Below, one piece after another: positions 1 through 31,693 of a DNA stretch of 31,693 nt. Below the pieces are notes generated by a model. It did no database searches. It had not been told where the DNA came from and saw only the letters and a list, made by a program, of their open reading frames with translations. How positions within the stretch are numbered: position 1 is the first letter of the stretch; each line of letters begins with the position of its first letter. This stretch comes from a virus: IMG/VR virus record IMGVR_UViG_3300037862_000019, positions 1 to 31,693 of that record, one strand, 5' to 3'. The position numbers and the translations under genes were made by a program.

Positions 1-736
1 GCTGCTGCATCCCAATGATGCCCTGCCCCATACCGAAGCCAGTCTGGCCCAAGCCGCCAAGCTGACCAGATGCCTGCAAGCGAAGGTTTGCGGCCTGCTG
101 TGCGGCTTGCTGGTTGGCTTGCTGTGCATCCAACGTCATGCCCTGCCCAAACTCTTGCGCCCGACCAAATGCCCCTTGGTTTGCCAACGCAGCTTGCATC
201 TGATTGGCAACGTCCTGCTGAGATGCGCCAAGCGCAGTCTGGAAGCCCTGCTGACGAAGGCCCGCTGCAAGTTCACCGCCCTGCCGTGCGAACGCTTCGT
301 TGGTCAGGCTTTCGGCCACGCCCTGACGCGATCCGCCAAATGCACCAGCCGCAGACGCCTGCGCACCCAGTTGGTTCATCTGCATCTGACGTTGACGCTC
401 AAGGTCGTTCATTGACGTATCAATGACCTGTTGCGTGTAGGGGTTCATATAGGTGCCGATGCCGCCCACGGCTTGCTGCGCCGCAACTTGCTGCGGGTCA
501 TAACCAAACTGCGTGCCGACCTGCTGGCCTTGGAAGCCCATGATGTTGCGCGCGCCGCCCATTGCGTCAGTCAACGCACCAGACGCTTGCCTAAACACGT
601 TGTTTGCCGCTGCGGAGTTGACCGCAGATGGCATTGGTGTTGGTGCAGATTGCATTACTTGCGCCGGCCTTGGAGCCATTGGCGCAGGCATCGGTGTCGG
701 CGCTGCTGCTGCTGCTGGATTAGAACCACGGCCCAT
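1..736 (-). CDS. Internal virion / structural protein, C-terminus outside window
   Basis: An open frame of 245 codons starts at the ATG at 734-736 and runs off the left edge without a stop, so the C-terminus is missing. The protein opens MGRGSNPAAAAAPTP, continues with a Pro/Ala/Met-rich stretch, then a conserved-looking block around residues 86-125 (TYMNPYTQQVIDTSMNDLER, then a Gln/Met-rich segment and GAFGGSRQGV). The rest is Gln/Ala/Gly-rich and probably helical. I recognise the TYMNPYTQ...GAFGGSRQ block as common in uncharacterised virion proteins of marine podovirus-like phages; an internal-core or ejection role is inference from that and from its position after the tail genes. A GGGGG-type ribosome site precedes the start. 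It shares its MGRGS opening with the upstream gene (749-1396), 12 bp away. Confidence 0.8.
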   Translation of the reverse strand, partial: MGRGSNPAAAAAPTPMPAPMAPRPAQVMQSAPTPMPSAVNSAAANNVFRQASGALTDAMGGARNIMGFQGQQVGTQFGYDPQQVAAQQAVGGIGTYMNPYTQQVIDTSMNDLERQRQMQMNQLGAQASAAGAFGGSRQGVAESLTNEAFARQGGELAAGLRQQGFQTALGASQQDVANQMQAALANQGAFGRAQEFGQGMTLDAQQANQQAAQQAANLRLQASGQLGGLGQTGFGMGQGIIGMQQ

Positions 737-748
737 TATTTACCCCCG

Positions 749-1396
749 TCAATTTCTGTTTGGACGCGCCACTGGGCGCATAGGTGTTGTGCTACGGCTT
801 GGCAGCGCATTGGTTATGCGGGCAATCGCCTGATTGGCTGGCCGCTCAAGAAATGGATCATATACACCGCCCGGCAGAACCGATCGCAAGCGACTGGACG
901 CAAACGAGCTTGGTTCGCTGCGTTCGCGCGCTTGCTGAATACGCTCACGACCATCTCGATCACTGCCGCCATCTGATGGCTGGGAAACTGCTGCACCGCC
1001 ACCCTTGTTGCCCAGACCGCCATCGCGCGGCCCCGTAACCGGATCAATGAACATTGCTGTAAGTGCATCAAATTGCGCAGGCGCGCGCTGCTGCAATTCG
1101 GCAAGGGCTTGGTCATAAAGCCCGCCAGAAGAATATGCGCCCATTCCGCCGTAATCCATCGCAGTCGGCATACCGGCCCCCGCAGATGTTGGCATACCCA
1201 AACCAAATGCATCAGCCGCCGCATTGATGTTACCACCAGCAGCCATCTGCATTGGCGTCATCGCGGCAACGTCTGGCCCGTAATAGGGAACATAGCCAAT
1301 TTGCGCGATCTGGTCTGCGCGGGCAATATTGCCCTTGGCCGCTGACTCAAGATACTCTGGTATTTTGGTTTCGGTTGTGGTGCTGCCGCGACCCAT
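749..1396 (-). CDS. Conserved phage structural protein of unknown function
   Basis: A 215-residue protein starting MGRGSTTTETKIPEYL. The N-terminal 60 residues contain IGYVPYYGPDVAAMTPMQMA, a motif I associate with uncharacterised virion genes in marine phages; the middle is Gly/Ala-rich (QMAAGGNINAAADAFGLGMP) and the C-terminus is basic and disordered-looking (RSRSTTPMRP type). It starts in a TAATG overlap with the stop of the GNAT-like gene and has a good AAGGAG ribosome site. It sits between tail genes and the next virion protein, so it is likely co-transcribed with the late genes. No enzymatic motif is visible; function unknown. Confidence 0.8.
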   Translation of the reverse strand: MGRGSTTTETKIPEYLESAAKGNIARADQIAQIGYVPYYGPDVAAMTPMQMAAGGNINAAADAFGLGMPTSAGAGMPTAMDYGGMGAYSSGGLYDQALAELQQRAPAQFDALTAMFIDPVTGPRDGGLGNKGGGAAVSQPSDGGSDRDGRERIQQARERSEPSSFASSRLRSVLPGGVYDPFLERPANQAIARITNALPSRSTTPMRPVARPNRN

Positions 1397-1755
1397 TATT
1401 CAAACTCCTTTTCCAAGACCGTCATTACCGGCTTGTATCCGTATTTCTCAAGAACCCGCTTCCAACCATGTCGCCCCGCGATTGTCATGCTGGTGCAGCC
1501 CTGTGTCTTACTCCAAGCTACGGCGCTGTCGATCATATCAATGATTTGATCCATCTCGCCGCCAGCCAAAAAAACGTGCAGGACTTTCTTCTTTGGATAT
1601 ATCACAATCTCTGTGACAGCGCACCCCCTTTCGGCAGGCCACAATTGCAGCTTGCCGTCAAGAATTCGCTCAGAAACGTCATCAAACGTGTGCGTCCCGC
1701 CGCTGTATTCCAGCGCGTCATCAATCCACGGGCGGCAATGGTCAATGATATTCAA
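1396..1755 (-). CDS. GNAT-like domain virion protein (T7 gp13-like position)
   Basis: A 119-residue protein whose C-terminal half (VFLAGGEMDQIIDMIDSAVA, then GCTSMTIAGRHGWKRVLEKY) resembles the strand-helix end of a GNAT acetyltransferase fold, where a GRxGW.k.L...GY motif is typical. Small GNAT-fold proteins, including T7 gp13, are encoded in podovirus structural clusters, which fits the context. Whether it binds acetyl-CoA cannot be judged; the usual Q/RxxGxG/A loop is not clear. It overlaps the upstream gene by 4 bp (ATGA at 1752-1755) and the downstream one by 1 bp, so translation is probably coupled. Confidence 0.75.
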   Translation of the reverse strand: MNIIDHCRPWIDDALEYSGGTHTFDDVSERILDGKLQLWPAERGCAVTEIVIYPKKKVLHVFLAGGEMDQIIDMIDSAVAWSKTQGCTSMTIAGRHGWKRVLEKYGYKPVMTVLEKEFE

Positions 1756-2420
1756 GACCTGATCCTCGTGACTGACAGAGACACAGACGGCGTGGCGGGC
1801 GCAAATGCAGTGGCAGCAAATGCTTCAAGCGATGCCGTTGTGTGATCGTTTGTTGCCCAGCAAGCCTCAAGGTAATCACCGGCGCTTACGCTAAAGATAG
1901 CGCCCTTCGTGACAGGCTTTGTTGATGTGTTGTCATGCAGGCTCGCGCGCGTTGCCCCAGATGGCACATCAACGCCGTTGATCCTCGGCCAAAACCAAAA
2001 ATCAACTTGCGATCCACTTGTGCTGTAAACCTGCGCAGTGAAGGTCAGGTAATAAACGCCGCCCTCCTCAAAGATAATCCGGCTTTGGTTGGGCGATGCC
2101 CCAAGGCTAATCCCCTCGGAAAACCCAGCGGCTGGCGCGTCAAAGACAATCGGATAGGCAGTGTTAGACGCCGCTGCCGTGATGTCATTGTCCTGGGTCA
2201 GAAACCCAAAGCCATTGGCAATGACAAGCTGACGCCATTCGCCATCAAGCGACACCACTGGATACTTGTTGTCCCGATCCCACAGCAGCACGCCGTTCTC
2301 TGCCGCCGTAGCCCTTGCATCGAGCGCACCCAACTGGTCCAGCGCGCGCGCCAAATACCGGCGGATGTTTTCAGCCCATGCTTTCGCATCTGTGGTAAAT
2401 GGCGGGATCACACGGCTCAT
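1752..2420 (-). CDS. Tail fibre-associated protein with C1q/TNF-like jelly-roll
   Basis: A 222-residue protein. Residues 1-75 are helical followed by a short linker (NGVLLWDRDNKYPVVSLDGE). Residues 85-222 look like a C1q/TNF-type jelly roll: an aromatic, Gly-rich strand pattern with GISLGASPNQSRIIFEEGGV, YYLTFTAQVYS, WFWPRINGVDVP and AGDYLEACWATND. This fold is common in phage fibre tips and capsid decorations; a receptor-contacting or fibre role is inference. It begins in an ATGA overlap with the nozzle-like gene and ends in one with the GNAT-like gene, placing it in the same late operon. Confidence 0.75.
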   Translation of the reverse strand: MSRVIPPFTTDAKAWAENIRRYLARALDQLGALDARATAAENGVLLWDRDNKYPVVSLDGEWRQLVIANGFGFLTQDNDITAAASNTAYPIVFDAPAAGFSEGISLGASPNQSRIIFEEGGVYYLTFTAQVYSTSGSQVDFWFWPRINGVDVPSGATRASLHDNTSTKPVTKGAIFSVSAGDYLEACWATNDHTTASLEAFAATAFAPATPSVSLSVTRIRS

Positions 2421-3895
2421 CTACGACCACCGGGGACAGCATCAAGCCGCATCACGCCCACGCGCCAGTCAGCCGCAGAGTTGCCATCAACGCGCATCCG
2501 CACCTGACGCCCGGTAAACCGCATGCTCGTCGGGTTTGCCATGCTGAATGGCCCGTAACTACGCTCAGTTGCAGTTGGATAAAACCGCGTCTTAAACGTA
2601 GCCGTGACATCGCCCAGCGTTCGTTCGTCTGGGATAAACTGCTGCACGCTCATTACCTGATCGCCAGTCCCAAGCGTGATTGGCCCGCTTTCGCAGAATG
2701 GCGTAGCGCCGCTGTAGGAATAGCCCGCCTCATGCTCATATAGAACACCGTCGGCAGCGATCCACATGGGCTGACGAAACACGCCGCTGTCCACGCCTGC
2801 GGTCCGGTCAATGTCGCCAGTGGACCAGACGTTCTGCGCGTAGTCGTAGACGACATAGCGGTTGCACTCAACGCTGGCACCGCTTGGATAGAACCACCAT
2901 ATCTCGTTCCAGCGGCTGTTGACTAAGGCGTGAACCTTTGACCGCTGATCGGTGTTGAAGTCGCTGAAAACGTAATCGCTGACTTCGCTGGGCAATTCCT
3001 GCACGGCACCGCCGCTGTATGTGAAGAAACTGCGCGCGCCCATCCAGACAACGCCCATGTCAATCGCAACCGCCGCATTGGCCGCAATCAGGCCGCAGGA
3101 CGTGCCGACACGTTCAAAGCCATAGACGAACGGCGGGCCTTGGTAAGTCGCTGTGTGGGCGTCCTGATCGGTCAGGATCAACGCCTGCCCACGGGTCCGC
3201 AGGCCGCGCAGGATTGTGCCGTTGGTCTGGATTTCGATGTCGCCAGCTTCGTTAGTCGCAAGCGGCGTCCAGACTGTGTTGTCCTCTCGATCAGAGAACG
3301 CAATCTTGCGCGGGTTTCCACCAGCACCGAAGGCGAACAGGGATCGTTCTTCTGTCACCATCAGCGCAGAACAATTCTCTGGGCTGTTGGCGATCTGCGC
3401 GGCATCTTCAGCAGAGTCTAGCTGCCACTCATACAGATTGCCGTCATCAGCCGTGCAGCCGACAAGGTATTCGCCCCAGTTATCCAGCGACCATGTGGTA
3501 GCGGGCAACAGCGTTGACGTGTCCTGACGTGGCGTGCCGTAGGTCTGGTTGCCGTAGGTGCTGGCACCGAAGCCCACAGACAACGTGGCATCCACCCGAC
3601 CGGCTGTGAAGCCGACAGGCGTGATGTCAGTCACTGCATTACTAGCCGTCATGGCAAACAGCTTGTCATGCGTGCCAAGGGCCAACCGGCGGCTGTTGCT
3701 GTTGTCCTCCCACGCAAGCATTGAACGGACAAGGCCCGCAATGTCTACGCTGCCCCGCTGACGCCAACCGCCAACAGGACGCAGAGAACCCTCATGGAAC
3801 CGGATCAGGTTGCCATCGCGCCACCGGCCAAGCGATTGGTATTCAGTGCCGTTGCGATACTGCCCTGCTGGGATATTGAGCGGGATAAGCGCCAT
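2417..3895 (-). CDS. Tail nozzle / packaged-DNA stabilisation protein (P22 gp10-like)
   Basis: A 492-residue protein starting MALIPLNIPAGQYRNGTEYQ followed by GRWRDGNLIRFHEGSLRPVGG. This opening is characteristic of phage proteins annotated as P22 gp10-like DNA-stabilisation or tail-nozzle proteins. The body is beta-rich with repeated short segments (LFAMTASNAVTDITP, WSLDNWGEYLVGCTADDGNL, LFAFGAGGNPRKIAFSDRED), consistent with a propeller-like fold. In P22 and T7 such proteins form the tube that plugs the portal after packaging. The start has an AAGGGA ribosome site; the stop overlaps the next ATG by 4 bp. Family assignment is from sequence pattern only. Confidence 0.75.
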   Translation of the reverse strand: MALIPLNIPAGQYRNGTEYQSLGRWRDGNLIRFHEGSLRPVGGWRQRGSVDIAGLVRSMLAWEDNSNSRRLALGTHDKLFAMTASNAVTDITPVGFTAGRVDATLSVGFGASTYGNQTYGTPRQDTSTLLPATTWSLDNWGEYLVGCTADDGNLYEWQLDSAEDAAQIANSPENCSALMVTEERSLFAFGAGGNPRKIAFSDREDNTVWTPLATNEAGDIEIQTNGTILRGLRTRGQALILTDQDAHTATYQGPPFVYGFERVGTSCGLIAANAAVAIDMGVVWMGARSFFTYSGGAVQELPSEVSDYVFSDFNTDQRSKVHALVNSRWNEIWWFYPSGASVECNRYVVYDYAQNVWSTGDIDRTAGVDSGVFRQPMWIAADGVLYEHEAGYSYSGATPFCESGPITLGTGDQVMSVQQFIPDERTLGDVTATFKTRFYPTATERSYGPFSMANPTSMRFTGRQVRMRVDGNSAADWRVGVMRLDAVPGGRR

Positions 3896-3906
3896 TTGTG
3901 TTTCCC

Positions 3907-4365
3907 TTATGCAGGTTCAACGGGCCAATCGTTCTCGCCCAGATACGGGAAGTTAGCATGATCCGTGATGTCGCGCAAAGCCTGACGATAGGTAGCCCAT
4001 GCTGTAGCGTTAACAGGAGCATCAGCAATCTGGGTCCAGTCACTGTCGGACAGCAGTTGGTTGCGGGTATTACGGATGTCGTCTGCTTGCTGTGCTGCCC
4101 GCTGAGAAACTTCATCTGGCGTAGCATCGGTGATGACCCATGTCTGCTGCCATTGACCGTCTACAAGGGCTGGTTGGCCTTCTGTGAGGTTCTGTGTGTG
4201 ATCTACGTTGGGCCTGTCAGCCTTAGCAACAGGGTAAACACCCCAATCTGCTAACATCTCGTCAGATACACGCTTGGGAAAGCTAGTGTTTGGGTTGTCA
4301 CGACGCAGGTTGCCGACCGTGTAGGGGTACTGGTTGATCTGGTCATTTGTAGTTTTGACGAACAT
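3907..4365 (-). CDS. Putative phage tail assembly chaperone
   Basis: A 152-residue protein. The C-terminal half has a helix ending RNQLLSDSDWTQIADAPVNA followed by WATYRQALRDITDHANFPYL, which is the signature arrangement of the phage tail assembly chaperone family (R..LL..sDWTq..DaP......a..aYRqaLRdit). These small proteins accompany tail-fibre genes and help fibre folding or attachment. It lies directly downstream of the lectin-like fibre gene, as expected for a fibre/chaperone pair. A GGAGA ribosome site precedes the ATG. GC content is slightly lower than that of the neighbouring late genes, suggesting it may have moved together with the fibre gene. Confidence 0.75.
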   Translation of the reverse strand: MFVKTTNDQINQYPYTVGNLRRDNPNTSFPKRVSDEMLADWGVYPVAKADRPNVDHTQNLTEGQPALVDGQWQQTWVITDATPDEVSQRAAQQADDIRNTRNQLLSDSDWTQIADAPVNATAWATYRQALRDITDHANFPYLGENDWPVEPA

Positions 4366-4409
4366 TGTGTGTCTCCGATCTGTTCGTGGCTGTTTTAGAT
4401 AAATTCAAG

Positions 4410-5096
4410 TTATACAGGGACTCGCCTGACGGCACGAACATAGAATGAATTGGACTTTTGGCTGGTGGCCTGACCGCCGTTACTGAAGATCTGTCTCCAA
4501 GCGTACAAGTCAGAAAACTCTGAAGAAGGCCAGTAGTTTTCTAAAGCAAAGGCTTCTGTACCTCCCTCCATGAAAGCTGTTACGGAAGTTTGACTAGGTG
4601 TCCCAGAAGTATAAGCAGCACCTGTCGGGTTACTGTTGCGATTAACACCCATTGTGTCAGCCAACAGATCGTTCCCTTCTGGGTATGTAATAGAAGACTT
4701 TGCTCTATTTGACGAGGCGTTATCTCGGGTAGTTGGTTTAAGGTTACGATAGCAAATCTCTAGTTCATCTCTGGCAGGAAGATACCAATCAGAAAAACCA
4801 CCAATGGTTAGACCCTCACAAAACTGTGCCGCTGGGTAAGTAGAAGAGTTCATAGAGGCAGATGCAGCAGGGCCGTTGTTTAGTGTTTGAGTAGCTGAAG
4901 GTGCGGCAGTATTGCTAGTCTTAAATTGTTTACTTGAGCTCTCACCAGAAGACTTAGGGGCGACAATAATATAATACTCAGTCCCCCCCTCAACAATATT
5001 ACCAGCATAGAAACCACCACCAAATGCCTGACCAATTTCGGTTGGACCTTTTTTGACCCCCGCAGCAGCCTGCATCATAATCCGTGCAATACTCAT
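4410..5096 (-). CDS. Receptor-binding tail protein with DUF1566/C-type-lectin-like C-terminus
   Basis: A 228-residue protein starting [14 protein letters not shown] chose the ATG at 5094-5096 because it forms an ATGA overlap with the upstream fibre gene; a longer frame would start at 5129. Residues 1-110 are Gly/Ser/Thr/Asn-rich, fibre-like. From about residue 95 the protein carries a DUF1566-type, C-type-lectin/formylglycine-enzyme-like fold: [20 protein letters not shown], then [20 protein letters not shown] and a terminal [11 protein letters not shown]. This architecture is used by phages for receptor binding and is a frequent target of diversity-generating retroelements. Two hand-counted 60-bp lines gave about 35 and 42 % GC against about 63 % in a line of the upstream gene, so recent transfer is likely. 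Confidence 0.8.
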
Positions 5097-5725
5097 GCCA
5101 GCGCCGCCCCAGCCAAGAAGCCATACCAAGTCGTGCCGCCATCATGGGTAATAAAGGCGTAAATGTTTACCTCATTGCTTGCAGGAGCATCAGGCGCTTC
5201 ACCCCCAGCCCAGTCAACCGAGGCAGGCCATGTGATCGTGCGGGCTGTGCTGTCTTGGACGATCTTGAGCGTGAAGCCAAAGGCGCGCCCAGAGGCAGGC
5301 GGGTTGCTGAATGTGTAGGTCACGTTCTCGGTCAGCGCATGCGTGAACACGTTGCCATCGCGGCAGTTGATCGTTGCTGCGTTGGATGTTGATGTGACCG
5401 TGGTTTCATCCTCAACAACGCCGCCGTCGAAAATCGCCACGCCGTTTGCGTCTGTCGTGACAGCCTTGCTGGCCTCAGAGGTGCCAAGCGTTGTGATGTC
5501 GAGATAGTTCAACTCAGCGGCGGTGGCCGTGACGCCGTCAAGGATGTTCAATTCAGCCGTTGTGATCGTCGCCCCGTCAAGGATGGCAAACTCAACATTG
5601 GTCACACCGCCGAGAAGCGTATCGATCGCATCCCAGTTTGCGTTCAGCTTCGTTCCCCAAGTGTCTTCAGAAGCGCCGACCTCAGGCTTTGTGAAGGTGT
5701 AATAGGTTGTTGTTCCGTCAGCCAT
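5093..5725 (-). CDS. Tail fibre protein with ELNxLDG repeats
   Basis: A 210-residue protein. The N-terminus ([20 protein letters not shown], then [15 protein letters not shown]) is the common adaptor segment of fibre proteins in marine phages. Residues 48-80 carry short tandem repeats of the type [20 protein letters not shown] and TAAELNYLD, typical of trimeric fibre shafts. The C-terminal part ([45 protein letters not shown]) is a beta-rich head-like domain. It starts in a TAATG overlap and ends in an ATGA overlap with the lectin-like gene, suggesting the two make one fibre complex. Confidence 0.8.
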
Positions 5726-6099
5726 TATGCGGCTCCCTCTCGGTAATTAGCTTCCACCCACGTTGTCGTGGGCAGCGCGATGTCATTCCATTTATACCGC
5801 GACTGGACATCTGCGCCAATCGTGATGTTGTCTTGCGCTGAGAACGGGCGAACCCGGTTGTAATACACGCCGACCGACGTTGTGATGGTCGATGCCGCAG
5901 CACCCGCAAGCGCCGAGAACCCAGCCGCAGAGGCAGATGCCGAAATAGATGCAGCTGCAGAAAACGAAATGACCTTGGTGGCAACAGCCGTTGTCGTGCT
6001 GGATATGGAAGCAGCAGCAGCGCCCTCAATGAGAACGCTGTCAATGCCGTAAAGGTCCGCAGAATAGACCCCCTGACCATATCCAGAACGAAAGGCCAT
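5725..6099 (-). CDS. Small Ala/Ser-rich structural protein
   Basis: A 124-residue protein starting [21 protein letters not shown] central Ala/Ser/Thr-rich region (residues 25-75, with [20 protein letters not shown]) looks like a low-complexity hydrophobic or beta-repeat segment. The C-terminus ([40 protein letters not shown]) looks folded and resembles the start of fibre-like domains. I do not recognise a named family. It shares one-base stop/start overlaps (TGATG, TAATG) with the genes on both sides in the tail cluster, so a tail role is likely. Confidence 0.7.
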
Positions 6100-6482
6100 C
6101 AGTTAAGCGTCACGTCAAGGTCGCCAGTCGGAATGCGGAACACGTCCCCGTCGGAGATAGCCTTGGCAACGGTCAGCGGCGTATGGATAATCATTGTGCC
6201 GCCTGTCTCTGCATCAATGATGCCGATGTGGCTTACAGTCCCCCAGTCGCCACCCGTCGCCGCAGGAAACTCAACGCCTGCGCTGTTGCTAGCCGTGTCG
6301 CCTGTGACGGTAAATGTCACCGCTGTCCGAGCATAGCCAAATCCGCTGACTTCTGTGCCTGCGCCTGTCTCGCCGGGATCGGTCGTGAACAGGCCGACAT
6401 ACCAAACCGTCGGTCGGGTTGCGGCTCCGGTCGTCAGCAACCACGTCAGAACCGTGGTTTCGAATGTGTTGGTTAAAGACAA
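6099..6482 (-). CDS. Phage tail protein (small, gpV-like fibre subunit)
   Basis: A 127-residue protein starting at a TTG codon (6480-6482). The start is set by a perfect AGGAGG ribosome site 7 nt upstream; the nearby ATG at 6485-6487 is in another frame that stops almost at once. The protein opens SLTNTFETTVLTWLLTTGAA and continues YVGLFTTDPGETGAGTEVSG, GYARTAVTFTV, a pattern of small phage tail proteins found across many phages (typically A.t.Yl.LfttdP...gtEvsg.gYaR...tf). Function within the tail is unknown. It ends in a one-base TGATG overlap with the next gene. Confidence 0.75.
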   Translation of the reverse strand: MSLTNTFETTVLTWLLTTGAATRPTVWYVGLFTTDPGETGAGTEVSGFGYARTAVTFTVTGDTASNSAGVEFPAATGGDWGTVSHIGIIDAETGGTMIIHTPLTVAKAISDGDVFRIPTGDLDVTLN

Positions 6483-6533
6483 TGCATGTCCTCCTGATAG
6501 ATTTACCGCGCAGTCTACACGAAATGCGCCAAA

Positions 6534-7151
6534 TTAGTAAGACCGAATGCGCATACGTATGCCAGAGCCACCGAAGCGCGCACGTTCGTTGTCGTCGTTG
6601 ATTGCCTGCACTGCGCCGCTGTAGAAGCCGCCAAAGACTGCAATACGGGCGTCGTCCTTGAGATATGGCGCGGCTTGAACCAAAGCCCCGTAGAGATACG
6701 CATCAGGCGCAATCTCAAGCAGCCAGTTGCTGGCGTTGCTGTCGGTCAGCTTTGGGATTTCCTCGTAATACATCAACTGGATTTCATATTCGGCATCCGG
6801 CGTGGGATATATCTCAAACGTGGTGCCGACATGCGCATAGTGGGTCGGCTTTGCTGGCGTGTTGCTTAGTTCTCGCAACTGCATCATGTCATCGAGGCTG
6901 GTCAACTCCAGCCGCGTTTCCTGATTGCCTGCAATGTGAAACCGGATTGTCTCCAGCCAGCCGTTGGGGATCTCGGAATAGCGGCTGTCGATCTGACCCG
7001 ATGAACGCTGCACCATGCGGTAGTGCCTGATCTCGCGTTCCATCTGCGCCTCAGCCAAACTGATAAACGTCGGGATAACAGCCGTCAGATCATCGCGGTC
7101 AAGGAAGTCCGCAATCGTCGTTTTCAGCGCGCTGTAGCTTGCAATGCTCAT
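6534..7151 (-). CDS. Head-to-tail adaptor (SU10 adaptor-like)
   Basis: A 205-residue protein. The N-terminus (SALKTTIADFLDRDDLTAVI, then PTFISLAEAQMEREIRHYRM) is the typical start of podovirus adaptor or head-completion proteins, which open with a helix for the portal interface. Further signatures are GWLETIRFHIAG, FEIYPTPDAEYEIQLMYYEE, and a C-terminal helix APDAYLYGALVQAAPYLKDD. Such proteins bind the portal ring and connect it to the nozzle. It begins in an ATGA overlap with the small basic gene upstream and lies just after terminase, close to where packaging genes meet tail genes. Confidence 0.8.
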   Translation of the reverse strand: MSIASYSALKTTIADFLDRDDLTAVIPTFISLAEAQMEREIRHYRMVQRSSGQIDSRYSEIPNGWLETIRFHIAGNQETRLELTSLDDMMQLRELSNTPAKPTHYAHVGTTFEIYPTPDAEYEIQLMYYEEIPKLTDSNASNWLLEIAPDAYLYGALVQAAPYLKDDARIAVFGGFYSGAVQAINDDNERARFGGSGIRMRIRSY

Positions 7152-7294
7152 TTGCTTTTCGCTGTCTTAGCAGATGCCTTGAACGCAGCCGCTGTTGGTG
7201 CGCCCTTAGTGCCTACCTTGCGCATCTTCTCGCCAGATCCAGCCTTGATGCGGGCTTTCTTGGCGGCAATGTTTGCATAAAGACCTTTTGGCAT
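7148..7294 (-). CDS. Small basic protein of the packaging/head region
   Basis: A 48-residue, Lys/Ala-rich protein (MPKGLYANIAAKKARIKAGS, then GEKMRKVGTKGAPTAAAFKA and a Lys-rich tail). I translated it by hand: stop TGA at 7148-7150, start ATG at 7292-7294. An AAAAGGAAA ribosome site precedes the ATG and the stop overlaps the adaptor start (ATGA). Similar short basic proteins sit next to terminase or portal genes in many marine phages; the role is unknown, and DNA binding is only suggested by charge. Confidence 0.75.
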   Translation of the reverse strand: MPKGLYANIAAKKARIKAGSGEKMRKVGTKGAPTAAAFKASAKTAKSK

Positions 7295-7342
7295 TGATGG
7301 ATTTCCTTTTAAGTTTGTCGCACATTACCATACCCCAGCCCG

Positions 7343-10087
7343 TCACGCTAGACCGCGCAGGTTCCGTCTGATCGGTTCGTTCTTGGTTGCACTCTCACCA
7401 CGGGCTGTTGGTGCGAAGACAGCCACAAGGCCAGCAGCATCGCTGTTGCTAACCAGAACCCCGTTGGCGAAATAACAGTGGTGATGGTTAACAGTCAGAT
7501 CGTAAACTGGCTTCTCGCTGCCATTCCGACTTATAGCGACAACTCTTGCCGCCCCGCTGAGAAACGTAAAAGCCGCGCTTAGGCCAGAACCAAAACTTGG
7601 TGCCGCCATACTCTCTGAAAAAGCGGTCCTATACCCCGCAGCGTTTGCGTTCTCCAACTTCAGACATGACACATCCTCATTTGTGATTATCATGTCACCA
7701 TACCCGATTGCATCTGCAACAAAAACGCCTTCAGTCGTAAATACTTTATGCTCTGGCGTCATTTCTAATTTGCGCCCGTCATCAAGCGTTATCTGCACTG
7801 TTTCGCAAGCTGTCTTTACCATGCCAGACCATTCAACCAATGCATATCCGGCAGGCGTTAGAACGAAGTCACCAGCCATCACATCCTTGATCTGCACCGC
7901 CCCACGGCTGGTAGAAACAATGGCGTCACCGGTTAAACACGCGTGACTAGCCCAGTCGTGATCTGGCCCCAAGCCAATCTCGCGCTTGTCGTCCCATTTC
8001 TCGTGATACCATGACAGCGCCTCACGCCCGGCAACCGTTGCGTCCTCGTTGAACCGACACTGCGGGAACATGGACCGCAGCGCGTAGATTCGCTGGACGG
8101 CAGCGCCCTTGCCTTGGTTCGGCACCACATACGTTGCGAACCCAGCCTCTCGCAGAAACTTCTCCGGCGTTACGCTGTAAACGTTGTCGTGCTTAACCCC
8201 ATCGTGCGGCAGAACGCAGGTCGCATCAGCATAGTTGTTTTCACGCAGCCAATTGACGTGCGCCTCGAATGGCTGGCCGACAGCCTCGTAGTAATCCAGC
8301 CAGCGGATCTCCTCACCGACATACTGCACGATCCACATTGCCGTGGCATCCGCTGACGATGATGTTGAGCCAATGTCCCAGACCGCATAGACCTTGTTCA
8401 TGCCGTGCTTGTTGTAGAACCCGATCCGGTTTTCCTTGCGCGCCACATCCAGCAGATCGGCATAATATGCCCCCTTCAACGCCCGCAGATATGCGCCTTC
8501 CCAGACGTGATCGTAGACCGCCTTGTCGAGCGTCTTTTCCTGCTGTTCACGCAGCGCCTTTAGGCCATCGGGGAAATATGGGTTGTCGCGCCAGTTGATC
8601 TCCGCTGAGAACAGGCCCGGCGGATTGTCTTGGCGGAAACGCCTGTCAACCGGGCTGCGTTCCGTCTTTGGATTCCACAGCGCCCAAATCTCGGAATTTG
8701 GCTGGCGAAACACCGTGGCCTCAAGAGCGAGCCATGACCCTTCTGGAATGTCCTCAGCTTCCTCGACAATGGTTAGATCAATCTTGGCCAGCGACTTGAT
8801 GGATTGTTCGTTCCTGCGCAGACCCCGAAAGATAAACTCCGTCCCATTCGCGCCTCGGATGTAATCCACGCCGACATCGTAGTGCGCCTCAAGCCACGGG
8901 TGCGCCTCGATAGCCGCCTTGATCTCGGCGTGCATGGATTGCTTGATGCTGGCTTGAAACTCTCGGACGCACAAGATCCGCAATGGCTCTGCGTAGCCCC
9001 ACACAGCGGCCATAAGAGACGCACTGAACGACTTGCCAGAATTATGGTTTACGATGCCGTTGGATAAATAATTGTTTGTCCCAAATACGTGCAAGTCCCA
9101 GTATTTAAGGCGGCTGTGCTTGCGGATGCTCTCCACCTTTGATACCTTAAAGTCACCACAACCATGAAAGGCATCAAAAGATGGAAAGCTATTCCGAACG
9201 TCGCGCCCAAAAATGCCGTGAAGCATTTTCGGGATTTCAGCCTGATTTCTCAAGCTGCCGAGACCCAGAACTGGCGCGAACGATACTTGATCTTGCACGC
9301 GAAGGGAAGACGTCTGCCCAGATAGCACAGGTGGCAGGCAAAACACCAAAGGCAATTCAGAAATTCTTTCGCCGATACGATTTCCCCAACCTGCACAACA
9401 TTGAAGTGCGGAGGATGCAAGAGCAGCCAATGTGGAACGGCGGCGAGAAGCTGATGAAGGGTTACATCTATCGGCGCGTCCCAGATCACCCGAATGGGAC
9501 AAAACATGGCAACTATGTCGCCGTGCATCGCTTGGTGATGGAGCGAAAACTAGGTAGGTATCTTCTTCCGACCGAAGTTGTGGATCACATTGACGGCAAC
9601 ATTCAGAACAATCACCCTGACAATTTGCGTGTGTTTTCCAGCAATGCGGAGCATCTTCGGGAAACCCTGAAGGGAAAGCGCCCAAATTGGAGCGCCGCCG
9701 GAAAACGTCAAATTTCTGACGGGAAGAAAGAATACTGGATCCAATGGCGAGAGAACAAAGCTCACGCCATCCGTCAGGAGTAAGAAATTTGTGCTGGTCG
9801 GTGGCGACAATGCTACGGCCATTGTCCAGCGCGACTTCAAACAAGTCCTCCTCAGTAAACTCCGTAGCTGGCGTCGCTTGGGAAACAACTATTTTCCCTT
9901 CAGACCACGAGTAAACACTGCCGCCCTTAAATTCTGAAACCTTCACTTGACCAGACGGCGTGTCAATCAATGCGTCTGGATGCAGACACCCTCGGCCACC
10001 GTAGATAGCCCGATACCGTGCAGCGCCCCTGTTTGGCGACAGGACAGGCACCAGCTTCGGCGGAAGTTTAATCGTCGCGTTTGTCAT
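7343..10087 (-). CDS. terL: Terminase large subunit interrupted by two inteins
   Basis: A 914-residue precursor. Removing two inteins (residues 34-349 and 717-881) leaves a 433-residue ATPase-nuclease, a normal size for the PBSX/Terminase_3-type packaging motor. The reconstituted Walker A loop reads GGRGSGKS. Walker B is LTIVEEAEDIPEG (about 438-450) and the coupling region is WALWNPKTERSP. The RNase H-like nuclease starts at VWDIGSTSSSADATA (D571) and ends with DHDWASHA joined to SDAAGLV, whose Asp (883) is the expected last metal ligand. Both inteins therefore sit inside catalytic motifs, so the motor should be inactive until spliced. The start overlaps the small subunit by 20 bp. The protein cuts and pumps phage DNA into the procapsid through the portal. 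Confidence 0.95.
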   Translation of the reverse strand: MTNATIKLPPKLVPVLSPNRGAARYRAIYGGRGCLHPDALIDTPSGQVKVSEFKGGSVYSWSEGKIVVSQATPATEFTEEDLFEVALDNGRSIVATDQHKFLTPDGWRELCSLAIGSSILSSRQKFDVFRRRSNLGAFPSGFPEDAPHCWKTHANCQGDCSECCRQCDPQLRSEEDTYLVFAPSPSDARRHSCHVLSHSGDLGRADRCNPSSASRRRSTLAALASSALQCCAGWGNRIGERISELPLVFCLPPVLSGQTSSLRVQDQVSFAPVLGLGSLRNQAEIPKMLHGIFGRDVRNSFPSFDAFHGCGDFKVSKVESIRKHSRLKYWDLHVFGTNNYLSNGIVNHNSGKSFSASLMAAVWGYAEPLRILCVREFQASIKQSMHAEIKAAIEAHPWLEAHYDVGVDYIRGANGTEFIFRGLRRNEQSIKSLAKIDLTIVEEAEDIPEGSWLALEATVFRQPNSEIWALWNPKTERSPVDRRFRQDNPPGLFSAEINWRDNPYFPDGLKALREQQEKTLDKAVYDHVWEGAYLRALKGAYYADLLDVARKENRIGFYNKHGMNKVYAVWDIGSTSSSADATAMWIVQYVGEEIRWLDYYEAVGQPFEAHVNWLRENNYADATCVLPHDGVKHDNVYSVTPEKFLREAGFATYVVPNQGKGAAVQRIYALRSMFPQCRFNEDATVAGREALSWYHEKWDDKREIGLGPDHDWASHACLTGDAIVSTSRGAVQIKDVMAGDFVLTPAGYALVEWSGMVKTACETVQITLDDGRKLEMTPEHKVFTTEGVFVADAIGYGDMIITNEDVSCLKLENANAAGYRTAFSESMAAPSFGSGLSAAFTFLSGAARVVAISRNGSEKPVYDLTVNHHHCYFANGVLVSNSDAAGLVAVFAPTARGESATKNEPIRRNLRGLA
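7445..7939 (-). other. Mini-intein 2 at the TerL nuclease active site
   Basis: The 165-residue intein (precursor residues 717-881) begins at Cys717 (CLTGDAIVSTSRGAVQIKDV, block A). Block B is LEMTPEHKVFTTEG (T777, H780). Block F is PVYDLTVNHHHCYFANG and block G is VLVSN, with Ser882 as the +1 residue. The penultimate residue is Ser instead of the usual His, a known tolerated variant that can slow Asn cyclisation. There is no endonuclease domain; the linker is about 65 residues. Splicing joins DHDWASHA to SDAAGLV, restoring the last acidic residue of the terminase nuclease site. Its sequence differs from intein 1, so it is an independent insertion and not a duplication. Confidence 0.9.
9041..9988 (-). 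other. Intein 1 in the TerL Walker A loop
   Basis: The 316-residue intein (precursor residues 34-349) starts at Cys34 (CLHPDALIDTPSGQVKVSEF, block A). Block B is IVATDQHKFLTPDGWREL, with the TxxH pattern at T96-H99. The C-terminal block F is YWDLHVFGTNNYLSNG and block G is IVNHN, followed by Ser350 as the +1 nucleophile. Splicing would join GGRG to SGKS. Only about 120 residues are recognisable splicing domain. The region between blocks B and F (about residues 123-303) matches no sense-strand LAGLIDADG or HNH motif and is instead the complement of an HNH gene on the + strand (9181-9783). Predicted standard Cys/Asn/Ser chemistry. Confidence 0.92.
9181..9783 (+). CDS. HNH homing endonuclease encoded antisense inside intein 1
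   Basis: A 200-residue protein on the strand opposite to terL. Residues 31-66 form a helix-turn-helix-like DNA-binding segment (REGKTSAQIAQVAGKTPKAI). Residues 94-160 are an HNH_3-type nuclease: GYIYRR, a tip-in segment NYVAVHRLVMERKLGRYLLP, and the ββα-metal core VVDHIDGN at 133-140 (D135, catalytic-type H136, N140), then NNHPDNL (N144, N148). An AAAGG ribosome site lies 9 nt before the ATG; no convincing promoter was seen. It occupies exactly the position where inteins usually carry their endonuclease, but in reverse. Its last 20 codons lie opposite the conserved region after intein block B. Probable role: cleaving an intein-less terL allele to drive homing. Confidence 0.88.
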   Translation: MESYSERRAQKCREAFSGFQPDFSSCRDPELARTILDLAREGKTSAQIAQVAGKTPKAIQKFFRRYDFPNLHNIEVRRMQEQPMWNGGEKLMKGYIYRRVPDHPNGTKHGNYVAVHRLVMERKLGRYLLPTEVVDHIDGNIQNNHPDNLRVFSSNAEHLRETLKGKRPNWSAAGKRQISDGKKEYWIQWRENKAHAIRQE

Positions 10088-10475
10088 CAGCCGATGCGGC
10101 CTCGATGATTATGCGCGTCGGCGCAAGTGATCCGTCGCTGGATGTGACGTCCTGCTCTACCTTGTCGGAGTAGCCGTGCTTGGTCATCATCATCTTTGTG
10201 ATAGGTGCGTTGAAAACCCCACCAAGACCGCCGCGCAGCAATTGACGCTCTTGCGTTTCGGCTATTTTGCCAAGGATGTTAGAAAACTCTTTTGTTTTGT
10301 CATTTGCCCAGACGTGGCAAGTCTCGCGGCGAACGCCAATCTCACATGCCAAACCTGCCACACTTGGCACAAGGTCGCCAACATTTTCCCATCCGCCATT
10401 GGCGTATTCCCAAGCCTTCTCGACAAGTTCTGGCGTGTAGTCTGTTGGACGTCCTGCTGGCACTTTGTTCTCCAT
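10068..10475 (-). CDS. terS: Terminase small subunit
   Basis: A 135-residue protein directly upstream of, and overlapping by 20 bp, the terminase large subunit gene. It opens MENKVPAGRPTDYTPELVEK, a start typical of phage DNA-packaging small subunits (GRPtdYtpe), followed by a predicted helix-turn-helix (PSVAGLACEIGVRRETCHVW) and a helical oligomerisation segment (FSNILGKIAETQERQLLRGG). The C-terminus is acidic and disordered (EAASADDKRDD). The role is recognition of the packaging site and regulation of TerL. No strong ribosome site is visible before the ATG. Confidence 0.88.
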   Translation of the reverse strand: MENKVPAGRPTDYTPELVEKAWEYANGGWENVGDLVPSVAGLACEIGVRRETCHVWANDKTKEFSNILGKIAETQERQLLRGGLGGVFNAPITKMMMTKHGYSDKVEQDVTSSDGSLAPTRIIIEAASADDKRDD

Positions 10476-10529
10476 TGTTGGCGCGATTGTAAGCGTTATC
10501 GGTATTTTTCACAAGGCTTTTGCCCCATG

Positions 10530-10727
10530 CTACATTCCGTCCATGCAGTTAATGGTCAGCAACAAAGCGTCTTCCTCGTCAAAGCCTGCGTCCAGATGCG
10601 CCTTGAAAAACTTAAACCGCAGTTCAGCGATGATGCGGAACGCCTCTCCGGTTTGATCTAGCATGTGCTGTGCCTGCTGGATTTCAGCCCCGAAGATTGC
10701 GCTTTCGATTATTTTCTTCGCGTCCAT
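10530..10727 (-). CDS. Hypothetical helical protein
   Basis: A 65-residue acidic helical protein (MDAKKIIESAIFGAEIQQAQ, then a MLDQTGEAFRIIAELRFKFF segment). An AAAGGAG ribosome site lies 5 nt upstream of the ATG, supporting the gene. It sits alone between the HD hydrolase gene and terS, with about 50 bp gaps on both sides. I recognise no family. Confidence 0.65.
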   Translation of the reverse strand: MDAKKIIESAIFGAEIQQAQHMLDQTGEAFRIIAELRFKFFKAHLDAGFDEEDALLLTINCMDGM

Positions 10728-10780
10728 TTGGTTCTCCTTTGCTTGCCTGACTTGATTATGCCCGCTTATGGATTGTAAAT

Positions 10781-11260
10781 CTATTGTTCAAACCACTGCA
10801 CAAGACGGTCGGATATGTTCAGCGTATCAGCCATCTGGCCTAGATCCGATAGAGATGTGACCCATTGGGCTAGCCCCATCATGTCCGGTCTAGTCAATGC
10901 GACGTAGGTGTAAGCCTCCAGCTTGTCAGCGAAGGTCAGGCGCGGGTCGTGGTGGTCGATCACGTCAATGCCCATTTCCTGCCGTGCGATTGCTTCCCGT
11001 AGGTGCAAGAAGTGTGCCAACTGCTCGTCTTGCTTGGCCGGGCTTGGAACGTCACCGACCATCAGTTCCCCGCAATCGTGATGCAAGGCCGCGTAGAGAA
11101 GCGATGCAGATGCCGATGGAAAAAAGTAACACACAATCTGTGCCACCCTGCCGTGGTGATCTGCAAGCGTCTGGGCTGGCACATCTGGGTTGGCGTGCCA
11201 GCGGGTGACGGACCCTGATTTGTAGATTGGGTTGATCCCCACAACAGGTTGGTAGGTCAT
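10781..11260 (-). CDS. HD-domain hydrolase (YfbR-like nucleotidase)
   Basis: A 159-residue HD-superfamily metal-dependent phosphohydrolase. Visible motifs are H35/H36 and R38 (TLADHHGRVAQIV), the HD pair H61-D62 within YAALHHDCGELMVGD, E65, VPSPAK at 71-76 and a later Asp, D111 (LTFADKLEAYTY). This arrangement matches YfbR/HDDC2-type 5'-deoxynucleotidases that act on dNMPs. It likely adjusts the nucleotide pool, in line with the phage's predicted deoxynucleotide kinase. It starts in an ATGA overlap with the HTH gene upstream. Substrate specificity is inferred from the family. Confidence 0.82.
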   Translation of the reverse strand: MTYQPVVGINPIYKSGSVTRWHANPDVPAQTLADHHGRVAQIVCYFFPSASASLLYAALHHDCGELMVGDVPSPAKQDEQLAHFLHLREAIARQEMGIDVIDHHDPRLTFADKLEAYTYVALTRPDMMGLAQWVTSLSDLGQMADTLNISDRLVQWFEQ

Positions 11261-11616
11261 TTGGTCATTGTGCTTTCTGCATGTGCGTCACGGACAAGTT
11301 CGGTGATGTATTCAGCGACGTCAGCATATTCGTTCTTGCCGACTTCGTTGATGATCCAGTCTTGCTGATCTTTGCTTAGAACCTGCAATATGTCCCCGAT
11401 GTTTCCAAATTTAATCATGTGATTTTGGAAGCGGTCTTTGACCTGCTGCCGAGGCGATGCCTTGATCTTGCGAGGCGGGACGATGCCTGCCTTGCGTGCT
11501 ATGACAACAGCCCGGACAACCTTGGTGTAACCAAATCCTGTGGCCTTTTGTATCTCGGCATGGCTGCGACCCGCCCTGTGCATTTCCGCGACGATGTTGA
11601 TTTCTTGCTCTGTCAT
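11257..11616 (-). CDS. Helix-turn-helix protein of unknown target
   Basis: A 119-residue protein. Residues 4-40 look like a helix-turn-helix of the type used by terminase small subunits and resolvases (INIVAEMHRAGRSHAEIQKA, then TGFGYTKVVRAVVIARKAGI). The rest is basic and then helical (QVLSKDQQDWIINEVGKNEY). It overlaps the next and previous genes by ATGA junctions, so it belongs to the middle operon of small genes. It could be a late regulator or DNA-binding accessory protein; neither is shown. Confidence 0.7.
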   Translation of the reverse strand: MTEQEINIVAEMHRAGRSHAEIQKATGFGYTKVVRAVVIARKAGIVPPRKIKASPRQQVKDRFQNHMIKFGNIGDILQVLSKDQQDWIINEVGKNEYADVAEYITELVRDAHAESTMTK

Positions 11617-11804
11617 GGCCGTGCCACCGGACGCAGGAACGGGATGCCTGTATTGCGGCAGTATGCGTCGACAGGCTGGCCCCAGAGTTCTTCCAACGCC
11701 TCGACCAGCGCGGGCATCTGATCGCAGACTGCGTGGGTTTTGCCGGTGATGTGTCCGACCTCCATAGAGCCTATTGCAAAGATGATTATGTATAGTGATG
11801 TCAT
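11613..11804 (-). CDS. Small hypothetical protein with hydrophobic N-terminus
   Basis: A 63-residue protein with a short hydrophobic start (MTSLYIIIFAIGSMEVGHIT), then LVEALEELWGQPVDAYCRNT. The N-terminal segment is borderline for a membrane or signal anchor. A GGAGAAACGAC leader precedes the ATG and the stop overlaps the HTH gene (ATGA). No family recognised. Confidence 0.6.
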   Translation of the reverse strand: MTSLYIIIFAIGSMEVGHITGKTHAVCDQMPALVEALEELWGQPVDAYCRNTGIPFLRPVARP

Positions 11805-11814
11805 GTCGTTTCTC

Positions 11815-11931
11815 CTAAATTGTCATTGCCAAGAGCATCAGGCCAGTGGCGACTATCGCTAGCGCCGCAGCCAGCGCCGTCAGCGTGCGGATTGTTTTTG
11901 CGCGGATCGTGCGCCGGATGCTAGGCGGCAT
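11815..11931 (-). CDS. Tiny single-pass membrane protein
   Basis: A 38-residue frame translated by hand (ATG at 11929-11931, TAG at 11815-11817). A basic N-terminus (MPPSIRRTIRAKTIR) is followed by one strongly hydrophobic segment (LTALAAALAIVATGLMLLAM), the pattern of a small inner-membrane peptide. It overlaps the end of the preceding gene by 52 bp and fills what would otherwise be a gap before the next gene. Function unknown. Confidence 0.5.
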   Translation of the reverse strand: MPPSIRRTIRAKTIRTLTALAAALAIVATGLMLLAMTI

Positions 11932-12119
11932 GTGTCCAATCTCCATTCCATGTTTCTGTTCTTGATCTCCTCCAGCAACTCGTCAGCCTTCATGTTGCCG
12001 TGGCGCAAGCAGGTCTTGTAGCAGTTGAGCAAGTATTCATCGCCCAGCGTGTCAATCCAGATCGGCCCGTCGTGGCTGAACCATTGCCCACGGCCAACAC
12101 GCTCTTGCGGGTTATTCAT
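11880..12119 (-). CDS. Hypothetical protein
   Basis: A 79-residue protein, MNNPQERVGRGQWFSHDGPI followed by WIDTLGDEYLLNCYKTCLRH and a basic C-terminus. The start overlaps the stop of the upstream gene by 8 bp. No motif recognised; the aromatic and His content in the first half suggests a folded domain. It is part of the close-packed run of small genes downstream of ssb. Confidence 0.65.
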   Translation of the reverse strand: MNNPQERVGRGQWFSHDGPIWIDTLGDEYLLNCYKTCLRHGNMKADELLEEIKNRNMEWRLDTCRLASGARSAQKQSAR

Positions 12120-12345
12120 TGCGGCTCTCCCATAGTTTCGACACCCGCGCTTTTAGTTGTTCTTTCGCTGGGTGCCCGTTGATGTAGTCCCTGCGCGCTT
12201 GCAGGGTGGTTAAGTTAATTGCGTGTCGCGCGGCGCTGTTGATGATTGCTGCGCGGCAGGCTTGGCCATATGCGGCCTTTGTCTTGGTGTCCGGCAAGTA
12301 AACGTCGCCAGATCCGATTGCGTCACCCGTAGCCCAAGGCTTCAT
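12112..12345 (-). CDS. Hypothetical protein
   Basis: A 77-residue protein starting MKPWATGDAIGSGDVYLPDT; the middle AAYGQACRAAIINSAARHAI is helical and the tail is basic. It starts in an ATGA overlap with the preceding gene. I recall similar short proteins in phages of Rhodobacterales but cannot name a family or function. Confidence 0.65.
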   Translation of the reverse strand: MKPWATGDAIGSGDVYLPDTKTKAAYGQACRAAIINSAARHAINLTTLQARRDYINGHPAKEQLKARVSKLWESRNE

Positions 12346-12563
12346 GGTTGGGTCTTGCGGGCGATGTAGGCAAAACGGCTTTCACCAAGGCGGCGCTGAT
12401 AAAGCAAACATTCCCCGCGCTGGTGTGCAACGAAGGCGTCATACTTATGCGCCCCCGCTGCGTGTTTGCCGACGTGATACAGGATTTCGTCGCCAGCTTC
12501 GGCATTGGCAAGAACCATCTGGAACGTGCCTTTGCCTTCTGCTGTGATGTCAATCTGTGCCAT
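12342..12563 (-). CDS. Hypothetical protein downstream of ssb
   Basis: A 73-residue protein starting MAQIDITAEGKGTFQMVLAN, with AEAGDEILYHVGKHAAGAHK and a basic end. The start is chosen because it follows the ssb stop by a single base; longer in-frame starts would run into ssb. It ends in an ATGA overlap. The mixed beta/alpha pattern suggests a small folded protein; no family recognised. Confidence 0.65.
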   Translation of the reverse strand: MAQIDITAEGKGTFQMVLANAEAGDEILYHVGKHAAGAHKYDAFVAHQRGECLLYQRRLGESRFAYIARKTQP

Positions 12564-12564
12564 C

Positions 12565-12939
12565 CTAAAATGGAATTTCGTCGTCAGGCACATTGGATTG
12601 CGGTGGCTGGTCATAGCCGCCCTGCTCGGACCGTTCGCCGCCGCCACCCATGAACGTCAATTCATTGACCAGCAGTTGCAGCGAACCTTTGCCCTCGTAG
12701 ACGTTGACGCTGGGCTTGCCAGACAACGCCAGCTTGGAACCTTTGGTAATGTAGCTTTGCAGGCTGTCGGCCCGCTGACCAAAGATCGAACAGCTGACCC
12801 AAACGCTGTCGCGCTTGTTGCCGCCCTTGTCCTTGCCCTGATCTACGGCAATCGAAAAGCCGAGAACCGAGTCGCCGTTTTGTGTTTTGCGCAGAACCGC
12901 GTCTTTTCCGACGTTGCCTGCAATGGTCATGCTTAGCAT
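12565..12939 (-). CDS. ssb: Single-stranded DNA-binding protein
   Basis: A 124-residue SSB with an OB-fold: MTIAGNVGKDAVLRKT, VLGFSIAVDQ, DSVWVSCSIFGQRADSLQSY, ITKGSKLALSGKPSVNVYEG and LQLLVNELTFMGGG. A Gly/Gln-rich linker leads to the acidic tip DDEIPF, the standard protein-interaction tail. The ATG at 12937-12939 is preferred over the one three codons later because AAAGGAG lies 7-8 nt upstream. It sits just downstream of the replication genes and probably coats DNA during phage replication and ERF-mediated recombination. Confidence 0.93.
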   Translation of the reverse strand: MLSMTIAGNVGKDAVLRKTQNGDSVLGFSIAVDQGKDKGGNKRDSVWVSCSIFGQRADSLQSYITKGSKLALSGKPSVNVYEGKGSLQLLVNELTFMGGGGERSEQGGYDQPPQSNVPDDEIPF

Positions 12940-12997
12940 ATCATATCTCCTTTATGCCTTCCTAAAGTTGCATGTATCATAAACTGCGTCAAGCGCT

Positions 12998-13555
12998 TTA
13001 TGCGTTCTCAAGCGTTGCGGCCGCATTATGCTTTTCCTTCAATGCATGCTCTATGCGCTGGGCATACTCTTGCCCCCCGACTTCTTTGGCTGCGAAGTAT
13101 AGCGCAGAACGATACTTGCGAATCTGATCAGTCGTCACCAATCCTTCGCGCAAAAGCTGGACCGCACCTCGGCCATAAATCCAGCCGTCGCCAACAGAGT
13201 CACCGGCAGCAATGCGGCGGGCAACAATCTGGATCGCGTCTTCGCTGGCAAAGGGCTTGCCTGTGATTTCAACCGCTTCGCGTTTAGCGGTTGCGTCAAG
13301 CGCCTTAATAAAATGTGCTGGCATCGGCCATGCGCGCTGCGTGTAAGTTTTGCGAATGTGCCGGAAAGCCGTTTCGATCCGGTCACGGAAATTTTCGGGG
13401 CTTGATGATGCTGAGATAAGACCGTTCACCTCCTCTGCTATCGCCGCTATTTCCCTCATGCATCCCTCGTCGTCCAGATGTGTCGGGCGCTGATACTGGC
13501 GCAGAAAGTCGGTGATAAGCATTGTGGCCGATGCTAGGCGTGTCTGGTAACTCAT
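12998..13555 (-). CDS. Putative replication accessory protein (helicase-loader-like position)
   Basis: A 185-residue protein starting MSYQTRLASATMLITDFLRQ. A helical N-terminus is followed by FRDRIETAFRHIRKTYTQRA and WPMPAHFIKALDATAK, a pattern seen in phage replication accessory proteins, and a helical C-terminus. A GGAGA ribosome site precedes the ATG. It immediately follows the replication initiator, the place where lambda-like phages put the helicase loader P; that role is inference only. Its first 173 bp overlap the 3' end of the initiator gene in another frame, which is unusually long. Confidence 0.7.
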   Translation of the reverse strand: MSYQTRLASATMLITDFLRQYQRPTHLDDEGCMREIAAIAEEVNGLISASSSPENFRDRIETAFRHIRKTYTQRAWPMPAHFIKALDATAKREAVEITGKPFASEDAIQIVARRIAAGDSVGDGWIYGRGAVQLLREGLVTTDQIRKYRSALYFAAKEVGGQEYAQRIEHALKEKHNAAATLENA

Positions 13556-14240
13556 TCATTTTCTCCGATAGGTGTTTCTGGATGTTGTCGTAAAAGTCTG
13601 TTGGGGAAGCTGCGGCCTCATCTAGCCATCGCTCGCCGTTAAGCCATGACGCAGGGTGCGCCGTGTATTGCTGATCTTGGCCCTGTCGCTGTCTGGCATA
13701 TGCGCCCATTGCGTCGATAATGGTTTGCGGGGTGACCTTTTTGGTTGCGGCTTTCCATGCCTTGACGGCCTGCCCCTTGCCAGCCTTTCGTGGAACAACT
13801 GACCAAAAGGCTTCAAACTCGTCATCTGCAATGATGGTTCTTTTATGGTTCTTTATGGTTAATGATGGTTCGGGTGCATCTCCTGCGGGGTTTATGACAT
13901 CCATATGCGGGGTTTGCGTATCCATATGCGGGGTTTCTGCATCCATCTGCGGGGGTGCATATCCTGCGGGGTGCATATCCTGCGGGGTTTTTACGGTGTA
14001 GAGGTTGCAATTCCTGCGCCCATTTCCGGTCTCTATGTGAAGCCAGCCTTGGTCCTCGAGGCGCCTAATAATGGTCTGAACGCCACGCTCCGACATGCAC
14101 GTCTTGCGGCAAATCCCAGCGATGCTGGGCCAGCATTCACCCTCGTTATTGGCGTAGTCTGCAATAGCCAGAAGCACAAACCTTTCGGCCTGCTTTTCAG
14201 GTCCGGCTTCCCAGACCCTTGACATTATTTTAATGCTCAA
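13383..14240 (-). CDS. Phage replication initiator with helix-turn-helix domain
   Basis: A 285-residue protein. I place the start at TTG 14238-14240: it gives the family-like opening MSIKIMSRVWEAGPEKQAER and lies 6 nt from an AAGGGG site; an internal ATG at 14225 is the alternative. Residues 20-75 form a winged helix-turn-helix (GECWPSIAGICRKTCMSERG, VQTIIRRLEDQGWLHIE), as in O-like initiators. The middle is Pro/Met/His-rich and encoded by DNA direct repeats. Residues about 145-200 (FEAFWSVVPRKAGKGQAVKA, YTAHPASWLNGERWLDE) match the C-terminal region of phage replication proteins. The last 57 residues lie in the overlap with the next gene and look atypical. Expected role: origin binding. Confidence 0.82.
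   Translation of the reverse strand: MSIKIMSRVWEAGPEKQAERFVLLAIADYANNEGECWPSIAGICRKTCMSERGVQTIIRRLEDQGWLHIETGNGRRNCNLYTVKTPQDMHPAGYAPPQMDAETPHMDTQTPHMDVINPAGDAPEPSLTIKNHKRTIIADDEFEAFWSVVPRKAGKGQAVKAWKAATKKVTPQTIIDAMGAYARQRQGQDQQYTAHPASWLNGERWLDEAAASPTDFYDNIQKHLSEKMNELPDTPSIGHNAYHRLSAPVSAPDTSGRRGMHEGNSGDSRGGERSYLSIIKPRKFP
13834..13870. repeat. Helically phased ATGGTT repeats beside the iterons
   Basis: Four copies of ATGGTT (13834, 13845, 13855, 13865) are spaced 11, 10 and 10 bp in a T-rich tract next to the iteron array. This resembles the AT-rich unwinding element that flanks iterons in phage origins. The phasing is directly visible; the function is inference. Confidence 0.5.
13876..13993. 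repeat. Iteron-like direct repeats, candidate replication origin
   Basis: Six copies of a TGCGGGG core lie inside the initiator gene, at 13884, 13906, 13927, 13948, 13965 and 13981 (spacings 22, 21, 21, 17, 16 bp). Two copies share the 17-mer ATCCATATGCGGGGTTT (13899-13915 and 13920-13936), a third is a close variant (13941-13956), and two copies share GCATATCCTGCGGGGT (13957-13972 and 13973-13988). Spacings near 21 bp put three sites on one face of the helix. In lambda the origin iterons also lie within the initiator gene O, so this is a good origin candidate. No strand polarity is implied. Confidence 0.7.
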
Positions 14241-14252
14241 GGGGTTCCCCTT
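14239..14252. promoter_or_regulatory. Perfect palindrome at the initiator start
   Basis: AAGGGGTTCCCCTT is a perfect 14-bp palindrome lying against the TTG start of the initiator gene. On the message it contains the AAGGGG ribosome site, so folding or protein binding could limit translation or transcription of the initiator. The rest of the 106-bp gap (14241-14346) shows nothing I can call. Confidence 0.35.
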
Positions 14253-14346
14253 ATGTTGGGGCAGGTATTGCGCAAGGGGGCCAGCCCGTGCTATCAATAA
14301 CCTGCGTTTGTTGCTACTCGCACTGTAGGCCCGCCAGCCTCAAAGA

Positions 14347-14478
14347 TCAAGCCTCGGCCATAGATTGGTCGGGGTTTTTCTTTTCCCCAGCACCTGCTAT
14401 GATACCCATGCGCTGGTCATGGGCGTAGCCGTGGTGTCCTCCTGCACCGTCTCGCGGCTTACTGGCGGGTTGAGGCAT
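14347..14478 (-). CDS. Short hypothetical protein
   Basis: A 43-residue frame starting MPQPASKPRDGAGGHHGYAH, Gly/His/Pro-rich and probably unstructured. A GGGGAGAC ribosome site lies about 5 nt upstream of the ATG, and the start overlaps the previous gene by 20 bp. GGHHGYAHDQRM resembles small phage proteins of unknown role. Support is moderate because the composition is low in complexity. Confidence 0.45.
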   Translation of the reverse strand: MPQPASKPRDGAGGHHGYAHDQRMGIIAGAGEKKNPDQSMAEA

Positions 14479-14689
14479 TGCTGTCTCCCCGCCGTTTCTT
14501 TGCCGCTTGGCTGAGACGATACCAGCCACCACGCATCAACACGTCGCCAGCGTCGTCCATCTCGATCAGGGTCCGCTGTACAAGATCCTGTGCAACTGGC
14601 GCACCGCCCAGCGCAGATAGATCGTCTGCAATGGTCTCGGCGCTGCCACCAGGCACAATCAACAACAGGGCTATGATCTGGTCACGCAT
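14459..14689 (-). CDS. Small winged-helix-like hypothetical protein
   Basis: A 76-residue protein, MRDQIIALLLIVPGGSAETI then ADDLSALGGAPVAQDLVQRT, LIEMDDAGDVLMRGGWYRLS. The helix-helix-helix-strand pattern ending in GGWYRLS resembles a winged helix, perhaps DNA-binding. The ATG at 14687-14689 overlaps the VRR-NUC stop by 8 bp, favouring this start. It lies in the leftward operon led by the repressor. Confidence 0.65.
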   Translation of the reverse strand: MRDQIIALLLIVPGGSAETIADDLSALGGAPVAQDLVQRTLIEMDDAGDVLMRGGWYRLSQAAKKRRGDSNASTRQ

Positions 14690-15029
14690 CCCACTCTCCC
14701 AGCTTCTCTTTGACATCATCAATGGATCGCACCACGGCCCAATGCCCACCAGCGGCGATTATAGCCGCACCCACGGCCTTCTGGGCGGGGCTGGCATATC
14801 CGCCCTCCGCTTTGATCTCGAAGCCGTAGAAGTGGCCCTGATTCAGCATCATCAGATCGGGAAAGCCGACGACCATTCCCATGAATTTCTGTTTGGCAAT
14901 GGCGCGGGCAATGGCCTGCCCCTTGACGTCTGTCTGGTTGGCAGAGTGATGCACCACGGCCTGCGGATATTGCAGGCGCAGGTAGCCGAGAATGGCTTGG
15001 TGGATCGGGCCTTCGAGATTGCGCCTCAC
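14682..15029 (-). CDS. VRR-NUC domain nuclease
   Basis: A 115-residue PD-(D/E)XK nuclease of the VRR-NUC family. Visible catalytic elements are E6, the PD pair at 57-58 (MVVGFPDLMML), E71-x-K73 (FYGFEIKAEGGYASPAQ) and Q83. VRR-NUC proteins in phages are thought to process branched or flap DNA. It overlaps the repressor stop (ATGA at 15026-15029), so the two are translated together. A role in replication or recombination intermediate cleavage is expected from the family, not shown here. Confidence 0.88.
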   Translation of the reverse strand: MRRNLEGPIHQAILGYLRLQYPQAVVHHSANQTDVKGQAIARAIAKQKFMGMVVGFPDLMMLNQGHFYGFEIKAEGGYASPAQKAVGAAIIAAGGHWAVVRSIDDVKEKLGEWDA

Positions 15030-15310
15030 TGCGGAACCCCGCGATGCTTGCCTTCAAATATGCGGCGACAAACAGCCTCGCGCACTGACGGCCTGTCCGT
15101 CACCAGATCGTCAACGGTGACGCCCAGCCCCTCGGCCAGACGAACAGCGGTCCAGATGCTTGGTGCCTGCACATGCCCAGATCGCAGCTGCGAATATGCA
15201 GGCTTGCCCATGTTGCAGCGCGCGGCCTGCTGGCCCAAGCTAACGCCTTTGGTTTTCCATGCGTCTGAGTATGCCCGCAGGTTGGCGGTGAAGATTGGTG
15301 TCGGTTCCAT
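15026..15310 (-). CDS. XRE-family transcription regulator (Cro/CI-like)
   Basis: A 94-residue protein with a lambda-repressor-type helix-turn-helix: ANLRAYSDAWKTKGVSLGQQ, AARCNMGKPAYSQLRSGHVQ, APSIWTAVRLAEGLGVTVDD. There is no C-terminal cleavage (LexA-like) domain, so it resembles a Cro or short repressor. An AGGAG site precedes the ATG. It is the first leftward gene beside the divergent control region, where an inverted repeat overlaps its candidate promoter, suggesting autoregulation and control of the rightward early operon. Confidence 0.87.
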   Translation of the reverse strand: MEPTPIFTANLRAYSDAWKTKGVSLGQQAARCNMGKPAYSQLRSGHVQAPSIWTAVRLAEGLGVTVDDLVTDRPSVREAVCRRIFEGKHRGVPQ

Positions 15311-15350
15311 GTCGTTCTCCTGTGTTGTGTTCGGCTATCGTAAAATAAGT

Positions 15351-15365
15351 TTGCGAAGTGTGCAA
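15351..15365. promoter_or_regulatory. Candidate repressor operator (TTGC-N7-GCAA)
   Basis: A 15-bp inverted repeat with half-sites TTGC and GCAA lies 41 bp from the regulator start and overlaps the -35 box of its likely promoter. Its size fits an XRE-dimer operator. A neighbouring CTTGCAAG at 15372-15379 shares the TTGC half-site. Confidence 0.45.
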
Positions 15366-15382
15366 TATGCGCTTGCAAGAAA

Positions 15383-15411
15383 GTTAGTAGAACGTTAGAC
15401 AGTTGTTAGAC
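15383..15411. repeat. Three GTTAG repeats at exact 11-bp spacing
   Basis: GTTAG occurs at 15383, 15394 and 15405; the last two extend to GTTAGAC. The constant 11-bp period puts the copies on one face of the DNA just upstream of the first early gene, suggesting a cooperative activator or repressor site. Confidence 0.55.
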
Positions 15412-15433
15412 GGAACGCAAACGGGAGCAAAAC

Positions 15434-15835
15434 ATGACAATTCAATGGGCAACGCCAAACCGCAAAGGTGGCGCATCAGCTAGCAATAAATCTGGCGTAT
15501 ACCTTGCATCATCAAGAGCGGGCGAAGGTCGGCCAGCACAACTTTCGATTGGCATACAGGCAGACGCAATGGAAGCAATGCGCTGGGTTGTTGGTGATCG
15601 GGTTATTCTGGGCCGTGACAGTGAAACAGGCATTTTTGTTTTGTGCCTTCACCCAGACGGTTTCAAGCTGACATCGCGCAGCACGGGCAAGCGCCAAGAT
15701 TCGGCAGGTCTTTGTATCGCTGCTAGCGTCAAAATGGTAACGCCATCTTTTATTGATAAAGATAAAACTCCAGCATCGGTCGCGCTTGCTAATTGCGAAC
15801 TGGACGGCGCACAGTTGCGCTTTGTCCTTTATTGA
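15434..15835 (+). CDS. First early gene, hypothetical protein
   Basis: A 133-residue protein starting MTIQWATPNRKGGASASNKS; the middle (AMEAMRWVVGDRVILGRDSE, TGIFVLCLHPDGFKLTSRST) has a beta pattern with an AbrB- or MazE-like feel (W.vGDrv.lg.d) but I cannot assign it. It is the first gene to the right of the control region, so it is likely among the earliest expressed products, possibly a host-takeover or regulatory protein. Ribosome site GGGAGC. Its leader GGAGCAAAACATGACA is repeated exactly before the next gene. Confidence 0.72.
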   Translation: MTIQWATPNRKGGASASNKSGVYLASSRAGEGRPAQLSIGIQADAMEAMRWVVGDRVILGRDSETGIFVLCLHPDGFKLTSRSTGKRQDSAGLCIAASVKMVTPSFIDKDKTPASVALANCELDGAQLRFVLY

Positions 15836-15847
15836 TCGGAGCAAAAC

Positions 15848-16078
15848 ATGACAGTCGCATCAACATACAACGGCGAAGAAATCCAAGTAGACTTCCACGC
15901 CGAAACAGAACGCAGCGACTACGGCGTGCCGGGTTCGCCTGTCTGGCATGAAGTCGATCCCGCCAGCATCGAAGTCGCGGCGCTGACTATATTGGGCATT
16001 GACGTTAAGATGACCGATTTGCCCGCACACTTGCAGCAAGCCATTATCGACTTGGCCGACGAAACAGAATTTGCATAG
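15848..16078 (+). CDS. Early hypothetical protein
   Basis: A 76-residue acidic protein, MTVASTYNGEEIQVDFHAET followed by PVWHEVDPASIEVAALTILG and a helical tail LPAHLQQAIIDLADETEF. It begins 12 bp after the first early gene and uses an identical 16-bp ribosome-site/start cassette. Function unknown; small acidic early phage proteins often bind host enzymes, but nothing here shows that. Confidence 0.68.
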   Translation: MTVASTYNGEEIQVDFHAETERSDYGVPGSPVWHEVDPASIEVAALTILGIDVKMTDLPAHLQQAIIDLADETEFA

Positions 16079-16089
16079 GAGAAACGACA

Positions 16090-16746
16090 ATGAAAACCCT
16101 AATTGACCCCACCGCCGCAGATAAGATTGAAGCCGCGCATCCCCGCCTCCAGGCTGGCTGCTGGGGCGGCACACATACCGTTTGCATGATGTCTGCCCTT
16201 GTGAGAGGCGCGGGAGGTATCCAAGACTGCGTCACGGCTGGCTGGCCGGAATGGCTCGTTAAATTAAACGTGTGGATGTTTGACGTATATGTGGGCGCAG
16301 AATGCGAAGAAACAGCCCGCTACCAATTCGCCCTTGATGTAGCTTATGCGGTACAGGTGCCACGCGATTACGACAAAGCCCGCGACCTGTTTTTGATTGC
16401 GACCTTGGATCGCGCTAAAAAGCACGACACAGCCGGTTTATGCCAGCACGTTATTGGCTTGTTGCACCGCCGGATCGCGGGTCAGGATGTTGCGGATGCG
16501 ATGACAGCCACCTTTTCCGCCGACCATGCCGCCGCCGCTATCAATGCCGCCGCCTATTCCGATGCTTATGACGCCGCCTTTTCCGCCGCCGATTCCGATG
16601 CTTATGCCGCCGCCCATGCCGCCGGCCGTGCCGCCGCCGATTCCAATGCCGCCGCCCGTGCCGCCCTTCTCGCCGCCCGTGCCGCCCGTCTCGCCGTCAA
16701 TGTCGCGTCGCGCCAAAACCTGATCGCCGCGCTGAATGCGGCTTAA
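16090..16746 (+). CDS. Early protein with Ala-rich repeat C-terminus
   Basis: A 218-residue protein. Residues 1-145 look globular (GCWGGTHTVCMMSALVRGAG, YVGAECEETARYQFALDVAY, DYDKARDLFLIATLDRAKKH). Residues 146-205 are Ala-rich with spaced Tyr, Asp and Ser (NAAAYSDAYDAAFSAADSDA, YAAAHAAGRAAADSNAAARA), a periodic helical region encoded by GCCGCC-rich repeats; the stretch ATTCCGATGCTTATG occurs twice. Phage proteins with such AYAAA-type repeats are known but uncharacterised. The GGAGAAACGACA leader gives a good ribosome site. The repeats could vary in copy number between relatives. Confidence 0.72.
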   Translation: MKTLIDPTAADKIEAAHPRLQAGCWGGTHTVCMMSALVRGAGGIQDCVTAGWPEWLVKLNVWMFDVYVGAECEETARYQFALDVAYAVQVPRDYDKARDLFLIATLDRAKKHDTAGLCQHVIGLLHRRIAGQDVADAMTATFSADHAAAAINAAAYSDAYDAAFSAADSDAYAAAHAAGRAAADSNAAARAALLAARAARLAVNVASRQNLIAALNAA

Positions 16747-16766
16747 TTAACAAAGGAGCAAAGACA

Positions 16767-16865
16767 ATGAAAATCAAAGACATTCTCACCGACCTGATCG
16801 GTGCCATCGCAATCTTCGGGGGCGGCTACGCTTTCTTGATCTTCGGGCATGGGATGGGCTGGTAA
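16767..16865 (+). CDS. Tiny membrane protein
   Basis: A 32-residue frame found by hand (ATG 16767-16769, TAA 16863-16865): MKIKDILTDLIGAIAIFGGG then YAFLIFGHGMGW. One hydrophobic helix with a Gly-rich motif spans most of it. A strong AAAGGAG ribosome site lies 8 nt before the ATG and the next gene (ERF) starts one base after the stop. Likely a small inner-membrane peptide; function unknown. Confidence 0.6.
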   Translation: MKIKDILTDLIGAIAIFGGGYAFLIFGHGMGW

Positions 16866-16866
16866 C

Positions 16867-17478
16867 ATGACTGAGCATAAAAACATTTACATGGCTCTCT
16901 GTGCCGCACAGGCAAACATGGGCAAAGTCACCAAGGGATCGGTAAACCCTGCCTTCAAAAGCAAATATGCCGATCTGGCCGATGTCGTCTCGGTCGCTGT
17001 TCCCGCGCTCACAGAGCAAGGCATCGCGATGTATCACAGTGTGATACGCGACGAACACGGAACAGCGATGCGCACCACACTTTCACACGGGGCGACAGAC
17101 ACGCACATTCATTGCGACGTTCCAATGATTGTGGACAAGCAAAATATGCAGGGCATGAAGTCTGCCACGACCTATGCCAAGCGCATTGGGCTTGAGAGCG
17201 TCACAGGCATAGCTGCGGAAGATGATGATGGAAATGCCGCATTCAAAGCCCCACCTAAAGCGGAACCAAAGCCCGCACCCATCGACACAGAGGCCTCACA
17301 GAAGGCTCGCGAGTATCTGGCCGAGGCAGACAGCCTTGACGACCTCAAGGAACGCTGGTCGCGCATCCCAAAGCCTGTAGCAGCCTTGCTAGTCGTTAGC
17401 GCAGCCAAGGATGCTGCCAAGCTGAGGCTGACACACCCAGTCAATGCCGATCTGGGCGGCGACGAATTACCGTATTGA
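16867..17478 (+). CDS. erf: ERF-family single-strand annealing protein
   Basis: A 203-residue member of the ERF superfamily (P22 Erf-like). The conserved block is NIYMALCAAQANMGKVTKGS, NPAFKSKYADLADVVSVAVP, ALTEQGIAMYHSVI and later GMKSATTYAKRIGLESVTGI, AAEDDDGN. ERF proteins anneal complementary single strands in phage recombination, circularisation and repair. The C-terminus is Pro/Lys-rich then helical. The ATG at 16867 is chosen because it follows the previous stop by one base and opens the conserved MTEHKNIY block. It is the centre of an early recombination module with ninB and the Ref-like nuclease. Confidence 0.92.
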   Translation: MTEHKNIYMALCAAQANMGKVTKGSVNPAFKSKYADLADVVSVAVPALTEQGIAMYHSVIRDEHGTAMRTTLSHGATDTHIHCDVPMIVDKQNMQGMKSATTYAKRIGLESVTGIAAEDDDGNAAFKAPPKAEPKPAPIDTEASQKAREYLAEADSLDDLKERWSRIPKPVAALLVVSAAKDAAKLRLTHPVNADLGGDELPY

Positions 17479-17497
17479 GAAAAGAAGGGACAAAAAC

Positions 17498-18193
17498 ATG
17501 ACAAACGATCCACGTCTTTCCGTTGGCGGTAATAACCCGCCAGACCCCATCGACGAGGCACTGGCCCCATACAGCGAAGCCATTGACGAGGCGCAAAACT
17601 GGCTGGACGGACAGCCAATCGAAAATGCCGACCAACTCAAGGCAACCGACGCCTTGCTTAAAACCATCAAGGGCGCGCTCAAGGATTTAAACGCTGCCCG
17701 CGATGAAAGCACCAAGCCTTTGCACGAGGTTTGGAAAACAGAAATTGCGCGATGGAAACCGACCCAGGATGATCTGGATCGGATCGTCAAAGGCCTGATT
17801 GCCTGCCAAGACCCATACAAGCGCAAGCTGGCCGCTGAGAAGGAGGCAGAGAAGCGGGCAGCATGGGATGCCGCCAACAAGGCCTGCCAAGAGGCCGAGG
17901 ACGCCGCCAAGGCTGCATCAGCGTCAGACATAGACGCACAGCGCGATGCCGCCCAGAAGGCCGCACAGGCGCAGCAGGCGCTTGCAGATGCCAGTGCCAA
18001 GCAGAAAGACAAGGTATTGGGGATGCGCACTGTCCACCGATACGATATTGAAGACCACCGCGCCGCCCTGCATTGGATCGCAGGCAATGACCGGGATGCA
18101 GTGACGGCTTTCATCGAGGCATATGTTGCCAAGAACCACAAAGACACTGACATCGCAGGCGTAAAACGTTGGCAGGAAAAGGAGGCGTATTGA
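17498..18193 (+). CDS. Coiled-coil protein of the recombination operon
   Basis: A 231-residue protein starting MTNDPRLSVGGNNPPDPIDE. Residues 85-165 are highly charged and Ala-rich with a heptad-like pattern (KRKLAAEKEAEKRAAWDAAN, QEAEDAAKAASASDIDAQRD), a probable long coiled coil. The ends look folded (LHWIAGNDRDAVTAFIEAYV). I recall similar proteins beside annealing-protein genes in alphaproteobacterial phages, but the function is unknown. GAAGGGA ribosome site; its stop overlaps the next start (TGATG). Confidence 0.75.
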   Translation: MTNDPRLSVGGNNPPDPIDEALAPYSEAIDEAQNWLDGQPIENADQLKATDALLKTIKGALKDLNAARDESTKPLHEVWKTEIARWKPTQDDLDRIVKGLIACQDPYKRKLAAEKEAEKRAAWDAANKACQEAEDAAKAASASDIDAQRDAAQKAAQAQQALADASAKQKDKVLGMRTVHRYDIEDHRAALHWIAGNDRDAVTAFIEAYVAKNHKDTDIAGVKRWQEKEAY

Positions 18194-18366
18194 TGCACCG
18201 CAATGACATCATCGACACATTTGAGCGCATCGAACAAGCCGCAGGAGGTATTGCCAAAACAGACACATGGGAAACGCTGAACCAAACCGTCAAAGCGTTG
18301 AATATGGATCGCAAAGATGTAGTCCGGGTCATGCTGGACCATTGGACATCGCAGGGGGCTGGGTGA
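18193..18366 (+). CDS. Small hypothetical protein
   Basis: A 57-residue protein, MHRNDIIDTFERIEQAAGGI then AKTDTWETLNQTVKALNMDR, helical. I start it at the ATG 18193 because this overlaps the upstream TGA (TGATG); an ATG 24 bp earlier lies inside the previous gene. A GGAGG site lies 7 nt upstream. The stop overlaps the ninB start. No family recognised. Confidence 0.65.
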   Translation: MHRNDIIDTFERIEQAAGGIAKTDTWETLNQTVKALNMDRKDVVRVMLDHWTSQGAG

Positions 18367-18818
18367 TGCCGACAAAGATAATCCGTAACCCTGCCCACGT
18401 TGACGCGCTGGCCAATATGCTGCGGGACCGGAAGCTTCCCATCACGGTAACTTGGACACAGGGCGCGCCCCGATCCAATGCGCAGAACAGGCTGGCCCAG
18501 CGGTGGTTCACAGACATTGCCACGCAGATGGGCGATCAAACGCACGAAGATGTGCGGGCCGAATGCAAACTGCGGTTTGGCGTGCCGATCCTGCGGTCAG
18601 AGAACGAGGCTTTCCGCACATCATATGACCGCGTGTTGAAGGCGTTGCCATACGAACAGAAACTGGACGCAATCAAAGCATTTGACCTTCCGACAACCCG
18701 GCTGATGACGCAAAAGCAGATGACCGCGTTTATGGATGAAATGCAGCGCCATTGGGTCAAACAGGGCGTGCGCCTTACCGATCCAGAAGCGCTGAAATAT
18801 GAACAGGAGTTCGCATGA
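18366..18818 (+). CDS. ninB: NinB recombination protein
   Basis: A 150-residue protein of the lambda NinB (Orf) family: TVTWTQGAPRSNAQNRLAQR, WFTDIATQMGDQTHEDVRAE, CKLRFGVPI, then a C-terminal TTRLMTQKQMTAFMDEMQRH W. The R..aQNrl...w...iA pattern and the terminal T..ls...m..fm..i..w are family marks. NinB binds SSB-coated single strands and helps recombinases load, replacing host RecFOR. Start fixed by the TGATG overlap with the preceding gene. It fits with the ERF protein upstream and SSB on the other strand. Confidence 0.9.
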   Translation: MPTKIIRNPAHVDALANMLRDRKLPITVTWTQGAPRSNAQNRLAQRWFTDIATQMGDQTHEDVRAECKLRFGVPILRSENEAFRTSYDRVLKALPYEQKLDAIKAFDLPTTRLMTQKQMTAFMDEMQRHWVKQGVRLTDPEALKYEQEFA

Positions 18819-19075
18819 AACCGATACTAACACCGTCTCGCTGGCGGGCATTGAAGAAACTGGAACATATAGGCGACCAGCCGTTTATCGGAACAGACGT
18901 TGGCGTGAAAGGGCCGGGTCTGGTCAGCCTAGAAGAATGCGGCTGGGTTGAACGGGTTGAAGCCCCAGACGACCAGCCGTTCATCATCGCAACGCAGGGC
19001 CACCATTGGCGCGTTACGACACCGGGCCGCGCGGCGATCGCAGCACTACCTGAAAACAAACCAAAGAGAGCATGA
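18815..19075 (+). CDS. Hypothetical protein, winged-helix-like
   Basis: An 86-residue protein, MKPILTPSRWRALKKLEHIG then GVKGPGLVSLEECGWVERVE and HHWRVTTPGRAAIAALPENK. The pattern helix, LvslE.cGwVer, strand, WrvTtpGraal resembles a MarR/winged-helix half (wing and final helix ending in T..Gr.al). It may bind DNA or be a phage-specific regulator. ATGA overlap with ninB upstream and one-base gap before the GapR-like gene. Confidence 0.65.
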   Translation: MKPILTPSRWRALKKLEHIGDQPFIGTDVGVKGPGLVSLEECGWVERVEAPDDQPFIIATQGHHWRVTTPGRAAIAALPENKPKRA

Positions 19076-19076
19076 C

Positions 19077-19325
19077 ATGACAAACACCACACAGAACGTC
19101 ACCGCCGATGAATTGCGCGCAATCGTTGAACGCATCGAACACCTGAACGCGCGGATTTCTGACGAAACCGAAGCCCGCGCAGACATTTACGTCGAAGCCA
19201 AGGGCAGCGGATACTGCGTAAAGACTATCCGCAAGATCGTGTCTCTGCGCAAAAAGCGTGCCGATGTTTTGGCCGAAGAAGATGCAATCGAAGAATTGTA
19301 TCGCCAAGCCTTAGGAATGCTATGA
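19077..19325 (+). CDS. gapR: GapR-like nucleoid-associated protein (DUF2312)
   Basis: An 82-residue protein with the full GapR/DUF2312 pattern: ELRAIVERIEHLNARISDET, DIYVEAKGSGYCVKTIRKIV, SLRKKRADVLAEEDAIEELY, RQALGML. In Caulobacter GapR is a tetrameric DNA clamp that binds overtwisted DNA ahead of forks and transcription and stimulates topoisomerases. The family is essentially alphaproteobacterial, which points to the host. The ATG at 19077 follows the preceding stop by one base. In a phage it could help rapid replication or transcription, or compete with the host protein; both are inference. Confidence 0.88.
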   Translation: MTNTTQNVTADELRAIVERIEHLNARISDETEARADIYVEAKGSGYCVKTIRKIVSLRKKRADVLAEEDAIEELYRQALGML

Positions 19326-19516
19326 TGCGCTGGATGCTCAAGCCCATCATGGCCCCGATTGCCCGCAACAAGCTGTCTGCGCTATACGAGGAAAAGGATC
19401 GCATCGCAGCCGCCATCTACCGCGCCAAAAAGAGCAAGGCGCGGGTAACGGATCTATACGATCTGGCAAAGCAGGTGAACACGGCCTGCCATAAATGGGA
19501 AAGGTGGGTGCTTTGA
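19322..19516 (+). CDS. Small basic hypothetical protein
   Basis: A 64-residue, Lys/Arg/Ala-rich helical protein (MMRWMLKPIMAPIARNKLSA, LYEEKDRIAAAIYRAKKSKA). The start overlaps the GapR stop (ATGATG). The charge suggests nucleic-acid binding; no family recognised. Confidence 0.65.
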   Translation: MMRWMLKPIMAPIARNKLSALYEEKDRIAAAIYRAKKSKARVTDLYDLAKQVNTACHKWERWVL

Positions 19517-19830
19517 ACTTAACCGGTCGCGGTCCTCTTGGCTTAAAGCAACCAAAGCCGGAACGCGGCACAGCAAAGGCGCGGGCGCACATGGCCCGCG
19601 TCAAGCAGCTTCCATGCGTTATATGTGGCAAGCCCGGCCCGTCAGATGTACATCATGTGATCTGTGACCGATACGGCACGAACAAGGCCAGCGACTTTGA
19701 TACCATTCCACTATGCAAAGCGCATCACCAGGACGGCCCCGAAGCGATCCACAATGGCAAGGCGTCATGGGTTGCCAGGCACGGCCCCGATCACGGGCTC
19801 CTGCCCTTAGTCGCTGAGATGCTCAGATAG
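19495..19830 (+). CDS. Ref/DUF968-like HNH nuclease
   Basis: A 111-residue zinc-ribbon HNH protein: LPCVICGKPGPSDVHHVICD, IPLCKAHHQDGPEAIHNGKA, WVARHG. The CxxCG, HHV, C..HH arrangement matches DUF968/Ref-type phage nucleases; P1 Ref is a RecA-dependent nuclease that cuts at D-loops. It fits the ERF/NinB recombination module. The start is uncertain: ATG 19495 overlaps the previous gene by 22 bp, while TTG 19513 gives a TTGA overlap with a GG-rich ribosome site (AAAGGTGGG) upstream. It ends the early operon. Confidence 0.85.
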   Translation: MGKVGALNLTGRGPLGLKQPKPERGTAKARAHMARVKQLPCVICGKPGPSDVHHVICDRYGTNKASDFDTIPLCKAHHQDGPEAIHNGKASWVARHGPDHGLLPLVAEMLR

Positions 19831-19846
19831 GTTGTCAGACGACAAC
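19831..19846. terminator. Hairpin between convergent operons, possible terminator
   Basis: GTTGTC-AGAC-GACAAC is a perfect 6-bp stem in the 23-bp gap between the converging early (+) and late (-) operons. There is no T-tract on either strand, so intrinsic termination is weakly supported; the position is what makes it notable. Confidence 0.35.
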
Positions 19847-19853
19847 TAAGCCG

Positions 19854-20420
19854 TCATTCCCACTCACCAAGCTGCGCAAAAACAGAAATCATGTATCCGC
19901 GTAATTCAGCGGCAGAACCGTCGTTTCGATAGATCATGTCTGCCGTGACGCCCGCTTCTGACTTGTGGTCAATGGCCAGCACGTTGTCGCGCTCTAAGCC
20001 CAACACAACGCCGCCCAGACGCCTGATCAGATCGGCCTCATTGTCAAAGCGCACATCATCAACAACCACGTTTATTCCAGCGGCCATCGCGGTTGCAATT
20101 CTGTTGGCGGCAATATTCATCCAGAAATTGCCACCAATCATTTCGCGGCCCCACTCGGTCCCCAGCGTAATCATCGCGTGACGCGGGGTTTGCCCGCATA
20201 GAAGATCGCATGGCACTTCCTTGAGATCGCCTTCAATGTGCTGATCGGTCAGCCCAATGGCGCGCAGCATGTCCTTCAACGGCGATGCAAACTTCATGCG
20301 CACCCAGCCAGCCTCAACCAGCGCATCAGATGCAGCAGATTTGCCAGACCCGGCGCGGCCCGTGATGCCGACAAGGTGCGGCCCAGACATGGCGTCAATG
20401 TCGTGCTGTGAAATGACCAT
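19854..20420 (-). CDS. Deoxynucleoside monophosphate kinase
   Basis: A 188-residue P-loop kinase. Walker A is GITGRAGSGKSAA (residues 18-30, with K27); a hydrophobic strand ending in VVDDVRFDNEAD supplies the Walker B-like/LID region, and LGTEWGREMIGGNFWMNI resembles the dNMP-binding helix of phage dNMP kinases (LGTeWgR). Phages use it to recycle dNMPs from host DNA into triphosphate precursors. I start at ATG 20418-20420, one base after the upstream stop; ATG 20390 is possible. It pairs functionally with the HD hydrolase. Last gene of the leftward operon. Confidence 0.87.
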   Translation of the reverse strand: MVISQHDIDAMSGPHLVGITGRAGSGKSAASDALVEAGWVRMKFASPLKDMLRAIGLTDQHIEGDLKEVPCDLLCGQTPRHAMITLGTEWGREMIGGNFWMNIAANRIATAMAAGINVVVDDVRFDNEADLIRRLGGVVLGLERDNVLAIDHKSEAGVTADMIYRNDGSAAELRGYMISVFAQLGEWE

Positions 20421-20421
20421 C

Positions 20422-21642
20422 TTAAAACCAGTGCGTAAATCGGGCGTTTTGCCCTTCATGTGGATCGTGGATAAAGCATTCAACGGCCTGTCTGTTAACA
20501 TAGCCATTGCGGTCATGCCAAGAGTCAGGCGGTGACGGGCTGCGGATATATTCAATCTGCACGTTGTCACCCATTTGCGCCGCAACGCCAGACTTAATGA
20601 CGGTCAGGCCGATGTGATCCTTTTCGCGGTCATGCGGCCTAACGCCTTGGGCCTTCCGGATCTTGTGATGGAAATGGTGCAAATACCAATAACGGTGTTG
20701 CGCGTCCGATACATGACTACGCGCTTCGGTCATCATCAGCGGATACAAGTCAGCTTCTTTTGCGCCGTCGCCGTGGGTCAGGCCAATCAAATTGTTCTCA
20801 TATCGGTAATACTTGCGATGCATTTCAGAAAGGCTGTATTCATTGCTCTGGACGTTTGGGTGGTTGCGGAACCATGTGCCAATGCTGTTTGCCAGCGCCC
20901 AGCCCATCAACCAATCGTGATTAGACGGGCAATAGATCAAATCCACAACGTATTCAGCCGCGCAGGTTTCAATGGCTGCGATGTAAGCCGCTTGCGCATC
21001 CCTATACATTTCATGGATGCTGCCGTGGGTGTCTTGTGGGGTGCCACTTGTTGTTTGGCGCTTTGTGTTGTCAACGTGCAGGATATCATTGCCAAGAACA
21101 AACAAAACCCGCGCCACACCATGCCCGCGTGCTTTGTTCAAAAGCGCCTGCGTGCCACGCAACATGCGGTCAACGGCAGCTTGCCTGCTGTATTCATACC
21201 CCGTCTCTGATTGAACCGTCAGCTTGCCGATGTGAACGTCAGCCAGATCAATCACCAGCAGCCCACCAGAGGCCGCATGAAGCGGGTCAGCGCAATTTGC
21301 ATACTGTCCCGGCTCAAGATCGGCCAAGCCGTCCCGTAGCGCGTCTATAAGGCTCTCAGTGTCCTGCTCTGGCTTCAGCAGCGTTGAATAACTTGTGCCG
21401 TCTTCTGATTTTGTTTTCGCCCAGATTAACGCAGGAACCATGCCCGTCCCGACCGCGCTCATGCTGTCACGAACCGCTGGGTCGAGATGCATCCCCAGCT
21501 TCTTTGCTTTCCCCAGCCGCGAACCGTAGGTGTAATAATTTAGCCCAGAAGCGTCAGCGGCTTTTCGAACGGATTTGCCATGCTCACGCCAAAGGTCAAT
21601 CGCCTCCTGCAACAGGGCTGGGTCAATAGGTGGTGTTGGCAT
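20422..21642 (-). CDS. Calcineurin-like metallophosphoesterase with N-terminal HTH
   Basis: A 406-residue protein. Residues 8-48 form a helix-turn-helix-like domain (DLWREHGKSVRKAADASGLN). The phosphoesterase core carries IDLADVHIGK (D132/D135/H137), LGNDILHVDN (N185, D186, H189), SNHD (N241, H242, D243) and later LTHGDGAKE and HHFHHK, all metal-binding motifs. Proteins of this architecture are common in marine and alphaproteobacterial phages, of unknown substrate; DNA nicks or ends, or signalling nucleotides, are candidates. A good AAAGGAG site precedes the ATG. It separates the spanin and dNMP kinase genes. Confidence 0.88.
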   Translation of the reverse strand: MPTPPIDPALLQEAIDLWREHGKSVRKAADASGLNYYTYGSRLGKAKKLGMHLDPAVRDSMSAVGTGMVPALIWAKTKSEDGTSYSTLLKPEQDTESLIDALRDGLADLEPGQYANCADPLHAASGGLLVIDLADVHIGKLTVQSETGYEYSRQAAVDRMLRGTQALLNKARGHGVARVLFVLGNDILHVDNTKRQTTSGTPQDTHGSIHEMYRDAQAAYIAAIETCAAEYVVDLIYCPSNHDWLMGWALANSIGTWFRNHPNVQSNEYSLSEMHRKYYRYENNLIGLTHGDGAKEADLYPLMMTEARSHVSDAQHRYWYLHHFHHKIRKAQGVRPHDREKDHIGLTVIKSGVAAQMGDNVQIEYIRSPSPPDSWHDRNGYVNRQAVECFIHDPHEGQNARFTHWF

Positions 21643-21644
21643 TT

Positions 21645-21836
21645 CTAGCTCCTTTCGGTGCAGGCCGCGTCCAGCATGGCCAACAGGCGCGCACCAGTCA
21701 CCACCGATAAATCCCCACCATCAGCGATAAGCGCCGTTGTGTGGGCGTCTCTGGCGGCAGACGATCCGTCACAGATCGCGTTGCTTTGCACGGTCGCGCA
21801 GCCAGTCACGAACAGCGTCAGGGCTGTCAGGCACAT
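21645..21836 (-). CDS. Outer-membrane spanin lipoprotein (Rz1-like)
   Basis: A 63-residue lipoprotein. I start at the ATG 21836 (MCLTALTLFVTGCATVQSNA), giving a typical signal peptide with lipobox LFVTGC and Cys13. The mature part is short (DGSSAARDAHTTALIADGGD, LAMLDAACTERS). It starts inside the i-spanin gene and extends beyond it, the usual overlapping Rz/Rz1 plan. It would span the periplasm with the i-spanin and fuse the membranes at the end of lysis, implying a Gram-negative host. Confidence 0.78.
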   Translation of the reverse strand: MCLTALTLFVTGCATVQSNAICDGSSAARDAHTTALIADGGDLSVVTGARLLAMLDAACTERS

Positions 21837-21993
21837 CGGCTTTGTCCATGAGTTCACGGGTTCCAACATAGCTTTCTAGTTCCCTACGTTTTGCGGCTGC
21901 GGCCACGCTGGACCTTCCGCGCCAGTATGTTGCGGCGAAAGCGATCAAAAGTGCACCAGCCGCGGCAAGCCAAAGTTTTATGCGCAGAAGCAT
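21769..21993 (-). CDS. Inner-membrane spanin (Rz-like)
   Basis: A 74-residue protein with one N-terminal transmembrane helix (LWLAAAGALLIAFAATY) followed by a charged helical periplasmic tail (AAAKRRELESYVGTRELMDK, VRDWLRDRAKQRDL). Size, topology and location right after the endolysin fit an i-spanin. The start follows the endolysin stop directly. Its last 68 bp overlap the o-spanin gene in another frame. Confidence 0.8.
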   Translation of the reverse strand: MLLRIKLWLAAAGALLIAFAATYWRGRSSVAAAAKRRELESYVGTRELMDKADVPDSPDAVRDWLRDRAKQRDL

Positions 21994-22611
21994 TCAACGC
22001 GTCCGACGCCAAAGCATGTAGCCAATGAACGCAGCGGCCACGACAACGGCTACAAGCTGCGCCGTGGGGGCCAACTGACCCAACACCGGCAGATAGTCTG
22101 CTGCAACGGCCACAGCGCCCGCTACACCGGCCCCAGCGGCTGCTTGGGCGTCCTTGTCCTCGGATAGCTTCTCAGGCTGTCGGGGCGGCTCTGTGGGCCA
22201 CGATGTGGGGGATAGCGGCCAAGGCGTCCCCCAGCTACGCGGCTCTGCCGTGTCGATGTGCATGAACCCTGACTTGGGATAATAGCCGAAACCTGTAAAG
22301 CCGACCGCGCGGGCTGCAGCTTCGAACGTGTGCGGATCGTGGTTATCCATCCGGACATCAAACGCGATGCCTTCCATGTGCTTAGATGCCTTGGCCCCAC
22401 CGACCTTGCGGTTATGCTCTGGCGACCGATATGCAGATGTCAGGATCAACGGCTTGCCAAGGTTGCTGCGAAGGCGTTGCAGCATATCCATTGCCTCGGT
22501 GTCTATTGTCAGCTTGCCGGTGCCTTTGCAAGCGATCTCGCGCGGGCTGAAATGATGCCAAGGCCATTCGGCGGGCGGAACCTTGCTATAGTGTGCGAAT
22601 GTGCGCCTCAT
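21994..22611 (-). CDS. Endolysin: M15-type peptidase with C-terminal membrane segments
   Basis: A 205-residue protein. Residues 18-125 are a Peptidase_M15-type L,D/D,D-carboxypeptidase: FSPREIACKGTGKLTIDTEA, LILTSAYRSPEHNRKVGG, zinc ligands H78 and D85 in SKHMEGIAFDV, and H118 in GFMHID. It would cleave peptide cross-links in peptidoglycan. A Pro-rich linker leads to a C-terminal region with two hydrophobic segments (AAAGAGVAGAVAVAADYLPV and AQLVAVVVAAAFIGYMLWRR), so the enzyme is probably membrane-anchored by its C-terminus and may add a holin-like function. It starts in an ATGA overlap with the TM coiled-coil gene. Confidence 0.87.
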   Translation of the reverse strand: MRRTFAHYSKVPPAEWPWHHFSPREIACKGTGKLTIDTEAMDMLQRLRSNLGKPLILTSAYRSPEHNRKVGGAKASKHMEGIAFDVRMDNHDPHTFEAAARAVGFTGFGYYPKSGFMHIDTAEPRSWGTPWPLSPTSWPTEPPRQPEKLSEDKDAQAAAGAGVAGAVAVAADYLPVLGQLAPTAQLVAVVVAAAFIGYMLWRRTR

Positions 22612-22865
22612 TTGCTGTTTCCCGACATCATTGTGTCAATGCGCCCGTTGAGCGTCTGTAACATGCCTATGATCTGTTCAAGCTGGGCGGCAGTCGCCTC
22701 GCGTTCTTCGCGCCGGGCTTGGTCGCGTGCGTTAGCCTCTGCGCGCAAAACCGCAATATCCGTTGAATGGATGCCTTGTTGCTTGTGCAGCATCCAAACC
22801 CAAATAACCGCTGGGACGATTAGATACTTTATTGCTGCGTCAATGAATGGCAGTGCTTCGTTCAT
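22608..22865 (-). CDS. Small membrane protein with coiled coil, holin candidate
   Basis: An 85-residue protein: a hydrophobic segment near the N-terminus (IKYLIVPAVIWVWMLHK) followed by a charged coiled-coil tail (VLRAEANARDQARREEREAT, LEQIIGMLQTLNGRIDTMMS). Position immediately before the endolysin suggests a holin or lysis accessory role, but a single TM and coiled coil is also compatible with other envelope proteins. Start at the ATG 22865, in an ATGA overlap with the preceding gene; a longer frame has a weaker start. Confidence 0.7.
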   Translation of the reverse strand: MNEALPFIDAAIKYLIVPAVIWVWMLHKQQGIHSTDIAVLRAEANARDQARREEREATAAQLEQIIGMLQTLNGRIDTMMSGNSK

Positions 22866-23017
22866 GGCGTCCCCCAAGGCTGCAATGCAATCCACGCATC
22901 AATCTTTTGAATGCCGCTGTCAAAGATTACATCGCGGCTGAAATCTTCTTTCGGCAGTGAAATGTTATTGCGGCGCTCATACCAGCGATGGTCTGGCGTG
23001 TTTGGTTCATCAGCCAT
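22862..23017 (-). CDS. Small hypothetical protein
   Basis: A 51-residue protein translated by hand: MADEPNTPDHRWYERRNNIS, then LPKEDFSRDVIFDSGIQKID and a Trp-containing end. It begins one base after the upstream stop and ends in an ATGA overlap with the holin-candidate gene. No family recognised. Confidence 0.6.
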   Translation of the reverse strand: MADEPNTPDHRWYERRNNISLPKEDFSRDVIFDSGIQKIDAWIALQPWGTP

Positions 23018-23018
23018 G

Positions 23019-23303
23019 TCAGAACCCCTTGACCCGGAACGCAGCGAAATCGCCGTCCATCATTTTCTTTTTGCAATAAAGGGCAAACTCTTTTGTCCCA
23101 ATACCCGCACCGCACTCGGCAGACCATTGCTCGGCAATGACGAACGGGATGCGACCAGCAAGGCGAAACTTGGCGTCACCGTGCATAGACGGGGCAATGT
23201 CGGCCAGCGCCTTGTTCTCGTCGATCAGATATTTGACATCCTGCGAACGGGTGATGTGCAGCTTGCCGTCTTCTTCGATCATCTTTTCGCGGACATCATA
23301 CAT
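23019..23303 (-). CDS. Hypothetical phage protein
   Basis: A 94-residue protein starting MYDVREKMIEEDGKLHITRS, with DVKYLIDENKALADIAPSMH, GDAKFRLAGRIPFVIAEQWS and a Cys/Lys-rich end. It looks well folded and conserved, and I recall similar proteins in podoviruses near the capsid or lysis genes, but cannot name a function. I use ATG 23303, which overlaps the preceding gene by 8 bp. Confidence 0.7.
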   Translation of the reverse strand: MYDVREKMIEEDGKLHITRSQDVKYLIDENKALADIAPSMHGDAKFRLAGRIPFVIAEQWSAECGAGIGTKEFALYCKKKMMDGDFAAFRVKGF

Positions 23304-23466
23304 CGCTGGCACCCTTGCCCTTGCGTGCAACCTTGATTTCCTCGGCAAAGCCAAGATCAATCAGCGTGCGCGCATCTGCATCGGTTGCATCAACTTCGGT
23401 GCCAACTTCAAGCGAGCTACCGTTTAGCCACGGCTTGCGATCTGTTGTGATACGGATTTTGGGCAT
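23296..23466 (-). CDS. Small hypothetical protein
   Basis: A 56-residue protein: MPKIRITTDRKPWLNGSSLE, VGTEVDATDADARTLIDLGF, AEEIKVARKGKGASDV. The D..dA..Li.lGfAe pattern is typical of short proteins lying between capsid and head-completion genes. A TGAGGAAAA leader gives a ribosome site. It is the first - strand gene after the HNH insertion and may be co-transcribed with the capsid genes. Confidence 0.7.
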   Translation of the reverse strand: MPKIRITTDRKPWLNGSSLEVGTEVDATDADARTLIDLGFAEEIKVARKGKGASDV

Positions 23467-23630
23467 GTAATTTTCCTCAGGGGGTTAGCTGTAGCCGTTG
23501 CCCGAAAGTTACACGATTTATGGCTGCCGGTAAAGCACCTTGGATTTTTACCGGATGCCGCTATAATGAAATGGCTCCGCGCAGGACGAACTGCCGGAGC
23601 CGTGATCGAAACCGAACCAAGGAGGCTCCG
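23467..23630 (+). promoter_or_regulatory. Leader and promoter candidate of the free-standing HNH gene
   Basis: This 164-bp gap holds a promoter-like TTGGAT (23540-23545), 16 bp, TATAAT (23562-23567). An 8-bp stem, CCGGTAAA with TTTACCGG (23527-23554), overlaps the -35 box. Downstream, GGCTCCG plus GCAG (23573-23584) pairs with CTGC plus CGGAGCC (23591-23601), an 11-bp stem with one bulge and a 6-nt loop. The same CGGAGCC can instead pair with a second GGCTCCG at 23624-23630 that partly covers the GGAGG ribosome site (23621-23625). Promoter activity and folding are inference. Confidence 0.5.
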
Positions 23631-24206
23631 ATGGCCAAAGACTTACCACCTGTAGAAACATTGCGTCAACTGCTGGATTACAACGCAGAAACTGGGCTGC
23701 TGTTCTGGAAGCCGCGCCCGCGTGAAATGTTTAAAGGCAATGACCTGCGCATCTGCAACACATGGAACACGCGATACGCCGGCAAAGAAGCGCTGGGGCA
23801 TGTTGACCCTCATGGATACAAGGTCGGTCACCTTGCCAGCATGGCATGCAAGGCCCACAGAGTGATTTGGAAATTAGCTTTTGGCCAAGAACCTGTGGGT
23901 CAGATTGATCATTTGAATGGCCTAAGAAACGACAACCGCATAGCAAATCTTAGGTTGGTTGACCAAGGCATCAATCAGCGCAATGCGGGGCTTAGGGCAG
24001 ATAACAAGAGCGGACACGCTGGCGTCTTCATCAGCAACAATGGTAAAATACGACTCTATATTTCGGGCAAGTATCGCGGCACGTTTCCCACGATACAAAG
24101 CGCACTCGATCAACGCATTTTGCTAGAGAAAGAACTTGGCTTTACCGGGGCTAGCCGCAAAAGAAAGGGGCAGCCTATGCCGCCCCAATCATTAGTTGTT
24201 TCGTAA
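23631..24206 (+). CDS. Free-standing HNH homing endonuclease with AP2-like domain
   Basis: A 191-residue protein on the strand opposite to its neighbours. The HNH core has AHRVIWKLAFGQ (H76), QIDHLNGLRNDNRIANL (D93, H94, N96, G97, N102, N106). Residues 125-170 (NKSGHAGVFISNNGKIRLYI, SGKYRGTFPTIQSAL) resemble the AP2 DNA-binding domain common in phage HNH endonucleases. A perfect GGAGG lies 5 nt before the ATG. The stop is 7 bp from the major capsid gene's stop, so it looks inserted between late genes. Expected role: cleaving a related phage's genome nearby to spread itself. Confidence 0.9.
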   Translation: MAKDLPPVETLRQLLDYNAETGLLFWKPRPREMFKGNDLRICNTWNTRYAGKEALGHVDPHGYKVGHLASMACKAHRVIWKLAFGQEPVGQIDHLNGLRNDNRIANLRLVDQGINQRNAGLRADNKSGHAGVFISNNGKIRLYISGKYRGTFPTIQSALDQRILLEKELGFTGASRKRKGQPMPPQSLVVS

Positions 24207-24213
24207 GAATGGC

Positions 24214-25197
24214 TTAGAGAGAGCCATTGATATCCGCGATCAAACCATGTGCCTTCTGGGAATCAACCTGAAGCCCATACTCGGTCGAGATCAAACGACG
24301 CTCGGCGTGGCCTGTGCGGGCCAGTGGCTTCTGCGTGACGGTCTGCAAGTATGCAACCCGTGCGTAGTTTGGATCAAGAACGAACACATCGCGGCCAGCC
24401 ACGGTGCGTGTTTCCAAGAAACGTGTTGGAACGATCTGCAATTCGCCGAAGTCGGAAACGTAAAGGTCAACAGCGGCGACGATTTTCATGTCATCGACGT
24501 TCTTAAACTTGGTTGCCGAACCGGTGAAAGTTGCAGAGATCTTCTGCTTCACAGCCGAACCACACAGAACGATGGATGGCTCTGCGCCGTTGTCCCAGCA
24601 CTGAGCGATCACGTTTTTCAACATGGCTTCGGTCAGGGCGCGGGGTGTGCCGTCAGTTGCAGCCGCGTTGGGATAGCCAGCGGTGGTGCCGGACAGCGTT
24701 GGGTTCGCACCGCTAGTGCCGCGATCCACGTTGGTGCGCAGGAACGCAGGCAGACCAGCAGTCACGCGGGCTGTCGTCGCATCGCCAGGAACGGCGGCTA
24801 CGTTGGACAGCAGCATGACTTCCATATCGCGCTTCAGCTCTTTCAGCTTGTAGGCGATTTGTTTTGCAACAGTCTGGGCATCAGCCACGCCGTTGACTTT
24901 CTGGTTGGTGTCGGAAACTTCGACAACCTTGTCAGAAATCTGCGTGTAGTTGGCAAGGCGGACAGCGTTGGTCGGCGCATCGTTGCCGGGTGCTGCTTCA
25001 CCTTCCAGCACGCGGTTTGCGGCTGGTGCTGCCAGATCGACTTCCGACCACTCAAAGTAAGTGTTCGTTGCAGTCTTGCGGCCAATGGCGCTCTGGAACG
25101 GGGTTTCGGTTGGCGAGATCGAGATCATCGCATCTTGCAAGTCCTCACGGATGGTTTTGACATCGTAGGTCTTGTTGGTGTTTGCATTCACAGCCAT
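24214..25197 (-). CDS. Major capsid protein (SU10/DUF5309-like)
   Basis: A 327-residue HK97-fold-type capsid subunit. It opens AVNANTNKTYDVKTIREDLQ, DAMISISPTETPFQSAIGRK and continues YFEWSEVDLAAPAANRVLEG, TQISDKVVEVSDTNQKVNGV, LKRDMEVMLLSNVAAVPGDA, then VDLYVSDFGELQIVPTRFLE and DVFVLDPNYARVAYL. This series is typical of the SU10 major head protein family. It assembles on the scaffold encoded upstream. AGGAG ribosome site. A free-standing HNH gene sits just beyond its 3' end. Confidence 0.9.
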   Translation of the reverse strand: MAVNANTNKTYDVKTIREDLQDAMISISPTETPFQSAIGRKTATNTYFEWSEVDLAAPAANRVLEGEAAPGNDAPTNAVRLANYTQISDKVVEVSDTNQKVNGVADAQTVAKQIAYKLKELKRDMEVMLLSNVAAVPGDATTARVTAGLPAFLRTNVDRGTSGANPTLSGTTAGYPNAAATDGTPRALTEAMLKNVIAQCWDNGAEPSIVLCGSAVKQKISATFTGSATKFKNVDDMKIVAAVDLYVSDFGELQIVPTRFLETRTVAGRDVFVLDPNYARVAYLQTVTQKPLARTGHAERRLISTEYGLQVDSQKAHGLIADINGSL

Positions 25198-25212
25198 TTC
25201 GAGGCTCCTATA

Positions 25213-26187
25213 TTAAGACAAGAGAAACTTAGCAACGTCATCGACGCTACCCGTGGATCGCATTCGGCCTTCAGCGACCTTGCGTTGCTTCACCTTGCCC
25301 GAACTGGTTGGCTGCTTAACGCCCGGTTTTACCATAGGGCGCGCGCGGTCAACCTTCTGTTTGATGCCATCCTTTGCCGCCATCATCTGACGGTATTTCA
25401 TGGCGTCGTGCAGAACCCGAACCTGACGACTGTCAACTACCTGCGCAATCTCATCCGGCGCGAAGCCGTATTGGACACCAACGTCAATCATCGCCTTGCG
25501 AACCTGCGGACCCTTTTCGGGATCTGCAATCTCCGGCAATACTTGCGTCAGCTTGGCCATCTCCTGCTGGAGTGTATAGGCATGCGCTTGCTCTTGCATT
25601 TGTCGTTGGCGATTACTTACCGCCTCAAACTCCCCGACTTGACCCTGCCATGCTGCGACATCGTCGTCGTATTTCAGCTTGGCTTCCATGTATCCAATCG
25701 GATCTCTCTCAAAAAGATCGCGTCCGGGTGGCTTGGGCTGGGCGGGAATGCCGTCAGTTTCCAGTCGTTGGCGAAGCGTAGCAACTTGCTGTGCTTCCTG
25801 CTGCAACTGATTGTAAATTGCTTCGACCTGCTTACGGCCTTCGGCAACTTGACGCATCTGTTGCTGGATGTATTCCTGACCCGAATAGCCTCGGCGTAAC
25901 TCGTCTAGGGTCACCTGCTTTTCTTCGCCATTTACCTTTACGGCATAGAGCGATTGCGCTGGCTCCTCGTCGGTCTCCTCGGCGTCCTCTGCGTCGTCAT
26001 CCTCGTCGGTGTCATCGGCTTCGTCTGCCTCGTCCACCGTTTCGTCTGCTTCCTCGGCTTCCGCAACTTCCGCCTGATCGTCTTGATCGTCGGCTTCCAT
26101 CACTTCGTCCTGCTCGGCAGGTTCCTGATCAAAGATCAGATTGTCCGCAACATCTTCGATGCTGCCCGTTGCAGTCGTGTTATCCAC
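25213..26187 (-). CDS. Capsid scaffolding protein
   Basis: A 324-residue protein between portal and capsid genes. It starts at GTG (26185-26187) with GGGAGC upstream. Residues 25-78 are extremely acidic (EADETVDEADEADDTDEDDD), followed by a conserved VNGEEKQVTLDELRRGY motif, a long coiled coil with QQQMRQVAEGRKQVEAIYNQ, and a basic C-terminus (VKPGVKQPTSSGKVKQRKVA). This layout, acidic start, coiled coil and basic capsid-binding tail, is standard for scaffolds. It organises procapsid assembly and then leaves. Confidence 0.88.
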   Translation of the reverse strand: MDNTTATGSIEDVADNLIFDQEPAEQDEVMEADDQDDQAEVAEAEEADETVDEADEADDTDEDDDAEDAEETDEEPAQSLYAVKVNGEEKQVTLDELRRGYSGQEYIQQQMRQVAEGRKQVEAIYNQLQQEAQQVATLRQRLETDGIPAQPKPPGRDLFERDPIGYMEAKLKYDDDVAAWQGQVGEFEAVSNRQRQMQEQAHAYTLQQEMAKLTQVLPEIADPEKGPQVRKAMIDVGVQYGFAPDEIAQVVDSRQVRVLHDAMKYRQMMAAKDGIKQKVDRARPMVKPGVKQPTSSGKVKQRKVAEGRMRSTGSVDDVAKFLLS

Positions 26188-26425
26188 GGTGCTGCTCCCT
26201 ATTCCGATGCTCCGAGATCTTGCCGTCCACTACGAACGATACAAGCTGCGTCTCCAAAGCATCTAACGCCCGGACCATCCGGTGCGCTTCCATAATCTCG
26301 TCTTGCGACGACATGGGGTGCTTGAATACCCCAATTGCTTTCCCTCTTACCATATCCAGCGCCTCGCGCAAAGTAGGATCGGCCAAAAGGCGCTCCGCGT
26401 GCTGTTTCTTCTGTTCAGCACTCAT
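26180..26425 (-). CDS. Small hypothetical protein between portal and scaffold
   Basis: An 81-residue helical protein (MSAEQKKQHAERLLADPTLR, EALDMVRGKAIGVFKHPMSS, VRALDALETQLVSFVVDGKI). It starts in an ATGA overlap with the portal gene and ends in an 8-bp overlap with scaffold. Small helical proteins in this spot occur in several podoviruses; function unknown. Confidence 0.7.
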   Translation of the reverse strand: MSAEQKKQHAERLLADPTLREALDMVRGKAIGVFKHPMSSQDEIMEAHRMVRALDALETQLVSFVVDGKISEHRNREQHRG

Positions 26426-28626
26426 CGTGGGACACCCATTGGGTCACGCAGGGCGTTTTGTTCAGCTTTGATGGCCATTTCGTTTGCCTTCAATCCATAT
26501 TTCGCCAGCAACTCGGCATTATCCAAAGCCAACTGCTGCGCCATTTTATCGCGCTCCAGATCCATGTTGGCCGACATCTCCATCATCTTGCGCTCATGGT
26601 CGGCAACCGCCTTCTGTGCGTCAAGCTGGGCGCGCTGGGCGTCGGTCTGCATACGCGCCTGCGCCTTGGCTTGTTCAACCATCATGTAGGCTTGATTGGG
26701 ATCAGTCATTTGCTGCTGCTGTTGCTGCGCCTGTTGCGCCTGCATCATCATCTGCTGTTCAATCTCTGGCGACATCGGGTTGAAGTAGCGCTCTGCATTG
26801 CGGATGCCAGACGATGCCAGCATATCGGCCAGCGTGTTGCGGATACCCGTCAGCGAAACAACACCGTTGCCCGGCCCGTACTGCTGGAATATCTGCATCT
26901 GCATTCCAAGGATTTCGCGGTATGCGGCAGACTTTTCTTCTTCGCGCCCGGTGCCAAGACCCACGTTCACAGACACATCCATCGACGTATCCCAGACGCG
27001 GGGATCAACTGGTGCAAACTGGCTGTTAAGACGCATCAGCTTTTCGCCGTCAGCGTGCTTGACCGTCAGTCGCAGTATCAGGCCGAACAGGCGGCGCATA
27101 CCGCCCTCGGCAAGGTTGCGTGCCATTGTCTCAATCTGGCCCGCAGCGGCTTGTATAGTGGCGCTGACAGCCACCTTGGACGTTGACTGCATGGAGTCTG
27201 GGTCAAGCCCCATGCTGGCCCGTGTGACGCCTGTCTTTTGCTCTACCAACCCGTCCATGTATTGCAGCGCACTCAGGGTCTGGCCTGCGGTAAACGGCAC
27301 GGCATAAACTTCCATCATGCCCGGCGCGTCTTGGCGGATCACGGCCCCGATCTCATTGTTCAGCACGTCATCAACATCGACCTTGCCTTTGACGATACCG
27401 ATGCGGGGATTGTTGACCATTGCCACGTTGTCCAGAACGCCGCGAAGAATTGACGTTGCCGTGTCTTGGTCGTCCATTGTCAGATCGGGAATAGACCGGC
27501 CCAGCATCGTGTGCGGTTCTGGGTCAATCTCAAAGATGGCATACGGGATTTCATCGCACGGCTCAACGGACAGCACCTTGTAGGCATTGCCGCCCAGAAT
27601 AGCGCGGTGCAGCGTTGGGATACCCGTGCCGTCCACGTCGATGCGCATATACGCCTCAGTCACCATCACCTTCTTCATGGATGGATCAATGGCGTTTTCG
27701 TCTTCGTTGCCGTTCAGGCTGTAGCCGCGCCGGGCTTCTTCTTCGCTCTCTACGATCGTGTCATTGTCGGTGCTGCTATTGAGATTGAACACGTCGTCAA
27801 ACTCAAAGCCCATCGCCACCAGATCACCGACGCGCATATCTGTCCGCTGGCCGCAGACATAGCAATCGTCAATCGTGCGGGCATTCCGGTCAAAGAAAAA
27901 CTCCTCCGGCGGGATGCTGTCGATCACAATGTCGCCAGCGTATGTCGTGCGCGAAATCTTTAGATCATGCGACGTGACAGGCGGTGCGCCAAACGCCATC
28001 TCTGGCGCAACCATCGCTTCGGCTTCTGTGGTTTCCGTATGTTCAATGACCTCGACATCAGGATCAGACATCAACGCCTGAAACTGCATGTCGTTCAGGC
28101 CGCTGTAGGTGTAGATTTTGGTCTTGGTCTTTTCCTCATAATAGGCTTTGGCGATGCCCATCTTTTTGATCAGCGCATCGTGGAACACATCGGATAGGAT
28201 GCGGAACCCGCCAACTTCGTTAAACTTCCAGTGAATGTAGGTCGTGGCCTGATCGGCAAACTGCACATCCTCTTGCCCGCGCGGGATAAACTCCACAAAC
28301 TTGCTGGACGACAGGAAAATCCGCATCAGGCTTGGCTTGATTGACCGCACGATGTCGCGCACCTTGGTCGCTACAACCTTGCTGCGCCCGTCCTCATAGC
28401 CGATGTCTGTCTCACCGTCGAAATATCGCTGGGCCTTGATACGGCCCTCGCTGACATCGCTTTCAATAAAATCAATCGCATCCTCAACGGCAGTAGAGAA
28501 AACCGCTTGGATGTCGCTCTCGTCAAGCGGCTGCGGCCCTGTGGTCGTATCTTCTTCGTCCTCAATCACGCCAGCGTCATCAAGGATTTCCAACACTTCT
28601 TCGGGGATCAGATCTTCGGGGTCCAT
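26422..28626 (-). CDS. Portal protein (P22-like)
   Basis: A 734-residue portal, large as in P22. Signatures are DIVRSIKPSLMRIFLSSSKF, TYIHWKFNEVGGFRILSDVF, YEEKTKTKIYTYSGL, VIDSIPPEEFFFDRNARTID, DQDTATSILRGVLDNVAMVN, and GVTRASMGLDPDSMQSTSKV. The C-terminal 120 residues are Gln/Met-rich and helical (QQAQQQQQQMTDPNQAYMMV, AQARMQTDAQRAQLDAQKAV), resembling the P22 barrel that extends into the capsid. It forms the dodecameric DNA channel, bound by TerL in packaging and by adaptor proteins afterwards. AAAGGAC ribosome site. Confidence 0.93.
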   Translation of the reverse strand: MDPEDLIPEEVLEILDDAGVIEDEEDTTTGPQPLDESDIQAVFSTAVEDAIDFIESDVSEGRIKAQRYFDGETDIGYEDGRSKVVATKVRDIVRSIKPSLMRIFLSSSKFVEFIPRGQEDVQFADQATTYIHWKFNEVGGFRILSDVFHDALIKKMGIAKAYYEEKTKTKIYTYSGLNDMQFQALMSDPDVEVIEHTETTEAEAMVAPEMAFGAPPVTSHDLKISRTTYAGDIVIDSIPPEEFFFDRNARTIDDCYVCGQRTDMRVGDLVAMGFEFDDVFNLNSSTDNDTIVESEEEARRGYSLNGNEDENAIDPSMKKVMVTEAYMRIDVDGTGIPTLHRAILGGNAYKVLSVEPCDEIPYAIFEIDPEPHTMLGRSIPDLTMDDQDTATSILRGVLDNVAMVNNPRIGIVKGKVDVDDVLNNEIGAVIRQDAPGMMEVYAVPFTAGQTLSALQYMDGLVEQKTGVTRASMGLDPDSMQSTSKVAVSATIQAAAGQIETMARNLAEGGMRRLFGLILRLTVKHADGEKLMRLNSQFAPVDPRVWDTSMDVSVNVGLGTGREEEKSAAYREILGMQMQIFQQYGPGNGVVSLTGIRNTLADMLASSGIRNAERYFNPMSPEIEQQMMMQAQQAQQQQQQMTDPNQAYMMVEQAKAQARMQTDAQRAQLDAQKAVADHERKMMEMSANMDLERDKMAQQLALDNAELLAKYGLKANEMAIKAEQNALRDPMGVPR

Positions 28627-28636
28627 GTCGTGTCCT

Positions 28637-30886
28637 TTATTGCGGGCTGTATTCAGACTCTACAGCACGGGTCGCCGCTGGGGTAGATGCTGTGAATAGA
28701 GTTGACGCCAGAAGCCGTGAAAGCTGTTCCGTTTGCGCGTCTGTCAATTGTTGGCCCTTCATGGCGGCATCCAAAACCCGCAATGCGATAACTGCATCCG
28801 GTCCTTGTTTTTGAGTCAACGCTCGCGCGATGTCCTGATAAATCTGTTGTCGACGCCCGACAGAATATTCGCCCGTCATGCCCGTGACCGCTTGCACAAG
28901 TGCTTTCGCCGTGTTGATCGGCTCCCCCTGCGCTGCTTGGCCAATGATGCCCGGCTCGGTCATGCTTTGGATGTCAGCATCTGTGGCCTGTCGGATTTGG
29001 GTGCGCGAATTAACAGAAGTAGCGGCGCGGGTTTCCGATGCCACCATCGCCTGATCCAGCATCCCAAGCATTTCGTCAGCATCCGGCCCAAGCAACCTGC
29101 GGATCTTCTCACGGGCGTTGTCGCTGCCAGCCTCGCGCAGCAAAGCCATCGCCTGCCGGGCGTCAATGTTTGGATCGCTTGGAATGCGCCGAACGTCACC
29201 GACAAGTTGCTCAATGCGCGTGCGCAGCCCGACCTTGGCTGCATCAATCTGTGCCTGTGAAGGATTAACCCCAAGTTCTAATCCTACATCCTCAACTCGT
29301 GTGCGGGGGCTTATCAGGCGTTCACCTAATGCGAACGCATCACGCTCGGCAATCGTGTCACCGCCAATTCTGACAGCCTGTGCATACGTTCCCTGTGGTC
29401 CACCTGTTGCGTCAATAATTGCATCGCGCAGATCATTGGCCTGACGCTGGTATCGCAAACTCTGCGGCGTATCAACTGGCACAAAGCCTTCGGTATTTTT
29501 AGCGCCACGAGCCAAAGCGCCCAAAGCCTTTTTCAATTCGTCAAGCTGCCTGACATTAGGCATTTCAACAAATTGCAACGAACCATCGTCTGCGATCCGC
29601 GCCATGATCTGCATGTTGGTCATGCCACGGTCACGCATTTCTGCGTTTGCCTGCTGGATGGCTTGGTTCAAAATATCAGGCTCAATCCGCTGCGTGATAA
29701 TTGTTTCAATCTGGCGACCAGAAGCATCAGCGTAATCAATTGGCGTTGAATAGGCTGCGTCATAACTTGCTGTGCGCTCTGGGGCCGACCGGCGCATGAT
29801 GTCAGAAACGGCGCTTACTGGACCCTCTGCTGGTCCCCCAAGCAAGCCCGTCATGCCTGTTTCAAGGCCTTCATTGACACGGACCATGCGCTCATCAAGC
29901 GGCGTCCTGACGGCCTGTGCGGCTGCTGGGCCAGATGCACCCGTTGCATCCAACAGCGCCTGTGCAGCCACCCCAGCATCGCCCACAATGCCCTCGGCAC
30001 CAGCTTGCTCTACCCGCGCAATGGCATCATTGATGTCGCCGCCCGATTGGAACGTGTTTTTAATAACGCGGGCTGCATTTGCTGAAATACCAAAGGCGGC
30101 GGCGATCTGGGCAACGTCACTGCGGCGAACCATGCCCATGACGTTTCCAGCCGCCTCGGCCACATACGGCGTTGCAGCACCCAGCACCCCACCGGTTGCG
30201 GCACCAAAGCCAGCGCCGCTCGCAGCCCCAGCCACACGGCTTTCTTGGTCAGTGCCTTCGCCAGCGCCATAAAGCCCGCCCTCGACGGCCCCCAAAGATC
30301 CACCAGCCAACAGGCCCCGTAACGCCTGCGCGCCTCTCGTGCCAGCGCCCAGAACGCCAGCAAGTGCGCCCGGAATTGCAGCGGGCAAAGCCGCAGCAGC
30401 CAAGGCGGCTGACCCAACGCCACCGGCTAGGTTCAAACCAAGCGTTTCGCCGGGCCGTTCACGTTCCATTGCGCCAGCCAAAGCACGCGTTCCAGCCTGT
30501 GCGTTTGGACCACGCAATGCCCCAACAGCCTCATCAACCATTGATCCAACGCCGGGAATGCCGCGTGCAACTTGGGTAGCCCGTGCAGCGCCAAGGTTTT
30601 CGTCAATTAACGACCGATCAATTGATGACCGCGAAATATCCCCAGCACTGGTGCCTGCCATTGCGCGCTCAACGGCTTCTGGGTCCATAGAGCTAAACCC
30701 CGGCGAAACAACATATCGCTGGCCGTTTGGGCGTTCGAACACACGGGTTGTGCCATTCCGAGAAATAACGCGCGGCATTGTCGCCAGATCAGCCTGTGCA
30801 GCCTTTTGGGCAGCTTCCTCTGGCGTGGTCGCGCGGACTTCAAAGTCCACTCCGTCACGCGATACGGGATAAATCTTTTCAACCAT
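28637..30886 (-). CDS. Large internal virion / DNA-ejection protein
   Basis: A 749-residue protein. Residues 1-70 are a small folded domain (IYPVSRDGVDFEVRATTPEE, GQRYVVSPGF). Residues 150-255 are a Gly/Ala-rich glycine-zipper-like hydrophobic region (AGGVGSAALAAAALPAAIPG, ASGAGFGAATGGVLGAATPY), probably membrane-active. The rest is helical (TDADIQSMTEPGIIGQAA). Such proteins are ejected with the genome to build a channel through the host envelope (compare P22 gp16/gp20 and T7 gp14-16). Starts in a TGATG overlap with the upstream gene; portal follows 10 bp later. Confidence 0.8.
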   Translation of the reverse strand: MVEKIYPVSRDGVDFEVRATTPEEAAQKAAQADLATMPRVISRNGTTRVFERPNGQRYVVSPGFSSMDPEAVERAMAGTSAGDISRSSIDRSLIDENLGAARATQVARGIPGVGSMVDEAVGALRGPNAQAGTRALAGAMERERPGETLGLNLAGGVGSAALAAAALPAAIPGALAGVLGAGTRGAQALRGLLAGGSLGAVEGGLYGAGEGTDQESRVAGAASGAGFGAATGGVLGAATPYVAEAAGNVMGMVRRSDVAQIAAAFGISANAARVIKNTFQSGGDINDAIARVEQAGAEGIVGDAGVAAQALLDATGASGPAAAQAVRTPLDERMVRVNEGLETGMTGLLGGPAEGPVSAVSDIMRRSAPERTASYDAAYSTPIDYADASGRQIETIITQRIEPDILNQAIQQANAEMRDRGMTNMQIMARIADDGSLQFVEMPNVRQLDELKKALGALARGAKNTEGFVPVDTPQSLRYQRQANDLRDAIIDATGGPQGTYAQAVRIGGDTIAERDAFALGERLISPRTRVEDVGLELGVNPSQAQIDAAKVGLRTRIEQLVGDVRRIPSDPNIDARQAMALLREAGSDNAREKIRRLLGPDADEMLGMLDQAMVASETRAATSVNSRTQIRQATDADIQSMTEPGIIGQAAQGEPINTAKALVQAVTGMTGEYSVGRRQQIYQDIARALTQKQGPDAVIALRVLDAAMKGQQLTDAQTEQLSRLLASTLFTASTPAATRAVESEYSPQ

Positions 30887-31693
30887 CAGAAAGGCTCCCC
30901 AACCGTGACGCCATTGATCGGTGGTGTAGCGGTCGTTGATGCGCCCCCACCGGCACGTTCAACTGCCCGCTGGTAAATTTCTTGCAAGTCACGCAAGCCC
31001 TCCCTAAAGGCTTCTGCACTTTGCGCCCGATTAAGCCTTGCGATAGCATTGGTGGCTGCTTGGCCTTCTCGTTCAGTAATTGCGCCGCCGCCCTTTAGGC
31101 TTTCGAATGCTTGCAAAAATGCTTGCCCTTGCAATTGTTCAATGCGCGTTACAATGTCAGTGCCAGATTGCGTCATTGCGGGCATACGGCCTTGGATCAT
31201 GCCAGTAACGCCTTCAAGGCTGTCGCTTTCCAAAACGCTGTTAATTAATTGCAGGCTGTCCATTGCCGTTGCAACTTGAGTTTGCTTGTCAACCTCCGCC
31301 ACCTGCGCCTCTGCTGCTGGTTCTCCGCCCGGAATGCGGCGCATTGAACGCGCCCCTGTATCTGGGTCGGTAATCAACTCAAAGCCCGGCGGGATCGTTC
31401 CAACTTCGCTGCCGGTGTTGACGTTGACGTTTGTGCCACCGCCGCCAACCTTGTTCGCTGTGCCGTCTGCCTTGAGGTTGTAAAGCCCTTCTTCAATCTG
31501 TGTGCCGGGGAACATTTCACGCATCTGCGCGGCGCTTAGGATTTGGCCACGGTCAGGCGCAGGTTCCTGCGAGTCTTGATAGGCCTTCAATGCGGCCACG
31601 GCTCCGATTGCGTCAACAAGCTGCACAAAGCGTTCTCCGCCCGGCTGCGCGCGCAGAAACTCAATGGTCTTGTTCTTGGATTGCGTATCCTGC
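30886..31693 (-). CDS. Virion protein, N-terminus outside window
   Basis: The frame is open to the right edge with 268 codons visible; an internal GTG at 31626 is possible but the open frame upstream (QSKNKTIEFLRAQPGGERFV) looks like real protein, so I treat it as truncated. Later segments are AGGGGTNVNVNTGSEVG-like Gly/Asn-rich (residues near GTIPPGFELITDPDTGARSM) and a helical C-terminus with LEGVTGMIQGRMPAMTQSGT and REGQAATNAIARLNRAQSAE. Similar proteins lie beside ejection proteins in marine podoviruses. The GFELITDPDTG motif is a common feature of phage internal proteins. Function unknown. Confidence 0.75.
   Translation of the reverse strand, partial: QDTQSKNKTIEFLRAQPGGERFVQLVDAIGAVAALKAYQDSQEPAPDRGQILSAAQMREMFPGTQIEEGLYNLKADGTANKVGGGGTNVNVNTGSEVGTIPPGFELITDPDTGARSMRRIPGGEPAAEAQVAEVDKQTQVATAMDSLQLINSVLESDSLEGVTGMIQGRMPAMTQSGTDIVTRIEQLQGQAFLQAFESLKGGGAITEREGQAATNAIARLNRAQSAEAFREGLRDLQEIYQRAVERAGGGASTTATPPINGVTVGEPF

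Follow-up and report, generated by a model that had tools for sequence, protein, structure and literature searches.

Can one stretch of DNA encode the middle of an intein on one strand and, on the other, the homing endonuclease that would mobilize that intein? The question is raised by an IMG/VR virus record, analysed here as a single window of 31,693 nt, in which the gene of the large terminase (TerL) is interrupted by two inteins. We consider it very probable that intein 1 is mobile and that a separate gene, antisense to it, encodes its homing endonuclease. The anatomy of the locus, the constraint on both strands, horizontal movement, the empty sites and the loss of the HNH gene to leave mini-inteins were read from sequence; from these we infer splicing, cleavage by the HNH protein at the P-loop site and transcription of the plus strand. 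The features of the locus are as follows.

7343-10087, minus strand: TerL precursor (large terminase) with two inteins, 914 aa; open reading frame, Pfam and PHROG profiles
9041-9988, minus strand: intein 1, 316 aa, TerL residues 34-349, inserted in the Walker A/P-loop GGRG/SGKS
9707-9988, minus strand: N-terminal splicing half of intein 1, residues 1-94 with blocks A and B, folded in the predicted structure
9170-9706, minus strand: linker of intein 1, residues 95-273, predicted disordered, the stop-free sense reading of the antisense HNH gene
9041-9169, minus strand: C-terminal splicing half of intein 1, residues 274-316 with blocks F and G, folded in the predicted structure
9181-9783, plus strand: predicted HNH homing endonuclease gene, 200 aa, ATG start; open reading frame, profile matches
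within 9181-9783, plus strand: parts of the HNH protein, an HTH at about residues 29-66 and an HNH core at about 112-160, VVDHIDGN...NNHPDNL
9165-9180, plus strand: likely ribosome-binding site and spacer of the HNH gene, GAAAGG...
7445-7939, minus strand: intein 2, a 165-aa mini-intein of TerL

Anatomy of intein 1 and its antisense gene

The frame is open over the full 914-aa TerL ORF (7343-10087, minus strand), and its matches to Terminase_3 and PBSX-type terminase profiles are broken up by intein splicing domains. Intein 1 joins the P-loop at GGRG / C...HN / SGKS, and its precise excision gives GGRGSGKS, the same sequence as in intein-free relatives. The residues that define an intein (Cys, Ser or Thr at position 1, a block B TxxH, a C-terminal His-Asn and Cys, Ser or Thr at +1) are present as Cys1, T63 and H66, H315-N316 and a +1 Ser, and are invariant or nearly so among aligned relatives. 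The first-pass annotation had described an intein with splicing blocks and no sense-strand endonuclease, a complete antisense HNH gene at 9181-9783 and an intein frame open across that gene. This description was borne out by the splicing residues and profile searches, by the HNH ORF with its Pfam HNH_3 and PHROG matches, and by a TerL ORF that is open throughout. Profile searches detected no endonuclease domain in the sense frame of intein 1, which is therefore not a conventional homing-endonuclease intein with an in-frame endonuclease domain: the HNH is antisense, and the sense linker (9170-9706, minus strand) has no domain match. Arg, Pro and Cys are frequent in the linker and Lys and Tyr scarce, a bias that the HNH codons probably dictate.

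Structure prediction agrees with this division. In an AlphaFold2 model run on the intein alignment, with two phage-collection rows left out, residues 1-94 and 274-316 have a pLDDT of ~95 and residues 95-273 one of ~30. The best fold matches in the PDB are DnaB inteins (TM 0.75-0.86 by target), with RecA inteins also at the top; model, fold matches and PDB intein profile matches all place intein 1 in the HINT splicing fold. The ends of the intein are thus predicted to form a DnaB-like splicing domain, and the antisense-encoded middle to be disordered.

The HNH gene spans intein residues 69-270 on the opposite strand, in a phase that sets HNH codon position 1 opposite intein position 1 and HNH position 3 opposite intein position 2. 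Its product matches Pfam HNH_3 (E=4e-11) and PHROG HNH families (down to 1e-27), and H116, D135-H136, N144, N148 and H158 are invariant in the alignment. The AlphaFold2 model (mean pLDDT 91) combines HTH-like helices with an HNH core, so that a catalytic HNH motif and a DNA-binding domain are both recognizable from the Pfam and PHROG matches and the modelled HTH. The best fold match is I-HmuI, a weak one (E 0.06, probability 0.99), and I-HmuI is also the sole nuclease in the PDB profile search with the HNH. The first-pass annotation had further given the gene a ribosome site of its own. A site is present, GAAAGG ~9 nt upstream of the start, but it is weak in the window; many relatives have an AGGAG-type site. 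Shine-Dalgarno-like sequences lie ahead of HNH starts in 44% and 65% of cases; at control positions the figures are 8% and 7%. The first-pass annotation had also proposed that the HNH would be made early and TerL late. A scan for sigma-70-like promoters gave chance-level matches only, with none on the plus strand upstream of the HNH gene, and leaves this timing a conjecture.

Relatives, empty sites and movement

A search for other inteins with an opposite-strand HNH, as the first-pass annotation had proposed, recovered two families, related to each other, which at 90% nucleotide identity form 25 and 48 clusters. Within both, members share strand and phase and, where it can be read, the insertion site.

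Family 1 was assembled by searching viral contigs with the HNH and the intein, and contains 33 distinct HNH sequences. All 31 loci in which both intein halves are present have the antisense HNH between them in constant phase, and the intein frame is fully open in 29 of the 31; one of the others has a single stop (L006) and the other a frameshift that hits both frames (L061). An intein frame broken where the HNH is intact, which had been named in advance as evidence against a double-coding locus, thus occurs in one of the 73 clusters, L006, and its stop is a local change relative to the sibling L019 (96% identical), in which the frame is open. The intein search returned 29 loci, all antisense-HNH inteins except for two mini-inteins, L062 and L065, which have no intact HNH. 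L062 aligns with L044 apart from an in-frame deletion, and all that it keeps of the HNH is a short antisense remnant.

Family 2 includes cultured phages: Pectobacterium phage Ymer and its relatives, Dickeya phage Setonix and Pseudoalteromonas phage PHS3, with eight Pectobacterium/Dickeya phages and PHS3 among the carriers. Their HNHs are ~33-45% identical to that of the window. Searches with the Ymer and PHS3 HNHs gave 240 relatives, of which 80 were kept. In all 82 loci (the 80, Ymer and PHS3) strand and phase are the same and there are no stops in either the HNH frame or the antisense intein frame, against 2 to 17 in the two remaining antisense frames. Readable junctions place the insertion in the terL P-loop, before SGK[ST] or TGKS. 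In one locus (L203, 3977-4510; the same match recurs in L204) the N-terminal part of the HNH is lost and the 226-aa intein frame is still open. GTDB species genomes yielded no relatives with either HNH alignment. HNH matches in Thibault, ctXG6705 and L037 proved to be ordinary free-standing genes with an antisense frame full of stops, and plasmid matches were distant HNH genes.

The database records of Ymer, Abuela and Sabo list the entire TerL precursor as a "hypothetical protein" and leave the HNH unannotated; in the PHS3 record the HNH is annotated and TerL truncated. These misannotated TerL records (L067, 1583-3847; L068, 1688-3814) apparently result from the intein with its antisense HNH.

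Comparison of HNH and terminase sequences indicates that the intein and its HNH move as a unit between very different terminases: the window HNH is 84% identical to that of L003 and 78% to that of L005, whereas the TerL proteins are 27% identical in both cases. Most TerL relatives have no intein 1 and an intact GGRGSGKS. L074 and L075 match the TerL exon of the window at 100% identity across the searched part, and both have an empty site exactly at the position of intein 1. Of the phages that are 99% identical, L001 and L002 carry intein 1 and not intein 2, and L076 and L077 carry neither. Since the window has both, these mixed states in near-identical phages, with intein 1 alone, intein 2 alone or neither, imply that both inteins were recently gained or lost. 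The insertion site is strongly conserved P-loop DNA, which would make a suitable target across unrelated terminases. Empty alleles and horizontal transfer fit an HNH that would cut the element-free allele at the insertion site, and the truncated HNH with an open intein frame (L203) and the deleted HNH (L062) are the decay forms expected of a homing cycle. In family 2, HNH and TerL identities are correlated (0.88), and much of the spread may therefore be vertical.

HNH genes beside terminase genes can also serve in packaging (discussed in PMC10448857). HK97 gp74, for example, takes part with terminase in cos cleavage, and the HNH could be a packaging cofactor of that kind rather than a homing enzyme, located within terL as a matter of gene order. 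We regard this role as unlikely, given that near-identical phages lack the HNH and the intein together, that mini-inteins have lost the HNH, and that the HNH travels with the intein from one terminase to a very different one.

Constraint on the two strands

Across lineages the HNH frame has a dN/dS of 0.06-0.22, with changes at third positions, indicating purifying selection. The linker frame has a dN/dS of 1.4-2.6, which is not positive selection: it arises because the wobble bases of the HNH are second positions of the intein. It follows from this contrast that the HNH is the constrained protein and that the linker need only stay open. The family 2 HNH typically ends 40 nt inside the N-terminal end of the intein, so that its tail overlaps the folded splicing half. 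In this zone the dS of the HNH is 0.31 instead of 1.17 and the intein-frame ratio 0.74 instead of 2.55, as would be expected if both strands were constrained.

These values also bear on whether the locus is a once-mobile element that now consists of a splicing intein and a relic HNH. Degenerate HNHs do exist (L203, L062), but the dN/dS of the HNH is low in all lineages, its catalytic residues and SD sites are conserved, and its presence or absence in near-identical phages suggests recent movement, all of which makes this very improbable.

The openness of the intein frame was assessed against a null model in which HNH genes were shuffled among synonymous codons, with protein and codon usage preserved. 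The 73 clusters together contain one intein-frame stop opposite the HNH, against ~480 expected. Family 1 (25 clusters) has one stop against 142.7 +- 8.3 expected, a value as low being reached in 0 of 2000 shuffles, and a control antisense frame has 250 against 233.5. Family 2 (48 clusters) has none against 336.8 +- 13, and 469 against 482 in the control frame. For the window HNH alone, the probability of an open intein frame is 0.0005. Wherever a Phe codon precedes a codon with A as its first base, an intein-frame stop is unavoidable; no such pair occurs, against 43.5 and 40.1 expected. Applied elsewhere, the test gave no comparable depletion (TerL exteins 253/249, window genes 188/222, two free-standing HNH genes 22/20). 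A conserved HNH family combined with this depletion of stops excludes a chance origin of the open antisense layout, and the dual-strand intein/homing-endonuclease locus of the first-pass annotation is strongly supported by the comparative data (stop depletion, dN/dS, layout).

That the HNH alone is functional, with the open intein frame a by-product of codon usage and TerL restored in some other way, such as RNA splicing, would accommodate the unconstrained linker residues and the stop in L006, but it is scarcely credible beside a stop depletion unlike control frames and genes, splicing residues conserved at both ends and an Rfam search with zero intron families. The same search, covering 7300-10500, disposes of a group I or group II intron with an antisense endonuclease gene.

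A mobile intein with a separate antisense endonuclease would work as follows. In the sense direction, TerL would be translated with the intein, whose splicing halves would fold together, excise it and restore the P-loop; the middle of the intein would be an unstructured loop, visibly required only to be free of stop codons. Read on the other strand and from a ribosome site of its own, this DNA would give an endonuclease of HTH-HNH type, which would cut terL copies without the intein at their P-loop sequence. Repair of the cut gene would then copy both the intein and the HNH gene into the cut allele.

Known systems and significance

One class of split inteins has a free-standing endonuclease gene between the halves. 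As in these, the splicing part and the endonuclease of intein 1 would be separate products; in that class, however, the host gene is in two, the gene between is in sense orientation and no continuous intein frame runs over it. In Salmonella phage S16 and Proteus phage PM2 (L072 and L073) the UvsW helicase appears to be divided over two genes with another gene between, and the first ends in the N-terminal half of an intein. The S16 and PM2 matches resemble split inteins with a sense gene between, the likely nature of both loci, and were rejected as an antisense case. I-HmuI, like the window HNH, joins an HNH fold to a separate DNA-binding part; it is encoded within a group I intron, and its similarity to the window HNH is only distant.

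Among described systems, the TerL inteins of mycobacteriophages are large and contain an in-frame endonuclease, and antisense genes are unmentioned (PMC5050341). Intein 1 is like these conventional TerL inteins in its splicing domain, its conserved TerL motif, the endonuclease in the middle and its sporadic distribution (PMC5050341), and unlike conventional inteins in that the endonuclease belongs not to the same polypeptide and frame but to a separate opposite-strand gene facing a disordered intein loop. Antisense homing endonuclease genes are known from nuclear group I introns (I-DsqI, L2066 introns), for which antisense expression and cleavage have been shown (PMC9548176). There, too, the gene lies on the opposite strand of its splicing element, but such introns are removed as RNA and need not be ORFs, whereas an intein must be one, so that here the bases code on both strands. 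The ShiLan domain is an HNH concealed out of frame within a phage methylase (PMC11855218); it shares with intein 1 the phage setting, the mobility and an HNH gene overlapping a host-frame reading that is kept open. It lies on the same strand in the third frame, has no splicing domains and is neither intein nor intron, whereas the intein 1 HNH lies on the opposite strand of an element with a splicing domain and so is not of the ShiLan type (same-strand, out-of-frame HNH without splicing domains). A full-text search of the open-licence literature found no description of an intein with an antisense endonuclease.

Intein 2 provides a second layout. In L074, whose TerL exon is 100% identical to that of the window, intein 2 (4102-5118) has 339 aa and holds the gene of a 233-aa HNH_3 protein (4374-5075) on the same strand in another frame; intein 2 of the window is a shortened form without the HNH. 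It resembles a ShiLan-type insertion in strand and frame, yet it is an intein. The same-strand out-of-frame layout recurs in L235, L236 and L239, where the HNHs are 34-40% identical and the overlapping frame is open. This second layout suggests as a general rule that any frame of an intein can house an endonuclease gene, provided that the intein itself stays readable. Intein 1 likely represents a class of phage inteins, widespread and of long standing, whose DNA codes for linker and endonuclease at once, with expression split by strand.

Such inteins depart from the usual picture of the homing endonuclease as part of the spliced polypeptide. They offer an unusually clean case of overlapping genes, in which ~480 expected stops are reduced to one, with phylogenetic replication and natural controls in the mini-inteins and empty sites, and they suggest a route by which a free endonuclease gene combines with a mini-intein. 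They would also explain misannotated terminase genes in cultured phages, and the cultured phages with this layout offer systems for examining splicing, cleavage and antisense expression directly.

Follow-up and report, generated by a model that had tools for sequence, protein, structure and literature searches.

A likely lambda-like replication origin inside a phage HTH_36 initiator gene, with variable initiator sites and a constant putative opening element

Described intragenic origins and the initiator of the window

Replication origins located inside the gene of their own initiator are already known from phages of the lambda/P22 O type and from RepA_N plasmids. In phage lambda (gene O) and P22 (gene 18), the origin is found midway along the initiator gene; the lambda iterons are inverted repeats in mid-O, O binds the single-stranded DNA of an AT-rich tract, and six iterons are found in Stx phages (PMC7466680). 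The locus described here shares with them the position within the gene, inverted-repeat iterons (also six) and an AT-rich tract on one side. It also resembles the RepA_N initiators (pSK41), in which a winged helix-turn-helix (wHTH) N-terminal domain binds boxes inside the rep gene and the origin DNA encodes a central linker, with a separate C-terminal domain (PMC5703833); RepA_N differs in being a plasmid system of low-GC Gram-positives. A third likeness is to TrfA of RK2, RepE of F and RctB, which combine double-stranded iterons with a separate unwinding-element motif, bound as a single strand by the same initiator. The origins of iteron plasmids and of RctB are, as far as is known, beside the initiator gene and not inside it. 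For TrfA and RepE, it is established that a repeated opening motif is captured as a single strand (PMC4081077), and a (G/A)ATCA motif captured in this way is reported in a review for RctB of Vibrio Chr2 (PMC10797057). These systems differ from ours in their initiator families and in opening repeats that are unlike in sequence or length (13-mers in RK2). In PLE RepA of Vibrio satellites, a DNA-binding domain similarly reads semi-palindromic iterons, and changes in the iteron sequence matter in conflicts; there are, however, three iterons of ~30 bp, and these are in noncoding DNA (PMC8263062).

The window, i.e. the whole stretch of DNA analysed in this study, corresponds to an IMG/VR virus record (31,693 bases), and contains a replication initiator gene (Table 1) whose TTG start was chosen because relatives begin at the same conserved MSIK. 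The protein matched the HTH_36 profile (PF13730; E 9e-15, 54.7 bits against a cut-off of 25) and phrog_270, phage replication initiation protein (E 9.6e-43), and by these matches is a member of the phage HTH_36/phrog_270 replication initiators. It consists of a wHTH, an iteron-encoded linker, a helical C-terminal domain and a disordered tail. The Pfam scan gave no match to PF04492 (Phage_rep_O) at E up to 1, the controls lambda O and P22 gp18 matching this family at E below 1e-35, and BLASTP detected no similarity to lambda O; membership in the lambda O family was ruled out by these two negatives. Matches to the RepA_N family and to the Rep_3 domain of iteron plasmids were likewise absent from the Pfam results at E up to 1.

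In the AF2 model, the N-terminal domain contained a helix at residues 40-47, the recognition helix at 51-64 and strands at 67-70 and 80-83; the Pro-rich linker had low confidence, and is probably disordered. VIA-align related the N-terminal domain to winged-helix proteins (Z 8-10), including the initiator N-terminal domains 4pql/4pt7 (Z ~8), which we take to be those of RepA_N; this placement was without a clear closest family, and a Z near 8 may merely reflect a common arrangement. Foldseek gave no match below E 0.001. The C-terminal helical domain is a candidate for interaction with a helicase or loader.

Table 1. Positions of the features at and around the initiator gene in the window.
Feature	Position	Strand	Remarks
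Replication initiator gene	14240-13383	-	285 aa; TTG start at 14240, stop at 13383
Winged-helix DNA-binding domain (residues 1-90)	13971-14240	-	AF2 block, pLDDT 83-98
Recognition helix (residues 51-64)	14049-14090	-	E51, G53, Q55 and T56 close to its start
Iteron array, six CCCCGCA cores (coding direction)	13876-13987	-	Inside the linker of the initiator gene
CCCCGCA cores, gene 5' to 3'	13981-13987, 13965-13971, 13948-13954, 13927-13933, 13906-13912, 13884-13890	-	
TGCGGGG cores, starts	13884, 13906, 13927, 13948, 13965, 13981	+	
Iteron 1 dyad, GCA-n5-TGC	13973-13983		From the sequence
Iteron 2 dyad, GCA-n5-TGC	13957-13967		From the sequence
Iteron 3 dyad, GCA-n6-TGC	13939-13950		6-bp spacer type; from the sequence
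Iteron 6 dyad, GCA-n5-TGC	13876-13886		Last; adjoins the second element; from the sequence
AT-rich, DUE-like stretch with the second element	13826-13875		38% GC against 55% for the window
Second element, four AACCAT copies	13834-13870	-	13865-13870, 13855-13860, 13845-13850, 13834-13839
C-terminal helical domain (residues 138-230)	13551-13829	-	AF2 pLDDT 90-96 at ~residues 141-210
Next gene, 185 aa	12998-13555	-	Weak phrog_8159 match only (E 1e-4)
SSB gene, downstream, same direction	12565-12939	-	PF00436 (E 4e-17); phrog_44

The disordered tail of the initiator and the next gene share 173 nt (13383-13555), read in different frames, and long overlaps at the same place were found in EBPR podovirus 2 (gp8/gp9) and Vibrio phage D65. 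This next gene possibly encodes a (putative) P-like loader; it had no functional match in Pfam or PHROG, and five near-identical relatives only. Among the genes scanned in the window, Erf, exonuclease, NinB and SSB genes were present, and none was recognised as a replicative helicase or loader. The large terminase gene (7343-10087, minus strand; 914 aa) carries an intein-type insertion, with matches to Intein_splicing (PF14890; E 3e-24) and Hint at ~residues 713-881.

Iterons, a second array and the origin reading

The preliminary description of this DNA had placed six TGCGGGG cores in the middle of the HTH initiator gene, and this was confirmed (13884-13987). The spacing that it gave, near 21 bp, holds for three of the steps and not for the other two: from gene 5' to 3', the cores are 16, 17, 21, 21 and 22 bp apart. 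As in the lambda-type architecture, the cores sit in mid-gene, all six of them in the linker; four open a full GCA-n5-TGC or GCA-n6-TGC dyad on the coding strand, with (A)CCCC before it, and two are half-sites with one good arm each. Two types of iteron alternate in the array: 11-bp dyads with a 5-bp spacer at steps of 16-17 bp, and 12-bp dyads with a 6-bp spacer, GCATATGGATGC-like, at steps of 21 bp. A mix of both types was also seen in four relatives (L008, L022, L025 and L026). Cores outside the array are scattered singles, one of them a lone seventh copy at 13726 within the C-terminal domain; there, an extra CCCCGCA is directly followed by AACCAT (13720-13732), and is kept in near-identical relatives.

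The preliminary description had overlooked a further element next to the iterons. It consists of four AACCAT copies at spacings of 10, 10 and 11 bp, in frames 1, 2, 0 and 2, i.e. all three (EPSLTIKNHKRTII), and lies 20 bp beyond the last core, still inside the initiator gene. The stretch that contains it corresponds to the AT-rich tract next to the iterons of lambda (38% GC against 55%), and the lowest 50-bp GC near it was matched or undercut by only ~69 of the 31,643 windows of this length (~lowest 0.2%). Neither lambda O nor P22 18 carries an AACCRT array, and we know of no AACCRTCA array reported for RepA_N plasmids.

Relatives were drawn from viral contigs and bacterial genomes (232 non-redundant). 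The place of the iterons after the HTH was often occupied by dyads with arms that differed between phages (GAAC-n3-GTTC, GACA-n3-TGTC, GCA-n5-TGC, GAA-n5-TTC and others), at spacings with peaks at 16-18 and 21-23 bp. In 89/232 relatives, the dyad finder used detected no dyad in three exact copies; this finder is insensitive to longer imperfect dyads, because its positive controls, lambda O and P22 18, yielded just two exact 4-mer dyads each. Loss of the repeats from relatives with the same initiator, named beforehand as evidence against an origin, was looked for, and the repeats were present. Near-identical phages retained both arrays, and in one of them (L005, 2267-3253) a 75-nt tandem duplication resulted in ten iterons; therefore, the copy number varies among close strains. 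In five relatives (L008, L009, L022, L024 and L027), the wHTH, iterons and AACC array were kept together with a C-terminal domain replaced by an unrelated one. Intragenic repeats followed by AACC-type units were found in EBPR podovirus 2, a Sphingopyxis phage, an Arthrobacter phage and a plasmid-borne homolog from Sulfitobacter, with weaker versions of the arrays in one Vibrio phage and one Acinetobacter phage. The Sulfitobacter homolog, on a 46-kb plasmid (L581, 1450-2169), adjoins a DnaB-like helicase gene; its repeats are GTCCCA/GGGAC, and its AACC units are spaced 11 and 10 bp. The initiator-origin module may thus also serve plasmids or plasmid prophages. Another relative of 35 kb (IMGVR_UViG_3300022832_000002; L579/L580) is circular, with a 113-bp terminal overlap, and its assembly ends happen to fall inside the iteron array.

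The second element was nearly invariant among these relatives, while the iterons varied. Its consensus is gAACC(A/G)TCA at 10 or 11 bp, and AACCRT was present at least once in 193/232 relatives and at least twice in 147/232. Its density was 5.4 per kb, compared with 0.34 for the remainder of the gene and 0.44 for the opposite strand, and AACCAT and AACCGT came first in an unbiased count of 6-mers recurring at 10/11 bp. The distance from the centre of the last dyad to the first AACC was 10-12 bp in 69 of ~100 cases, and the GC content of the element was ~12 percentage points below that of the gene. Some relatives without AACCRT had a variant, ACATCA/ACGTCA, at similar spacing. The element was found with all common iteron classes, was rarer with GAC arms (3/9), and also accompanied unrelated C-terminal domains.

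These observations argue for the array being, very likely, a functional replication origin. The preliminary view that the gene of the initiator contains the origin was supported by the lambda-like anatomy and by conservation among phages from many hosts, from which we infer that the origin fires here. As a reading of the locus as a whole, an intragenic origin of the lambda kind is likely, in which the initiator sites vary and the opening element stays constant. GC skew, suggested earlier as a check, had no turning point at the array; the skew of the complete 35-kb relative is nearly all of one sign, and is therefore uninformative about the origin.

It is unlikely that the sites are instead an intragenic operator through which the initiator autoregulates its own transcription, with the origin elsewhere. 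A protein on the DNA within the gene could block transcription, and the covariation described below indicates binding of the initiator to its own gene, binding by itself being no proof of replication. However, an operator leaves unexplained a strand-specific, AT-rich second element that is phased at 10-11 bp and held in fixed register; six to ten sites in mid-gene exceed what a roadblock needs; and the family is annotated as replication initiators. Scans for sigma-70 promoters (13300-15500, in which no promoter-like site was above chance) and for terminators near the array remained at chance level.

Covariation of iteron arms with the recognition helix

The bases of the dyad arms were associated with particular residues of the recognition helix. 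K56 went with GAAC arms (16/18 against 2/83; p 1.4e-14), and R56 mostly with GACA/GCCA arms (GAC/GCC in 12/21 against 0/80; p 2.5e-10). When residue 56 was neutral, D51 went with GAA (10:0) and E51 with GCA (29:0; p 1.6e-9), GCA being the expected arm for all remaining initiators. The window initiator (E51, Q55 and T56) has GCA arms, as these rules predict. Among 85 columns of the domain, excess mutual information with the arm bases was highest at positions 50, 51, 53 and 56.

For phylogenetically independent pairs, a tree was built without columns 51, 55 and 56. The pairs averaged 4.7:0 (K56), 1.9:0 (R56) and 3.5:0 (D51/E51) in the expected direction; such contrasts are few, and single tests do not reach 0.05. 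Pairs more than 60% identical with the same state at 51/56 had the same dyad in 141/142 cases, and the dyad differed in 147/158 pairs of this identity with a different state.

For loci fetched after the rules for K, R and other residues had been stated, 60/77 assignments were correct (permutation mean 22.5, maximum 36): K 8/9, R 9/18, D 12/13 and the rest 31/37, of which the D51 score is not out of sample because that rule was noticed later than the others. A last hold-out, in which no homolog exceeded 90% identity to those gathered before, gave 19/23, and the misses included a D51 in another clade (L483) and the sole K56 case (L558). The R56 rule was true in about half of the cases. In view of the misses in the hold-out, the arm code is a strong tendency and not a law; it performs best, as far as these sequences go, for K56 and for GCA/GAA.

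Covariation of this kind may also arise from common descent only, the linker and the HTH being inherited together; we regard this as quite improbable. The two are tightly linked (a few dozen codons apart), the D51 relatives are mostly one clade, and the counts of independent pairs are small. However, common descent would correlate the columns of the domain more evenly, whereas positions 50, 51, 53 and 56 of the helix stand out; a change at 51/56 between close relatives is accompanied by a change in their arms (147/158), and K56 with GAAC recurs in separate clades, with no independent pair in the opposite direction. The earlier prediction that the initiator binds the repeats is, accordingly, strongly supported by arms that covary with the recognition helix above other positions of the domain, and binding of the iterons by the initiator that their own gene encodes appears highly likely from this covariation.

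Coding constraint on the arrays and a model for origin opening

Since the core spacings are not all multiples of 3, the repeat is read in two frames, and the one DNA word CCCCGCA encodes NPAG, TPHM and PPQM. The TPHMD-type peptide repeats of the preliminary description were found in two units only, the others being HPAGYAP, PPQMD and NPAGDAP, because the cores stand in frames 1, 2, 1, 1, 1 and 2 or the units differ. Among relatives with at least three exact dyads, 134/143 used at least two reading frames. When the linker peptide was recoded synonymously 20,000 times with the phage's own codon use, CCCCGCA occurred 0.35 times on average and never six times as observed (0/20,000; P < 5e-5); the commonest 7-mer, whichever it was, had a mean of 2.06 copies, and none was six-fold. 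Under this coding comparison, the iteron array is conserved as DNA and not as peptide. Synonymous recoding gave P 1e-4 for the AACCAT array of the window; in the relatives, AACCRT copies numbered 435 against a mean of 96, and AACCRT spacings of 10/11 bp 169 against 4.

Other repeats of the window, at 16526-16696 and 25963-26034, contrast with the iterons in having periods of 9, 12, 18, 21, 27 or 36. Those at 16526-16696 are Pro-rich tandem repeats in a plus-strand ORF (16090-16746) without a PHROG match, and their periods, as multiples of 3, mark them as a protein-level repeat. That the iterons are likewise a protein feature, a Pro/Met/His-rich linker grown by slippage with the likeness in DNA as a by-product, would agree with the Pro-rich, low-confidence linker, the 75-nt duplication behind the ten iterons of L005 and these neighbouring repeats (periods mostly multiples of 3), but is highly improbable, and as the main explanation was refuted by the frame and recoding tests: spacings of 16, 17, 22, 10 and 11 do not divide by 3 and involve several frames, chance codon choice is excluded by synonymous recoding, and the arms track the recognition helix of the HTH.

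For an intragenic origin, we propose the following model. Each iteron dyad would be bound by winged-helix units of the initiator, whose residues 51 and 56 would read its arms; these units would assemble over the array in steps of 16-22 bp. The complex would then extend in register (10-12 bp from the centre of the last dyad to the first AACC) onto the AACC(A/G)TCA repeats. These may be a strand-specific opening element, of which the initiator captures a single strand, or a phased site bound as duplex; the bias of the array to one strand fits single-strand capture, and the period of 10-11 bp also fits a phased duplex site. The AT-rich stretch would be opened by the initiator complex, and the C-terminal domain, perhaps with the next gene, would bring the host helicase. 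Opening at the AACC(A/G)TCA repeats is modelled on the TrfA, RepE and RctB systems, and we lean slightly toward such a role for them.

Extended to the family, the proposal is that HTH_36 phage initiators have a two-part origin, in which fast-switching iterons, with a code at 51/56, stand in fixed helical register with a near-universal AACC(A/G)TCA array, an undescribed opening element that phages from several bacterial phyla would share, whatever the C-terminal domain of their initiators; we consider the chances of this general form to be evenly balanced. A search of the open-access literature, in which absence is weak evidence, found no description of an HTH_36 recognition code or an AACC(A/G)TCA array. 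On this proposal, the origin of a very large and mostly unannotated class of phages and prophages would be readable from sequence, by way of the HTH_36 gene, its dyads and arms predicted from two residues. The code would predict which phages and satellites could or could not cross-recognise origins, and the system would allow switches in specificity to be tested directly for a protein whose sites lie within the sequence that encodes it. The AACC(A/G)TCA array would be a testable candidate for DNA opening, a step still debated for iteron replicons.
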